From the NCBI RefSeq assembly GCF_900110915.1, contig NZ_FOFG01000005.1, positions 62,001-126,000 of the forward strand: a stretch of 64,000 bases of DNA. Reading direction: 5' to 3'. Both the position numbers and the translations under genes were made by a program. Below are positions 1-64,000 of the stretch, one piece after another. The stretch's first letter is position 1. The number at the start of each line of letters is the position of its first letter. This DNA comes from Faunimonas pinastri (GTDB lineage: Bacteria > Pseudomonadota > Alphaproteobacteria > Rhizobiales > Afifellaceae). The notes under the pieces were generated by a model. The model worked only from the letters and a program-made list of their open reading frames with translations, searched no databases and was not told where the DNA came from.

Positions 1-912
1 GATATCGGACACCTGCAGCCTGCGCCGCTCCCCTGCCACGATGGCACCGGCGCTGCCGTCGTAGTTGCGGCCGGCGCGATGGGCCTCGCGGACGGCATCG
101 CGCGCGCGGGCCGGCAAGAGCTCGATGCCCATGCTGAGCACGGCGTCCACATTGGCGGCTTCGGTCGCGGCGACATAGGCGCGGTTCACCCAGGTGAGCC
201 GGCCGGTGCGGTTGCGCCGCCACAGGGGGAAGGGCAGCGCGTCGGCAAGCGTGCGGAGAGCCACCATCTCGTTGGCGACGTAGCCCGCCTGCTCCTTGAG
301 CTCGGCGAGCGAGCGGCGCTCGCCGCTCAGTTCACGGAAGCGGACGAGGGAGCGCTTGCCGCTGGTGCGGCCGGTGACTTCAAGGAGCGCGTCGGCCGCC
401 GTGCGGACCGGCATCTGGAAGCCTTCGCCCCCGCGGCGGAGACGGCTGACGGCCTCTTCCAGCGACTGCGCGCTCTCCGGCTGCAGCCAGCGGGAGATCG
501 CCAGGAATTCGGAGCGGGCGAAGGGGGCGCCGACATGCTCGGGAAGCGAGCCCAGAACGTCCGCGCTGGCGGAGGCGCCGTCCCAGACGATGGTCTTCTG
601 GTCGTCGGCGGCAAGCAGCGCTTCCGCTCGGTCCACCTGGCTGCGAAGATCGGCGATCTCGGCCTGCGCGGATCCGAGCCTGTTGTCGCGCCGCGAGCGG
701 CCGAGAAGATAAAGCGAAGCCGCCGCGACCAGCACGGAGCCGGAGCAGACGGAAAAGGCCAGGACGGTGCCGAAGGCGGAGCCGCTGCCGGCCAGCGGCG
801 CGGCGGATGCGGGGGTGGCGATGGCGGCGGTGCAGAGAAGCGAGCCGATGGTAGCGGCGCCGCGCCGATGTCCTCGCGATCCCATGCCCCGTGGAAGTCT
901 CGTTGTCGCCAT
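1..912 (-). CDS. PAS-domain sensor histidine kinase, N-terminal part (cut by window edge)
   Basis: The reading frame stays open for 304 codons from the ATG at 912 to the left edge, so the kinase core lies outside the window. The N-terminus has two hydrophobic stretches (about residues 21-40 and 48-70), then a coiled segment (80-104). A PAS-like region begins at DQKTIVWDG (104-112), and a second begins at ALPFPLWRRNRTGRLTWVNR (225-244), typical of PAS sensors. The start is preceded by GGGGCGA. A PAS histidine kinase downstream of ahcY is a common Hyphomicrobiales arrangement. The histidine kinase call is inferred from the PAS layout and from that context, because the H and N boxes are not visible here. 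The ligand or signal is unknown. Confidence 0.7.
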   Translation of the reverse strand, partial: MATTRLPRGMGSRGHRRGAATIGSLLCTAAIATPASAAPLAGSGSAFGTVLAFSVCSGSVLVAAASLYLLGRSRRDNRLGSAQAEIADLRSQVDRAEALLAADDQKTIVWDGASASADVLGSLPEHVGAPFARSEFLAISRWLQPESAQSLEEAVSRLRRGGEGFQMPVRTAADALLEVTGRTSGKRSLVRFRELSGERRSLAELKEQAGYVANEMVALRTLADALPFPLWRRNRTGRLTWVNRAYVAATEAANVDAVLSMGIELLPARARDAVREAHRAGRNYDGSAGAIVAGERRRLQVSDI

Positions 913-1015
913 TCGCCCCGCCGCGTCCAGGCAGTCGGCCTGCCCGAATCATTGGCGGAGCTTATCGCGTCCCCGCCGTGCCGGGAAGCGTGCGGGCCGC
1001 CCAGCCGGTGGAGAA

Positions 1016-1041
1016 GCGGCGCGGGAACCGTCCCGCGCCGC
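1016..1041 (-). terminator. Hairpin downstream of ahcY
   Basis: A perfect 11-bp stem (GCGGCGCGGGA at 1016-1026 pairing with 1031-1041) with the 4-nt loop ACCG lies 18 bases past the ahcY stop. On the minus strand it is followed by TTCTCC, so it is a strong GC hairpin with a poor U tract. It probably ends or reduces transcription from ahcY into the sensor kinase gene. Confidence 0.55.
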
Positions 1042-1058
1042 CCGATCGGGAGCCGACC

Positions 1059-2459
<1,401 letters not shown>

Positions 2460-2515
2460 GTCGTCTCCGATCTTCGTTCGGGGTTGAGCTATCACGCGAG
2501 CCGATGGCGCGGCAA

Positions 2516-2539
2516 GACATATAAAGAAATGTGAATGTC
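2516..2539 (-). promoter_or_regulatory. Imperfect dyad upstream of ahcY, possible SahR-type operator
   Basis: The element reads GACAT, 14 bases, ATGTC, and contains an ATAAAGA half-site. It is AT-rich in an otherwise very GC-rich stretch and lies 57-80 bases before the ahcY start. ArsR-family SahR regulators are known to control ahcY in many proteobacteria, but I cannot confirm their consensus here and only one half-site is clear. This is a suggestion only. Confidence 0.25.
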
Positions 2540-2562
2540 CGCGTACCGCGCCTTTGGCCTGG

Positions 2563-3165
2563 TCAGCCGGCTGTGGGCTTCCGGTACATCCAGACGCGCC
2601 CGGGGGGCAGGTTGAAGGTAACCCACTTGGACTTGTCGACCGTGAACCGGCCGGGGACCGGATCCTGCGGCGGGGTCAGGGCATAGGAGAGTTGGGTCAG
2701 GACGCCGGTTTCGGGCATCCGGTCGAGCGCTGCCTCGATATAGCGGATGCGCTTGTCACGCGGCATGGTCAGGATGGGAACGCCGGAAAGCACGGCGGAA
2801 AAGGTGACATCCCTGAACGCGCCAAGACTTTGGTCGAGAGCGAAGGCGTCGCCGCGGATGACGTTCACGGCGGGGAAGCGCTTCTGGAGAAGCGTGGCGA
2901 AATCCCGGTCGTACTCGATGCTGACGATCCGCTCGGCCGGAATACCGTATTCCAGCAGCGCTTCCGTCACCACGCCCGTGCCGGGCCCCAGTTCGAGGAC
3001 ATAACCGGACGGATCCGGATTGGCGTGCCTCACCATGAGGCGGGAGAGGGCCCGGCTGGTGGGGGTCACCGCGCCGAGCTTGAGCGGGCTGGTCGTCCAG
3101 GTCTTGAAGAAACGAACATCGTCTCCGATACGGCTTCGGAGAGATCTTTCCCGGCTTTGCGTCAA
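2563..3165 (-). CDS. pmtA: SAM-dependent phospholipid N-methyltransferase (PmtA family)
   Basis: The 200-residue protein carries the SAM-binding motif [15 protein letters not shown] near residue 56, an acidic second motif (SIEYDRDF) and the C-terminal [12 protein letters not shown]. This matches the Sinorhizobium-type phosphatidylethanolamine N-methyltransferases, which resemble rRNA adenine methylases and make phosphatidylcholine at the inner membrane. The N-terminal phrase [20 protein letters not shown], before the SAM site, is also typical of that group. It sits between dnaJ and ahcY on the same strand, so the methylation by-product can be cleared by the next gene product. A generic class I methyltransferase with another substrate remains possible. 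Confidence 0.75.
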
Positions 3166-3236
3166 ATGCTTTCTCCCAGTTCAGGTGCAGTCTGGCGATG
3201 CCTCCCGCAACGGACCGAGGAGAAGAGCCGAAGCCT

Positions 3237-4379
3237 TCATTTGTCCCCGAGCACGTCGAAGAAGTCTTTGACCCTCGCGAAGAACCCGGTCGATTCCGGG
3301 TTGTTCTGCGCGGAGGAAACCTTCTCGAACTCTTCCAGCAGTTCGCGCTGTCGGCGGGTCAGGCTCTGCGGTGTCTCCACCACGATCTGCACATGCATGT
3401 CGCCGGAATGACGCGCCCGCATCACCGGCATGCCCTTGCCCTTGAGGCGGAAGGTCTTGCCGGTCTGCGTGCCTTCCGGAACCTTGACCCGGGTCCGCGA
3501 GCCGTCGACGGCCGGAACCTCGAACTGGCCGCCCAGGGCCGCCGTCGTCAGCGACACGGGCACGCGGCAGAAAATGTCGGCGCCGTCGCGCTGGAAGAAG
3601 GCGTGCGGCTTGATCGACAGGAAGATGTAGAGATCGCCGGAGGGGCCTCCGCGCAGTCCCGCCTCGCCTTCGTTGGCGAGCCGGATGCGCGTGCCGTCCT
3701 CGATGCCCGCCGGAATGTTGACCGACAGCGTGCGGTTCTGCGTGACGCGGCCGGAGCCGCCGCATTTGCCGCAGGGATCGACGACGATCTCGCCGCGGCC
3801 CTGGCAGGTCGGGCAGGTCCGCTCGATGTGGAAGAAGCCGCCCTGGCTGGCGCGAACACGACCGGCGCCGCCGCAGGTCGGGCAGGTCTTGGGGGTGGTG
3901 CCGGGCTTGGCGCCCGAGCCGGTGCAGATGTCGCAGGTGACGCTGGTCGGCACGTCGATCTCGACGGTCTTGCCGGTGAAGGCTTCTTCCAGCGTGATTT
4001 CGAGATTGTAGCGCAGGTCGGAGCCGCGCTCCCGGCCACCGCCGGAGGGGCGACGCGCGCCGCCACCCATGAACTCGCCGAAGATGTCGTCGAAGATATC
4101 GGTGAACGAGGAGAAGCCGGCGCCCTGCCCGCCGCCGAAACCGCCACCGCCCGCCTCGAAGGCCTGATGGCCGAAGCGATCGTAGGCGCCGCGCTTCTGC
4201 GGGTCCTTCAGGATCTCGTAGGCTTCGTTGATCTCCTTGAAGCGGACCTCGGCCGTCGGATCGTCGGGATTCTTGTCGGGATGAAGCTGCATGGCCAGCT
4301 TCCGGAACGCTGACTTCAGTTCTTTTTCGTCGGCCGTGCGGGAAACGCCGAGCACTTCGTAGAAATCGCGCTTCGCCAT
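3237..4379 (-). CDS. dnaJ: Molecular chaperone DnaJ (Hsp40)
   Basis: DnaJ delivers unfolded proteins to DnaK and stimulates its ATPase. The 380-residue protein has the J domain (residues 1-70) with the essential HPD in LHPDKNP, a Gly/Phe-rich linker, and four zinc-binding CxxCxGxG repeats ([32 protein letters not shown]), followed by the two substrate-binding barrel domains. The start [12 protein letters not shown] is the family start. An ATG five codons upstream is possible but neither has a strong ribosome site. It follows dnaK by 74 bases, with a hairpin at 4410-4435 between the two genes. Confidence 0.98.
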
Positions 4380-4409
4380 CGAGGGGTTCTGCATCTCAGG
4401 TAAGAGGAA

Positions 4410-4435
4410 GCCGCCCGGCCTTTCGACCGGGCGGC
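4410..4435 (-). terminator. Hairpin between dnaK and dnaJ
   Basis: A 9-bp stem (GCCGCCCGG at 4410-4418 pairing with CCGGGCGGC at 4427-4435) lies in the 74-base dnaK-dnaJ gap. There is no U tract after it on the minus strand, so it is more likely a partial terminator or an mRNA stability/processing element that lowers dnaJ relative to dnaK. Confidence 0.45.
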
Positions 4436-4453
4436 GTCTGGTTCAGTTCAGGC

Positions 4454-6361
<1,908 letters not shown>

Positions 6362-6503
6362 ATCTTCTCTCTCCTTTTTCAGCAGGCCGGACAGACCCAA
6401 GGGCATCCGTCGACGGGAAGCGGCAAGCTTCCACCAGCCCCCATGAGAACATCACTGAACCCCGTGGGCCCCTCGGTTTCCCGAGTTCTCCTGCGGGTTG
6501 CGG

Positions 6504-6535
6504 CTCATATAAGAAGGGCTGTTTTTGCTCGCAAG
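6504..6535 (-). promoter_or_regulatory. Heat-shock (RpoH, sigma-32) promoter of dnaK
   Basis: On the minus strand CTTG (6535-6532) is followed by 18 bases and then CTTATATGAG (6513-6504). This matches every fixed base of the alphaproteobacterial RpoH consensus CTTG-N17/18-CyTATnTnnG. It lies about 140 bases upstream of the dnaK start, so dnaK has a long 5' leader. Confidence 0.8.
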
Positions 6536-6568
6536 CGCGTGAACGGCCTTTGATGGAATTCTAAGCCG

Positions 6569-6588
6569 GACGAACGATCCGGTTCGTC
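6569..6588 (-). terminator. Small hairpin just after trpS
   Basis: The 7-bp stem GACGAAC/GTTCGTC with a 6-base loop begins three bases past the trpS stop on the minus strand. It has no clear U tract, so termination is uncertain. It separates trpS from the dnaK promoter region. Confidence 0.35.
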
Positions 6589-6590
6589 TT

Positions 6591-7643
6591 TCAGCGCTTC
6601 CGAATAAAGCCGATTATATCCTTGACCCCGTCCATGACAGGCTCGGCGATCGCCCGCGCCCGGTCGGCGCCATCGACCAGCACCTGGTCGATATGGCCGG
6701 GATCGGCGGTCAGCCGCCGCATCTCGCCGGCGATGGGCGCAAGCTTCTGGACCGCGAGGTCCGCCAGCGCCGGCTTGAAGGTGGAAAACTGCGCGCCGCC
6801 GAACTCGGCGATGACGGCTTCCCTGGAGATGCCGGCGAGTGCGGCATAGATGCCCACCAGATTGTCGGCCTCCGCGCGGCCCTCCAGGCCCTTCACTTCG
6901 GAAGGAAGCGGCTCGGGATCGGTGCGGGCGCGGCGGATTTTCTGGGCGATCGCGTCGGCGTCATCGGTCAGGTTGATGCGCGACAGGTCCGAGGGATCGG
7001 ACTTCGACATCTTCTTGGAGCCGTCCTTCAGGCTCATGACACGCGCGGCCTCGCCCTGGATCAGCGGCTCCGGCAGCGGGAAATACGCCTCGCCGAAGCC
7101 CTGGCCGGCGATTTCATCGGCGAAGTCGTTGTTGAACTTGCCCGCGATGTCGCGCGCCAGCTCAAGGTGCTGCTTCTGGTCCTCGCCGACCGGCACGTGG
7201 GTCGCCTTGTAGACAAGGATGTCGGCGGCCATGAGGTTGGGATAGGCGAAGAGCCCGGTGGAGGCGTTCTCGCGATCCTTGCCGGCCTTTTCCTTGAACT
7301 GCGTCATGCGGTTCAGCCAGCCCATGCGGGCGATGCAGTTGAACACCCAGGCGAGCTCGGAATGCGCCTCGACCTGGCTCTGGTTGAAGATGATGTTCTT
7401 CACCGGGTCGATGCCGGCCGCGAGATAGGCCGCGGTCACCGAGCGGGTGGATTCGCGCAGCCCCTCCGGGCCGCCCCAGACGGAGCGCGCCTGCGTGATC
7501 GCGTGGAGGTCGACCACGCAATAGATGCAGTCATGGGTGGACTGCAGCGCCGCGAAGCGGCCGATGGCGCCGAGATAATTGCCGAGATGCAGGTTTCCCG
7601 TCGGCTGGACGCCGGAGAAGACGCGCGGGCTGAAGCTGGTCAT
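6591..7643 (-). CDS. trpS: Tryptophanyl-tRNA synthetase
   Basis: This class I synthetase charges tRNA-Trp using ATP. The 350-residue protein has the [11 protein letters not shown] form of the HIGH motif at residues 16-26, [15 protein letters not shown] in the middle and the [10 protein letters not shown] signature near residue 210. It lies downstream of murJ, on the same strand with a 150-base gap, in the conserved order glnD-murJ-trpS. The ATG start gives exactly the expected N-terminus ([16 protein letters not shown]). Confidence 0.98.
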
Positions 7644-7793
7644 GTGCGGAAACGCTCGAATTCCTGTTCGGGCGCTCTATCGCAGTCGGGGCGGGCGGCG
7701 CAAGGACGATGCGCCCGCGAATGGACGGGCGGGGCGCTTTGGCGCGGGACCGTGCCGTGTCCGGCACAGCCACGAGCCTGAATCCGCATCGCC

Positions 7794-9362
7794 TCAGGCC
7801 GCCTTGCGCCGGCGGAGGAAACCGCGGGCAAGGCCCCGGATGTCGGCCGCGCCGGTGACGAACACCGCGGCGAAATAGACCACGACGCCGCCGAACACGA
7901 GGCCGAGCAGCGCGACAAGCTGCCGGACGAAGCCGGTATGCGGCTGGAAGATGCCGGCCATCGCATGATTGGCCGCATAGAGCGCCGCGCCCATGACGAC
8001 GCAGGAGACGACCAGCCGGGGAAAGTGCCGGATCAGGGAGCGATCGAACTCGAAATGGCCCCGGCGGCGCAGCACGAAGAGCAACAGCATCGCGTTGACC
8101 CAGCCGGCCGCGGTTTCCGCCGCCGCCAGTCCCGCCTCGATCAGGTAGGGGAACAGCACCAGCGACAGGACGACGTTCACGACCACGGAGACCGCCGCGA
8201 AGACCATGGGCCGGCGCGTGTCTTCGCGGGCGAAGAAACCGGGCGCGAAGACGCGGATCATCACGAAGCCGGGCAGGCCCAGCCCGAACACCGCCAGCGT
8301 GCGGGCCGTCGCCAGGGTGGTGCCGGGCGAGAACGCGCCGTGCTCGAACAGGACGCGGATAATCGGCACGGAGATGATGGACAGCGCGACGGCCGCCGGC
8401 AGCGTCAGGAACAGCGCGAATTCCAGCGCGCGGTTCTGCGTGTGCCGCGCCTCGACGTCGTTGCCGGCCTTCAAGGCGCGCGAGAGTTCCGGCAGCAGCA
8501 CCACGCCGATGGCGACGCCGACGACGCCCAGCGGCAGCTGATAGAGCCGGTCGGCATATTGCAGGATGGAGATGGCGCCGGGCTGGGCAGAAGCGATGAT
8601 CTGGCCGACGAAGAGGTTCACCTGCGTGATGCCGCCGGAGACGGCGACCGGCGCGGCGAGCCACAGCATCCGTTTCACGGCCGGGGTCAGCCGCGGCCGG
8701 ATCAGGCGCGTGCGGATCTTGATCATGCGCGCCGCGATGACCACGGTGGCGAGTTGCGCCACGCCGCCGACCAGCACCGACCAGCTCAACAGCCTGGCGA
8801 CCGTCGGCCCGTCCGCATGCATCCAGACGCCGATCAGCAGCGCCGCGATGGTGGCGAGGTTGAGGAGGATCGGCGCCATGGCCGCCGCCATGAAGCGGCG
8901 ATAGGCGTTCAGCATGCCGCTCGTCATCGCCGTCAGCGACATGCAGATCAGATACGGGAACATCACCCGGAAGAGTTGGACCGTCAGGTCGAACTTGCTC
9001 TTGTCGTTGGTGAAGCCCGGCGCGATCGCCGCCACGATCAGCGGCGTGAAGATCATCACCAGCGCGGTGATGCCGCCGAGTACCAGCGTGAGCACGGCCA
9101 GCACCTCGTCGGCGAGCTTCTGCGCGGCCTCGTGCCCCTCGCCTTCCAGCGTGCGCGAGAACATCGGCACGAAGGCGGCGTTGAACGCGCCTTCCGCGAA
9201 GAGCCGGCGGAACAGGTTGGGAAAGCGGAACGCCGCATAGAAGGCGTCCGCCGAGGGCCCGGCGCCCAGCGCCAGCGCCATCAGCGTTTCGCGCAAAAAT
9301 CCGAACAGGCGGCTGCCCAGCGTGGAGCCAGCCACGCCGGCAAACTGACGAGCGAGGCTCAC
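7794..9362 (-). CDS. murJ: Lipid II flippase MurJ (MviN)
   Basis: MurJ moves lipid-linked peptidoglycan precursor across the inner membrane. The protein of 522 residues is almost entirely transmembrane (about 14 segments). It has the family N-terminus with GSTLGSRLFGFLRETLMA and the FRFPNLFRRLFAEGAFNAAF motif near residue 45. The start is GTG at 9362, overlapping the glnD stop in a GTGA junction, which suggests translational coupling. A longer in-frame reading through the glnD antiparallel frame is not real. Its C-terminus ends in a basic RRRKAA tail. Confidence 0.95.
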   Translation of the reverse strand: MSLARQFAGVAGSTLGSRLFGFLRETLMALALGAGPSADAFYAAFRFPNLFRRLFAEGAFNAAFVPMFSRTLEGEGHEAAQKLADEVLAVLTLVLGGITALVMIFTPLIVAAIAPGFTNDKSKFDLTVQLFRVMFPYLICMSLTAMTSGMLNAYRRFMAAAMAPILLNLATIAALLIGVWMHADGPTVARLLSWSVLVGGVAQLATVVIAARMIKIRTRLIRPRLTPAVKRMLWLAAPVAVSGGITQVNLFVGQIIASAQPGAISILQYADRLYQLPLGVVGVAIGVVLLPELSRALKAGNDVEARHTQNRALEFALFLTLPAAVALSIISVPIIRVLFEHGAFSPGTTLATARTLAVFGLGLPGFVMIRVFAPGFFAREDTRRPMVFAAVSVVVNVVLSLVLFPYLIEAGLAAAETAAGWVNAMLLLFVLRRRGHFEFDRSLIRHFPRLVVSCVVMGAALYAANHAMAGIFQPHTGFVRQLVALLGLVFGGVVVYFAAVFVTGAADIRGLARGFLRRRKAA

Positions 9363-12163
9363 GAGGCTTTCTGCTCCCTGGCGGCGGAAGAGCCGCCGAT
9401 GGCGCCGAGAAGACGCATCCGGATCTCCGACTGGCGGCGTTGCGAGGTGATCTTGTGGCCGACGAGATCGGTCACGTAGAAGGTGTCGACCGCCCGCTCG
9501 CCGAAGGTGGCGATATGGGCGGAGGCGATATCGAGGTTGAGCTCGGAAAGCCCGCGCGTGAGATCGTAAAGCAGGCCCGTCCGGTCGAGACACTCGATCG
9601 ACACCACGGTGAGGCGGTCGGACAGTTCGTTCTCGATGGAGATCTGCGGCTCGATGGAGAAGGCCTCGCCGCGCCGCTTCTTGCGCGCCTTGCTGTCCAT
9701 CGCCTCGGAAATGCGGACGCGGCCCTGCAGGGCCTGCTCGATCAGGAGCGCCACGCGCTCGCCGCGCCGCTGCTCGTCCTCGTCGTGGTCCAGCGTGCGG
9801 GAGATGAAAACCGTGTCCAGCGCATGGCCGTCGGTGGTGGTGAAGATCTGCGCATCCACGATGTTGGCGCCCGTCGCGGCGCAGGCGCCGGCGATGATGG
9901 ACAGGAGCCGCGGATGGTCGGGGGTGAAGAGCGTCACCTCCGTCACGCCCTCGAAGGCGAGCGGGCGCACCTCGTAGGCGAACTTGCGATGCTCGCTGTC
10001 GGCGGAGCGGATCAGTTCGGCATGGCGTGCCTGCCGGTCCGGGTCCACGCGCAGCCAGTAGGCGGGATAGTGCAGGTCGAGCATGCGCGCCCGCTCCGCT
10101 TCCGGCCAGGAGGCCAGGCTCTCCGCCAGCCGCGCCTTGGCATGGGGAACCGCCCGGCTCTGCCGCGCCTCCTCGAAGCGGCCCGTCATCATGGTCCCGG
10201 TTTCGGCGTAGAGGGTGCGCAACAACTGGCCCTTCCAGCCGTTCCAGACCCCCGGCCCCACCGCGCGAATGTCGCAAACGGTGAGGATCATCAGCATCTT
10301 CAGCCGGTCCAGGCTCTGCACCACGTTGGCGAAGGTCTGGATCGTGCGTCGGTCGGCAAGGTCGCGCGACTGCGCCGTGATCGACATGGTGAGATGCTCC
10401 TGCACCAGCCAGGCCACGGTTTCCGTCTGCTGCGGCGTCAGGCCGAAGCGCGGGCATAGGCGGCGGGCCACCCGGGCGCCGGCCGTGGAATGGTCCTCCG
10501 GCCGGCCCTTGGCGATGTCGTGCAGGAACAGCGCGACATAGAGCACGGTGCGGTCCTTCAGCGTCGGCATCACCTCGCAGGCGCGGGGGTGATCCTCCGC
10601 CAGCCGCCCGCTCTCGATGCCGGCGAGGAAGCCCACGGAGCGCAGGAGGTGCTCGTCGACCGTGTAGTGGTGATACATGTTGAACTGCATCATCGCGACG
10701 ATCTTGCCGAATTCCGGGATGAAGCGGCCGAGCACGCCCGTCTCGTTCATCGCCCGGAGCACCGGCTCGGCATGGTCCGGATCGGTCAGGATCTCCAGAA
10801 ACAGCCGGTTGGCCTCGGGATCGTGCTGCACGGCGCGGTCGATGCGACCGAGCGAATGGGTGATCAGCCGGACCGCGTCGGGATGCAGCGCCAGGTCGCT
10901 CGCCGCCGCCTGATGGAAGAAGCGGATAAGGTTGACGGGATCGCTCTCGAAAACACGGTCGTTGGCCACGTTGATCCGGTCGTGGTCCACCATGAAACGG
11001 GAACCGTCGCCGATCTTGCGCGGGGGATTGCGGAAGCTGCGCACCAGGCGGCTGAGGCGCGGCACGTTCTTCTGCTCGCGCTCCTCCAGTTCGGCGGAGA
11101 CGATGCGGGTGAGGTCGCCCACATCCTTGGCCACCAGGAAATAGTGCTTCATGAAGCGCTCGACCGCTTCCATGCCCGGATGCTTCTGGTAGCCGAGGCG
11201 CCGCGCCAGTTCCGGCTGCACGTCGAAGGAGATGCGCTCCTCCGGCCGGTTGGCCAGGAAGTGCAGGTGGCAACGCACCGACCAGAGAAAATCGTCGCAG
11301 CGGCGGAACAGCCGGTATTCCTCGCGGCTGAGCAGACCCGCCCCGACCAGCGCCTCGTTGGAGGAAACCCGGTAGACGTATTTGGCGATCCAGAACAGCG
11401 TCTGCAGGTCGCGCTGGCCTCCCTTGCCATCCTTGACCTGCGGCTCCACGAGATAGCGCGAGACGCCGGAGCGGGCATGGCGCTGATCCCGTTCGGCGAG
11501 CTTGGCGGCGATGAACTCGCGCGCGGTGCCCGCCACGATTTCCGTATCGAAGCGGCGGACGAGCTCGTCGAACAGAGCGCGGTCGCCACAGAGAAAGCGG
11601 GCTTCCAGCACCGCCGTGCGGATCGTCATGTCCTCGCGGACGGATTTCAGCGTCTCGGCAACGGTGCGGGTGCCGTGCCCGACCTTCAGGCCAAGGTCCC
11701 AGAGGATATAAAGGAGATACTCGATCACCTTTTCCGAGCGCGGCGTCTGCTTGCTCGGAAACAGGAAGAGCAGGTCGATGTCGGAATGCGGCGCCAGGCG
11801 GCCGCGCCCGTAGCCGCCGACGGCGGCGAGGCAGAAGCTTTCAAGCAGAGCGTCGGGCGACGGACAGATCCAGTTGCAGGCGAAGTCGAAGACCGCGCGC
11901 ACGAGCCCGTCCATCAGCGCGGACAGGCGTTCCGCACAAAGGCCACCCCGCCCGTCCTCGTCGAGTTTCGCGCGGATCGCCTCGCGGCCCTCGCCAAGAT
12001 GCGCCTTGAGTTCCGCCAGGATGCGCTTGCGGATCTCGGGCGATGTCGGTTCGCCCGTCTCCGCGATCGCGTTCAGGGCGGCGGAGAGCCTTTCGGCTTC
12101 AACGGGTCTCTCAACGTGGCGGGTACGGCTCACGGAATGCCTGTCAGTGTTCGCAATCGTCAT
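9359..12163 (-). CDS. glnD: Bifunctional PII uridylyltransferase / uridylyl-removing enzyme
   Basis: GlnD senses glutamine and adds or removes UMP on PII proteins, and so sets nitrogen regulation. The 934-residue protein has the nucleotidyltransferase motif GGYGRGRLAPHSDID (116-130), the HD phosphohydrolase domain with the FLHDIAKGR motif near residue 515, and two C-terminal ACT domains that begin at EVTLFTPDHPRLLS and LTVVSIECLDRTGLLYDL. All catalytic motifs look intact. It is upstream of murJ with a 4-base overlap. The start MTIANTDRH is the only ATG consistent with the family's N-terminal helices. Confidence 0.97.
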   Translation of the reverse strand: MTIANTDRHSVSRTRHVERPVEAERLSAALNAIAETGEPTSPEIRKRILAELKAHLGEGREAIRAKLDEDGRGGLCAERLSALMDGLVRAVFDFACNWICPSPDALLESFCLAAVGGYGRGRLAPHSDIDLLFLFPSKQTPRSEKVIEYLLYILWDLGLKVGHGTRTVAETLKSVREDMTIRTAVLEARFLCGDRALFDELVRRFDTEIVAGTAREFIAAKLAERDQRHARSGVSRYLVEPQVKDGKGGQRDLQTLFWIAKYVYRVSSNEALVGAGLLSREEYRLFRRCDDFLWSVRCHLHFLANRPEERISFDVQPELARRLGYQKHPGMEAVERFMKHYFLVAKDVGDLTRIVSAELEEREQKNVPRLSRLVRSFRNPPRKIGDGSRFMVDHDRINVANDRVFESDPVNLIRFFHQAAASDLALHPDAVRLITHSLGRIDRAVQHDPEANRLFLEILTDPDHAEPVLRAMNETGVLGRFIPEFGKIVAMMQFNMYHHYTVDEHLLRSVGFLAGIESGRLAEDHPRACEVMPTLKDRTVLYVALFLHDIAKGRPEDHSTAGARVARRLCPRFGLTPQQTETVAWLVQEHLTMSITAQSRDLADRRTIQTFANVVQSLDRLKMLMILTVCDIRAVGPGVWNGWKGQLLRTLYAETGTMMTGRFEEARQSRAVPHAKARLAESLASWPEAERARMLDLHYPAYWLRVDPDRQARHAELIRSADSEHRKFAYEVRPLAFEGVTEVTLFTPDHPRLLSIIAGACAATGANIVDAQIFTTTDGHALDTVFISRTLDHDEDEQRRGERVALLIEQALQGRVRISEAMDSKARKKRRGEAFSIEPQISIENELSDRLTVVSIECLDRTGLLYDLTRGLSELNLDIASAHIATFGERAVDTFYVTDLVGHKITSQRRQSEIRMRLLGAIGGSSAAREQKAS

Positions 12164-12282
12164 TCGGCGGCAGAATTAGCACGCCCGTCTCAACAATTGC
12201 TAACGGATCGAGGCACGGGAAAGGCCACGCGCCGCTCCGTCGCACTCCGCCTTCCGCAGCCGCCAGCCCCACCACGGCCTCC

Positions 12283-12849
12283 CTACCAAAGTCCGGAGGT
12301 CTGCAACGTCTCGCCGGGATAGACGCCCCAGAGATTGGTCTGCCGCACGTAGCCGCGCAAATTGTCGCCCGACACCTGCACGTCGCACCAGGAACCGTCG
12401 CATTCGTGGATGTGGACCAGCACCCTGGGATCGAGGACCGCATCGACACGCGCGGTGACGGCCGCACCGGTGCGCATGTTGACGCCCTTCTTCAGCCAGG
12501 GCGCGACCAGCGCGTTGCGCGTTCCCGACAGCATGAAATGGTAGATCCAGCCTTCCTCGCCAGTCCAGTCGCGCACCCGCATCCAGTTGCCGAACTGCTG
12601 GAAGATCTCGACGGGGTAGGCCGGCTTCACGAAGATCCACTTGATCGGATAATCGGTGCCCGGCCCGACTCGGACATTGGTATGGGAACGCTTCAACGTC
12701 ACGAAGCGCGGCAAAGGCAGCTTCGCGGCCGGTCCCGCGACCGAGACATCCGGCAGCAGCATGGCGACGAAAGCGAGGACGAGGAGCGCCCCCGCCAGCC
12801 TCACGCGCGCTCCGGCCGTCCTTGTACCGGCCTCACCCGAGGACGGCAT
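12283..12849 (-). CDS. Secreted SH3-domain protein
   Basis: The 188-residue protein starts with a basic stretch and a hydrophobic signal segment (LAGALLVLAFVAMLL, about residues 18-32) ending near VAGPAA, so it is probably exported. Two bacterial SH3 repeats follow. The first contains TNVRVGPGTDYPIKW and GNWMRVRDWTGEEGWIY, the second MRTGAAVTARVD and GSWCDVQVSG. Such domains usually bind cell-wall peptides, but no catalytic domain is attached. Its ATG shares one base with the stop of the IalB-family gene, so the two are probably co-translated. A close paralogue lies at 34856-35386. The longer frame upstream runs antisense-like through the IalB gene and is rejected. Confidence 0.8.
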   Translation of the reverse strand: MPSSGEAGTRTAGARVRLAGALLVLAFVAMLLPDVSVAGPAAKLPLPRFVTLKRSHTNVRVGPGTDYPIKWIFVKPAYPVEIFQQFGNWMRVRDWTGEEGWIYHFMLSGTRNALVAPWLKKGVNMRTGAAVTARVDAVLDPRVLVHIHECDGSWCDVQVSGDNLRGYVRQTNLWGVYPGETLQTSGLW

Positions 12850-13349
12850 CAGCGGCAGGCCTTGCGGCTGTCGCCGGCGGCCTTGGTGACGCCGGAAAGC
12901 GCGAAGGTGTAGCGGGTGGGATTGCCGCGCGCGGAGATCGCCCGAACCGTCATCGTGCGGCCCTTCTTCATGGCATGCAGCAGCTTGCGATCCTGCTCGC
13001 GGCCGGAAAGCCACGCGCTGTCGTTCTTGGTGAACATCGTGAAGTTCTCGCCGTCCACGTCGACGCCGACCACGGAGCCTTCGCGGAACTCGTAGCCCGC
13101 GACGAAATTCGCCTCGCCCAGAACGCCCTGCTTCGGGCTGCTGCTGACGAAGAACGACACGTCGCCATGGTCCAGCCCCGCCGGGGAACGGGTCTGCGGC
13201 CGTGCGTAGAAGTAGCAGACCTTTCCGTGCTTGCTCTTGTAGGTCATCACGTTCCAGCTGCCGGCCCGCTCAAGCAGGCGCGAAGGCGCGGCCCAGGCAT
13301 TCGTCGCGGTCAGCAGGGTGAGAAGTGCAAGCAGGATCTGTAGCTTCAT
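12849..13349 (-). CDS. Invasion-associated locus B (IalB) family protein
   Basis: The 166-residue protein begins with a classic signal peptide (MKLQILLALLTLLTATNAWA) cut near residue 20. The mature part has the IalB pattern: a Trp near the N-terminus, VCYFYARP, FVAGYEFREGSVVGV, FTMFTKNDSAWLSG, AMKKGRTMTV, SARGNPTRYTFALSGVTKA and a terminal Cys. IalB was first described in Bartonella erythrocyte invasion, but family members occur widely in free-living Hyphomicrobiales, so a virulence role should not be assumed. It is followed by the SH3 protein with a 1-base overlap. Confidence 0.85.
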   Translation of the reverse strand: MKLQILLALLTLLTATNAWAAPSRLLERAGSWNVMTYKSKHGKVCYFYARPQTRSPAGLDHGDVSFFVSSSPKQGVLGEANFVAGYEFREGSVVGVDVDGENFTMFTKNDSAWLSGREQDRKLLHAMKKGRTMTVRAISARGNPTRYTFALSGVTKAAGDSRKACR

Positions 13350-13470
13350 CGTGAACGGGGTCCCTTCGTGCGGGTGGACGGCGTTGGGTGCCGCGCCCGA
13401 AGGGTTGAACGATGAGGTTAGCGGGGCGTTAACACTGCCCGATTTCAGCCTTATCGAAGCCGCAAGGCGG

Positions 13471-16200
13471 TCACGATCGCGTGTGGTCGTCCTCTTGCCG
13501 GCGCAGCCGCTTCAGTTCGTAGAGCGCCTCCAGCGCCTGGCGCGGCGTGAGATCGTCGGGCTGGATCCCGTCCAGCGATTTCAACGTCGGGCTTTCCGCA
13601 ACGGGCTCCTCGGCCGACGGTTTCGGCCGGGAGGCGAACAGCGGCAGATCGTCGATCATCGCCTGCTGCGGCCGGGTGCGGTCGCCCTTTTCCAGCATCT
13701 GCAGCACGGTCTTCGCCCGGCCGATCACCGCCGCCGGCAGGCCGGCGAGCTTGGCGACCTGGATGCCGTAGGAACGGTCGGCCGCACCTGCCATGATCTC
13801 GTGCAGGAAGACGACGTCGCCCTTCCACTCCTTCACCTTCACCGTGGTGTTGTGGAGCCGCTTGAGGCGCGCGGAAAGCGCCGTCAACTCGTGGTAATGC
13901 GTGGCGAACAGGGCCCGGCAGCGGTTGACGTCGTGCAGGTTCTCCACCGTCGCCCAGGCGATGGAAAGGCCGTCGAAGGTCGCCGTCCCGCGCCCGATCT
14001 CGTCGAGGATCACCAGGGCGCGCTCGCCCGCCTGGTTCAGGATCGCCGCCGTCTCCACCATTTCCACCATGAAGGTGGAGCGTCCGCGCGCCAGATCGTC
14101 CGCCGCGCCGACGCGGGAGAACACGCTGTCGACGACACCGATGCGGGCGCTCGCCGCCGGCACGAAGGAACCGGCCTGGGCAAGGATCGCGATCAGCGCG
14201 TTCTGGCGCAGAAACGTCGACTTACCCGCCATGTTGGGGCCGGTGAGCAGCCAGATCAGCCCGCCCTTCTCGCCGGCATCTCCGCCGAGATCGGTGTCGT
14301 TGGCGACGAAGCTCTGCCCCTCGCGCCGCAGCCCCTGCTCCACCACCGGGTGGCGGCCGCCCTTGATGTCGAAGGCGAGGGAATCGTCGATTTCCGGCCG
14401 GACATAGCTTTCCGCTTCCGCCAGTTCCGCCAGGGCGCAGGTGACGTCGAGCTCCGCCAGGGCCTTGGCGACGGCTCGCAGCACGCCGGAGGCTTTTTCC
14501 ACTTCCGCCGCCAGATGATCGAAGACGCCGAGCTCGATGCGCAGCGACGTCTCGCCCGCGCCGGCGATCCTGCGTTCAAGCTCGCCCAGCTCCGCCGTCG
14601 TGAAGCGCATCGCGTTCGCCAGCGTCTGGCGATGGATGAAGGCACCACCCTCGGCGGTGAGCGGGGCCGCCTGGCCGGCATTCACCTCGACGAAATAGCC
14701 GAGTACGTTGTTGTGCCGGATCTTCAGGGCGCGGACGCCCGTCTCCTCCGCGTAGCGCGCCTGCAAGGCGGCGATGACGCGGCGGCTTTCGTCCCGCAGC
14801 GCCCGCGCCTCGTCCAGCTCCGCCCTGTAGCCCGCGCGCACGAAGCCGCCATCGCGCTTCAGCAGCGGCAGTTCATCGTCGAGAGCGAAGCCGAGCTCAT
14901 GAGCGAGATCGGCGGGCACGCGGGCGAGTTCGCGACAGGTTTCGGCGATCGCCGGCGGCAGCGGCAGCGCCTGCCGCCCCATGCGGTCTGAAATGGCGGA
15001 GGCGCTCTTCAGCGCCACGCGGATCGTTTCGAGATCGCGCGGGCCGCCGCGCTCCAGCGCCAGCCGCGAGAGCGAGCGCACCATGTCCGGCGCCTGCGCC
15101 AGCCTCGCGCGGAGATCGCGGCGAAGATCGGCCGCTTCCAGCATGTAGGCGACGGCCGCCAGCCGGTGCTCGATCGCCCCCGGATCGCAGAGCGGGTTGG
15201 CGAGACGTTCGCCCAGAAGCCGGGAGCCCGCCCCGGTCAGCGTTCGGTCGATGGCGGCGAAGAGGCTGCCGGCGCGCGAGCCGGAGAGCGTGCGGAAGAG
15301 TTCGAGGTTCGCCCGCGTCGCCGCATCGATGCGCATGGTCTCGCGGTCGGCCACGCGGCGGAGCGGCTCCAGCGGCGGGCGGCGGGAAATCTGCGTCTTG
15401 TCGACATAGGCGATCAGCGCGGCGGCGGCACAGAACTCCGCCCGGGTAAACGCGCCGAAGCCATCCATCGTCTGCACGCCGAAAGTGGTGGCGAGACGCG
15501 TCTCGGCCGTCGCCGCGTCGAAGAAGGAGCCGGGCAGCGGCGTCAGCGCGGCGTGGACGTCGGCGATCGCCGCGCGGATTTCCGGATCCTGCGCCAGCCG
15601 GTCGGGCACCAGCACCTCGCGCGGCTCGATCCGGGCCAGCAGCGCGGAAAGGCCGGACGGCGCGCCTTCGCCGACGCGGAACTCGCCGGTGGAGATGTCG
15701 ACCCAGGAAACGGCGAAGCGCACGCCCTCGTCCTCGGAGCCCGCCACGCGCACGAGCGCGGCCAGGAAATTGTTGCGGGCGGAATCCAGCAGCGTTTCTT
15801 CCGTCAGCGTGCCCGGCGTCACCAGCCGCGTGACGGCACGCCGCACCACCGACTTGGAGCCGCGCTTGCGCGCTTCCGCCGGGTCCTCCGTCTGCTCGCA
15901 GATGGCGATGCGGAAGCCCTTGGCGATCAGCTTGTGCAGGTAATCGTCGGAAGCATGGATCGGCACGCCGCACATGGCGATGTCCTCGCCCAGATGCTTG
16001 CCGCGCTTGGTCAGCGTGATGCCCAGCGCCTTGGAGGCGATCACCGCGTCGTCGAAGAAAAGCTCGTAGAAATCGCCCATGCGATAGAACAGCAGGCAAT
16101 CCGGGTTCACCGCCCGGATCTCCATGTATTGCTCCATCATCGGCGTGATGCGCTGCGCGGCCGGATCCTCGCCGCTCTCTGTCGTCTGCACGTGCTGCAT
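13471..16200 (-). CDS. mutS: DNA mismatch repair protein MutS
   Basis: MutS recognises base mismatches and small loops and starts repair. The 909-residue protein has the mismatch-binding Phe-x-Glu motif in GDFYELFF (about residue 45), the connector and lever domains, Walker [11 protein letters not shown] at 653-662, Walker [11 protein letters not shown] near 730, and the FATHYHEL signature near 765. A C-terminal helical tail for dimer contact completes it. The upstream region to 16342 is shared with the divergent sppA gene. The [15 protein letters not shown] gives a normal family length. Confidence 0.98.
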
Positions 16201-16342
16201 GGCGCGACGTTAGCAGATCGGCACGAGTTTCGGCGAGCGACAGGCGCTTCGCCCACATCAAACCGCATTCGTGAATCAAATCAGCCGCTTGCGACCGGGC
16301 GCCCCGGGCTGCTACTGCGGAAGTCCTAGAGGAGACCGATTA

Positions 16343-17302
16343 ATGGATGCGGACGAAATTCTGGAGCGCAGGCGCCTGAGGCGGCGGGCAAGCTTCTGGC
16401 GGATCGCCGCTTTCGTGATCCTTGTGGCCGCCATCCTCATCGCGGCGGGCTTCAACGCGCCCTCGCTGAAGCGCGCGCAGCCGCAGGTCGCCCGCATCGA
16501 CGTGGAAGGCTTCATCGGCGCGCGGCCCGATGCGGTCGAGCAGATCCGCAAGGCGGCCGCGTCCTCCTCCGTCAAGGCGATCCTGATCCGCATCAATTCT
16601 CCGGGCGGCGCGGCTTCCGGCGGCGAGGCGCTCTACAAGGCGATCCGCGACGCCGATGCCAAGAAGCCGACCGTGGCCGTGATCAACGGGCTCGGCGCCT
16701 CCGCCGCCTACATGACGGCGATCGCCACCGACCGCATCTTCGCCGGCGACACCACGATCACCGGCTCCATCGGCGTGATCCTGGAATACGGCCATATCGA
16801 AGGCCTGCTCGACAAGCTCGGCGTCAAGTACGAGGAGATCAAGAGCGCGCCCCTGAAGGGCCAGCCCTCGCTCTTCCTGCCGACCGACCCGGCCGCGACC
16901 GCCATGCTGCAGTCGATGATCAACGACAGCTTCAACTGGTTCGTCGGCCTCGTCGCGGATCGCCGCGGCATGTCGGAGCCGGATGCGCGCAAACTTTCCG
17001 ACGGCAGCGTCTTCACCGGGCGGCAGGCCGTCACCAACCACCTGATCGACCAGGTGGGCGACGAGGACGATGCCCGCGCCTGGCTTGAAAAGGAAAAGGG
17101 CGTTTCCGCCTCGCTTCCCCTCGTGGAGTGGAAGAAGAAGCAGGGCGGCCTGCCCTTCCTCGGCAATCATGCCGTCGCCGGCCTCCTCCGCCTCCTCGGA
17201 GTGTCCGACGACCTCGCCCCCTTCGCCCAGGCCTTCCTGCCCAGGCAGCTCTCGGTTGACGGGCTCCTGGCCGTTTGGCAGCCTGCGCAATCCAGTCGCT
17301 AG
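16343..17302 (+). CDS. sppA: Signal peptide peptidase SppA-like S49 protease
   Basis: This is a short (319-residue) SppA with one N-terminal membrane anchor (about residues 20-42: FWRIAAFVILVAAILIAA). SppA degrades cleaved signal peptides in the inner membrane, active site outside. The nucleophile Ser lies in GLGASAAYMTA and the general-base Lys in SAPLKGQ, the Ser-Lys dyad of S49 peptidases. INSPGGAASGG and GSIGV motifs are present. GAGGAGA precedes the chosen ATG. An upstream ATG at 16271 has no such site. Nine bases separate it from ihfB, so they form an operon. Confidence 0.93.
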   Translation: MDADEILERRRLRRRASFWRIAAFVILVAAILIAAGFNAPSLKRAQPQVARIDVEGFIGARPDAVEQIRKAAASSSVKAILIRINSPGGAASGGEALYKAIRDADAKKPTVAVINGLGASAAYMTAIATDRIFAGDTTITGSIGVILEYGHIEGLLDKLGVKYEEIKSAPLKGQPSLFLPTDPAATAMLQSMINDSFNWFVGLVADRRGMSEPDARKLSDGSVFTGRQAVTNHLIDQVGDEDDARAWLEKEKGVSASLPLVEWKKKQGGLPFLGNHAVAGLLRLLGVSDDLAPFAQAFLPRQLSVDGLLAVWQPAQSSR

Positions 17303-17311
17303 GGGGCATCG

Positions 17312-17599
17312 GTGATCAAGTCGGAGCTGATCGAGCGGATCGCCCAGCAGAATCCGCATCTCTACCAGCGGGATGTCGAGCACATCGTGAACGCCATCCT
17401 CGAGGAGATCGTGTCGGCGCTGTCGCGCGGCGACCGGGTGGAGCTCAGGGGCTTCGGCGCGTTCTCGGTGAAGAACCGGCCGGCGCGCACGGGTCGGAAC
17501 CCGCGCACCGGCGAGCAGGTTTCCGTGTCGGAAAAGTACATCCCCTTCTTCAAGACGGGCAAGGAGATGCGCGAACGTCTGAACGAAGGCGAGGAGTGA
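17312..17599 (+). CDS. ihfB: Integration host factor subunit beta
   Basis: IHF-beta pairs with IHF-alpha to bend DNA sharply at specific sites. The 95-residue protein has the HU/IHF fold and the DNA-arm signature [20 protein letters not shown], with [19 protein letters not shown] at the C-terminus. RNPRTGE and the N-terminal [15 protein letters not shown] distinguish IHF-beta from HU. The start is GTG, after AGGGGGC. sppA-ihfB adjacency is conserved in Hyphomicrobiales. Confidence 0.95.
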
Positions 17600-17603
17600 C
17601 GTT

Positions 17604-17945
17604 TTGAGCTGGTTTGGCACGCTGATCAAATGGGTGATCCTGCTTCCGATCCTGGTGGTGATCGCCATCCTGGCCCTGGCCAACGATCAGGCCGTCACGA
17701 TCCACCTGAACCCGTTCAACCCGGCCGATCCGGTCCTCCAGATCCAGCTCGCGCTCTATCAGGTCGCCTTCGCGACCTTCGTGATCGGCGCGCTGATCGG
17801 CGCACTGGTGACCTGGGGCGGCCAGCGCCGCCATCGCCGGGCGGCGCGAGACAACGGTCGCGAGGCGCGCCGCTGGCGCAAGCGCGTGGAAGACAGCGAG
17901 CCGGAGGAGAAAAGCCCGACCCTTTTGCTGACAACCAAGCGCTGA
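17604..17945 (+). CDS. LapA-domain (DUF1049) membrane protein
   Basis: The 113-residue protein has two hydrophobic segments (about residues 8-27 and 50-70), with NDQAVTIHLNPF between them, the LapA/DUF1049 pattern, then a basic, charged cytoplasmic tail (RRHRRAARDNGREARRW). In gamma-proteobacteria LapA works with LapB in lipopolysaccharide control. No LapB is visible here, so that role is only a family analogy. The start is TTG at 17604, five bases past ihfB. The family N-terminus W-x-x-x-L-I-K fits this start. Confidence 0.8.
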   Translation: MSWFGTLIKWVILLPILVVIAILALANDQAVTIHLNPFNPADPVLQIQLALYQVAFATFVIGALIGALVTWGGQRRHRRAARDNGREARRWRKRVEDSEPEEKSPTLLLTTKR

Positions 17946-17993
17946 GCCCGGCCTCTTCTTCCTCGGCCCCTTCTCCCTAGGCCCTCCCGGGTT

Positions 17994-18605
17994 TCAGCCC
18001 TCCCGGTGCCAGGGCAGCACGGTGAGCCGCGGCCAGATCGCCCGCGCCCTCTCCGCCTTGGCGAGGTAACTTCCGGGGGCAAGGTTCGCCTCGTTCGGCC
18101 GGATCACCATGTCGAAGAGATCGGCCAGCCCGAAGGGCGCGGCGATGTCGAGCCGATCGTCCGGCCCCAGCCGCACCGCCACGGCATGGACGATGGCGGC
18201 ATAGCGGGAAAGCGCTTCGTCGGCCGAGGCGAGCGCCGCATAGGGCGCGCCGAAGCGCTCCTCGTACCAGAGATGCACCCGCGCCTGGTTTCGCACCTCG
18301 GCCACCCCCTCGAACCCGACCTTCTTCAGGTCGTCGCCGACGCGGCGGATCGCCCGGTCCTCGGCCTCCCACGAGGGATCGGCGTCGAAATACACGATGT
18401 CATAGTCGCGGATCCCCGTCCCGCGGGGGACGTCCGAGAGGACGCTCCACACCGTCTGGTAGAGGCACCCCGCCGCCAGCCGCCATTGCGGCAGGTCGAC
18501 GGAGCGGAGCGTGCGAAGCAGCAGCATCAGCGTCGGATCGGCGCGGACGATCGCTTCCAGCCGCGCCCGGCGCTCGTCTTCCGCCACGTCGACGTTTCCC
18601 CTCAT
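17994..18605 (-). CDS. Nucleotidyltransferase-fold protein (NTP_transf_6 family)
   Basis: The 203-residue protein matches the PF06042 family of uncharacterised nucleotidyltransferases. The putative metal-binding acidic motif is IRDYDIVYFDAD (about residue 65), preceded by the conserved W near LPQWRLAAGCLYQTVW and followed by VRNQARVHLWYEERFG. The substrate is unknown. GGGAGGCGGCC precedes the ATG. It is a single gene, convergent with the lapA-like gene and divergent from the rimP operon. Confidence 0.82.
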   Translation of the reverse strand: MRGNVDVAEDERRARLEAIVRADPTLMLLLRTLRSVDLPQWRLAAGCLYQTVWSVLSDVPRGTGIRDYDIVYFDADPSWEAEDRAIRRVGDDLKKVGFEGVAEVRNQARVHLWYEERFGAPYAALASADEALSRYAAIVHAVAVRLGPDDRLDIAAPFGLADLFDMVIRPNEANLAPGSYLAKAERARAIWPRLTVLPWHREG

Positions 18606-18639
18606 GGCCGCCTCCCTTTCCCGCCCGGATTCCCGGGCC

Positions 18640-18668
18640 TTGAACTTCCGCGACTACCGGAGTATATG
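18640..18668 (+). promoter_or_regulatory. Sigma-70-type promoter of the rimP-nusA-infB operon
   Basis: TTGAAC (18640-18645) and TATATG (18663-18668) are separated by exactly 17 bases, in the gap between two divergent genes. Transcription would start near 18675 and enter the hairpin-rich leader at 18679-18726. This is a prediction from spacing and sequence only. Confidence 0.6.
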
Positions 18669-18678
18669 AACTTCAACA

Positions 18679-18726
18679 TCTCGTAAGCCTTTTCGAGAGT
18701 GGGTCCCGCCGGTCCCGCTCTTTTTT
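18679..18726 (+). promoter_or_regulatory. Attenuator-like leader before rimP
   Basis: Just past the predicted transcription start, TCTCG (18679-18683) can pair with CGAGA (18694-18698). Then GAGTGGG (18697-18703) can pair with CCCGCTC (18714-18720, one G-U pair), directly followed by six Ts (18721-18726). The second hairpin is a textbook Rho-independent terminator and shares two bases with the first, so the two compete slightly. It stands 48 bases before the rimP start, so read-through would control the whole operon, including nusA, whose product acts on such hairpins. Confidence 0.55.
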
Positions 18727-18773
18727 ATTGCCCGCCGGTCAGCCCACGGGGATGGCGGCGGTTGCGGAGCCTG

Positions 18774-19358
18774 ATGAACACTCGTCGTCTGATACGTGAA
18801 ACGGGGACCGAAGCGCGCGTCGCCCATATTGTCGAGCCGGTCGTGGCAGATCTCGGCTATGAGCTCGTGCGCATCAAGATTTCCGGCCTCAACGGCATGA
18901 CGCTGCAGATCATGGCGGAGCGGCCGGACGGCACCATGACGGTGGAAGGTTGCGAGGATATCAGCCGCGCTGTTTCCCCGGCTCTCGATGTCGACGATCC
19001 GATCGATCGCGAATATCATCTCGAGGTCTCCTCCCCCGGTATCGACCGGCCGCTGACCCGCGCCAAGGATTTCGACCTCTGGTCGGGCCATGAGGTGCGA
19101 CTCGAGACGGCGGTTCTCGTGAACGGGCGCAAGAAATTCCGCGGCACCCTGCTCGGTGTCAAGGACGACACCGTGGGTGTCCGGCTCGACGGCGTGGAGG
19201 GCAACGAGACCTTCGTGCCGCTCGACGATATCGCGGAAGCCAAGCTGATGCTGACCGATGCCTTGATCGACGATGCCGGCGCACGCGCCGCCCGGGCCAA
19301 GACGCCCGACGACATTCCGGCCGCCGATCAGGCGGACGAAACCGACAACGCTAGCTGA
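18774..19358 (+). CDS. rimP: Ribosome maturation factor RimP
   Basis: RimP helps assemble the 30S subunit. The 194-residue protein has the N-terminal domain with [20 protein letters not shown] and the central phrase [14 protein letters not shown], which is the family's best-conserved motif, followed by the Sm-like C-terminal domain ([17 protein letters not shown]). The start chosen is the ATG of [12 protein letters not shown] longer ATG start at 18699 falls inside the terminator hairpin and is unlikely. The acidic/Ala tail is normal for alphaproteobacteria. First gene of the rimP-nusA-ylxR-infB-rbfA-truB-rpsO-pnp series. Confidence 0.95.
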
Positions 19359-19378
19359 CCAGCAGACGGAGCACATCG

Positions 19379-20977
19379 ATGGCTGTCAGTGCCAACAGGC
19401 TCGAACTTCTCCAGATCGCCGACGCTGTCGCGCGGGAGAAGACGATCGACCGCAAGATCGTGATCGCCGCGATGGAAGACGCGATCCAGAAGGCGGCCCG
19501 GTCGCGCTATGGCGCGGACACCGAGATCCGCGCGGAGATCGACGGTCGCACCGGCGAGATCCGACTGCAGCGCCTCCTCGAGGTGGTCGACGTGCCGGAG
19601 AACTTCTCCACCGAGATCGCGCTTGACGACGCGCGGTTGCGCAATCCGTCCGCGCAGGTCGGCGACCTCATTTCCGAGCCGCTTCCGCCGCTCGATTTCG
19701 GCCGCATCGCCGCGCAGTCGGCCAAGCAGGTCATCATGCAGAAGGTTCGCGACGCCGAGCGCGACCGTCAGTACGAGGACTTCAAGGACCGCATCGGCGA
19801 GATCGTCAACGGCACGGTGAAGCGCGTCGAATACGGCAACGTAATCGTCGATCTCGGCCGTGGCGAGGCGATGATCCGCCGCGACGAGTTGATCCCGCGC
19901 GAGACCTTCAAGTACGGCGATCGTATCCGCGCCTATGTCTACGACGTGCGCCGCGAGCAGCGCGGTCCGCAGATCTTCCTGTCGCGTACCCATCCGCAGT
20001 TCATGGCGAAGCTCTTCACCATGGAAGTGCCGGAGATCTACGACGGCATCATCGAGATCAAGTCGGTCGCCCGCGATCCGGGCTCGCGCGCCAAGATCGC
20101 GGTGCTCTCCAACGATTCCTCGATCGACCCCGTCGGCGCCTGCGTCGGCATGCGCGGCAGCCGCGTCCAGGCGGTCGTCGGCGAGTTGCAGGGCGAGCGC
20201 ATCGACATCATTCCGTGGCAGCAGGACGCGGCGACCTTTATCGTCAACGCGCTGCAACCGGCGGAAGTCTCGAAGGTTGTTCTCGACGAAGACGCCGGAC
20301 GTATTGAAGTCGTGGTCGCCGACGACCAACTATCTCTTGCGATCGGTCGTCGCGGACAGAACGTGCGTCTGGCGTCCCAGCTCACCGGCTGGGATATCGA
20401 CATCATGACCGAGGACGAGGAATCGGAGCGCCGGCAGAAGGAATTCACCGAGCGGACCGAACTCTTCACCGAAGCGCTCGATGTGGATGAGATGGTTGGC
20501 CAGCTCCTGGCCTCGGAAGGATTCGCCAAGCTTGAGGAAGTGGCCTTCGTCGATCTCGACGACCTTGCCTCGATCGAGGGCTTCGACGAGGATACCGCCG
20601 AGGAACTGCAGACCCGTGCGCGGGAATATCTCGAGCAGATCGAGAACGAGCAGGACGAGGAGCGCCGCAAGCTTGGCGTCGAGGACGATCTCAAGAGCGT
20701 TCCCGGCGTGACGACCGCGATGCTGGTGGCGTTCGGCCAGAACGACGTCAAGACGGTCGAGGACCTCGCCTATTGCGCCGCCGACGACCTCGTGGGCTGG
20801 ACGGAGCGCAAGGACGGCGAGACCAAACGTTTCGAAGGAGCCCTTCAGGGCTTCGAGATCTCCCGCCAGGAAGCGGAAGAGATGATCATGGCGGCGCGCG
20901 TCCAGGCGGGGATCATCTCCGCCGAGGATGAAACCGTCGCCGAAGAGCAGGAAGTCGAGGAGGCTGCCGCCGTTTGA
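19379..20977 (+). CDS. nusA: Transcription termination/antitermination factor NusA
   Basis: NusA binds RNA polymerase and controls pausing, hairpin termination and rRNA antitermination. The 532-residue protein has the N-terminal polymerase-binding domain (residues 1-125, with IAAMEDAIQKAARSRYG), an S1 domain (about 135-200, GTVKRVEYGNVIVDLG), two KH domains with GMRGSRVQAVVGEL and SLAIGRRGQNVRLA, and two C-terminal helix-hairpin-helix repeats in an acidic region. It ends in a TTGA overlap with the ylxR-like gene. Confidence 0.98.
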   Translation: MAVSANRLELLQIADAVAREKTIDRKIVIAAMEDAIQKAARSRYGADTEIRAEIDGRTGEIRLQRLLEVVDVPENFSTEIALDDARLRNPSAQVGDLISEPLPPLDFGRIAAQSAKQVIMQKVRDAERDRQYEDFKDRIGEIVNGTVKRVEYGNVIVDLGRGEAMIRRDELIPRETFKYGDRIRAYVYDVRREQRGPQIFLSRTHPQFMAKLFTMEVPEIYDGIIEIKSVARDPGSRAKIAVLSNDSSIDPVGACVGMRGSRVQAVVGELQGERIDIIPWQQDAATFIVNALQPAEVSKVVLDEDAGRIEVVVADDQLSLAIGRRGQNVRLASQLTGWDIDIMTEDEESERRQKEFTERTELFTEALDVDEMVGQLLASEGFAKLEEVAFVDLDDLASIEGFDEDTAEELQTRAREYLEQIENEQDEERRKLGVEDDLKSVPGVTTAMLVAFGQNDVKTVEDLAYCAADDLVGWTERKDGETKRFEGALQGFEISRQEAEEMIMAARVQAGIISAEDETVAEEQEVEEAAAV

Positions 20978-21624
20978 GCGAAGCGGACGCGATAGAGACT
21001 GTCGAAGCGGACGATTTGGGCCGGGAACGCGAGCGCACGTGCATCGTCACGCGCCAGGTGTTGCCGGAGACGGATCTCATCCGCTTCGTGCCCGCTCCCG
21101 ACGGCACGGTCGTCGCCGATCTCCGGCGTCGTCTTCCGGGTCGTGGGGTGTGGGTCAGCCTCGATCGTGAGCGTGTGGCGGAAGCCGTGCGCAAGAACCT
21201 CTTCGCCCGCAGCCTCAAGGCGGCGGTGAAGGCACCGGCGGAGCTGCCCGACCAGGTCGAGGCCCGGCTCCGCGAACTGGCGCTTGGCCGCTTCGGCCTT
21301 GCCCGCAAGGCAGGCGCCGTGGTGGCGGGCTTCTCCAAGGTGGAAGCCGCCATCGCGCGCGACCAGCTGGCCGGCCTCGTGACGGCCAGCGATGGCGCCG
21401 ACGACGGCAGACGAAAGATCGAGGCGGCACTTCGACGCCGCTTTGCAAGTAGCGAGACGCCTGTCCCGAGGCCCCAGCTCATCCGCATCTTCGCGACGGA
21501 AGAATTGGGTTTGGCATTGGGCCGGCCAAATGTGATACATGCTGCCGTACTTCACAGCCCGGCAGGCAGAAGTTTCGTGGATGCGAGCATTCGCCTCCGG
21601 CGCTACATCGGCGCTGCGGACTAG
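20974..21624 (+). CDS. RNA-binding protein, YlxR (DUF448) domain with L7Ae-like C-terminus
   Basis: The 216-residue protein starts at TTG inside the nusA stop (TTGA overlap). Residues about 15-90 form the YlxR domain ([38 protein letters not shown]), known for binding RNA and nucleic-acid-associated roles. The rest, with [24 protein letters not shown], matches the ribosomal L7Ae/eL30-like fold, a fusion common in alphaproteobacteria. Placement between nusA and infB is the usual one. The exact target RNA is not known from sequence. Confidence 0.88.
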
Positions 21625-21689
21625 CTTGCCCGCGAAACCCCGACCGACACAGCGGACCTTCCGCCAGACGACGCCAGGAACGACGACGA

Positions 21690-24600
21690 ATGAATGATAC
21701 GACCAGCAAAGGCGACAAGACGATCCGGGTCGAGGGACGCAAGACGCTGTCCCTGAAGGGCGGCTCGGATGTAGTCCGCCAGAGCTTTTCCGGCGGGCGT
21801 TCCAAGTCGGTAGTGGTGGAGAAGAAGCGCCGCTTCGTTTCCGCCCCGAACGAGCGCGACGTCGAGTCGACAGCCCAGACCGACACACGGCAACCGGCGC
21901 CTGCCGCCCAGGAAACTGCGCCGCAGGCCGCCGCAGGCAAGCCGCCGGTGATCCAGGTCCAGGCTCCCCAGCCCGCCAGTCCCGAACCGACCGTCGCGGC
22001 CGAGCCTGCCGCTCCCGCAACGGCCCCGGCCGCGGAAAGTGCTGCCCCAGCCGCTGAGGCAGCAGCCTCCGCTCCGGCAGCAACCGAAGCTCCTTCGGCT
22101 CCGGCTCAGGCAACCCCCTCTCCTGCAGCCCCCTCTCCTGCAGCCCCCGCTCCGGCTTCCCGTACCGGCACGGTTCAGCCCACGGCCGCACAGCTGGCCA
22201 ATCGAGCCGGCGGCCAGCCCCGCCAGCTTGCACCGGCTCCCGCGCAGCGCACCAGCGCCGCGCCGGCCGGCCAGAACCGTCCGGCAGCAGCCGGTCGCGG
22301 TGCAGCAGGCGCCGGTGCCGGTGGCCGTCCGCAGGCACAGGGTCCGAACCAGGGCCAGCAGCAGCGCCGTCCCGAGCAGCGCAACCGCAGCGGCGTCGTG
22401 CTTCGCACGCTGACCGCCGATGAGCGCGACGCCCGTACGCTTGCTCTCCAGGAGGCTCGCGTTCGCGAGGCCCGTGAGCGCATCCAGGCGGAAGAGGACG
22501 CAAAGCGTCGCGCCGAGGAGGATGTCCGGCTCGCCAAGGAGCGTGCCGAGGCGGAAGCCCGTCGCGCCGAGGAAGACGCCCGTCGTGCCTCCGAGGATCA
22601 GGCCAAGAAGCGGGGCGAGGAAGAAGCGCGCCGCCGTCTTGGCAATGATGGCGGTTCCTCCGCCCGTCCGGGGGGCGCATCCTCGCGTCCTTCAGGTGGT
22701 GCATCCGCGCCCGGCGTTCGCCCGACCGCGGCGGGCCGTCCGGCCGGTGCCGCGCCTCGCGGCCCGGAAGCTCCCTCCTCGCTCAATCGTCCGAAGCGGA
22801 TCGAGATTCCGAAGCCCGCCCGCACGAAGGCCACTCCCGGTGGCGAAGGCCGTCGCCGCCTGACCGTCACCAACGCCCTTGAGACGACCGAGGGTGATCG
22901 CGAACGTTCGCTGGCATCTGTGCGCCGCAAGCGCGAAAAGCAGATGCGCCAGCAGCACGGCTTCAACCCGTCGAACGAGAAGATCGTTCGCGACGTGGTG
23001 ATCCCGGAAGCGATCTCCGTGCAGGACCTCGCCAACCGCATGGCCGAGCGTGCGGTGGACGTGATCCGTCTGCTCATGCGCTCCGGCAACATGGTCAAGA
23101 TCACCGACATCCTGGATGCCGACACGGCGCAGCTGATCGCGGAAGAGATGGGGCACAATGTGCGCCGCGTCGCCGCCTCGGACGTCGAGGAAGGCCTCTT
23201 CGGCGTCGCCGACGTGACCGACGACCTGCAGCAGCGTCCGCCGGTCGTGACCATCATGGGCCACGTCGACCACGGCAAGACCTCTCTGCTCGATGCCATC
23301 CGCCATGCCAACGTGGTGTCCGGCGAAGCCGGCGGCATCACGCAGCATATCGGTGCCTATCAGGTCGAGCAGAACGGCCAGAAGATCACCTTCATCGACA
23401 CCCCCGGCCACGAAGCCTTCACGGCGATGCGTGCCCGTGGTGCACAGGCGACAGACATCGTCATCCTGGTCGTCGCGGCCGACGACGGCGTGATGCCGCA
23501 GACGATCGAGGCGATCAACCACGCTCGCGCAGCCAACGTGCCGATCATCGTTGCGATCAACAAGATCGACAAGCCGAGCGCCGATGCGAACCATGTTCGC
23601 ACCGAGCTGCTTCGCTACGAGATCCAGGTTGAAAGCATGGGCGGCGACACGCTCGAAGTGGAAGTCTCTGCCACGCAGAAGACCAACCTCGACAAGCTGC
23701 TGGAAGCCATCCTGCTGCAGTCGGAAGTGCTCGATCTTCGGGCCAATCCGGAGCGCGACGCCGAAGGCATCGTGGTGGAAGCCCAGCTGGATCGCGGTCG
23801 CGGCCCGGTCGCCACGCTTCTAGTCCAGCGCGGCACGCTGCATGTCGGCGACATCGTCGTGGCCGGTGCCCAGTGGGGCCGCGTTCGTGCCCTGCTCAAC
23901 GATCGCGGCGAGCAGGTGAAGGAAGCCGGCCCGTCCATGCCGGTCGAAGTTCTCGGCTTCCAGGGGACGCCGGCAGCCGGCGATCGCCTGGGCGTCGTCG
24001 AGAACGAAGCCCGCGCCCGTGAAATCACGGAATATCGCGAAGGCGTTCGCCGCGAGAAGCAGGCGGCCAGCATGGCCGGCGCCCGTGGCTCGCTGGAGCA
24101 GATGATGAGCCGGTTGCAGACCGCCGGCCGCAAGCTGTTCCCGGTCGTCGTCAAGGGCGACGTGCAGGGCTCGGTCGAGGCGATCGTCGCCTCGCTCACC
24201 AAGCTCGGCACCGAGGAAGTCGGCGCGCAGATCCTGAACTCCGGCGTCGGTGGCATCACCGAGTCCGATGTCAGCCTTGCCGCCGCCTCCAAGGCTCCGA
24301 TCATCGCCTTCAACGTTCGTGCCTCCAAGCAGGCGCGCGATGCGGCGACCCGCGAGGGCGTCGAGATCCGCTACTACAGCATCATCTACGATCTCGTGGA
24401 TGACATTAAGTCGGCCATGTCCGGCCTGCTGCCGCCTGAGCGTCGCGAAACCTTCATCGGTTACGCCTCGATCCTGGAGATCTTCAACATCACGAAGGTC
24501 GGCAAGGTCGCGGGTTGCCGCGTCACCGAAGGCAAGGTGGAACGCGGTTCCGGTGTCCGCCTGATCCGCGACAACGTGGTCGTCCACGAGGGCAAGCTCT

Positions 24601-24743
24601 CCACGCTGAAGCGCTTCAAGGACGAGGTCCGCGAGGTCAACGGCGGTCAGGAATGCGGTATGGCCTTCGAACGCTACGAGGACATGCGCGTCGGCGACGT
24701 CATCGAGTGCTTCCGCGTCGAGATGATCACCCGCACGCTCTAA
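21690..24743 (+). CDS. infB: Translation initiation factor IF-2
   Basis: IF-2 is the GTPase that places initiator tRNA on the 30S subunit and joins the subunits. The 1017-residue protein has a long low-complexity N-terminus rich in Ala/Pro, then a charged Arg/Glu helix (about residues 245-320), an IF2N domain near 440, and the G domain with GHVDHGKTS at 524-532, DTPGHEAF and NKID. Domains II, III and C2 follow, ending in MITRTL. The Ala/Pro region contains a short tandem duplication in the [14 protein letters not shown] stretch. The ATG at 21690 opens the family's [20 protein letters not shown] start. Confidence 0.98.
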
Positions 24744-24761
24744 GCGGGTCCGCAAGCAGAG

Positions 24762-24790
24762 AGAACCCCGGCCCGTCGGGCCGGGGTTCT
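24762..24790 (+). terminator. Perfect 13-bp hairpin between infB and rbfA
   Basis: AGAACCCCGGCCC (24762-24774), a three-base loop GTC, and its exact complement (24778-24790) form a very stable stem 18 bases past the infB stop. There is no T run, so it may act as a partial terminator, a pause site, or an RNase barrier that sets the 3' end of the infB message. Confidence 0.6.
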
Positions 24791-24847
24791 GCCGTTCGCG
24801 TCACGCCATACGACATGACGCCGTCCGCCCCTCACAGATGATCCGAG

Positions 24848-25282
24848 ATGAGCCGTTCAAAACCATCCAAACCCGGTCAGGCCTCGCAGCGTCAGCTGCG
24901 TGTCGGCGAACTCGTACGTCACGCGCTGGCTGAAGTCCTCTCGCGCGGGGAATTCAGCGATCCGCATCTGCAGGGCCACCTGATCACCATCGCGGAAGTC
25001 CGCATGTCGGCCGATCTTCGCCACGCGACGGTACTGGTCGCTCCGCTCGTCGAGAGCCAGAGCGACGCCATTCTGGCCGCGCTGAACCACGGCGCCAGCT
25101 TTCTGCGCAACCGAATGGCTCCGGCCATCAGCCAGATGCGCTCGATCCCGGACCTTCGTTTCCGCCTCGATACACGCTTCGAGGACGACCGCCGGATCGA
25201 CGCGCTGCTTCGCTCGCCCGACGTCGTTCGCGATCTCGGGGACGAGGACCAGGGCGACGACGACGCAGAGGACAAGGCCTGA
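24848..25282 (+). CDS. rbfA: Ribosome-binding factor A
   Basis: RbfA binds immature 30S subunits and helps 16S rRNA 5'-end maturation. The 144-residue protein has the family opening SQRQLRVGELVRHALAEVL, followed by VRMSADLRHATVLVAPL and LRFRLDTRFEDDRRID, then an acidic tail (DLGDEDQGDDDAEDKA). Its stop overlaps the truB ATG by one base (TGATG). Confidence 0.96.
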   Translation: MSRSKPSKPGQASQRQLRVGELVRHALAEVLSRGEFSDPHLQGHLITIAEVRMSADLRHATVLVAPLVESQSDAILAALNHGASFLRNRMAPAISQMRSIPDLRFRLDTRFEDDRRIDALLRSPDVVRDLGDEDQGDDDAEDKA

Positions 25283-26220
25283 TGGGACGTCGCGGCAAGC
25301 AGCACGGCAACAAGGTCGATGGCTGGGTAGTGCTGGACAAGCCCCTCGGCATGACGTCCACCGAGGCCGTTGCCAGGGTCAAGCGCCTGTTCAACGCCCA
25401 GAAGGCCGGTCATGCCGGCACGCTCGATCCCCTCGCCTCCGGCTGTCTGCCGATCGCTCTGGGCGAGGCGACCAAGACCGTTTCCTATGTGATGGACGGC
25501 CGCAAGGTCTATCGTTTCGTCGTCCGCTGGGGCGAGGAGACGGCGACCGACGACACCGAAGGCCCGGTGATCGAGACCTCAGACGTGCGCCCCGCCCGCG
25601 CGGAGATCGAGGCGGTCATCCCCGAGTTCACCGGACATATCCTGCAGATCCCGCCCGCCTATTCCGCCATCAAGATCGCGGGCGAGCGCGCCTACGACCT
25701 CGCGCGCGAAGGCGAGACGGTGGAGCTTGAGGCACGCGAGATCGTGGTGCACCGACTGGATCTGGCGGAATGCCCGGACGAGAATACTGCCGTGTTTCTC
25801 GCCGAATGCGGCAAGGGGACCTACGTACGTGCCCTGGCGCGCGACATGGGTCGTCGGCTCGGCACGCGCGGCCATATCGTCGGCCTGCGCCGGCTGATGG
25901 TGGGTCCCTTCAGCGAGGATCTCATGATTCCGCTGGAAGAACTCAACGAAATGCGTCATAACCTCGACGCTGCTGACGGCCTCCTGGCCGCCAGTGCTTT
26001 ACGATCGGTCGAAACAGCGCTGGACGGCATCCCGGCCCTGCTGATGACTGACCGCGATGCGGCCCGCCTCAAACGAGGGCAGGCCGTCATCTTGAGAGGA
26101 CGGGACGCGCCCGTCATATCCGGTCCCGCTTACGCGATCTTCGACGGCCTTCCCGTCGCGCTCGGCGAGATCGACCAAGGCGCATTCAATCCCAAACGTG
26201 TGTTCAATCTCGCCGGCTGA
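25282..26220 (+). CDS. truB: tRNA pseudouridine(55) synthase TruB
   Basis: TruB makes pseudouridine 55 in the T loop of tRNAs. The 312-residue protein has WVVLDKPLGMTST at the N-terminus and the catalytic Asp in HAGTLDPLASGCLPIALGEA (about residues 39-58). CGKGTYVRALARDMGRRLGT (about 176-195) is another family hallmark. The C-terminal part carries a PUA-like region. Start ATG overlaps the rbfA stop, consistent with co-translation. Confidence 0.97.
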   Translation: MGRRGKQHGNKVDGWVVLDKPLGMTSTEAVARVKRLFNAQKAGHAGTLDPLASGCLPIALGEATKTVSYVMDGRKVYRFVVRWGEETATDDTEGPVIETSDVRPARAEIEAVIPEFTGHILQIPPAYSAIKIAGERAYDLAREGETVELEAREIVVHRLDLAECPDENTAVFLAECGKGTYVRALARDMGRRLGTRGHIVGLRRLMVGPFSEDLMIPLEELNEMRHNLDAADGLLAASALRSVETALDGIPALLMTDRDAARLKRGQAVILRGRDAPVISGPAYAIFDGLPVALGEIDQGAFNPKRVFNLAG

Positions 26221-26247
26221 AGTGCCGGCCAACTCAAGGGATGACCG

Positions 26248-26517
26248 ATGTCGATTGCCGCTGAACGCAAGCAGGAACTCATCAAGGAATACGCCACCAA
26301 CGCGACCGACACCGGCTCTCCGGAAGTTCAGATCGCGGTGCTGTCAGAGCGTATTTCCAATCTGACCGAGCACTTCAAGCACCACACGAAGGACAACCAT
26401 TCCCGCCGTGGCCTGCTGAAGCTCGTGTCCCAGCGCCGTCGCCTTCTCGATTACGTGAAGGCCAAGGACGAAGCGCGCTATCAGTCTATTATCGGCCGCC
26501 TCGGGCTGCGCCGCTAA
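26248..26517 (+). CDS. rpsO: 30S ribosomal protein S15
   Basis: S15 binds 16S rRNA early in small-subunit assembly. The 89-residue protein is full length and has the conserved helices and loop: [48 protein letters not shown] and IIGRLGLRR. It is followed by a terminator at 26526-26549, before pnp. In other bacteria the rpsO-pnp message is cut and controlled by PNPase itself. Confidence 0.98.
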
Positions 26518-26525
26518 GGACAATG

Positions 26526-26549
26526 CGGCGGCTCTCGGGCCGCCGTTTT
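26526..26549 (+). terminator. Terminator between rpsO and pnp
   Basis: CGGCGGC (26526-26532) and GCCGCCG (26539-26545) form a 7-bp stem, loop TCTCGG, followed by TTTT. It lies nine bases after the rpsO stop. pnp starts 130 bases further on, so read-through or a separate promoter in the gap must supply pnp. Confidence 0.7.
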
Positions 26550-26678
26550 CGCATGACGGAAGGACCAGCCATGGCAGGATTGCCGGACGCTTCAGGTCGG
26601 GCCCAGAGGCCGACGGAAGCGCCCCGTCGTCTTGCGCATGGCTCCTTTCGTTTCGAAACCCGAACCTAAGGAATATCC

Positions 26679-28808
26679 ATGTTCGATGTACAACGCGTAG
26701 AAATCGACTGGGCCGGACGCAAGCTCGTCCTGGAGTCGGGCAAGATCGCCCGCCAGGCCGACGGCGCCGTCCTCGCCACCTATGGCGAAACCACCGTGCT
26801 CGCCACCGTGGTCTCCGCCCGGGAGGCCAAGCCGGGCCAGGACTTCTTCCCCCTGACCGTCAACTACCAGGAAAAGGCCTACGCCGCCGGTCGCATCCCG
26901 GGCGGCTTCTTCAAGCGCGAGGGCCGTCCTTCGGAAAAGGAGACCCTGGTCTCCCGCCTGATCGACCGTCCCATCCGCCCGCTCTTCGCCGATGGGTACA
27001 AGAACGAGACGCAGGTCGTCATCACCGTCCTGTCGCATGACCTGGAGAACGATCCCGACATCGTCGCGATGGTCGCCTCCTCCGCCGCCCTGACGCTGTC
27101 CGGCGTGCCCTTCATGGGTCCGATCGGTGGCGCCCGCGTCGGCTACATCAACGGCAGCTACGTGTTGAACCCGTCGGTGGACGACATCAAGGAATCCAAG
27201 CTGGACCTCGTCGTCGCCGGTACGGGCGACGCCGTCCTGATGGTTGAATCGGAAGCCGACGAGCTCGCCGAGGATATCATGCTCGGCGCCGTGATGTTCG
27301 GCCACAAGGGCTTCCAGCCGGTGATCGAAGCGATCATCAAGCTGGCCGAGCGCGCCGCCAAGGAACCCCGCGCCCACAATCCCGAGGACCACTCGGCCCT
27401 GTTCGCCCGTGTGAAGGAAATCGCCGCCGCCGATCTCGGCAGCGCCTATTCCATCACCGCCAAGGCCGAACGCCGCGAAGCGATCGACGCCGCGAAGGCC
27501 AAGGTCAAGAGCGCGCTTTCCGGTGAAGGTGCCGAGACGCCCGCAGCCCCGCAGGTCGTCTCCGAGCTCTTCAAGAAGCTCGAAAGCGAAATCGTCCGCG
27601 GTCGCATCCTCGACGACGGCAGCCGCATCGACGGCCGCGACCTCGTCACCGTCCGCCCGATCGTCGCGGAAGTCGGCATTCTGCCGCGCGCGCATGGCTC
27701 CGCCCTCTTCACCCGCGGCGAGACGCAGGCCCTCGTGGTCGCGACCCTCGGCACCGGCGAGGACGAGCAGATGATCGACAGCCTGGAGGGCACCTATAAG
27801 GAGCGCTTCATGCTGCACTACAACTTTCCGCCCTACTCGGTCGGCGAGACCGGCCGCATGGGTTCGCCCGGTCGTCGCGAGATCGGCCATGGCAAGCTTG
27901 CCTGGCGCGCGGTCCATCCGATGCTCCCGGCCCCGCACGAGTTCCCCTATACGCTGCGCGCCGTCTCCGAGATCACCGAGTCCAACGGCTCGTCCTCCAT
28001 GGCGACCGTCTGCGGCACCTCGCTGTCGCTGATGGACGCGGGCGTTCCGCTGAAGTCGCCAGTCGCGGGCATCGCGATGGGCCTCATCAAGGAAGGCGAG
28101 CGCTTCGCCGTGCTCTCCGACATCCTGGGCGACGAGGATCACCTCGGCGACATGGACTTCAAGGTGGCCGGCACGGAGAACGGTGTCACTGCGCTGCAGA
28201 TGGACATCAAGATCAACGGCATCACCGAAGAGATCATGCGCACCGCGCTGGATCAGGCCAAGGGCGGCCGTATCCACATCCTCGGCGAGATGGCAAAGGC
28301 GCTGAGCGGCGCCCGTCCGGAGCTCGGCGAGCATGCGCCGCGCATCGAAGTCATCAAGATCCCCGTCGACAAGATCCGTGAAGTGATCGGCTCGGGCGGC
28401 AAGGTCATCCGCGAAATCGTGGAAAAGACCGGCGCCAAGGTCAATATCGAGGACGACGGCACGGTGAAGATCGCCTCCGCCGACGGCGAGTCGATCCGCG
28501 CGGCCATCCGCTGGATCAACGGCATCGCCGCCGAGCCGGAGGTCGGTGCGATCTACCAGGGCACCGTCGTCAAGACGGTCGACTTCGGCGCCTTCGTGAA
28601 CTTCTTCGGTTCGCGTGACGGCCTCGTGCACATCTCGCAGCTCACCAGCGAGAAGCGCCCGGAGAAGACCACCGAAGTCGTCAAGGAAGGCGACAAGGTC
28701 TGGGTCAAGCTCGTCGGCTTCGACGAGCGCGGCAAGGTCCGCCTCTCCATGAAGATCGTCGACCAGACGACCGGCAAGGAGATCGAAGGCGGCGAAGCCG
28801 CCGCCTGA
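26679..28808 (+). CDS. pnp: Polyribonucleotide nucleotidyltransferase (PNPase)
   Basis: PNPase degrades RNA 3' to 5' by phosphorolysis and is part of the RNA degradosome. The 709-residue protein has two RNase PH core domains (first with [11 protein letters not shown], second with [20 protein letters not shown] and [14 protein letters not shown]), an intervening helical domain, then KH ([20 protein letters not shown], about residue 565) and S1 ([20 protein letters not shown]). All domains are intact. A strong terminator follows. Confidence 0.98.
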
Positions 28809-28831
28809 TCGCTCCGGCAGCAAGGAACAAG

Positions 28832-28856
28832 AAGGGCGCCCTCGGGCGCCCTTTTT
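28832..28856 (+). terminator. Rho-independent terminator after pnp
   Basis: AAGGGCGCC (28832-28840), loop CTCG, GGCGCCCTT (28845-28853), with a T run (28852-28856). A clear end for the rimP-pnp series. Confidence 0.88.
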
Positions 28857-29373
28857 CTTTGCCCCTATGTCCGGGGATAGTTGCGATGCGACAGGCGCGT
28901 TCCCGACCCGGGCGGGTGCGCTCAGTATCGTGGTTTCTCAGGGTGGGACCTATCGGGAGCCGTCCCGATTGACGTATTCAGGCGCGCTTCTGCTCATCCC
29001 GCATGGCTTGGCGCACTCCCGTCCGGCGTGCCGGGAAAGCCATGGCGCCCGTAGACTGCAGACGGGAACGACGCCCCGATCGCGGCGCCGTGGCGGTGCG
29101 AAGAGGCAACATCCGGCCACTTGTTTCAACTGGTTGCACCCAATCACCGATCACCGCCCCATGGAGGGCAGCTCAGGGGAAACGCTCGCCGGGACTGATC
29201 GCGGCACGGGGCGACGTCAGAATGGGCGAGCACTCGGTGGCGGAATGGGTAGTCGAAGGGGGCGAATGAGCCGCTTCCGGCAGGGCCACGCTGCGGTGGA
29301 TCCGGCTAGCTTGGACCGGGCTGGGCGTCAGCGCACCGACCGATGACGCGCCCGGCGAGCGGCTCGTCGAGCC
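28857..29373. other. Gap of about 0.5 kb with no supported gene
   Basis: No reading frame here has the codon pattern, ribosome site or recognisable motif of a real gene. The longest frames (28867-29346 plus, 28950-29147 minus) are Arg/Gly-rich and look like chance products of high GC. There is one 7-bp inverted repeat (ATCGGGA at 28952-28958 with TCCCGAT at 28963-28969). A small RNA or remnant DNA cannot be excluded. Confidence 0.5.
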
Positions 29374-31287
29374 TCAGGCGATGGCCTGGAGCTGCCCGTC
29401 TTCCTGCTGCAGGATCTCGTCGATCGTCATCGGCGGGGCGAAATAGAAGCCCTGCGCCTCCGCGCAGCCGACGCTGCGCAGGACCTGCGTGTGCTCGTAC
29501 GTCTCGACGCCCTGCCCGGCGACCCGCACGCCCAACGACCGGCAGACATCGCAGATGGCGGTCAGCACCGCATGGGCGTTCTTGCCGGCACCGGTATCCC
29601 AGATCAGCGCCCGGTCGATCTTGACCTTGTCGAAGGTGAAGCGCGCCAGCAATCCCAGGCTCATGGCGCCCACACCGAAGGAATCCATCACGATCGTGAA
29701 GCCCTTCTCGCGCAGCCGCATCAGACGGGCGAAGATCATCTCCTCGTCGCGGCCGAGCACACCCTCGTTCACCTCGATCTCGATGCGGGAGCTCTCCAGC
29801 TTCTCGTCGGCCAGCGTCTGCATCAGCACGCGCTCGATGTTCTCGCGGCGCAGCTGGGTAGCGGAGATGTTGATGGCAATCCGCCGATCGCGGGGAAGGC
29901 GAGCCGCATCGCGCGCAACCTGCCGGATAACCCATTCGCCGATGGGCACGACGAGGCCCGTCTCTTCCGCCAGCGAAACGAAGACGCCGGCCGGTATCAG
30001 GCCCTTGCCGGGCAGGGCCCAGCGCAGCATCGCCTCGTAGCCTACGGCACGCCCGCTCGCGAGATCGATCTGCGGCTGGTAGAGCACCTGGAAAAGATCG
30101 TTCTCCAGCGCATGGCGCAGCCCGTCTTCCAGCATTCGGCGGCTGGCGAGGTCCTCTTCCATCTTGGGATCGAAGAACCGCCAGGAGCCGCGGCCCTCGC
30201 TCTTCGCGCGGTAGAGGGCAAAATCGGCGTTGCGGATCAGCTTTTCGCTATCGTCAGCATTGTCCGGCGCCACAGCGAGGCCGATGGAACAGCCGACCGT
30301 CACGTCATGTCCCTGGATACGGAACGGCGTGTGCAGGAGCTGGAGCACGCGCTCGGCGAAGGGAGGCAGCACGCCGAACGCAGTGACGTCGGACAGGACG
30401 ATGGCGAACTCGTCGCCAGAAAGACGCGCCAGCATGTCCTGCGCCCGCAGCGACTGCTTGAGCCGCTGCGAGGCTGCCCGGAGCAGCTCGTCGCCGATCG
30501 GATGGCCCAGCGTGTCGTTGACCGCCTTGAAGCCGTCGAGATCGAGCAGGAACAGCGCCGTCTTGGTGCCGCCCTGGTTGGAAAGGGCGACCGCCTCCTG
30601 CAGATGTTCCAGGAACTGCTTACGGTTGGGCAGTCCCGTCAGCCCGTCATGTGTCGCGAGATGGCGGATGTGCATGTCTTCCAGCGCCAGCTTGCGCGAG
30701 CGGTAGGTATAACCGGCCATGAAGGAGCAGAAGGTGATCGCCGCCACGCTGAGGAGATAAAGGATCTGCCGCTCATAGAAGTGGACCAGCGACGAGGCTT
30801 CGTCCGACTGGTCGATGCGGATCGCCACCCGGCGGCCGTTCGATGCCTGAAGTTCGGGCAGCACCACCCAGGTTCGGAAGTCGGAGGTGAAGAAGGGGCT
30901 GAGGTGGCCCGCGCTATAGGCCTGCGTGGACGGATCGCGAGACTTCCACTCCGGCACGTCGACCTTGAAGCGACGGGTTCCGTCCGCCGCGCCGGGCGCC
31001 AGCGCGCGGATCGGCCCACGCTCGTCGAGAAGCACCACGGCATCCGCGGAGGTGGCGTTCATCAGGTCGCTCAGGCCCTGGACATCCGGAGCCGGGCCGC
31101 CGTTCTCGCCGGTGAGCCCCAGCCGCTCGGCGGAGCGCGCCCACAGCGCCGAGTTCATCAGCGCGTTGTGCTTCAGTCCCGCCGTGATGCCGCTGTTGCC
31201 GATCAGGCCGGCCGCGATCGCCGTCACGGCCAGAACGGCCGCGATCTTGGCAAGCAACGCAATTCGCCTGTTCAGACGTCCAGCCAC
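29374..31287 (-). CDS. Membrane GGDEF-EAL protein with degenerate EAL site
   Basis: From the GTG at 31287 (GGGAAGG six bases before) the protein is 637 residues: a membrane segment (about 8-30), a periplasmic region, a second membrane segment (about 176-196), a GGDEF domain and an EAL domain. The GGDEF core is SGDEF (290-294) with the RAQD inhibitory site at 281-284, so diguanylate cyclase activity is possible. The EAL domain has EAM for EAL (418-420), DSFG for DDFG (535-538) and GQGVET for AEGVET (591-596), so c-di-GMP hydrolysis is unlikely. It may be a cyclase or a binding receptor. Upstream ATGs at 31302 and 31359 have no ribosome site, although the longest would begin with a lipobox-like LSGC. 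Confidence 0.9.
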   Translation of the reverse strand: MAGRLNRRIALLAKIAAVLAVTAIAAGLIGNSGITAGLKHNALMNSALWARSAERLGLTGENGGPAPDVQGLSDLMNATSADAVVLLDERGPIRALAPGAADGTRRFKVDVPEWKSRDPSTQAYSAGHLSPFFTSDFRTWVVLPELQASNGRRVAIRIDQSDEASSLVHFYERQILYLLSVAAITFCSFMAGYTYRSRKLALEDMHIRHLATHDGLTGLPNRKQFLEHLQEAVALSNQGGTKTALFLLDLDGFKAVNDTLGHPIGDELLRAASQRLKQSLRAQDMLARLSGDEFAIVLSDVTAFGVLPPFAERVLQLLHTPFRIQGHDVTVGCSIGLAVAPDNADDSEKLIRNADFALYRAKSEGRGSWRFFDPKMEEDLASRRMLEDGLRHALENDLFQVLYQPQIDLASGRAVGYEAMLRWALPGKGLIPAGVFVSLAEETGLVVPIGEWVIRQVARDAARLPRDRRIAINISATQLRRENIERVLMQTLADEKLESSRIEIEVNEGVLGRDEEMIFARLMRLREKGFTIVMDSFGVGAMSLGLLARFTFDKVKIDRALIWDTGAGKNAHAVLTAICDVCRSLGVRVAGQGVETYEHTQVLRSVGCAEAQGFYFAPPMTIDEILQQEDGQLQAIA

Positions 31288-31464
31288 AGGTGCCCTTCCC
31301 ATGGGGCTTTTCAACGTACAGCCCGATAAACCCAAGATAGCGAGCAGGGTCTTATGCATTGATGAATGAAATCAAGCGAATTTGCAGAAATTCCCTTGGC
31401 ATCGGACCACAAAGCCGCGGATTGCCGTCAGTTCAGATCAATTTCGATCAAATCGGAAGAGAAA

Positions 31465-31490
31465 AGCGCGTCGGAGGGGTCCGACGCGCT
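31465..31490 (-). terminator. Terminator after fabI
   Basis: An 11-bp perfect stem (AGCGCGTCGGA at 31465-31475 pairing with 31480-31490) with a four-base loop, followed on the minus strand by a TTTT run. It ends the fabA-fabB-fabI unit. Confidence 0.82.
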
Positions 31491-31526
31491 GAAACGAACG
31501 CCTGCGAAGAACGCGGAATGCCGAGG

Positions 31527-32357
31527 TTACTCGGCCGCGAGAGACGATCGCGCGGGCGTCTCCTGGGCCTTCAGCGCCTGAAGCCGCGGCATGGAGATGA
31601 TGTGGTAACCAGAATCCACATAATGGATCTCACCGGTTACCGCCCGTGAGAGGTCGCTGACGAGGTACACCCCGGCACCGCCCACGTCCTCGATCGTCAC
31701 CGAACGGCGAAGCGGGGCATTATCGCGGTGATAGTTGAACATCAGCCGCGCGTCGGAGACGCCCGTGCCGGCCAGCGTCCGCACCGGACCGGCCGAGATC
31801 GCGTTCACCCGGATGCCGAGTTCGCCGTAATCGGCCGCCAGATAACGGGTGGAGGCTTCCAGCGCCGCCTTGGCGACACCCATCACGTTGTAGTTCGGCA
31901 TGACCCGCTGGGAGCCGGCATAGGTCAGCGTCAAGAGCGAGCCGCCATCGGTCATCAGCGGCGCGGCATGCCTCGCCACCTCAGTGAAGGAATAACAGGA
32001 GATCACCATCGTGCGGACGAAGTTGTCACGCGACGTATCGGCGTATCGTCCCTTCAACTCCGTCTTGTCGGAGAAGGCGATCGCATGGACCACGAAATCG
32101 AGCTTGCCCCAGCTCTCGCCGATCCGCTCGAACACGGCCTTCACCGATGCGGCATCCTCCACGTCGCAGGGGAGCAGCAGGTCCGACCCGATGGACTTGG
32201 CCAGCGGCTCGACGCGCCGGCCGAAGCCATCGCCCTGATAGGTGAAGGCGATCTCGGCGCCCTGCTCCGCGGCAGCCCTGGCGATGCCCCAGGCGATCGA
32301 GTGGTCGTTCGCCACTCCCATCACCAGGCCACGCTTGCCCTCCAGCAACTTCGTCAT
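31527..32357 (-). CDS. fabI: Enoyl-[acyl-carrier-protein] reductase (NADH) FabI
   Basis: FabI does the last reduction in each fatty-acid elongation cycle. The 276-residue short-chain dehydrogenase-type protein has the FabI signature VMGVANDHSIAWGIA (13-27) and the catalytic Tyr-x6-Lys in NYNVMGVAKAALE (about 155-170). The C-terminal GYHIISM is typical. It lies nine bases after fabB, so fabB and fabI are co-transcribed. A long tail (RLQALKAQETPARSSLAAE) extends past the usual end. Confidence 0.96.
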   Translation of the reverse strand: MTKLLEGKRGLVMGVANDHSIAWGIARAAAEQGAEIAFTYQGDGFGRRVEPLAKSIGSDLLLPCDVEDAASVKAVFERIGESWGKLDFVVHAIAFSDKTELKGRYADTSRDNFVRTMVISCYSFTEVARHAAPLMTDGGSLLTLTYAGSQRVMPNYNVMGVAKAALEASTRYLAADYGELGIRVNAISAGPVRTLAGTGVSDARLMFNYHRDNAPLRRSVTIEDVGGAGVYLVSDLSRAVTGEIHYVDSGYHIISMPRLQALKAQETPARSSLAAE

Positions 32358-32366
32358 TCTGTGACC

Positions 32367-33593
32367 TCAGGAATCGTGGCGCTGGAAGACCAGCGTGGCG
32401 TTGGTGCCGCCAAAGCCGAAGGAGTTGGAAAGCACGCAGTCGAGTTCCTGATTGTCGCGCCGCTCGCGGACGATCGGCATGTCCTCGAAGAGCGGGTCCA
32501 GTTCCTCGATATTCGCGCTCTCGCAGATGAAGCCGTTGTTCAGCATCAGGAGCGAGTAGATGGATTCGTGCACGCCGGTGGCGCCCTGCGAGTGACCGGT
32601 GAGCGACTTGGTCGCCGCGATCGGAGGGCACTTGTCTTCGTTGCCGAAGACTTCCCGGATCGCCTCGATCTCCTTGAGGTCGCCGATCGGCGTGGAGGTG
32701 GCGTGCGGGTTGATGTAGTCGACCTTGCCTTTCACCGTGGAAAGGGCCTGGCGCATGCAGCGCGCCGCGCCCTCGCCGCTCGGCGCGACCATGTCGCTGC
32801 CATCGGAGGTGACGCCGTAGCCGGTCACTTCGCCGTAGATGCGCGCGCCGCGCGCCTTGGCATGCTCCAGCTCTTCCAGGACCAGCACGCCGGCGCCGCC
32901 GCTGATGACGAAGCCGTCGCGGTTGGCGTCATAGGCGCGGGACGCCTTTTGCGGCGTGTCGTTGAACTTGGAGGACATGGCGCCCATGCCGTCGAAAAGC
33001 TCCGACAGCGTCCAGTCCAGTTCCTCGCAGCCGCCGGCGAACATCACGTCCTGCTTGCCGTACTGGATCATCTCGTAGGCGTTGCCGGTGCAATGATTGG
33101 ACGTCGCGCAGGCCGAGGAGATGGAATAATTGACGCCCTTGATCTTGAACCAGGTCGCCAGCGTGGCGGAGGCGGTGGAGCACATCGCCTTGGGCACGGC
33201 GAAGGGGCCGACCTTCTTGGTGGAGCCGGATTCGCGGGTCTTGTCCGCGGCCTCGACGATGGCGCGGGTGGAAGGGCCGCCGGAGCCCATGATGATGCCC
33301 GTGCGCTCGTTGGAGATCTCGCGCTCTTCCAGCCCGGCGTCGCGGATCGCCTGCTCCATCGCCACCTGGTTCCAAGCCGTGCCGCCGCCATGGAAGCGGA
33401 GCGCGCGGCGGTCGAGAACTTCGGCGGGATCCAGCGTCGGCGCGCCATGCACCTGCGAGCGGAAGCCGTGCTTCTTGTAGTCCTCGGCGAAGACGATGCC
33501 CGAGCGCGCTTCCCGGAGGCTCGCCAGCACCTCCTGCGTGTTGTTCCCGATGGACGAAACGATGCCCATGCCGGTGACGACGACCCGCCTCAT
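32367..33593 (-). CDS. fabB: 3-oxoacyl-[acyl-carrier-protein] synthase I (FabB)
   Basis: FabB condenses malonyl-ACP with acyl-ACP, and is needed for unsaturated fatty acids together with FabA. The 408-residue protein has the Cys-His-His triad: Cys in [13 protein letters not shown], His in [11 protein letters not shown], and His in [12 protein letters not shown]. Its position beside fabA and the [14 protein letters not shown] motifs favour FabB over FabF. The stop is nine bases before fabI. Confidence 0.95.
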
Positions 33594-33645
33594 GGCGAAC
33601 TCCTTCTATACATCGGTGACGAGGGCGCGGAGCCCCATCCTTCGT

Positions 33646-34152
33646 TCAAGTCTGGAAAAGGCCGACCTTCAGGTCGTTCGCCCGGTAGATGACCTCGCCA
33701 TCCGCCTTGAGCCAGCCGTCGCCGATGCCGAGCACCAGCCGCGAGCGTACGACGCGCTTCAGGTCGATGCCGTACTGCACCTGCTTCACGGTGGGCAGCA
33801 CCATGCCGGAGAACTTGACCTCGCCGACGGCGAGCGCACGGCCGCGCCCCTTGCCACCGAGCCAGCCCAGGAAGAAGCCCAGCATCTGCCACATGGCGTC
33901 GAGGCCGAGACAGCCCGGCATGACCGGATCGCCCTTGAAATGGCAGGCGAAGAACCAGAGGTCCGGGCGGATCGCGAGATCGGCCTGGATGAAGCCCTTG
34001 CCGTGCTCGCCGCCCGTTTCGGAGATTTCGGAGATCCGATCGAACATCAGCATGGGCGGCAGCGGCAGCTGGGCATTGCCTTCGCCGAAGAGCTCGCCGC
34101 GGGCGCAGGCCAGCAGATCCTCGTATTCGTATCGCGTCTGGCGCTCGGTCAT
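33646..34152 (-). CDS. fabA: 3-hydroxydecanoyl-ACP dehydratase/isomerase FabA
   Basis: FabA dehydrates hydroxydecanoyl-ACP and isomerises the double bond, the branch point to unsaturated fatty acids. The 168-residue hotdog protein has the catalytic His in [20 protein letters not shown] with the partner Asp. The start [14 protein letters not shown] agrees with family length. A start 13 codons upstream would add a non-conserved extension. First gene of fabA-fabB-fabI, divergent from irr. Confidence 0.95.
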
Positions 34153-34263
34153 AAGCTCGCTTCTGCCCTCCCCGGGGCTTTTCGTCATCATGTTTCGCGT
34201 CGTCCTAACACAGGGATGCCGCGCGGGAAATGCCAGGCCGCGGCAAACGGAAGCGCCATGCGG

Positions 34264-34292
34264 TTGTGCATCGCGCCATAATCGTCATATAA
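34264..34292 (+). promoter_or_regulatory. Predicted sigma-70 promoter of irr
   Basis: TTGTGC (34264-34269), 17-base spacer, ATATAA (34287-34292), placed 45 bases before the irr start in the fabA-irr divergent gap. No clear Irr-box palindrome is visible next to it. Confidence 0.5.
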
Positions 34293-34336
34293 GAAAAACT
34301 TGTTCAATTCCGAGCGGCAGACTGAGTGAAATCGGA

Positions 34337-34795
34337 ATGCATCACGACGTGACTTCATGGCAGCCGGAAAGCGGCGCGGAAACCAGCGGCGACATCGTGG
34401 CCAAGCTGCGGGACGCCGGGCTGCGGCCGACGCGTCAGCGGGTGGCACTCGGGCGCATCCTCTTCGCCAAGGGCGACCGGCATATCTCGGCGGAAGGCCT
34501 TCACGAGGAAGCGCTGGCGGAATCGGTGCGCGTTTCCGTCGCCACGATCTACAACACGCTGCATCAGTTCACCGAGGCCGGTCTCCTGCGCGAAGTCGTG
34601 ATCGATGGTGGCCGCACCTACTTCGACACCAATATCTCCGACCACCATCACTTCTTCGTGGAAGGCGAGCACAAGCTGATCGACATGCATGGGGACGTGC
34701 ATTTCGACCAGATCCCGGCCGCCCCGGAAGGCATGGAAGTCACATCCGTCGAGGTGGTCGTTCGCGTGCGCAAGAAGAAAGAGCCGCGCGGCTAA
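34337..34795 (+). CDS. irr: Iron response regulator Irr (Fur superfamily)
   Basis: Irr represses or activates iron-related genes when heme is low and is degraded on heme binding in several rhizobia. The 152-residue protein has the Fur-type winged helix (GLRPTRQRVALGRILFAKGD, then VSVATIYNTLHQFTEAGLL) and the His-rich SDHHHFFVEGEH (about residues 100-111) associated with metal/heme sensing. No N-terminal heme-regulatory Cys-Pro motif is seen, so control may differ from Bradyrhizobium Irr. It is next to fabA as in many Hyphomicrobiales. The start ATG is the first in this frame near the predicted promoter. Confidence 0.92.
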   Translation: MHHDVTSWQPESGAETSGDIVAKLRDAGLRPTRQRVALGRILFAKGDRHISAEGLHEEALAESVRVSVATIYNTLHQFTEAGLLREVVIDGGRTYFDTNISDHHHFFVEGEHKLIDMHGDVHFDQIPAAPEGMEVTSVEVVVRVRKKKEPRG

Positions 34796-34855
34796 GTCGC
34801 CGGCGGCCCTTCGGCGGCATCTTCATCGGTTTTGCATCGGGGGCCTGCGGGCTCC

Positions 34856-35386
34856 TTATTCGTCGACCTTCTCCTGGGGATAAACGCCCCAGAGCCGTTC
34901 CTGCTCGATCCAGCCGCGGAAACCCGTCCCGTCGACAAGGCACCAGCTGCCCGAACATTTGTCGACCACGGTCATCACGCTGGGCTCCAGATAGGCCACG
35001 ACCTGGTCGGCATCGCTGGCCGTGCGATGGAGCGCCATGGTCCCGTCCTTCTGCCACGGCGTCACCAGAGCGGTGCGCCGGCCGGAGAGCAGGCTGTGCA
35101 GCACCCAGCCCTCGTCGCCTTCAGAATCGCGGATCTTCCGCCAGTTGCCGAACTCCTGGACGATCTCGACCGGCAGCCCCGCGCGCACGAAGATGAAGGC
35201 GATGGGATAGTCCTGCCCCGGCCCCTTGCGGATATTGACGTGATTGGACTTCAGGCTGACGAAGCGCGGAACGGGAAGGCCGCTGGCGTCCTTGCTGGGT
35301 GCGGCCGCCGAGGCGATCCCGCAGCAGGAGGCCAGCAGGACGGCGCCAAGGGCGAGCGCCTTCACCGGAAACCGGGCGATCGACAT
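34856..35386 (-). CDS. Secreted SH3-domain protein (paralogue)
   Basis: The 176-residue protein has an N-terminal signal peptide (MSIARFPVKALALGAVLLAS, cut near ASAAA) and two SH3 repeats: NIRKGPGQDYPIAFIF / GNWRKIRDSEGDEGWV, and the C-terminal GSWCLVDGTGFRGWIEQERL. AGGAGA precedes the ATG. It shares order and many residues (PRFV-LK, GPG-DYPI, EGW, LSG-R-ALV-PW, LWGVYP) with the protein at 12283-12849, so the pair arose by duplication. Target unknown. It could bind peptidoglycan stems in the periplasm. Confidence 0.8.
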   Translation of the reverse strand: MSIARFPVKALALGAVLLASCCGIASAAAPSKDASGLPVPRFVSLKSNHVNIRKGPGQDYPIAFIFVRAGLPVEIVQEFGNWRKIRDSEGDEGWVLHSLLSGRRTALVTPWQKDGTMALHRTASDADQVVAYLEPSVMTVVDKCSGSWCLVDGTGFRGWIEQERLWGVYPQEKVDE

Positions 35387-35466
35387 GAGTGTTCTCCTGA
35401 ATGGTCGCCAGCCGCACACGGTCTCGCGCGGCAGCGCCTCTCAGGCTTAGGATGCTCCGCTCATGG

Positions 35467-36237
35467 TTACCGCGAGGTGAATTCGGCGCGCTTTTTCCGG
35501 TAGCGGATCTCGTCGAACCGCTGCGACAGGGCGTCGTAAAGCAGGATCCGCCCCACCAGCGGCTCGCCGAAGCCGCCTACCACCTTCAGGACTTCCAGCG
35601 CCTGCAGCGAGCCGATGACGCCGGTGACCGCGCCCAGAATGCCGGCCTCCGCGCAGCTCGGCACCAGCCCTTCCGGCGGCTTCTCCGGAAAGAGATCGCG
35701 ATAGGAGGGATTGTCGCCCTCGAACGGCAGCAGCGTCGTCACGGAGCCGTCGAAACGGCCGACTGCGCCGGTCACCAGCGGCTTTCCCATTTCGGCCGCA
35801 ACATCCGCCACGAGATAGCGGGTCGCGAAATTATCGGAGCCGTCGACCACCACGTCGTAGCCGCCGATCAGCGCGCGGGCATTGTCGCCGGTCACCCGCA
35901 CGGGATGGATCTCCACCCGCACATGCGGGTTCAACCGAGCGAGCGCGTCGCGGGCGCTTTCGACCTTCAGCGAGCCGATCGCGGCCGTGTCATGCAGCAC
36001 CTGCCGCTGCAGGTTGGACAGGCTCACCTCGTCGTCGTCGACGAGCCCGAGCGTGCCGATCCCCGCCGCGGCAAGGTAAAGAGCGACCGGCGAGCCGAGC
36101 CCTCCCGCGCCGATCACCAGAACGCGCGCGCCCCGGAAGCGCTGCTGACCCGCGCCGCCCACCTCCGGCAGCACGAGGTGGCGGGCATAGCGGCCGACTT
36201 CGTCGGAACTGAAGGGAGTGCCCGGCGCGCCGCTCAT
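35467..36237 (-). CDS. MoeB/ThiF-family adenylyltransferase
   Basis: The 256-residue E1-like protein activates the C-terminal Gly of a small sulfur-carrier protein (MoaD or ThiS) with ATP. It has RYARHLVLPEVGGAGQQR at the N-terminus, the nucleotide motif VIGAGGLGSPVALYLAAAG, the Asp of DGSDNFATRYLVAD, and a Cys in PSCAEAGILG. No rhodanese domain is attached, so MoeB, ThiF or HesA cannot be separated from sequence alone. One base separates its ATG from the stop of the DUF1330 gene upstream. Confidence 0.88.
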   Translation of the reverse strand: MSGAPGTPFSSDEVGRYARHLVLPEVGGAGQQRFRGARVLVIGAGGLGSPVALYLAAAGIGTLGLVDDDEVSLSNLQRQVLHDTAAIGSLKVESARDALARLNPHVRVEIHPVRVTGDNARALIGGYDVVVDGSDNFATRYLVADVAAEMGKPLVTGAVGRFDGSVTTLLPFEGDNPSYRDLFPEKPPEGLVPSCAEAGILGAVTGVIGSLQALEVLKVVGGFGEPLVGRILLYDALSQRFDEIRYRKKRAEFTSR

Positions 36238-36238
36238 C

Positions 36239-36547
36239 TCAGGCGCCCGGCTGCGGGCCTTCATAGCCGCTGATGATCACCACCTCGCCGGTCGCGACAG
36301 GATCGCGGATCGCCTTCGCCGCCTGGTAGGCTTCATCGTGGAAGCAGGCGAGCGCCGTCTCGTAGCTGTCGAACTCGATCACCACGTTGCGGCTGCGGGC
36401 GGTGCCCTCCGGCGCTTCGAAGCTGCCGCCGCGCACCAGAAATCGGGCGCCGTAGCGCGCGAACGGCTCGGCATTCGCCGCGACGTACTTGCCGTAGATT
36501 TCGGGGTCGGTGACGTCCATGCGGACGATCCAGTAGCCCTTCGCCAT
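36239..36547 (-). CDS. DUF1330 family protein
   Basis: The 102-residue dimeric alpha-beta-barrel-like protein begins MAKGYWIVRMDVTDPE and has GARFLVRGG, RNVVIEFDSYETA and HDEAYQ, the DUF1330 pattern. No enzyme activity is established for the family. GGGAGAAAACA precedes the ATG. It lies between pyrF and the MoeB-like gene with very short gaps (11 and 1 bases), so the three are probably one transcript. Confidence 0.88.
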   Translation of the reverse strand: MAKGYWIVRMDVTDPEIYGKYVAANAEPFARYGARFLVRGGSFEAPEGTARSRNVVIEFDSYETALACFHDEAYQAAKAIRDPVATGEVVIISGYEGPQPGA

Positions 36548-36558
36548 TGTTTTCTCCC

Positions 36559-37272
36559 TCAAAGCGCCTGTTCGATTTCGGCGACGATTGCGTTGGCGGC
36601 GGCCACCGGATCGGCGGCAGCCGTGATCGGACGCCCGACCACAAGGTAATCCGCGCCGGCGGAAATCGCGGCGGCGGGCGTCATGACCCGGCGCTGGTCG
36701 CCGGCGGCACCGCCGGCCGGGCGAATGCCGGGCGTGACGATCATCATGTCAGGACCGACAATCTTGCGGACGACGGCCGCTTCCTCGCCGGAGCAGACGA
36801 TCCCGTCCATGCCGGCGGCGAGCGCATCCTCGGCCCGGCGCGCGACGAGTTCGGCGGCAGGGGCGGAATAGCCGACATCGCGCAGGTCGGAATCGCTCAT
36901 GGAGGTGAGCACGGTAACGGCGAGCAGGCCGACGCTGCCGGCCGGGCGCGCCTCGACGGCGGCCCGCATCGCCTTGGGATAGGCGTGGATCGTGGTGAAG
37001 GTCGCGCCGAGGCCCGCGATGCTGTTCACGCCGCCCGCCACCGTGTTGTCGATGTCGAGCAGCTTCATGTCGAGAAAGACCTGCTTGCCGCGCCCGACGA
37101 GTTCCTGCACCAGCGGCAGGCCGCCGGCAAAGACCAGCTGCATGCCGACCTTGTAGAAGCTCACGGCATCGCCGAGCCGGTCAACCAGATCGGAGGCGGC
37201 GCGCGGGGTCGGCAGGTCGAGCGCGACGATGGTCCGGTCGCGCGCGGTGCGGGGAGTGAAGGGCGAAGGCAA
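36559..37272 (-). CDS. pyrF: Orotidine 5'-phosphate decarboxylase
   Basis: PyrF removes CO2 from OMP to give UMP, the last step of pyrimidine synthesis. The 237-residue protein has the catalytic Asp-x-Lys-x-x-Asp in [12 protein letters not shown] (about residue 65) and the phosphate-binding TPGIRP and VVGRPIT motifs. The start is TTG at 37272 with GGAGACC in front. Fifteen bases separate it from coaA upstream. Confidence 0.95.
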
Positions 37273-37287
37273 GGCTGGTCTCCGGGA

Positions 37288-38247
37288 TTAGAGGCGCCGC
37301 AGCGCGACTTCGACCACCGCGTGGTCTTCCCCCTTGCGCAGGATCAGGTCCGCTCGGGGGCGCGTCGGCAGGATGTTCTGGTGCAGGTTGACGAGATTGA
37401 TCCGCTCCCACAGATCGCGGGCGATCTCGTGCGCCTCGGGCTCGCCGACTTCCGCATATTTGTGGAAGTAGGATTTGGGGTCGCGGAACCGCGTTTCGCG
37501 CAGCCGCATGAAGCGATCGATATACCAGTGCCGGATCGCATCCTCGTCGGCGTCGATATAGATCGAGAAGTCGAAGTAGTCGGAGACGAAGGGGATGATC
37601 TTGCCGGCGGACGGAAGATCGCGGGTCTGCAGGACGTTGAGCCCCTCCAGGATCAGGATATCCGGCTGGCCGATCTCCTGCACCGCGCCCGGGACGATGT
37701 CGTATTCCATGTGCGAATAGACCGGCGCTGTCACCCGCTCCCTGCCCGCCTTGATGTCGGACAGGAAGTTCAGGAGCGTCCCGACGTCGTAGCTTTCCGG
37801 GAAGCCCTTGCGGCCCATCAACCCTTCCGCTTCCAGCACCGCGTTCGGAAACAGGAAGCCATCGGTCGTGACGAGTTCCACCTGCGGCGCGGAAGGCCAG
37901 CGCTTCAGGAGTTCGCGCAGGATGCGCGCGGTCGTGGACTTGCCCACGGCGACGGAGCCGCCGATGCCGATGACGAAGGGCGTCTTGCGGCCCTCGTCGG
38001 TGTTGAGGAAGCGCCGCGTCACGTCGAAGAGGCCCTGCATCGCCTCCACGTAGAAGCTCAGCAGGCGCGACAGCGGCAGGAACACCTGCTCCACCTCCGC
38101 CAGGGAAATCGGATCGTTGAGCGATTTCAGCGCCCGCACGTCCTCGGCCGAAAGCGTCATCGGGGTGTCGGCCCGGAGCTTGGCCCAGTCCTCCAGCGCG
38201 AAGAATCGGTAGGGCGACAGCGAGCCCCGGGCGATCTGATCCATCAT
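37288..38247 (-). CDS. coaA: Type I pantothenate kinase
   Basis: CoaA phosphorylates pantothenate, the first step of CoA synthesis. The 319-residue protein has the P loop [14 protein letters not shown] (about residue 95), [11 protein letters not shown], and [11 protein letters not shown], all in the right order for the bacterial type I enzyme. It is downstream of hisE, a neighbour relationship conserved in rhizobia, separated by 45 bases. Confidence 0.96.
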
Positions 38248-38292
38248 GCCCGGACTCCCACGCTTCTCGGGGCCACCATCATCACGGCATCC

Positions 38293-38616
38293 TCATGCGG
38301 GGTTTCTCGCCGCTTTTTCTTCCAGCCCCGTCTGCTGCGTGCGGCGCCCGAGCTCTTGCTTCACCTCGTCGAGGCTGACGCCGGACACTTCCAGCACCAC
38401 GAGGAGATGATAGAGGAGGTCGGCCGCCTCGCCCACGAGGCCGGCGCGGTCGCCCTGCACGGCGGCGATCGCCGCCTCGACGGCTTCCTCGCCGAGCTTC
38501 TGCGCGCATTTCGCCGGGCCCTTGCGGAAGAGCTTCGCCGTATAGGACGAGGGATCTTCGGAGCGAGCGCGCAGCGCGATGGTGTCGGCCAGGTCTTCCA
38601 GCGTGAAGTCGGTCAT
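38293..38616 (-). CDS. hisE: Phosphoribosyl-ATP pyrophosphatase
   Basis: HisE hydrolyses phosphoribosyl-ATP, step two of histidine synthesis. The 107-residue protein has [20 protein letters not shown] and [10 protein letters not shown], then [13 protein letters not shown] with metal-binding acidic residues. It is a separate protein and not fused to hisI, as is usual in alphaproteobacteria. The ribosome site is weak. It follows hisF by 20 bases. Confidence 0.96.
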
Positions 38617-38636
38617 TGAGCGGGTTCCGTGGCGCG

Positions 38637-39419
38637 TCAGGCAGAAGCGGTGTGGCGCACGGGAATGCCCGCTTGCGCCAGTCGCGCCTTCGCCTCGCCG
38701 ATCGTATGCGTGCCGAAATGGAAAATCGAGGCGGCGAGCACCGCCCCGGCATGGCCGTCGCGAATGCCCTCCACCAGATGGTCGAGAGTGCCGACGCCGC
38801 CGGACGCGATCACCGGCACGCGCACGGCATCCGCCACGGTTCGGGTCAGCGCCAGGTCGAACCCGGCCTTGGTGCCGTCGCGATCCATGGATGTCAGCAG
38901 GATCTCGCCCGCCCCGAGGCTCACGACCTCCCGGGCGAACTCCACCGCATCGAGCCCGGTGCGGTTGCGGCCGCCATGGGTGAAGATCTCCCAGCGTTCG
39001 CTTTCGCCTTCGCCGGACACCTTCTTGGCGTCGATGGCGACCACGATGCACTGGTCGCCGAACTTGTCGGCCCCGCGCGCCACGAAGGAGCGGTCGTTGA
39101 CGGCGGCGGTGTTGATGGAAACCTTGTCGGCGCCAGCCAGCAGCAGCTTGCGGATATCCTCCACGGTGCGGACGCCGCCGCCGACGGTCACCGGCATGAA
39201 GCACTGCTCAGCCGTGCGCGCCACCACGTCGTAGATCGTCTCGCGGCCCTCGTGGCTCGCGCCGATATCGAGGAAACAGAGCTCATCCGCCCCCGCCGCG
39301 TCATAGGCCTTCGCCGCTTCCACGGGATCGCCGGCATCGATCAGGTCGACGAAGTTGACGCCCTTCACGACGCGGCCGTCCTTCACATCGAGGCAGGGAA
39401 TGACGCGGGCCTTCAGCAT
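38637..39419 (-). CDS. hisF: Imidazole glycerol phosphate synthase, cyclase subunit HisF
   Basis: HisF takes ammonia from HisH and makes imidazole glycerol phosphate and AICAR. The 260-residue TIM barrel has the catalytic Asp in [16 protein letters not shown] (residue 10) and the second Asp in [12 protein letters not shown]. The real start, [15 protein letters not shown], is also found three times upstream in a 104-bp repeat (39374-39737), so start choice matters: only this copy continues into the barrel. The start overlaps the stop of the preceding mini-ORF by seven bases (ATGCTGA). The ribosome site just upstream is AAGGCGG, weaker than in the outer repeat. Confidence 0.96.
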
Positions 39420-39523
39420 CGGACGGCCGCCTTTCCTGTTCTGTCCGTCCTCGCGGCAACGCCGCTGCGGGCGAACGGGCCGTCCTTCACATCGAGGCAG
39501 GGAATGACGCGGGCCTTCAGCAT
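39413..39523 (-). CDS. Mini-ORF 3 (copy of hisF start), 36 codons
   Basis: Starts with the same 15 residues as HisF ([15 protein letters not shown]) and then reads [21 protein letters not shown] to a TGA that overlaps the real hisF ATG (ATGCTGA). It has the same ribosome site as hisF (AAGGCGG). It is a coding-capable by-product of the repeat. Whether it is translated, and whether the peptide matters, is unknown. It could act as a leader that couples translation to hisF. Confidence 0.4.
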
Positions 39524-39627
39524 CGGACGGCCGCCTTTCCTGTTCTGCCCGTCCTCGCGGCAACGCCGCTGCGGACGAACGGGCCGTCCTTCACATCGAG
39601 GCAGGGAATGACGCGGGCCTTCAGCAT
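39517..39627 (-). CDS. Mini-ORF 2 (copy of hisF start), 36 codons
   Basis: [15 protein letters not shown], then [21 protein letters not shown], ending in TGA that overlaps the next ATG (ATGCTGA). It has the best ribosome site of the set: AAGGAGG, seven bases before its ATG. Translation here is therefore plausible even though the product is not an enzyme. Confidence 0.4.
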
Positions 39628-39734
39628 CGGACGGCCTCCTTTCCTGTTCTGCCCGTCCTCGCGGCAGAGCCGCCACGGGCGGTCGGGACGTCCTTCTCAA
39701 CGAGGCAGGGGATGACGCGGGCCTTCGGCATCAT
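39621..39734 (-). CDS. Mini-ORF 1, diverged copy, coupled to hisA stop
   Basis: Its first ATG shares the A of the hisA TGA (TGATG), so ribosomes ending hisA could restart here. The 37-codon product starts [16 protein letters not shown] and ends GKEAVRC; the Asp that is catalytic in HisF is lost (CLV for CLD). Its TGA overlaps mini-ORF 2 (ATGCTGA). Oldest copy by divergence. Confidence 0.35.
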   Translation of the reverse strand: MMPKARVIPCLVEKDVPTARGGSAARTGRTGKEAVRC

Positions 39735-40504
39735 CAGAAGGCTCCGAGACCGGGGGTCATCGGCCAGCACCGGGCGGCGCGCAGCGTGTTGAGGGCCTCG
39801 GACGGGTCGAGCCGTCCGTCATAGAGCGCGCGGCCGGAGATCGCGCCTTCGAGGATCGCCGCGTCGGGCTTCGTGAGCCGCTCGATGTCGACCATGGAGG
39901 CGAGGCCGCCGGAGGCGATGACGGGGATCGACACGGCCTGTCCCAGCGCGATCGTCGCATCCCAGTTGATGCCGGCCAGCACGCCGTCACGGTCGATGTC
40001 GGTGTAGATGATCGCCGCAACGCCGGCATCCTCGAAGGCGCGGGCGAGATCGACGGCCTCCATGTCGGAGGTCTCCGCCCAGCCTTCCACCGCGACCTTG
40101 CCGCCGCGTGCGTCGATACCGACGGCGATACGGTCGGGATGCGCCGCCGCCGCCTCGCGCACGAGATCGGGATCGCGAAGCGCCGCCGTGCCGAGAATGA
40201 CGCGGCTGACGCCCTTGGCCAGCCACCCTTCGATGCCGGCGCGGTCGCGGATGCCGCCGCCCAGCTGCACCTTCATCTCGGTGCCGGCCGCCTTCAGGAT
40301 CGCCTCGACGGCCTCGCCGTTGCGGCTTTCTCCGGCAAAGGCGCCGTTGAGATCGACCACGTGCAGCCAGGGAAAGCCGATGTCGCGGAACGCGCGCGCC
40401 TGATCGGCGGGATCGGCATTATAGACGGTCGCCTGCTCCATCTCGCCTTTTACCAGGCGGACGCAGGCGCCATCCTTCAGATCGATCGCGGGAAACAGGA
40501 TCAA
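39734..40504 (-). CDS. hisA: ProFAR isomerase HisA
   Basis: HisA isomerises ProFAR to PRFAR, step four of the pathway, as a TIM barrel. The 256-residue protein has the catalytic Asp in [17 protein letters not shown] (residue 8) and the second Asp in [14 protein letters not shown], with GGIRD and ASGGLAS loops. The start is TTG in a TTGA overlap with hisH. ATG starts upstream belong to other frames. The stop enters the 104-bp repeat region through TGATG. Confidence 0.95.
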
Positions 40505-41148
40505 GGCTTCCACCTCAGGAAATTGCCGATCAAGGCGAGGCCGAGGGCCTGGCTCTTCTCGGGATGGAACTGGGTGCCGGCGTAATTGTCCCGCCCGACG
40601 ATGGCTGTGACCGGGCCGCCGTAATCCGCCGTGGCGACCACGTCGCCGGGATCGACGGCCCTCAGGTGATAGGAATGGACGAAATAGGCGTCGAGGCCGT
40701 TCTCGCCCGTCGGCACATCGGCCAGGAGCGGATGCGGATGCGCCACGTCGAGGCTGTTCCAGCCCATATGCGGGATCTTGAGCCGCGGATCGGCGGGGGT
40801 GATTTCCACCACGTCGCCGGGAATCCAGCCCAGGCCTGCCGTCACTTCCTTTTCCACGCCGCGCGAAGCCATGAGCTGGCAGCCGACGCAGATGCCGAGA
40901 AAAGGCGTTCCGCGCCGCATCACCGCTTCCGTCAGCGCTTCCACCATGCCGCCGACCGCATCGAGGCCGCGCCGACAATCGGCATAGGCGCCGACGCCCG
41001 GCAGCACGATGCGTTCCGCGCGGGCGACGACGTCCGGATCGGCGGTGACGTGCACCGTTTCGGCGCCCTGCTCGCGAGCCACCCGCTCGAACGCCTTGGC
41101 GGCGGAGCGGAGATTGCCGGAGCCGTAATCGATGATGGCGACGCTCAC
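40501..41148 (-). CDS. hisH: Imidazole glycerol phosphate synthase, glutaminase subunit HisH
   Basis: HisH splits glutamine to feed ammonia to HisF. The 215-residue class I amidotransferase has [11 protein letters not shown] at the start, the Cys nucleophile in GICVGCQLM (about residue 85), and His/Glu in QFHPEKSQ (about 200). The start is GTG, inside a GTGA overlap with the DUF2628 gene. Confidence 0.96.
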
Positions 41149-41669
41149 CCTTCCGCCTCCGGGAACAGACCGACGACGCGATTGTCCTCGTCGGCCCGGC
41201 CGCGCCAGATCGACAGCGGGGGGCGCACCGGCGGAGGCGCGCCGTTCGAAGACGCCGACGCCTCTTCCTCGACCGTGGCGCGGGAACTGGCGGGGCGGGC
41301 GAAGTAGCGGACCTCCGCCTCGCCCAGACTGCCGGCGGCGATGCCGCCCGTTTCCCGCCAGCCGCGACGGCGCAGGCTCCAGCGCCTGATCTCGTTGGCC
41401 TGGAAGCCGAGGAACAGCTTGGCCAGGAACGCGATCAGGATGCCGCCGAAGCCGCCGGTGAACTGCGCCAGCACGCCCAGCAGGACGAGATAGACGACGT
41501 AGCCGAGAAGCCCCAGCCAGAGCCGGTGCCAGAGGAACCAGAGAAAGCCGAAGAAGAAGGCCGGCCACGAGAAGCCGTCCTTGACGAAGCGGACCCGCTC
41601 CGCCTCGCCGGCGGAAAGCGGCACATCACCTGTCGTGCCGGGCGGAGTGTGGATGGTGAAGATCTTCAT
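41145..41669 (-). CDS. DUF2628 membrane protein inside the his operon
   Basis: The 174-residue protein has the family's aromatic segment [21 protein letters not shown] (about 31-51) and two to three membrane helices (to about residue 90), then a soluble C-terminal tail. DUF2628 proteins often sit between hisB and hisH in Hyphomicrobiales, but no histidine-related function is known. Overlaps of four bases with hisH and a three-base gap to hisB show it is in the operon. Confidence 0.85.
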
Positions 41670-41672
41670 CGC

Positions 41673-42266
41673 TCAGCCCGTCAACGTGCCCTTCGTGGAC
41701 GGTACGCTGTCGGCGGTACGCGGATCGATCGCGATGGCCTGCCGCAGCACCCGCGCCACCGCCTTGAAACAGGTCTCGGCGATGTGGTGGTTGTTCTCGC
41801 CGTAATGATTGACCACGTGCAGCGTGATCCCGGCATTGTGGGCGAGGGCGTGGAAGAACTCGCGGAAGAGCTCGGTGTCGAATTCGCCCACCTTGTCGCG
41901 GGAGAACTCGACTTTCCAGATCAGATAGGGTCGGCCGGAGACGTCCACCGCCGCGCGCGTGCAGGTCTCGTCCATGGCGAGGTCGAGCGAGGCGTAGCGC
42001 GTGATGCCGCGCCGGTCGCCCAGCGCCCTGGAAATGGCCTGCCCGATGGCGATGCCCACATCCTCGGCCGTGTGGTGGAAATCGATATGCAGGTCGCCCT
42101 TCGCGCGGATCGTCATGTCGATCAGCGAATGGCGCGACAGCTGCTCCAGCATATGATCGAGAAAGCCGATCCCGGTCTGGACGTCGTAGCGTCCGGTCCC
42201 GTCGAGAGCGACAGCGACGGAGATATCCGTCTCGTTGGTCTTGCGCGAAATCTCTGCGGTGCGCAC
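41673..42266 (-). CDS. hisB: Imidazoleglycerol-phosphate dehydratase
   Basis: HisB dehydrates IGP, step six, using Mn. The 197-residue monofunctional enzyme (no HisN phosphatase part) has [14 protein letters not shown], the metal-binding HHTAEDVGI, and the second [10 protein letters not shown]. The start is GTG with GGAAAGAG upstream. Longer ATG starts would run into the divergent hslV promoter region. First gene of the his block. Confidence 0.95.
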
Positions 42267-42380
42267 AGCGGCTCTTTCCCGATGTCTCCCGCCGGCTTTT
42301 AACAGGCTCGTCCGCATCGCGCTACAGCCGCGCGACGGCGCGCTTCGGCGGTCATCGAAGCTCCTGTTTGCAGCCCCGGT

Positions 42381-42408
42381 TTGCACGACTTGGCGGGATG
42401 ATTACATA
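42381..42408 (+). promoter_or_regulatory. Possible promoter of hslV
   Basis: TTGCAC (42381-42386), 16-base spacer and TACATA (42403-42408) in the hisB-hslV divergent gap. A clear RpoH-type match, as found upstream of dnaK, is not seen, although hslVU is usually heat-inducible. Confidence 0.35.
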
Positions 42409-42475
42409 AGCGCGGTGAACAAGGGGCTGCCCGGAGGCTCGACGAGATCCGGAAGGCCTGCTGCAGGAGTTTCCT

Positions 42476-43036
42476 TTGAGCGAACAATCCCCCTACGCAA
42501 CCTGGCACGGCACGACCATCGTCACCGTGCGCAAGGGCGGCAAGGTCGTGGTGGCCGGCGACGGGCAGGTCACGATGGGCCAGACCGTGATGAAGGGCAA
42601 TGCGCGCAAGGTGCGCCCGCTGGCCAAGGGCGAGGTCATCGCCGGATTTGCCGGCGCCACCGCCGACGCCTTCACCCTGCTGGAGCGGCTGGAAGCCAAG
42701 CTGGAGCAATATCCGGGGCAGCTCATGCGTGCTTCCGTCGAACTCGCCAAGGACTGGCGCACGGACCGATATCTCCGTCGGCTGGAAGCCATGATGATCG
42801 TGGCGGACAAGGCGACGACACTCGTGCTGACCGGCAACGGCGACGTGCTGGAGCCGGAGAACGGCATCGCCGCCATCGGCTCGGGCGGCAATTACGCGCT
42901 GGCGGCCGCCCGCGCGCTCGCCGACACCGACAGGAGCGCCGAGGACATCGCCCGTCGCGCCATGCAGATCGCCGGCGAAATCTGCGTCTACACCAATGCG
43001 AGCGTGATCCTGGAACAGCTCGATGCTCAGTCCTGA
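42476..43036 (+). CDS. hslV: ATP-dependent protease subunit HslV
   Basis: HslV is the proteasome-like peptidase ring of the HslUV protease. The 186-residue protein starts at TTG (GGAG six bases before) and carries a ten-residue propeptide-like extension before the active Thr in [35 protein letters not shown] and [14 protein letters not shown] are family motifs. It is followed by a membrane protein gene overlapping by 14 bases. Confidence 0.96.
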
Positions 43037-44111
43037 GGAACGGGACGCGGCGATCCGCGCCGGCATCCTCAGTGCCGAGCAGGCGGACAGGCTCGACAGT
43101 TTCCTGAAAAGCCGGCCGGCTTCGACTGCGACATTCGCCTCGGACCAGGGCACCCACTCGCCCGACGACGAGCATGTCCGCTTCGCGCGCGGCTTCCATG
43201 ATGTCTTCCTGACGGTCGGCGTGGTGATCCTGCTCTTCGGCGCGGGCATTGCCGGGCCGCTCCTGGGCGGCAACGGCCTGCCGCTGGTGGCCGGCCCGGT
43301 CATCGGCGCGGTGCTCGCCTGGGCGCTGGCGGAATTCTTCGTGGCGCGCCAGAAGCTGGTGCTGCCGGGCATCGTGCTGGCGCTTGGCTTCACCGCCTTC
43401 GCGGCGGCTGCGGCCGGGCTCGCGGATGGCGTCAGCTGGTCCGTTCTCTGGGCCCCGGCGACACGGACCGGAGCCTTGCCGGCGGCGATCACCGGGCTCG
43501 TGGCGTCCTGCCTGTTCTATGCACGCTTCCGCCTGCCCTTCGCTGTCCTCACCATCGCCGCGGCAACGGTCGGCACGTTGCTGGCCGTCATCGCGCAATG
43601 GGCACCGGATGCGATCTGGCGCTGGCATGCCTTGATAATCCTGGGCTGCGGCATCGTCACTTTCGTGATCGCGATGGCCTTCGATCTTTCCGATCCGGCC
43701 CGCGTGACCCTCCGGTCCGACCGGGCGTTCTGGCTGCACCTCTTCGCCTCGCCGCTGATCGTGCAGTCCGTGATCTCGCTGATCGTGCCGGACGACCGGA
43801 TGGACTTCACGCCGGCCGAAGGGGTCACGGTGATCGCCCTGGTGATCGTCCTTGCGGTCGTCGCCGTGACCATCGACCGACGCGCCCTGCTGGTCGCCGC
43901 CCTCAGCTATCTCGGCTTCGCCATCGCCTCGCTGATGCACGGCGCGAATGTTTCCGCCGGCGGCATCTCGGCGGTCACATTGCTGCTTCTGGGCGCCCTC
44001 GTCGTCGGTCTCGGCGCCGGCTGGCAGCCCATCCGCGCCTTCCTCCTTCGCGGCCTGCCCTGGCCGCATTCCCTGCTCAATCGCTTGCCCCCCGTGGGAG
44101 TATCATCATGA
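43023..44111 (+). CDS. Multi-pass membrane protein between hslV and hslU
   Basis: The 362-residue protein has a short N-terminal cytoplasmic part, [24 protein letters not shown], that resembles the start of DUF2157-type membrane proteins, then about ten membrane helices from residue 60 to 333. No catalytic motif is visible. It overlaps hslV by 14 bases and hslU by four (ATGA), so all three are translated as a unit. In related genomes an acetyltransferase or other small gene often occupies this gap. A link with the HslUV protease is an inference from overlap only. Confidence 0.75.
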
Positions 44112-45415
44112 CCACCTTCTCGCCCCGCGAAACCGTTTCCGAACTCGACCGCTTCATCATCGGCCAGAACGACGCCAAGCGCGCCGTGTCCATCGCGCTC
44201 CGCAACCGCTGGCGCCGCCAGCAGGTGGAAGGCCCGATGCGCGACGAGATCCTGCCCAAGAACATCCTGATGATCGGGCCCACGGGTGTCGGCAAGACGG
44301 AGATTTCCCGCCGCCTCGCCAGGCTGGTCAACGCGCCCTTCATCAAGATCGAGGCCACCAAGTTCACCGAGGTCGGCTATGTCGGCCGCGACGTGGAGCA
44401 GATCATCCGCGATCTCGTGGAGGCAGGGATCGGCCTCGTGCGCGAAGGCAAGCGCAAGGGCGTTGAGGCCAAGGCGCACCAGCAGGCGGAAGAGCGCGTG
44501 CTCGACGCGCTGGTCGGCGCCCATGCCAGCCCGACCACCCGCGAGAGCTTCCGCAAGAAGCTCCGGGCCGGCGAGCTCGACGACAAGGAGATCGAGATCG
44601 AGGTCAAGGATTCCGGCAATGGCGCGGGCTCCTTCGAGGTGCCGGGCATGCCGGGCGCGTCCATCGGCGTGATGAACATGAGCGAGATGCTCGGCAAGGC
44701 CTTCGGGCAGGGCCGCACCAAGTCGCGGCGCACCAATGTCCGCGACAGCTATGCCTTGCTGATCGACGAGGAAGCCGACAAGCTCCTGGACCAGGACCAG
44801 ATCGTGCAGGAAGCCATCCGCTCGGTGGAGGATGACGGGATCGTCTTCCTCGACGAGATCGACAAGATCTGCGCCCGCGAGGGCCGTGCCGGGGACGTGT
44901 CCCGCGAGGGCGTGCAGCGCGACCTGCTGCCGCTGGTGGAAGGCACGACCGTGGCGACCAAATACGGGCCGGTCAAGACGGACCACATCCTCTTCATCGC
45001 GTCCGGCGCCTTCCATGTCGCCAAGCCCTCCGACCTCCTGCCGGAGCTGCAGGGCCGCCTGCCCATCCGCGTGGAACTGCAGGCGCTGACGGAAAGCGAT
45101 TTCCGCCGCATCCTGACGGAAACCGAGGCGAGCCTCATCAAGCAGTACAAGGTCCTGATGGGCACGGAGGGCGTGAACCTCGACTTCACCGACGACGCCA
45201 TCGACGCGATCGCCCGGATCGCCGTGGAGATCAATTCCTCGGTGGAGAATATCGGCGCCCGCCGCCTGCAGACGGTGATGGAGCGGATCCTCGACGACAT
45301 CTCGTTCACCGCGCCCGATCGCTCCGGCGAAGCCGTGTCGGTCGACGCCGCCTATGTGGAGAAGCATGTGGGCGATCTCGCCCGCAACACGGACCTGAGC
45401 CGCTTTATTCTCTGA
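44108..45415 (+). CDS. hslU: ATP-dependent protease ATPase subunit HslU
   Basis: HslU unfolds substrates and feeds HslV. The 435-residue AAA+ protein has Walker [15 protein letters not shown] (about 54-67), the pore motif [10 protein letters not shown], the inserted I domain, Walker [11 protein letters not shown], and ends with FIL, whose C-terminus inserts into HslV. The start is ATG in an ATGA overlap with the membrane protein gene. Confidence 0.97.
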
Positions 45416-45439
45416 GGCGGAAAACATTCCCGGAGAGCA

Positions 45440-45467
45440 AAAGGGCGGCCACGGGCCGCCCTTTTTT
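45440..45467. terminator. Bidirectional terminator between hslU and the kinase gene
   Basis: AAAGGGCGGCC (45440-45450) pairs with GGCCGCCCTTT (45454-45464), loop ACG, with T runs on both strands. It serves two convergent genes. Confidence 0.88.
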
Positions 45468-45486
45468 TGTCAGCCGACAATGAGCG

Positions 45487-46494
45487 TCAGAGCGACAGCC
45501 CGCGCTGTGCGGCGAGGTTCTTCAGCGAACCAAGGGGCCGCGCGCCGACATGCGAGATGATCTCGCCGGCCGAAAGCGCGCCCAGTTCGGCGCAGCGGCC
45601 GAGCGGCGCCCCGCGCGACAGGCCGAACAGGAAGCCCGAGGCATAGAGGTCGCCCGCGCCGGTCTTGTCGACGATGGTGTCGACCGGCGGCGCGCCGACC
45701 TGGACACGACCTTCCGGGCCGCCGAGAACCAGGGAGCCTTCGGCGCCGAGCGTCACGGAGGCGAGCTTCACGTCCCGCTCCAGCTGCTCAAGCGCTGCAT
45801 TGAAATCCTCCGTGCCGTAGAGCGCCATCACCTCGGGATGATTGGCGAAGACGATGTCGACCGTGCCGGTCTTCATCAGGTCGATGAATTCCTCGCGGTA
45901 GCGGTCGACGCAGAAAAAGTCGGAGAGGGTGAGCGCCACCTGCCGGCCGGCTGCATGGGCGATGCGCGCCGCCTCGATAAACGCTTCCTTGGCCTTCGGC
46001 GGATCCCAGAGATAGCCTTCCAGATAGGTGATCGCCGCGCCCTCGATCGTCGGGCGGTCGAGATCGGCCGGCGTCAGTTCCTGGCATGCGCCGAGGAACG
46101 TATTCATGGTGCGCTCGGTGTCGGGCGTGATCAGGATCATGCAGCGGCCGGTCGCCGTGCCGTCCGCGCCGAGCGGGTTGGTGGGGAAGCGCACGCCGAT
46201 GGAATTCATGTCGTGGCGGAAGAAGCGGCCGAGATCGTCGTCGCGCACCTTGCCGATAAAGGCGGCGCGGCCGCCGAGCGAGGCGACGCCCGCGGCGGTG
46301 TTGCCGGCGCAGCCGCCGGACACGAGCTGGCCCGGCCCCATCAGGCCGTAGATCCGCTCCGATTCCCCGGCATCCACGAGGCGCATGGAGCCCTTCACCA
46401 GCTTCTCGCGAACCAGGAAGTCCTCTTCCGTCTGGGTAAGCACATCGACGATCGCGTTGCCGATCGTCAGAACATCGATATCCGCCTGGGCCAT
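45487..46494 (-). CDS. Adenosine kinase (PfkB family)
   Basis: The 335-residue sugar-kinase-fold protein has GNAIVDVL and SGGCAGNTAAG (substrate-binding), and the C-terminal DKTGAGDLYASGFL with the catalytic Asp, in line with the adenosine kinase branch of PfkB in alphaproteobacteria. It would phosphorylate adenosine to AMP, drawing the AhcY reaction forward. GGGGACC precedes the ATG. An earlier start 16 codons upstream is less likely. Another PfkB substrate is possible. Confidence 0.82.
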   Translation of the reverse strand: MAQADIDVLTIGNAIVDVLTQTEEDFLVREKLVKGSMRLVDAGESERIYGLMGPGQLVSGGCAGNTAAGVASLGGRAAFIGKVRDDDLGRFFRHDMNSIGVRFPTNPLGADGTATGRCMILITPDTERTMNTFLGACQELTPADLDRPTIEGAAITYLEGYLWDPPKAKEAFIEAARIAHAAGRQVALTLSDFFCVDRYREEFIDLMKTGTVDIVFANHPEVMALYGTEDFNAALEQLERDVKLASVTLGAEGSLVLGGPEGRVQVGAPPVDTIVDKTGAGDLYASGFLFGLSRGAPLGRCAELGALSAGEIISHVGARPLGSLKNLAAQRGLSL

Positions 46495-46642
46495 GGTCCC
46501 CGCCTTGCTTGACGGGGTCGCGTAGCGAATCGCGGCGGCCATGGCAAATTCATAAAGCCGCGCCTTCCGGGTGGCCTGGCTTGCGGGCTTCCCCGCCGCG
46601 GCCTATCTCGCGACGATGGTTCCCCCGCCGGAAAGAGCGCCC

Positions 46643-47344
46643 GTGATCGAAGCCGCCTCGCTTGCCCTCTCCGAAATCTGGACCCGGCCGTTCCGCGCGG
46701 TGCTGTGGAAATCGCTGGCGCTGACGCTCGCGCTGCTCGCCGTCTTCTGGACGGCGGGCCACTATCTCCTGCACCACTACATCAGCTTTTCGCGCGGCTG
46801 GATCGAGACATTGTTCTCGATCCTGTCCGGCCTCGGTCTCCTGATCGGGCTGGCCTTCCTGGTTGCGCCGGTGACCGCGCTCTTCGCCGGCCTGTTCCTC
46901 GACGATATCGCCGAGGTCGTGGAGCGGACGCATTATGCCGGCGACCCGCCCGGCCGGGCGATGCCGGCGGTTCGCTCCATCGTCGCCACGCTGCGCTTCA
47001 CGCTGGTGGTTCTCCTCGTCAACGCGGTGGCCCTGCCGCTGGTGCTGGTGCTGGGCTTCGGCGCGGTGATCTTCTTCGTGGCGAACGCCTATCTCCTGGG
47101 CCGCGAATATTTCGAGCTGGCCGCGCTCCGCTTTCACGATCCCCGGACGGTGAGGGCGATGCGCGAGCGGCACGGGATCCAGCTCTTCATGGCGGGAGGC
47201 ATGATCGCGCTGGTCGTGGCCATCCCGATCGTGAACCTGATCGCGCCTCTCTTCGCGACCGCCTTCATGGTGCATGTCTTCAAGGAGATCGAGGCAGCGG
47301 ACCGGTCGAGCGGCCGACTGCTCGCCACGCCGGCGGCCACCTGA
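46643..47344 (+). CDS. EI24 / CysZ-like membrane protein
   Basis: The 233-residue protein has about four to five membrane segments and the family phrases ALSEIWTRPFRAVLWKSLAL, LFAGLFLDDIAEVVER, ANAYLLGREYFELAALR and VAIPIVNLIAPLFATAFMVH. EI24 proteins include the sulfate transporter CysZ, but in alphaproteobacteria the substrate is not shown. The start chosen is the GTG at 46643 (GGAAAGAG before it). GTG at 46571 and ATG at 46616 give longer N-termini that the family lacks. Confidence 0.83.
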   Translation: MIEAASLALSEIWTRPFRAVLWKSLALTLALLAVFWTAGHYLLHHYISFSRGWIETLFSILSGLGLLIGLAFLVAPVTALFAGLFLDDIAEVVERTHYAGDPPGRAMPAVRSIVATLRFTLVVLLVNAVALPLVLVLGFGAVIFFVANAYLLGREYFELAALRFHDPRTVRAMRERHGIQLFMAGGMIALVVAIPIVNLIAPLFATAFMVHVFKEIEAADRSSGRLLATPAAT

Positions 47345-47412
47345 ACGTTCATGCTTTGATCCGCAGCTCCACCTGTGCCAGAATGGGGCGCAGAACGGCC
47401 TCGCGTGAATCC

Positions 47413-47934
47413 ATGGCGTCCAGAACCTCCGTCCAGATCATTACCGGGTCACAACTCGCCGTGCCGCAACGGATCGCGCTGCCGGTCGACGGCCGCCAGT
47501 CGGAACGCGCGCTGGCGATCCGGCGCGGCGTCTGCCGCCGCCTGCGGGCCGAGGGGTTGGCCACGGTGCCGGAAGTGACCCTGCCCTCCGGCCGGCGCGC
47601 GGATCTGGTCGCGCTCTGCCCCAAGGGTGGCGTCACCATCATCGAGATCAAGTCGTCGATCGAGGATTTCCGTGCCGACAACAAATGGCCGGACTACCTC
47701 ATGCATTCCGACCGGTTCTTCTTCGCCACCGGCCCTCACGTCCCGCCGGAGATCTTCCCGGAGGAAGCGGGCCTGATCGTCGCCGATCCCTATGGAGCGG
47801 AGATCATCCGGGGCAGCGAGGAGCGGAAGCTCGCGGCCGCCACGCGCAAGGAGATGCTGATCCGCATCGCCCGCGCCGTCGCGCACCGGCTGCATGACCT
47901 GGAAGACCCGGAGGCCCTCGCCGGGGGGTTCTGA
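47413..47934 (+). CDS. mmcB: MmcB family DNA repair protein
   Basis: The 173-residue protein has the nuclease-like pattern GRRADLVAL / IIEIKSSIEDFRADNKWPDY, a PD-(D/E)XK-type core, then FFFATGPHVPPEIFPEEAGL. The MmcB family (PF06319) is named for mitomycin C sensitivity in Caulobacter, where it belongs to the SOS response. No LexA box was identified here. The start MASRTSVQII is the best-placed ATG, though no strong ribosome site precedes it. Confidence 0.85.
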   Translation: MASRTSVQIITGSQLAVPQRIALPVDGRQSERALAIRRGVCRRLRAEGLATVPEVTLPSGRRADLVALCPKGGVTIIEIKSSIEDFRADNKWPDYLMHSDRFFFATGPHVPPEIFPEEAGLIVADPYGAEIIRGSEERKLAAATRKEMLIRIARAVAHRLHDLEDPEALAGGF

Positions 47935-48026
47935 GTCGCGGCGGGCGATCCTGCCCATACCTCGATCGGAGAATTGCCTCCGCCTTCTGCGTCCTTAAAT
48001 ATCCCGGAGAACGCTAGGGGAGTGCC

Positions 48027-49229
48027 ATGAGGATCGTCTGCATCGGCGGCGGACCGGCAGGCCTTTTTGTCTCGATCCTGCTGAAGCGGCAGAATGCCCG
48101 CAATCAGGTGACCGTCCATGAGCGAAATGCGCCGCACACGACCTTTGGCTGGGGCGTGACCTTCGGGCAGGACTTCCTGCGCGACCTCGATGCGGCCGAC
48201 GCGACCGTTGCCGCGGAGATTCTCCGACAATCGCTCTCGTGGTCGAGCATGGCCATGTTCATCAACGGGGCCGCCCCGCTTTTCCGGGCGAATTCGGGCC
48301 TCGCCATCGGCCGCCAGACCCTGCTGGACCTCCTGACGAAACGCGCGAACGATGTCGGAGTGGAGATCTTTCACCAAAGCGAAATCCGGACGCCGGCGGA
48401 CGTGCCCGGAGCGGACATCGTGGTGGCCGCCGATGGCGCGGGCAGCGTCCTGCGGCAGGGTCACGCGCGAGAGTTCGGGGCGAATATAGGCATCGGCCGG
48501 AACAAATATGTCTGGCTTGGCACGTCCAGGCTCTTCGAGGCCTTCACCATCGGCTTTACCCGCACCGATGCCGGATGGATCTGGTTCTATGCCTATGGCT
48601 TCGCCCCTGGGACGAGCACCTTCATCGTCGAATGCGCGCCGGAGACATGGGCCGGGCTCGGTTTCGACCGGATGGGAGCGGCGGAAAGCCTGAGGAAGCT
48701 CGAAGGGCTGTTCGCGCGGGAGCTGGGCGGGCACGCGCTCCTGAGCGCTGAAGAAGGCTCACCGGGCCGGCTGGCGTGGCGCAGGTTCCGTCTGGTGCGG
48801 AACCGGCGCTGGTCTCACGGCAATCTCGTGCTGGTCGGCGACGCCGCGCACACCACCCACTTCTCCATCGGCTCCGGCACGCGGCTGGCCATGCAGGACG
48901 CGGCCGCCCTGGCGGGGCATCTCGCGCGCGAATTCACGGTCAAGGCTGCCTTGTCGGCCTATGAGCGCGAGCGCCGTCGTGCGATGGCCGCGCCGGCACG
49001 GGATGCCCGGCTCAGCGCGGAATGGCTGGAGAACGTGCCGCGTTATGCCGGGAGTGACCCGGAACGCTTCTTCAGCCTGTTCCTGGATCGGCGTTCGCGG
49101 ATCATGCCGTGGATTTCGCCGGAAGCCTATGGCCGGCTCGATCGCGCCAGCCGGCAAATGCCGATCCTGCAAACGGCCCGCGATCTCATCGCTGGACGTC
49201 GCCCGGGCCGATCGCCGGACCGAGTCTGA
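48027..49229 (+). CDS. FAD-dependent monooxygenase, salicylyl-CoA 5-hydroxylase-like
   Basis: The 400-residue flavoprotein has the FAD motif IVCIGGGPAGLFVSIL at the start, ERN--HTTFGWGVTFG, VVAADGAGS, and GDAAHTTHFSIGSGTRLAMQDA near residue 275. This combination matches the N-terminal half of bifunctional salicylyl-CoA 5-hydroxylase / anthraniloyl-CoA monooxygenase enzymes, but the C-terminal Old-Yellow-like domain is absent, so this is a stand-alone hydroxylase. AGGGGAG precedes the ATG. No aromatic degradation genes are nearby, so the substrate is open. Confidence 0.72.
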   Translation: MRIVCIGGGPAGLFVSILLKRQNARNQVTVHERNAPHTTFGWGVTFGQDFLRDLDAADATVAAEILRQSLSWSSMAMFINGAAPLFRANSGLAIGRQTLLDLLTKRANDVGVEIFHQSEIRTPADVPGADIVVAADGAGSVLRQGHAREFGANIGIGRNKYVWLGTSRLFEAFTIGFTRTDAGWIWFYAYGFAPGTSTFIVECAPETWAGLGFDRMGAAESLRKLEGLFARELGGHALLSAEEGSPGRLAWRRFRLVRNRRWSHGNLVLVGDAAHTTHFSIGSGTRLAMQDAAALAGHLAREFTVKAALSAYERERRRAMAAPARDARLSAEWLENVPRYAGSDPERFFSLFLDRRSRIMPWISPEAYGRLDRASRQMPILQTARDLIAGRRPGRSPDRV

Positions 49230-49248
49230 GTCGGCCGATTGTCCCCCG

Positions 49249-49271
49249 CCGCCGCACTAGGAATGCGGCGG
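49249..49271. terminator. Hairpin between monooxygenase and actR
   Basis: CCGCCGCA (49249-49256) and TGCGGCGG (49264-49271), loop CTAGGAA, between convergent genes. There is no T run on either strand, so it is a weak candidate. Confidence 0.45.
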
Positions 49272-49285
49272 AGGCGGAAGAAGCT

Positions 49286-49843
49286 TCAGCGCGGGGCGCG
49301 CTTGGCCAGGATGCGCTGCAGGGTGCGGCGATGCATGTTGAGGCGGCGCGCGGTTTCCGAGACGTTGCGGTCGCAGAGTTCGTACACCCGCTGGATATGC
49401 TCCCAGCGGACGCGGTCGGCCGACATCGGATTTTCCGGCGGCTCCGCCTTGTCGTGCGGGCGCTGCGTCAGCGCGGCATGAATGTCGTCGGCATCGGCCG
49501 GCTTGGACAGATAGTCGATGGCGCCGAGCTTCACGGCGGTCACGGCCGTCGCGATGTTGCCGTAGCCGGTCAGGATGACGGCGCGAGCCTCCGGCCGGCG
49601 GGAATGGATCGCCTCGACCACGTCGAGGCCATTGCCGTCTTCCAGCCGGAGATCGACAACGGCGAAGGCCGGGGCGGATGCGTCCACCTTGGCGTTCGCC
49701 TCGGAAACGGATTCGGCGGTTTCCGTCAGGAAGCCGCGTTTCTCCATGGCGCGGGCGAGCCGCTGGGAGAAGGATTTGTCGTCGTCAACGATAAGAAGCG
49801 TCTGGTCGCCAGATGCGGCCAAGGCGGAAGAAACATCCGACAT
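49286..49843 (-). CDS. actR: Redox response regulator ActR (RegA/PrrA family)
   Basis: The 185-residue protein has a receiver domain (LLIVDDD, phospho-Asp in VVDLRLEDGNG, TGYGNIATAV, conserved Lys in LSKPAD) and a Fis-type helix-turn-helix at the C-terminus (NVSETARRLNMHRRTLQRIL). The RegA/ActR family senses redox state through its kinase and controls respiration, nitrogen and carbon genes. It lies downstream of actS on the same strand, with an 82-base gap. Confidence 0.93.
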   Translation of the reverse strand: MSDVSSALAASGDQTLLIVDDDKSFSQRLARAMEKRGFLTETAESVSEANAKVDASAPAFAVVDLRLEDGNGLDVVEAIHSRRPEARAVILTGYGNIATAVTAVKLGAIDYLSKPADADDIHAALTQRPHDKAEPPENPMSADRVRWEHIQRVYELCDRNVSETARRLNMHRRTLQRILAKRAPR

Positions 49844-49925
49844 CGGTCCACTTTCATGAAAGTCAGCCCGGCATTTCGTCGCACGCCGGCTGGTTCTTCT
49901 TAAAGTAAGAACTCGCCCGGGGTAA

Positions 49926-51269
49926 TCAAGTTACCGCGATGGGTTTGGTCCTGTAGGGGGCGGTTTCCGGCTCCTTGAAGGCGCCACGCGGCCAGGTGAC
50001 GCTGACCACGGCGCCCGTTCGGGGTGCCTTGCGGTTGGTGAAGGTGAGCTCCGCGCCCGAGCGCTCCAGCAGCGTCTTGGCGATGAAGAAGCCCAGCCCC
50101 ATGCCGCCATGCTCGCCCGTCGGCAGCGCGTTCGCGTCGGTCCGCCGCGTCGTCACATAGGGCTCGCCGATCCGGTCCATCACTTCCGGCGAGAAGCCCG
50201 GTCCGTCGTCGCAGATCTTCACCGACACGGTGCGGGAATCCCAGAAGGCTTCCAGCTCCACCGCCTCGCGGGCGAAATCGACGGCGTTCTCCACGAGGTT
50301 GCCGAGGCCGTACATCAGGCCCGGATTGCGAACCGCCACCGGCTCGGCGCCGACGCCGTTCTGCTCCACGCGGATATCGATGCCGAAATCATGATGCGGA
50401 TCGCTGACCTCCTCCAGGATCTGCGAGAAGGACATGCGGCCGAGATGCTCTTCCGGCGCGGAGGAGAGCGAGGTCAGCTTGGACAGGATCTCGCGGCAGC
50501 GGCGCGACTGCGCCTTGAGGAGGCGGATGTCGTCGGCGCGGGGATCGTCGTCGGTGATCTCGCTTTCCAGCTCGTTGGCCACCAGCGCGATGGTGGCGAG
50601 CGGCGTCCCGAGCTCGTGCGCCGCCGCCGCCGCCAGCCCGTCGAGGGCGGAAAGGTGCTGTTCGCGCTGCAGGATCAGTTCGGTCGCCGCCAGCGCTTCC
50701 GCCAGTTCCCGCGCTTCCTGCGCCACGCGGAAGCCGTAGAAGCCGATGAAGCCCAGCGCGCACATGAGCGCGATCCACACGCCGCCGAGATAATGCAGAG
50801 GCGCCACGAACCGGCTGCCAGCGAACCACGGCAGCGGCATGTGCTCGAAGACCAAAGCCGTCGCGGCCGCCAGCACCAGCGCGCCCAGCAGAAACGTCTT
50901 GTCCGGCTGCAGCGTGCCGGCGGACAGCACGACCGGCGCCAGCAGGAGCACGGCGAAGGGGTTTTCCAGCCCGCCCGTGAGATAGAGGAGCCCGCTCAGT
51001 TCCAGGATGTCGAAGGCGAGGATCGCCGAGGACCAGGTCGGGATCAGCCGCACCGAGGAGGGAAAGCGTATCCGCAGCGCGATGTTCAGCCAGGCGGAAA
51101 TCGCGATCAGCGTGAAGCAGGCCCCGAACGGCAGCGGGAAATCGAACCAGAGGCCGACGACCAGCACGGCCGCCGTCTGGCCGCCGATGGCCAGCCAGCG
51201 AATGCGCATCAGCGTGGAAAGCCTGAGGCTTCGCCCGGAGAACTGGCGTTCGATGGTGAGCTGCCGCAT
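49926..51269 (-). CDS. actS: Redox sensor histidine kinase ActS (RegB/PrrB family)
   Basis: The 447-residue protein has about six membrane helices, the quinone-binding heptad region TGGLENPFA, the H box [20 protein letters not shown], the Cys in [11 protein letters not shown] that corresponds to the redox-active Cys of RegB, and ATP-binding boxes ([35 protein letters not shown]). The start [13 protein letters not shown] avoids overlap with the divergent dapB start, unlike the longer ATG at 51365. All key sensing and catalytic residues are present. Confidence 0.92.
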
Positions 51270-51364
51270 GCGTGCTGTCGATCCGCGAAAGGGCCCTAGC
51301 GTTCGCAGCCCCCGTTTGCTGTTGCAAGTGCGATTGCTATAGAACCGCAGCAAAGGAGTGCTCA

Positions 51365-52177
51365 ATGGCCGAATTGCGGGTGGTCGTCGTGGGAGCGGGA
51401 GGCCGCATGGGCCGGGCGCTGATCAGGGCCGTGGCCGACGAAAGTCGGATGCGGCTGGTCGGCGCGCTGGAGCGTCCGGGCTCCGCCGTGCTGGGAATGG
51501 ACGCGGGAACTCTGGCCGGGATCGAGCCGCTGGGCGTCGCCGTCACCGATCACGCCTCCGATCTCTTCGACGGGGCGGACGCGGTGCTCGACTTCACCTC
51601 GCCCGCCGCGACGCTCGCCTATGCGGAGCTTGCCGGGACGCGCGGCCTCGTCCACGTGATCGGCACGACCGGCATCGAGGCGCAGGACGAGGAAACGCTG
51701 CGGCTGGCCTCCCACGGCGCCCGCATCGTCAAGTCCGGCAACATGAGCCTCGGGGTCAACCTGCTGGCGGGTCTTGTTCGTCAGGCCGCCGCCGCGCTCG
51801 GGCCGGACTTCGACCTGGAAATCCTGGAAATGCACCACCGCCACAAGGTCGATGCGCCGTCCGGCACCGCGCTGCTTCTGGGCGAAGCGGCGGCGGAAGG
51901 TCGCGAGATCGCGCTGGGGCAACATTCCGTGCGCGTGCGCGACGGCCATACCGGGCCGCGCGAGCGCGGCACGATCGGCTTTGCCACGCTGCGCGGCGGC
52001 TCCGTCGTGGGCGACCACATGGTCGTCCTCGCCGGCGAGGGAGAGCGCATCGAACTCACCCACCGCGCGGAAAACCGCACCATCTTCGCCCGCGGCGCCG
52101 TCCGCGCCGCGCTCTGGGCCCACGAGCAGAAGCCCGGCCTTTACAGCATGGCCGACGTCCTCGGCCTTTCGACCTGA
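51365..52177 (+). CDS. dapB: 4-hydroxy-tetrahydrodipicolinate reductase
   Basis: DapB reduces HTPA on the lysine and meso-diaminopimelate pathway. The 270-residue protein has [17 protein letters not shown] (NAD(P)-binding), [16 protein letters not shown] and the active-site His/Lys motif [25 protein letters not shown] precedes the ATG. Eleven bases separate it from gpmA, so they form a transcript. Confidence 0.97.
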
Positions 52178-52188
52178 ACGGAGACACC

Positions 52189-52809
52189 ATGGAACGCCTT
52201 CTCGTGCTCGTGCGCCACGGCCAGAGCGAATGGAACCTGCAGAACCTCTTCACCGGCTGGCGCGACCCGGACCTGACGGAGAAGGGCGTGGAGGAAGCCA
52301 AGGCTGCCGGCCGCCGCCTCGCCGCATCGGGCCTCGGCTTCGACATCGCCTATACCAGCATGCTCGGCCGCGCCCAGCGCACGCTCGGCCTCGTGCTGGA
52401 CGAACTCGGCCAGACCGGGCTGGAGACGATCAAGAAGCAGGAGCTGAACGAGCGCGACTACGGCGAGCTTTCCGGCCTCAACAAGGACGACGCGCGCGCC
52501 AAATGGGGCGAGGAGCAGGTCCATGTCTGGCGCCGCTCCTATGACGTGCCCCCGCCCGGCGGCGAGAGCCTGCGCGACACCGGCGCCCGCGTCTGGCCCT
52601 ATTACATGACCGACATCCTGCCGGGCGTGATGAACGGCAAGCGCACGCTGGTCGCCGCCCACGGCAATTCGCTACGAGCGCTGATGATGGTGCTGGACAA
52701 GCTGACGCCGAAGACGGTGATCGATCTGGAACTCGCCACCGGCGTCCCTGTCGTCTACCGCCTCAACGCGGATACGACCGTGGCGGAGAAGCTGGTCCTG
52801 AAGGGCTGA
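52189..52809 (+). CDS. gpmA: 2,3-bisphosphoglycerate-dependent phosphoglycerate mutase
   Basis: GpmA interconverts 3- and 2-phosphoglycerate in glycolysis. The 206-residue protein has the phospho-His motif [18 protein letters not shown] at residues 7-24, [11 protein letters not shown], and the second His in [13 protein letters not shown]. It is shorter than the E. coli enzyme (about 250), which is the usual size in alphaproteobacteria. It follows dapB on the same strand. Confidence 0.95.
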
Positions 52810-52819
52810 GGCCCGGTTT

Positions 52820-52844
52820 GGCCGGGCGCCCTCGCCGCCCGGCC
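52820..52844 (+). terminator. GC hairpin after gpmA
   Basis: GGCCGGGCG (52820-52828) pairs with CGCCCGGCC (52836-52844). No T run follows, so termination strength is uncertain. It separates gpmA from the secreted protein gene. Confidence 0.4.
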
Positions 52845-52902
52845 GTCATCAACCTGTCAAAGGGCATCCATAGGAGTTCGCCGTCTGAATTGGGGGCTCC
52901 TT

Positions 52903-54225
52903 GTGAAGAAATCGTCTCGCCTGGCAGTGCTTGCGCTCACCTGCTCGATCTCCGCTCCGGCGGTCGCCGCCGACCTTCAGGTCCTGAAAGCGGACGATCC
53001 GACGCAGGACTGGAAGGTCGTCGAATATCCGGGCGGCAAGCAGGCGACCTATACGGTCGGCATCGGCTCCGCCGCCTTCCGCGCTCCCGGCGACCCCGCC
53101 GACATGATCTGGACCATGTCCGATCGCGGCCCGAACTTCACCTGCGACGACGCCAGGGACATCATGGGCGAGGCGAGCCAGGCGATGTGCAAGGGCATCA
53201 AGAACTCGCGCTTCTACCCGACGCCCGACTATACGCCCTCCATCTACCACGTGCAGCTCGACCGACAGGCGGGCACCTTCGCCGTGAAGGACGTGATCGC
53301 CATCAAGACGCGCTCGGGCAAGCCGGTCTCCGGCCTGATCAATCCGCAGACCGCCGCGATCACCGATCAGCCGATCGACCTCAAGGGCAACAAGCTGCCC
53401 CTGGATCCGGATGCCGTGGATTCCGAAGGCCTCGTGCGCCTCTCCGACGGCACGTTCTGGATCTCCGAGGAGATGGGCCCGTCCATCATCCACCTGACCG
53501 CCGACGGACGCATGGTGAAGCGCTTCGTGCCCGCCGATGCCGCCGGCGACTACGCCAAAACGGATGCGGAGATCTCCGCCACCCTGCCGGCGATCCTGTC
53601 GAAGCGGCAACCGAATCGCGGCACGGAAGCGCTGGCCGTGTCCCCGGACGGGAAGTTCCTCTACTTCATGGTCCAGAACCCGCTCGCGAACCCGGATGCG
53701 GACGTCTACAAGAAGGCCAGGAACACCCGCATCTTCAAGATGGACCGCGCGACCGAGACGCTCGTCGGCGAGTATGTCTATCAGCTCGACGATCCCATGA
53801 GCTTCGAGGCCGATCCCTCCCGGAAGCAGAACAATCCGCGCGTTTCCGAAATGTCGGCTCTCGGCCCGGACCGACTGCTTGTGCTGGAGCGGACGGACAA
53901 GGACACCAAGCTGCACGAGATCGCGCTGGACGGCGCGACCAATATCCTCGCCACGCCGTGGGACGACCTCGCCACCAGCCCCAGCCTGGAGCAGCGGAAC
54001 GATCTGTCCGGGACGGATGTGAAGCCCGTCACCAAGACGCTGCGCTACGATTCGTTCAAGGACGGCAAGGGTGTGCCGGACAAGACGGAAGGCGTCGCTT
54101 TCCTCGGCGACGGTTCCATGGCGCTGATCAACGACAACGATTTCGGCATCACCGGCGAAGTCACCAGGATCGCCATCGTCAAGGGCCTCGTGACGCCCGA
54201 CCCGGACGTCTACTCCGGGAAGTGA
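52903..54225 (+). CDS. Secreted esterase-like phytase-family protein
   Basis: The 440-residue protein has a signal peptide (MKKSSRLAVLALTCSISA, cut near AVAA) and matches the esterase-like activity of phytase family (PF13449), a beta-propeller. Motifs include IWTMSDRGPNF, VDSEGLVRLSDGTFWISEEM, GTEALAVSPDGK and EGVAFLGDGSMALINDNDFGI. The substrate is probably a phosphate ester but is not established. The start is GTG. It is a single gene closed by the terminator at 54250-54277. Confidence 0.87.
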   Translation: MKKSSRLAVLALTCSISAPAVAADLQVLKADDPTQDWKVVEYPGGKQATYTVGIGSAAFRAPGDPADMIWTMSDRGPNFTCDDARDIMGEASQAMCKGIKNSRFYPTPDYTPSIYHVQLDRQAGTFAVKDVIAIKTRSGKPVSGLINPQTAAITDQPIDLKGNKLPLDPDAVDSEGLVRLSDGTFWISEEMGPSIIHLTADGRMVKRFVPADAAGDYAKTDAEISATLPAILSKRQPNRGTEALAVSPDGKFLYFMVQNPLANPDADVYKKARNTRIFKMDRATETLVGEYVYQLDDPMSFEADPSRKQNNPRVSEMSALGPDRLLVLERTDKDTKLHEIALDGATNILATPWDDLATSPSLEQRNDLSGTDVKPVTKTLRYDSFKDGKGVPDKTEGVAFLGDGSMALINDNDFGITGEVTRIAIVKGLVTPDPDVYSGK

Positions 54226-54249
54226 ACTCTCCACGCGAGAGAAGTACGG

Positions 54250-54277
54250 AAGGGCGGCTCCCGGGCCGCCCTTTTTC
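54250..54277 (+). terminator. Terminator after the phytase-family gene
   Basis: AAGGGCGGC (54250-54258), loop TCCCGG, GCCGCCCTT (54265-54273), then a T tract. A clear Rho-independent terminator. Confidence 0.85.
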
Positions 54278-54398
54278 TTGGGCGCGGATGCCACACCGGG
54301 GACAATTCAACGTCGCGCCGCCAGGATCGACTTCCACAGTCGACCATCCCGGCTAGAACAAAGACTTGTTTGCCAAGCATCTTCCGGGGGGCAGGTGC

Positions 54399-55235
54399 AT
54401 GAACTTCTATTACGCCAAGGCCGGCGCGCCGCACGGCCCGGTATCCCGTAACACCATCGACGCGCTCTTCGCGCGCGGCGAGATCGATCGGCAGACGCTG
54501 GTCTGGCAGGAAGGCTGGCCGGACTGGCAGCCATATTACCAGATCAGCAACGCTTCCGGAGAACGGCCCATCCTGCCTCGCCTTCCTGCTGCTTCTGCGT
54601 TGCAGGAGAAGAGAGGTGGACCAGTCCTGCGGTTGTTCGCGCGCATGCTCGATATCGAACTGGCATTGATCCCCGTCCTGGTTCTGTTCGTCGTCCTGCA
54701 GAAAAGTGGCTGGATCCCGAGCCAACCGGTGCTTGAGACCTACGACCCGCTTCCCGACATGGCGCTGTTCTGTTCGGCGTACCTGTTCAACGCCATTCTG
54801 GCTGCGATTTTCGGCAACTCGCCCGGCAAGAAGATCCTTGGCCTGCGCCCCGTTCGCTCCGACGGAAGCGGCAGGCTTGGCCTTGTCGGCATGGTCAAGC
54901 GGGAGCTGTCGATCTACCTCGCGGCAACCTCCTTCACCGTTCCAGGTGTTTTCGGGCAGATCTACGCATTCCGGGTCCTGCGCAGCATGCTCGCGGGGAA
55001 GCGGCCGCCCTATGACCGTGGGAGATCCGATGTCTTGGCAAGCTCCATCGGAAAGGCGCGGATGGCCGCCGGAATTCTGGTGCCGGTCATGCTCCTTGCC
55101 GGCGCTCTGGTCCTGGCGGACCTCGGCGAGCAGTTGAAGCGCAAGCCGGTGTTTCAGCGCGAGCAGACGCTGGAGGGCGAATCCGACGGCTGGACGGACA
55201 TGGACGGCAATCCGGTGACCTTGCCCAGCTACTGA
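54399..55235 (+). CDS. GYF_2-RDD membrane protein
   Basis: The 278-residue protein starts with a GYF_2 (DUF4339) domain (MNFYYAKAGAPHGPVSR; LVWQEGWPDWQPYY, residues about 1-48) and continues with an RDD membrane domain: RLFARMLDIELALIPVLVLF, NSPGKKILGLRPV and a third hydrophobic segment near 230. Such proteins are uncharacterised; the GYF part probably binds proline-rich peptides and the RDD part sits in the membrane. GGGGGCAGG precedes the ATG. The gene converges on mbfA with a six-base gap. Confidence 0.82.
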   Translation: MNFYYAKAGAPHGPVSRNTIDALFARGEIDRQTLVWQEGWPDWQPYYQISNASGERPILPRLPAASALQEKRGGPVLRLFARMLDIELALIPVLVLFVVLQKSGWIPSQPVLETYDPLPDMALFCSAYLFNAILAAIFGNSPGKKILGLRPVRSDGSGRLGLVGMVKRELSIYLAATSFTVPGVFGQIYAFRVLRSMLAGKRPPYDRGRSDVLASSIGKARMAAGILVPVMLLAGALVLADLGEQLKRKPVFQREQTLEGESDGWTDMDGNPVTLPSY

Positions 55236-55241
55236 GGGCGG

Positions 55242-56219
55242 CTACGCGCTGCCGATCAGGATGCCGACGGCGAAGACCAGAGCGCCGCCGACGATGATCT
55301 GAAAGGCCGCCCGGAAGAACGGCGTTTCCATGAAGCGCCACCGGATCCAGGCGATCGCGACGAGTTCGAAGATCACAACGATGAAGGCGAGCCCTGTCGC
55401 CGTCCAGAATTGCGGAATGAGGTAGGGCAGCGCATGGCCGAGGCCGCCGATGGCGGTCATCAGCCCACAGGAGATGCCGCGCGCCAGCGGGGAGCCCCGC
55501 CCGGTCAGCGCCCCGTCGTCCGAAAGCGCCTCGGTGAAACCCATGGAGATGCCGGCGCCGATGGCGGCCGCAAGTCCGACCAGAAAGGTGTTCCAGGTAT
55601 TCTGCGTGGCGAAGGCCGCGGCGAAGACGGGCGCCAGCGTGGAAACCGAGCCGTCCATCAAGCCTGCGAGGCCCGGCTGCACATAGGTCATGACGAAGCG
55701 GCGGTGGGCCAGCGCGTCCTCGGTGCTGCGCCGGTCCGTGGTCAGGGAGGTACCCTCCAGCGCTTCCGCCTTCTGGACGTGACCGGCTTCCGCGGCCGCG
55801 AGATCGCCAAGGAGCTTGCGCGTTTCCGCGTCCTTGGTTCGCTGAGCCGCCCGCGTGTAGAAATTGGCGGCGTCCTCCTCCATCGCCTCCGCTTCCTTGC
55901 GGACGCGGTCGAGGCCGAGCTGGCTGATCAGCCAGTACGGTCGCCGGTGATAAAAACCGGAGACGTGCTCGCGCCGAATGACGGGGATCGTTTCGCCGAA
56001 GCGCACGCGAAAGCGCTCGATCAGGAGGCGGCGGTGCTCGTCCTCCTCGGCCGCCATGCCGTCGAAGATACCGGCGCTTTCGGGATAGTCCGCCCGGAGC
56101 TTCTCCGCATAGGTCGCGTAGATGCGCCCGTCTTCCTCCTCGGAGGAGATGGCAAGCGCGACGATTTCCTCCTCGGTCAGTTCCGAAAAGCGTTTCCGGT
56201 GATGAAAACCCGGGATCAT
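55242..56219 (-). CDS. mbfA: Membrane-bound ferritin-like iron exporter MbfA
   Basis: The 325-residue protein joins an N-terminal ferritin-like di-iron domain (ELTEEEIVALAISSEEEDGR; MAAEEDEHRRLLIERF; residues about 12-150) to a C-terminal VIT1-like membrane domain (LAGLMDGSVSTLAPVFAAAF, GLAAAIGAGISMGFTEALS). In Bradyrhizobium and Agrobacterium MbfA exports iron and is repressed by Irr. irr is also in this window, 21 kb away, but I do not see a convincing Irr box before mbfA. Confidence 0.9.
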   Translation of the reverse strand: MIPGFHHRKRFSELTEEEIVALAISSEEEDGRIYATYAEKLRADYPESAGIFDGMAAEEDEHRRLLIERFRVRFGETIPVIRREHVSGFYHRRPYWLISQLGLDRVRKEAEAMEEDAANFYTRAAQRTKDAETRKLLGDLAAAEAGHVQKAEALEGTSLTTDRRSTEDALAHRRFVMTYVQPGLAGLMDGSVSTLAPVFAAAFATQNTWNTFLVGLAAAIGAGISMGFTEALSDDGALTGRGSPLARGISCGLMTAIGGLGHALPYLIPQFWTATGLAFIVVIFELVAIAWIRWRFMETPFFRAAFQIIVGGALVFAVGILIGSA

Positions 56220-56339
56220 CTGCCTCTTCCGTCCATCAGCCTTCCAGCTGTAGCGAGCGAAACCGGTGCGGCAAAGACGATAAAATCAGGAGATGTCCGG
56301 TCGAGTTAGCACCCGGCCGGAAAGCCGCGGCAAAAGCGT

Positions 56340-56486
56340 TCAGCCCTTCGGCCCTTCGTCCTTGCCGCCCTGCTTCTTCTCCGCCTCGCGGGCCTCCTTG
56401 CCCTCCGGCGCCTTTTCAAGCTCGTGCTCGACGATCTTGCGCGAGCCCTCGGCCTTTTCCTCGTCGAGATTGTCGGGAGCGGTCAT
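56340..56486 (-). CDS. Small highly charged protein (48 residues)
   Basis: A 48-codon frame with an excellent ribosome site (GGAGG, six bases before ATG). The product MTAPDNLDEEKAEGSRKIVE... is rich in Glu and Lys, has no hydrophobic core, and ends KQGGKDEGPKG. It is probably a real but disordered protein. No function is recognised. It lies downstream of udgX. Confidence 0.6.
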   Translation of the reverse strand: MTAPDNLDEEKAEGSRKIVEHELEKAPEGKEAREAEKKQGGKDEGPKG

Positions 56487-56559
56487 GGCGTCCTCCATCT
56501 GTCTGCGCGAAGAACCGACAGAAGGGTCACCGGTTCCCGGCGTGCCTCGCAGCTCGGCG

Positions 56560-57249
56560 TTATCGCGCGTGGCGGAGATCGGCGACGAAATCGCGATAGG
56601 CGCGCTCGCGCTGCTCCAGGTCTGGCGTGCGGAGCAGGAAGGACGGATGCACCGTCAGCATCACGCGGAAGCCGCGCGGATCGTCGGAGGGCCGGCCGCG
56701 CTCGCTCATCACCTTGACCGCGCGACCGTACACGGCCTGAGCCGCCGTCGCTCCCATCGCGATGACGACTTCCGGATGCACCACGGCAAGTTCGCGCTCC
56801 AGCCACCATTTGCAGGCCTCGATCTCCGGCCGGTCCGGCTTCTTGTGGATGCGCCGCTTGCCGCGCGGCTCGAACTTGAAGTGCTTCACCGCATTGGTGA
56901 CGTAGACCGTATCGCGGTCGATCCCCGCTTCGGCCAGCGCGCGGTCGAGAAGCTGCCCCGCCGGGCCGACGAAAGGCAGGCCGGCGAGATCCTCCTTGTC
57001 GCCCGGCTGCTCGCCCACCAGCATTACCCGCGCGTCCGACGGACCTACGCCGAAGACGGTCTGCGTCGCGTCCTTGTAGAGGTCACAGCGCGTGCAATGC
57101 GCGGCATCCTCGCGCAAGGCCGCGATCGTCGTGTTCGGGCCGATATCGAGGCCGCTATCGGCTACATCGAGATTGCGGGCGGCAGCCGGCGTCGCGCCGA
57201 AGAGATCGGGCGAAAAGCTGTCTGGCGTGGCGTGTTGCTTGCGGGACAT
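56560..57249 (-). CDS. UdgX family uracil-DNA binding protein/glycosylase
   Basis: The 229-residue protein has CTRC (52-55), motif GEQPGDKED (79-87), FVGPAGQLLDRAL, KRRIHKKP (131-138) and HPSFLLR. The KRRIH loop is the UdgX hallmark: its His (here 135) forms a covalent bond with the abasic site after uracil removal in Mycobacterium UdgX, giving tight uracil-DNA binding. It is probably a family-5-like repair or sanitation protein with an iron-sulfur cluster. Confidence 0.88.
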   Translation of the reverse strand: MSRKQHATPDSFSPDLFGATPAAARNLDVADSGLDIGPNTTIAALREDAAHCTRCDLYKDATQTVFGVGPSDARVMLVGEQPGDKEDLAGLPFVGPAGQLLDRALAEAGIDRDTVYVTNAVKHFKFEPRGKRRIHKKPDRPEIEACKWWLERELAVVHPEVVIAMGATAAQAVYGRAVKVMSERGRPSDDPRGFRVMLTVHPSFLLRTPDLEQRERAYRDFVADLRHAR

Positions 57250-57309
57250 GGCGCTCTCCTCCGGGTGGAAATGCCCGGGCGGGGAACGCCGTTCCCTCCT
57301 CGCCCCGGC

Positions 57310-57816
57310 TCAGGCGAGGACCTTCTGCATGAAAACGAGATCCAGCCAGCGATCGAACTTGCGGCCGACCTCCGGCATGCGCCCCGTCTCGGTGAAGCCG
57401 AGCCGCTTGTGCAGCGCCAGCGAGCCCGGATTGTCCCCGGCGATGCCGCCCAGCATCACATGCAGGCCCGCCTGACGCGCTTCCGCTTCCAGAGCCTGCA
57501 TCAGGGAGGTGGCGACGCCGCGACGGCGGGCGCTTTCCGCGACATAGACGGAATGCTCCACCGTGTGGCGATAGCCGTCGAAGGCACGGAAGGCGCCGTA
57601 GCTGGCATAACCGAGCACCGGTTCGCCCTCGTCCGCGCCTCCGAGCGCGACGAGCACGGGGAAACCCGCCTCGACCCGCGCCCGCCACCACTGGCGGCGG
57701 TTCTCCCAATCCACGACGACCTCGTTCCAGATCGCCGTCGTGTGCTCCACGGCATGGTTGTAGATGTCGCGGATCGCGGCGAGGTCGGCTTCTGTGGCGT
57801 GGCGGATCGCGGTCAT
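57310..57816 (-). CDS. GNAT acetyltransferase (phosphinothricin acetyltransferase-like)
   Basis: The 168-residue GNAT protein has IRHATEADLAAIRDIYNHAV at the start, VEHSVYVAESARRRGVATSL (acetyl-CoA binding, RRRGVA) and LHKRLGFTETGRMPEVGRKF, the phosphinothricin/methionine-sulfoximine acetyltransferase pattern. The natural substrate is likely an amino acid analogue or a free amine. Its start overlaps the stop of the next GNAT gene by four bases (ATGA). Confidence 0.83.
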   Translation of the reverse strand: MTAIRHATEADLAAIRDIYNHAVEHTTAIWNEVVVDWENRRQWWRARVEAGFPVLVALGGADEGEPVLGYASYGAFRAFDGYRHTVEHSVYVAESARRRGVATSLMQALEAEARQAGLHVMLGGIAGDNPGSLALHKRLGFTETGRMPEVGRKFDRWLDLVFMQKVLA

Positions 57817-58358
57817 GGCTCGATCTTCTTGTAGAAAAAGGTGGCCGAGGCAAGCACGCCCTCGGGGGTGAAGCTGTGGCCCGGCAGAACGCCGGTCTCC
57901 GTCCAGCCGCAGCTTCGATAAAGCGCTTCGCCGGGCGAGCCGCTCTGCGTGTCGAGGATCAGCAGCGTGCGTCCCGAGGCCAGCGCGGAAGCCTCGGCGG
58001 CGGCCAGCAGTCGCCGGCCCAGCCCGCGGCGGCGGACCGAGGAATGAACCAGCATCTTGCCGATCTCCGCCCGGTGCGGCGCATTGGGCTGCGGCGCGAG
58101 CGTAACCACGACGGTGCCGAGAATCCGGCCGCCCGCAGCGCGGGCGACGAGGATCGTCCGCGTTCCATCGGCGACGCCCGGCAACTGGCCGCGCCAGAAG
58201 GTTTCCGCCTCCGTCGTCGTGAACCCGGCCATGAAATTGACAGACGCTCCGCCCGCGACGGCATCGACCAGCACTGCCGCGAGATCCGGCAGCGCCGCCT
58301 CGGCCGCTTCAGGCTCGAGCGCCTCGATCGTCAGGTCTTCCCCGGCTCCTTCCGCCAT
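57813..58358 (-). CDS. GNAT acetyltransferase
   Basis: The 181-residue protein has the GNAT core with KMLVHSSVRRRGLGRRLLAAAE (acetyl-CoA binding), LILDTQSGSPGEALYRSCGW and GVLPGHSFTPEGVLASATFFYKK. It resembles acetyltransferases of unknown substrate found in tandem pairs. It is followed by the phosphinothricin-like GNAT in an overlap, so both are expressed together. Divergent from the LysR gene at 58451. Confidence 0.82.
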   Translation of the reverse strand: MAEGAGEDLTIEALEPEAAEAALPDLAAVLVDAVAGGASVNFMAGFTTTEAETFWRGQLPGVADGTRTILVARAAGGRILGTVVVTLAPQPNAPHRAEIGKMLVHSSVRRRGLGRRLLAAAEASALASGRTLLILDTQSGSPGEALYRSCGWTETGVLPGHSFTPEGVLASATFFYKKIEP

Positions 58359-58450
58359 GCCGTCTCACCCACATTCCGCGTTCGCATCACTGACCCGTAT
58401 GCTAACATCTTCTTCATTGGAAAACCCGAATGCTCGCATAAGACTTCCTT

Positions 58451-59359
58451 ATGGATATTGACCAGCTTAGAACCTTCGACCGAATTGCCCGCGAAGGCAG
58501 CTTCACGCGCGCCGCCGCCCGGCTCAACGTCACGCAGGCAACCGTTTCCATGCGCATCCGCGCATTGGAGGACCTGCTCGGCGGCTCGCTGTTCGAGCGC
58601 GGCCGCCGTATCCGGCTGACGGAACGGGGCATGACGTTCCTGCCCTATGCGCGGCGGGTGCTGACCGCGATCCTGGAAGGCGAGGACGCACTGCGTTCGG
58701 CGGAGCGAGGCCGTGTCGCGGTCGGCGCGCTCCGCAGCCTTTCCATCTCGCTGATCGGCGATCCCCTCGTCCGCTTCACCGATGGCCATCCCCTGGTGGA
58801 GTTCAACATCCTCGAAGGGCACCATCGCGATGTCGCGGGCTGGGTACACGACCGCAGCATCGATCTCGCCATCATGGGCTGGCCCAACCTCGATCCGCTG
58901 CTGGACGAAATGAAGCCGATCGCCATCTTCCGCGAGCGGGTGCCGCTTGTCGCCTCGCGCCGGCTGGCGGAGGCGATCGGCCCGGAGCCGACGCTGGAGC
59001 GCATCTTCGCCGCCGCGCCGCACTTCCTGCTGCTGGGCTGGTGGCAGGTCCTGCCGGAAGCGCTGTCCGCGCTCCGCCTGCGCGCCCGCGCCGCCTCCAA
59101 TATGCCGGGCGAGCCGGCGCTGTCGCTGATCCGCGCCGGTCGGGGCATCGGGCACTATATCGAGACGCGGATCCGGGACGAGCTGGCAAGCGGCGAACTG
59201 GTGGATCTCCGGCCCGTGGACGGCCCCGTGCTGCACCGCGATTCCGCGCTTGTCGCCGCCGCGCCCGGCGCGCTCGACCGTCCCCTCGTCGACGATCTCG
59301 CGCAGGCCGTCGTCGCCCATGCGCGCGAACTCGGAATCCTGCACGAAGCTCTTCGCTGA
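58451..59359 (+). CDS. LysR-family transcriptional regulator
   Basis: The 302-residue protein has the N-terminal winged helix-turn-helix (FDRIAREGSFTRAAARLNVT, then VSMRIRALEDLLG) and a substrate-binding domain. LysR regulators often control the divergent gene: here the two GNATs 93 bases away. No inducer can be named. The start is the ATG of MDIDQLRTFDRI. Confidence 0.88.
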   Translation: MDIDQLRTFDRIAREGSFTRAAARLNVTQATVSMRIRALEDLLGGSLFERGRRIRLTERGMTFLPYARRVLTAILEGEDALRSAERGRVAVGALRSLSISLIGDPLVRFTDGHPLVEFNILEGHHRDVAGWVHDRSIDLAIMGWPNLDPLLDEMKPIAIFRERVPLVASRRLAEAIGPEPTLERIFAAAPHFLLLGWWQVLPEALSALRLRARAASNMPGEPALSLIRAGRGIGHYIETRIRDELASGELVDLRPVDGPVLHRDSALVAAAPGALDRPLVDDLAQAVVAHARELGILHEALR

Positions 59360-59433
59360 GCCGGGCGCCCGCCACCGCGCTCCCCCACCGCATTCCGCTT
59401 TGCCGCTTGCCCGCGCAATGCTAAATGCCGCGC

Positions 59434-61236
<1,803 letters not shown>

Positions 61237-61251
61237 GCGGTCGAGGCGGCC

Positions 61252-61653
61252 CTACGCCTCGTTTCCCCCCAGCAGATCGCGCACCAGCGCGGAATCGAGA
61301 TAGGCGCGCACCTCGACGATCTCCTCGCCACGGAAGCGCACGATCCAGCAATAACGATTGTCGAATCGGAGCCCATTGCGGCCCTCCGCTTCGAGCCGCA
61401 GTTCCACCGCCGCCCGGTCGCCGTCGATCAGGATGGCGCCGACCCGCATCTCAGGCGGCCCCGTCAGCGCCTTGGCGATGCGCGCGAAGGTCCGGGCGCG
61501 GAACTCGTCCCGGTCGTGATATTGGCCGGCCAGTGGATGCGTGCCCATGACGCGCCAGTCCACGTCGTCGGCCACATGGGCGAAGAAGGCATCGCCGTTT
61601 CCCTGCTCCAGCCCGGAGAAGATCTCGCGGACGCGCTCGCGTGTCACCGTCAT
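61252..61653 (-). CDS. SnoaL/NTF2-like protein
   Basis: The 133-residue cone-fold protein has VREIFSGLEQGNGDAFFAHVADDVDWRVMG and GLRFDNRYCWIVRFRGEEIVEVRAYLDS, the SnoaL/ketosteroid-isomerase-like pattern. Enzyme activity cannot be assigned: many members only bind small ligands. Converges on lepA with a 15-base gap. Confidence 0.8.
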   Translation of the reverse strand: MTVTRERVREIFSGLEQGNGDAFFAHVADDVDWRVMGTHPLAGQYHDRDEFRARTFARIAKALTGPPEMRVGAILIDGDRAAVELRLEAEGRNGLRFDNRYCWIVRFRGEEIVEVRAYLDSALVRDLLGGNEA

Positions 61654-61718
61654 GCCGTGTTCCTTTCGAGTGCTCCTCTTTTCGGCAGGATATGTCAGGG
61701 CCCGGTTAGGGGGCCCGA

Positions 61719-61895
61719 TTAGGGGCCGCCGGCCATGGCGCCGGCGATCACCATCACGAGTTCGTCGAGATCGAGCTCGCCGTTCACCGTGAGCTTTTCC
61801 TCCGCGACCGAGACCTTCAGCGTCGACGCGCTGTTCTCCGCCTGGCGCTTCAGCTCCTCGATGATCGCGGTGCGGAGTTCATCCTGCAGGTCCAT
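61719..61895 (-). CDS. Small conserved-looking protein (58 residues)
   Basis: The 58-codon frame starts after an excellent ribosome site (GGGGGAGGA). The product MDLQDELRTAIIEELKRQAE... has an amphipathic helix, a beta hairpin (TLKVSVAEEKLTVNGELDL) and a hydrophobic end VMVIAGAMAGG. It lies 13 bases downstream of the 80-residue gene, so the two are co-transcribed. No known domain is recognised. Confidence 0.65.
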   Translation of the reverse strand: MDLQDELRTAIIEELKRQAENSASTLKVSVAEEKLTVNGELDLDELVMVIAGAMAGGP

Positions 61896-61908
61896 GTCGT
61901 CCTCCCCC

Positions 61909-62151
61909 TCAGATCGCGGGAACCCATTTCCAGAAAACGCCCTCCTTGCGGTCGGCGTCGTAGGTGAATTCGCATTCGAATTTCCAGCCGTAGTCGCGCG
62001 CCGCATCCAGCGCCGCCTCGCTTACAGCTCCGCTGCCATTCTGCGGCTCCGCTGCGGGCGCGAACCACGCTTGCAGCAGGTCGTCCGGAACATAGGTTCC
62101 GATCCGCAGCGGAAGATTGCGAAGCACCTCGTTCATCGGGTCCGGCGGCAT
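61909..62151 (-). CDS. Small conserved-looking protein (80 residues)
   Basis: The 80-codon frame begins at ATG with CGGAGAACG before it. The product MPPDPMNEVLRNLPLRIGTY... ends DYGWKFECEFTYDADRKEGVFWKWVPAI, rich in aromatics near the C-terminus. Its function is not recognised. A longer upstream ATG (62349) would overlap the divergent oxidoreductase start and is unlikely. Confidence 0.6.
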   Translation of the reverse strand: MPPDPMNEVLRNLPLRIGTYVPDDLLQAWFAPAAEPQNGSGAVSEAALDAARDYGWKFECEFTYDADRKEGVFWKWVPAI

Positions 62152-62342
62152 GGGCGTTCTCCGTATCCATTCGAAACAACACAGAGGCCGGCCGGAGGTT
62201 TCCGCCAAGGGTTTCTTGGGGTTCAGCCGAGATTCAGCAGCGGCCCGGCAGATCCCGCGCAATGCCGCCGCGCAAAGCTTCTCCGCCGAACGAACCAACT
62301 TTCGCTTCCGGCGTTCTGCCCCGACATACGAAGGACTGTTCC

Positions 62343-63689
62343 ATGACATTCGATCTGGTCGTGCTCGGAAGCGGCTCTGCCGCCACCAGAATCGCCGAGA
62401 CCTGCCGGAAGGCCGGCTGGAGCGTCGCCGTGGTCGAGGAGCGGGAGTTCGGCGGCACCTGCGCGCTGCGGGGCTGCGAGCCCAAGAAGGTGATCTGGAC
62501 GATTACCGAGGCGGTGGATCGCGCGCGGCGGCTGGGCGAGCATGGGGTCGCCGATGGAAAAGACGCGCGGGTCGATTGGCCGGCGCTGATGGCCTTCAAG
62601 CGCAGCTTCACCGATCCCGTGCCTGCAAACCGGGCGGAAGAGTTGCGGAAGGCCGGCATCGAGGCGGTCCAGGGCACGGCCCGCTTCGTCGGCCCCAACA
62701 CGATCGCGGTGGGCGACCGGGAGCTGGACGCGCGCCACATCGTCATCGCCACCGGCGCGACGCCCGTCCGGCTGCCGGTGAAGGGCTTCGAGCACCTGCT
62801 CACTTCCGACGACTTTCTCGCCTTCGGGGAACTGCCGCGCCGGATCGTGCTGGTGGGCGGCGGCTATATCTCATTCGAGTTTGCCCACATGGCGGTGCGC
62901 GCCGGGGCGGAGGTGACGCTGCTCCACAAGAACCAGAAGCCGCTCGGTCATTTCGACGGTGATCTGGTGAAGCGGCTGGTGGAGCATTCGCGCCGCCTCG
63001 GCATCCGGGTCGAACTCGACGCGGAGGTGAGCGAGATCGAGAAGCGCGGCGATGGCTTCCGCGTCAGCGTCAAGGACGGGCGCGCCTTCGATGCGGATGT
63101 CGCGATCCACGGGCTCGGCCGCGTGCCGAACCTCGACAGCCTCGATCTGGAAGCGGGCGACGTCGCCTGCGAGAAGGGACGCCTCAAGCTCGACAGGCAC
63201 CTTCGCAGCACCTCGAACCCGGCGGTCTTTGCCGCCGGCGACGCGGCATCTAACGGTGCCGCCCTGACCCCGATCGCCACGGAAGACGCGGAATGCGTGG
63301 CGCAGAACCTCTTGCAAGACTGCACGCACGAACCCGATTACAACGGCTTCGCCAGTGTCGTCTTCACCATTCCCCCGCTCGCCATGACCGGCCTCACCGA
63401 GGAAAAGGCGCGGGAGAACGGTCGCGAGATCGACGTGCATACCGGTTCCATGGACAGCTTCCAGTCCGTTCGCCGCGACGGACACGAGGATGCCGGGACC
63501 GCCTACAAGGTGATCGTCGACCGGCAAACCGGCTGCATCGTCGGCGCGCATCTGTTCGTCCCGGACGCGCAGGAGGTGATCAACCTTTTCGCGCTTTCCG
63601 TGCGGCTGGACGTGAAGGCGAGCGAACTGGACAAGCTCCTCTCCGCCTATCCGTCCGGCGCTTCCAATATCACGAGCATGCTGGGCTGA
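62343..63689 (+). CDS. NAD(P)/FAD disulfide-reductase-like oxidoreductase
   Basis: The 448-residue flavoprotein has an FAD-binding GSGSAATRIAE (10-20), the redox pair CALRGC (Cys40, Cys45), a second Rossmann motif GGGYISFEFAHMAVRAGAE, and AAGDAASNG. It belongs to the class I pyridine nucleotide-disulfide oxidoreductases (glutathione reductase/dihydrolipoyl dehydrogenase group). The C-terminal His-Glu pair (HPT-x-x-E) is replaced by AYPSGASNITSML, so the usual proton relay is missing and its substrate is unclear. Confidence 0.83.
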   Translation: MTFDLVVLGSGSAATRIAETCRKAGWSVAVVEEREFGGTCALRGCEPKKVIWTITEAVDRARRLGEHGVADGKDARVDWPALMAFKRSFTDPVPANRAEELRKAGIEAVQGTARFVGPNTIAVGDRELDARHIVIATGATPVRLPVKGFEHLLTSDDFLAFGELPRRIVLVGGGYISFEFAHMAVRAGAEVTLLHKNQKPLGHFDGDLVKRLVEHSRRLGIRVELDAEVSEIEKRGDGFRVSVKDGRAFDADVAIHGLGRVPNLDSLDLEAGDVACEKGRLKLDRHLRSTSNPAVFAAGDAASNGAALTPIATEDAECVAQNLLQDCTHEPDYNGFASVVFTIPPLAMTGLTEEKARENGREIDVHTGSMDSFQSVRRDGHEDAGTAYKVIVDRQTGCIVGAHLFVPDAQEVINLFALSVRLDVKASELDKLLSAYPSGASNITSMLG

Positions 63690-63780
63690 TCGCTGTCCCA
63701 CTGCGAAATCGGGAACAAAGCCGTGCAAGGTTTCTGTGCAGCATGCTAGTTTCGTAATCCTCAGTTGAGGAGCAGACTGG

Positions 63781-64000
63781 ATGGCGCCCAGCAAAGCTTT
63801 GGAACGGTGGCCGGAACTTCCCTTTCTCCAGTGGCGCGACACGGCGCTTACCCTGCAGCTCTGGACGCAGATCGTCGGCAAGGTCCGGCTGGCGCTCACG
63901 CCCTGGGTCAATCATAGCTGGCACGTTCCGCTCTATGTGACCGCGCGCGGTCTCGGCACGACGCCGATCCCCGCCGGCGACGTCTTCCTGGAGATGGAAT
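63781..64000 (+). CDS. DUF5996 family protein, partial (cut by window edge)
   Basis: Seventy-three codons before the right edge read MAPSKALERWPELPFLQWRD, TLQLWTQIVGKVRLALTPWVNHSWHVPLYVTARGLGTT, a clear DUF5996 N-terminus. GAGGAG precedes the ATG. No activity is known for the family. The C-terminal two thirds is outside the window. Confidence 0.85.
   Translation, partial: MAPSKALERWPELPFLQWRDTALTLQLWTQIVGKVRLALTPWVNHSWHVPLYVTARGLGTTPIPAGDVFLEME

Follow-up and report, generated by a model that had tools for sequence, protein, structure and literature searches.

The window, a stretch of 64,000 nucleotides from Faunimonas pinastri (contig NZ_FOFG01000005.1, positions 62,001 to 126,000), carries six genes in a row on the forward strand: rimP, nusA, ylxR, infB, rbfA and truB (Table 1). 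A gene for a nucleotidyltransferase lies upstream and points the other way. Between this divergent neighbour and rimP we find a pair of promoter boxes, two overlapping hairpins and a run of T residues.

Table 1. Features of the rimP-nusA-infB region, in positions of the window.
Feature	Position	Strand	Basis
Divergent neighbour, nucleotidyltransferase	17994-18605	-	PF06042
-35 box TTGAAC	18640-18645	+	seen in sequence; TTG-N18..22-TATA-like pair in 59 of 74 leaders
-10 box TATATG	18663-18668	+	17-nt spacer after -35; relatives often TATATC or TATATT
Hairpin 1, proposed antiterminator, UCUCG/CGAGA, 10-nt loop	18679-18698	+	folding; cross-family pairing
Hairpin 2, predicted intrinsic terminator and rimP-leader core, (GAG)AGUGGG...CCCGCUCU	18695-18722	+	folding, alignment, covariance model
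U-tract T6	18721-18726	+	sequence
rimP	18774-19358	+	PF02576, PF17384
nusA (second gene)	19379-20977	+	PF08529, PF13184, PF00575
ylxR-domain protein (DUF448)	20974-21624	+	PF04296
infB	21690-24743	+	PF11987, PF00009
rbfA	24848-25282	+	PF02033
truB	25282-26220	+	PF01509

Hairpin 2 has the anatomy of an intrinsic terminator. Positions 18695-18703 pair with 18714-18722, and past a U.U mismatch an upper stem follows, in which 18705-18706 pair with 18711-18712. The segment 18675-18730 folds as one hairpin of -17.9 kcal/mol (z = -3.5), and none of 200 shuffles is as stable. An earlier note on this DNA had described a textbook terminator with six Ts, 48 bases before rimP. The terminator and its six Ts stand, but the ATG of rimP at 18774 lies 47 nt past the T-run. 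Judged from the surrounding 10 kb alone, neither the promoter nor the terminator is above chance; it is comparison between genomes that makes the case. Positions 16000-26000 contain 8 terminator-like sites, where shuffles lead us to expect 5.4 (sd 2.6), and a promoter scanner run over the same range does not list the promoter of the window, which scores below its cut-off. The sequence CCCGCCGGTC, which spans the upper stem and loop of the terminator (18705-18714), recurs at 18731-18740, just past the U-tract. This second copy could serve as an alternative partner for the 5' arm of the terminator.

An attenuator at this place is known from the literature. Naville and Gautheret (2010) named the rimP-leader, a GGGc...gCCC stem for which NusA was proposed as the regulator, and the main text of their paper calls it the most ubiquitous bacterial attenuator (PMC2965389). 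Like the rimP-leader of that text, the element in the window is a predicted terminator whose 5' arm is rich in G and whose 3' arm is rich in C, followed by Ts and placed directly upstream of the essential genes rimP-nusA-infB. In the published definition the terminator lies 4-130 nt before rimP in a rimP-nusA-infB operon, a range that includes the 47 nt of the window, and a T-stretch follows, as T6 does here. By position, and by stem apart from its inner flanking pair, the predicted element of the window is of the rimP-leader kind.

There are also differences. According to the same main text, the general form of the rimP-leader has no visible antiterminator; one is present only together with the upstream tandem terminator of some Gammaproteobacteria (PMC2965389). 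In the window, by contrast, a 5' hairpin overlaps the terminator, which at its inner flanking position has U.U where the published stem has c-g. The main text of PMC2965389 has no words beginning with Alphaproteobacteria or Rhizobi. In the open-licence literature searched, we found no paper on the rimP-leader in Rhizobiales or other Alphaproteobacteria. The Rfam family RF01770 (rimP) shares the gene context by name and is a model of 102 positions. With E-values up to 5 allowed, it finds nothing in 18000-19400, and its gathering score of 47 bits is not reached. Across genomes, RF01770 exceeds its cut-off in none of 21 genomes of the clade and in one of 14 control genomes. The other Rfam candidates in 18000-19400, sbrA (E = 1.5) and RsmW (E = 4.3), were rejected as chance-level.

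To describe conservation we use several nested samples. From 85 oriented loci, the window included, 74 leaders were retained (73 pattern matches plus L022), among which near copies within genera remain. Duplicates (L001, L009, L014 and L029-L031) had been removed beforehand. The collecting pattern allowed one substitution anywhere and, at a wobble pair discussed below, accepted no bases but T or C on one side and G or A on the other. Ten fetched regions that it missed, plus L028, were then left out of the 74. In eight of these eleven the element is found (E up to 1.1e-4) by R1, a covariance model of the hairpin core built from 72 sequences; in L038 and L054 it is recognised by eye, and in L028 there is none. 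The 74 leaders and the ten missed regions together form a set of 84. Alignment A1 holds 72 of the 74, as L011 and L013 were dropped as near copies of L012.

The hairpin is widespread in Hyphomicrobiales. A check proposed in the earlier note, to look for the same leader in related genomes, turned out in its favour: with E no higher than 0.01, R1 hits 269 of 297 genomes and 113 of 118 genera of the order (28 genomes have no match), with the proviso that at this threshold the weakest of the 269 matches need not sit at rimP. The source genome has a single match. Position was read from the 68 genomes common to two lists, the best 150 of each, and 34 of these genomes are outside the training set of R1. 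In each of the 68 the best match shares contig and strand with the RimP domain and precedes it by 72-411 nt (median 116 nt). The largest distance among the 68, 411 nt, belongs to L091 (genome G022), as if there were an insertion between leader and gene. Loci with the same leader include Rhizobium, Mesorhizobium, Devosia, Bradyrhizobium and Methylobacterium. When the leader was used as a DNA query, its 40-nt hairpin proved 93-95% identical in five genomes of the same family; for the rimP part, G010 showed 77% identity and the other four no match.

Outside the order the hairpin is present, too. At E up to 0.001, R1 matches 48 of 241 genomes of the class Alphaproteobacteria, Hyphomicrobiales included. 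Thirty loci with matches in the class were fetched, and rimP is nearby in 12, four of which belong to Hyphomicrobiales. When we start from rimP instead, 20 of 29 alphaproteobacterial loci outside Hyphomicrobiales have the one-substitution pattern upstream (the place of L250 is doubtful), and several of the remaining nine have a related hairpin by eye.

Could the hairpin simply be the 3' terminator of the upstream gene, or belong to a stand-alone small RNA that acts in trans, with rimP transcribed from elsewhere? In 22 of the 74 leaders trmB lies upstream in the same direction, at most 240 nt away, and rimP leader RNA is listed among the ProQ-associated RNAs of enterobacteria in the relevant part of PMC5391140. 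Yet the neighbours differ between relatives (trmB is co-directional in some leaders, and the genes are divergent in the window, L079 and L074), and the promoter just before the hairpin is conserved. In the window itself the hairpin cannot be the terminator of its neighbour, because the PF06042 gene is divergent; we rejected this role for the window. We consider the explanation very improbable for the element as a whole. Where trmB precedes the leader, the hairpin could have the extra role of ending trmB transcripts as well. A relative of the PF06042 gene occurs in the searched upstream stretch of only one of the 74 leaders, that of the window.

The promoter is supported by comparison. In 59 of the 74 orthologous leaders TTG-N18..22-TA[TC][AT] stands 5' of the hairpin, whereas 200 mononucleotide shuffles average 2.9 such leaders and never exceed 7. 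The well-spaced promoter of the earlier note, TTGAAC-17-TATATG, is confirmed in its boxes and spacing. From the spacing of the boxes, transcription is predicted to start at about 18675. To judge from the listing of leaders, -10 box and terminator seem to lie closer together or further apart according to how long hairpin 1 is, which would fit an RNA that begins just 5' of that hairpin. The sequence TGAACTTC occurs twice in the window, 26 nt apart: at 18641-18648, across the -35 box, and at 18667-18674, just 3' of the -10 box. Among the other same-family leaders listed, none shows an evident second copy.

A six-codon reading frame, MNFNIS-stop, occupies 18666-18686 with its ATG inside the -10 box, so that attenuation by a leader peptide might be considered. 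The frame is present in the window, but its ATG is upstream of the predicted start of transcription, and most relatives of the same family have TATATC or another -10 box without an ATG (L003 has TATATG). We rejected the peptide for these two reasons, and its chance of being the regulator is next to nil.

The promoter, the position before rimP in 68 of 68 genomes, the changing upstream neighbours and the published rimP-leader together lend strong support to one part of what the earlier note had claimed, an attenuator-like leader; its statement that the leader controls the whole operon is too strong. Some kind of leader attenuation at rimP-nusA-ylxR-infB-rbfA-truB is, on this comparative evidence, very probable.

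We now turn to the 5' competitor. Once the RNA is cut at 18712, hairpin 1 is predicted to form with 5 bp, as 18679-18683 pair with 18694-18698. Hairpins 1 and 2 overlap at 18695-18698 and are mutually exclusive. In the genome of the window hairpin 1 is weak: its z score is +0.15 for the fragment cut at 18712 and -1.46 for a 42-nt segment, and its stability is -4.7 kcal/mol compared to -16.4 kcal/mol for the terminator. Its arms pair no better than foreign arms (percentiles 0.41 and 0.52 in an arm swap with a fixed split). The two competing hairpins of the earlier note therefore hold as geometry, through the common segment 18695-18698, with the correction that the first is by far the weaker one here.

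Support for hairpin 1 comes from across the families. When arms are swapped between families (one leader for each of 28 families, variable split), cognate arms pair at -8.40 kcal/mol and foreign arms at -6.24 kcal/mol (sd 0.54; 0 of 2000 permutations). The mean percentile of cognate arms is below 0.5 in 21 of the 28 families; in the other seven it is 0.5 or higher, and cognate arms are not favoured. With the variable split, 25 and 26 of the 74 leaders are at or below the 10% mark. With a fixed split the numbers are 28 and 23 of 74, and 11 of 28 families have a mean percentile of at most 0.2; this version is weaker because a fixed split cuts hairpins with small loops. The arm swap alone leaves GC content common to both arms uncontrolled, which dinucleotide shuffling does control. 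In the shuffling test the family-weighted folding energy of the 5' segment is -9.2 kcal/mol, against -6.5 kcal/mol in shuffles (sd 0.28), and none of 100 shuffled sets is as low. When the 3' arm is missing, the terminator-foot GAG finds a pairing partner further upstream in 59 of 74 leaders, compared to 51% in shuffles. Within one family the pairing is kept through a base change, AUC/GAU in L053 and GUC/GAC in L081. Hence the Hyphomicrobiales leaders, as far as folding and comparison of sequences can tell, have two mutually exclusive hairpins with cross-family support, seven of 28 families excepted, and the first hairpin is weak in the window.

The signal of hairpin 1 looks different elsewhere. 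In other alphaproteobacterial orders (29 loci minus four dropped) the upstream segment folds with a mean z of -1.33 (n = 25), close to the -1.42 of Hyphomicrobiales (n = 74), so the folding signal alone is not special to Hyphomicrobiales. The GAG at the terminator foot is paired in 15 of these 25 leaders versus 48% in shuffles, which is not clearly higher, and we do not extend the proposed switch to these orders. Nine rimP leaders from outside Hyphomicrobiales, picked by title, show no clear signal (mean z -0.85; GAG paired in 5 of 9, shuffles 45%). The same is true of 15 leaders directly before nusA, to which we return below (z -0.34; GAG paired in 7 of 15, shuffles 46%). For 28 motif matches at neither rimP nor nusA, z is -0.72 and the GAG is paired in 3 of 28, with 34% in shuffles.

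The terminator stem is conserved in a different way. Its 5' arm, (G)AGUGGG, is nearly invariant, and GGG/CCC is invariant or nearly so in the 72 aligned leaders. Covariation is weak (94.0% of cells paired, 93.8% in shuffles, 203 of 500 shuffles as high) because the stem hardly varies. The support is therefore conservation, not compensation. The U of GAGUGGG forms a U.G wobble in 71 of the 72 leaders and a C-G pair in one, counted among sequences for which the collecting pattern admitted T or C. The inner position that is c-g in the published stem is U.U in the window and a non-standard pair in 38 of 72 leaders. The 8 nt that follow the stem contain at least five Ts in 70 of the 84 leaders (69 of the 83 that were parsed and, by eye, L080) and at most four in 14. 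Five of the 84, from five families (L022, L024, L032, L038 and L054), keep the hairpin with at most two Ts.

Retention of the stem sequence after loss of the U-tract is unexpected of a purely intrinsic terminator and possible for a factor-dependent one. A wobble that is kept where C-G would be more stable, and a hairpin that is kept without a U-tract, point to a factor that reads the sequence. The simplest alternative has no such factor. In that case the element would be a constitutive partial terminator that lets through a fixed fraction of polymerases, and hairpin 1 would merely weaken it. The anatomy alone is compatible with this explanation, the terminator of the window is far more stable than hairpin 1, and Rfam finds no known riboswitch in 18000-19400. 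However, a fixed leak needs neither a 5' arm that hardly varies and retains its U.G wobble nor a hairpin that persists where the U-tract is nearly lost. We judge a constitutive terminator unlikely, with some weight left to it, and prefer an element that is read by a factor, for which we propose NusA.

A scan of the GTDB species genomes for GAGTGGG-N4..14-CCC[AG]CTCTTTTT returned at least 116 stretches, whose genes were assigned by tblastn with the RimP and NusA of the window. Among the matches listed, 72 precede rimP by at most 400 nt, 15 directly precede nusA by at most 200 nt, and 29 were assigned to neither gene; at least L134 and L228 end early, and a distant RimP or NusA may be missed. 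The loci with nusA first include Akkermansia, Prosthecobacter, Chthoniobacterales, Opitutales, Elusimicrobiota, Planctomycetota, FCPU426 and one member of the Oscillospiraceae. A motif shared before rimP or nusA across several phyla is again something that a fixed leak does not need. In the two of the 15 loci that were checked, L183 (Akkermansia) and L155, the next gene upstream is unrelated and points the other way. Thus the hairpin seems to follow nusA. The scan pattern fixes the motif, and the frequency of nusA leaders that lack it is outside its reach. Six loci of Variovorax and Pseudorhodoferax (L148, L164, L175, L185, L218 and L235) have a similar GAGTGGG...CCCACTC terminator that was assigned to neither rimP nor nusA. 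There it comes after a common stretch, GGAAAGACGTCAAGTA, which is maybe the end of a gene.

NusA acting on its own operon has precedents. In the literature surveyed, experimental reports of NusA control of this operon were found only for E. coli and B. subtilis. In B. subtilis NusA autoregulates through leader attenuation, as the section of PMC12288461 on this operon states with reference to Mondal et al. (2016). Like the leader described there, that of the window has a predicted intrinsic terminator in the 5' leader of a gene cluster that encodes NusA. NusA-stimulated termination is experimental for the B. subtilis leader and a prediction for that of the window. The B. subtilis rimP leader is 180 nt long (main text of PMC2965389), whereas in the window the terminator ends some 50 nt into the leader. 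In E. coli NusA represses its own operon according to the main text of PMC2965389, and the part of PMC6511841 on this operon also states that NusA controls it. The metY-rimP-nusA-infB leader of E. coli likewise has terminators upstream of rimP; it differs in having several promoters and a tRNA gene (PMC6511841, same part). In the intergenic stretch of the window an Rfam scan finds no tRNA-like feature and a simple scan no second promoter.

The sensor might also be a factor other than NusA. Candidates are RimP itself, NusG, Rho and a cold-shock protein able to open the hairpins. In E. coli the operon as a whole is transcribed more under cold stress according to the passages on it in PMC6511841, the references of which include a study of CspA-family antiterminators, and feedback by RimP is considered in the main text of PMC2965389. 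The hairpin lies directly before nusA in L183 and L155, where rimP does not adjoin, which argues against RimP. Sequence recognition by cold-shock proteins is loose and fits poorly with an invariant stem. For Rho, an E. coli rimP leader fusion is expressed at a lower, not a higher, level in a Rho mutant, as the passage on it in PMC7815308 reports. We regard a different sensor as quite unlikely, and continue with NusA.

Our preferred explanation is that the leader is a rimP-leader attenuator through which NusA limits its own operon, and that in Hyphomicrobiales the 5' hairpin gates read-through. We give it a probability of roughly 0.6. Termination, NusA as the sensor and hairpin 1 as the antiterminator are what we infer from the features above. 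The case for NusA autoregulation is made indirectly, by analogy with E. coli and B. subtilis and by matches of the same hairpin directly before nusA in Verrucomicrobiota and some other phyla.

In the proposed mechanism the RNA would begin near 18675, and a strong terminator hairpin with U6 would be completed within about 50 nt. A fraction of the polymerases would terminate and release a short RNA; the remainder would read into rimP-nusA-infB. NusA would promote pausing and termination at hairpin 2, such that plentiful NusA leads to less expression of the operon, a negative feedback. In Hyphomicrobiales the 5' hairpin would form first and occupy the base of the 5' arm of the terminator, through the common GAGAG segment. 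Branch migration would then open hairpin 1 before the terminator is complete, and read-through may be set or gated at this step.

Compared to the rimP-leader literature surveyed, three predicted features are new: the 5' competitor hairpin, the matches directly before nusA and the hairpin that is kept almost without a U-tract. Taken together they allow a broader and more tentative proposal, which we hold to be possible but doubtful as a whole. GAGUGGG...CCC[AG]CUC might be a bacteria-wide and sequence-specific signal by which NusA reads its own mRNA, one that follows nusA without rimP and outlasts the U-tract. In Hyphomicrobiales it may have become a minimal two-state switch, CUC-GAG-CUC within about 50 nt, with the 5' hairpin as a built-in antiterminator.

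Should the hairpin accompany nusA instead of rimP and keep its sequence where the U-tract is lost, the question of what reads it would narrow to NusA. If the proposal is true, the switch would take a very short form in the order to which Rhizobium, Methylobacterium and Bradyrhizobium belong.
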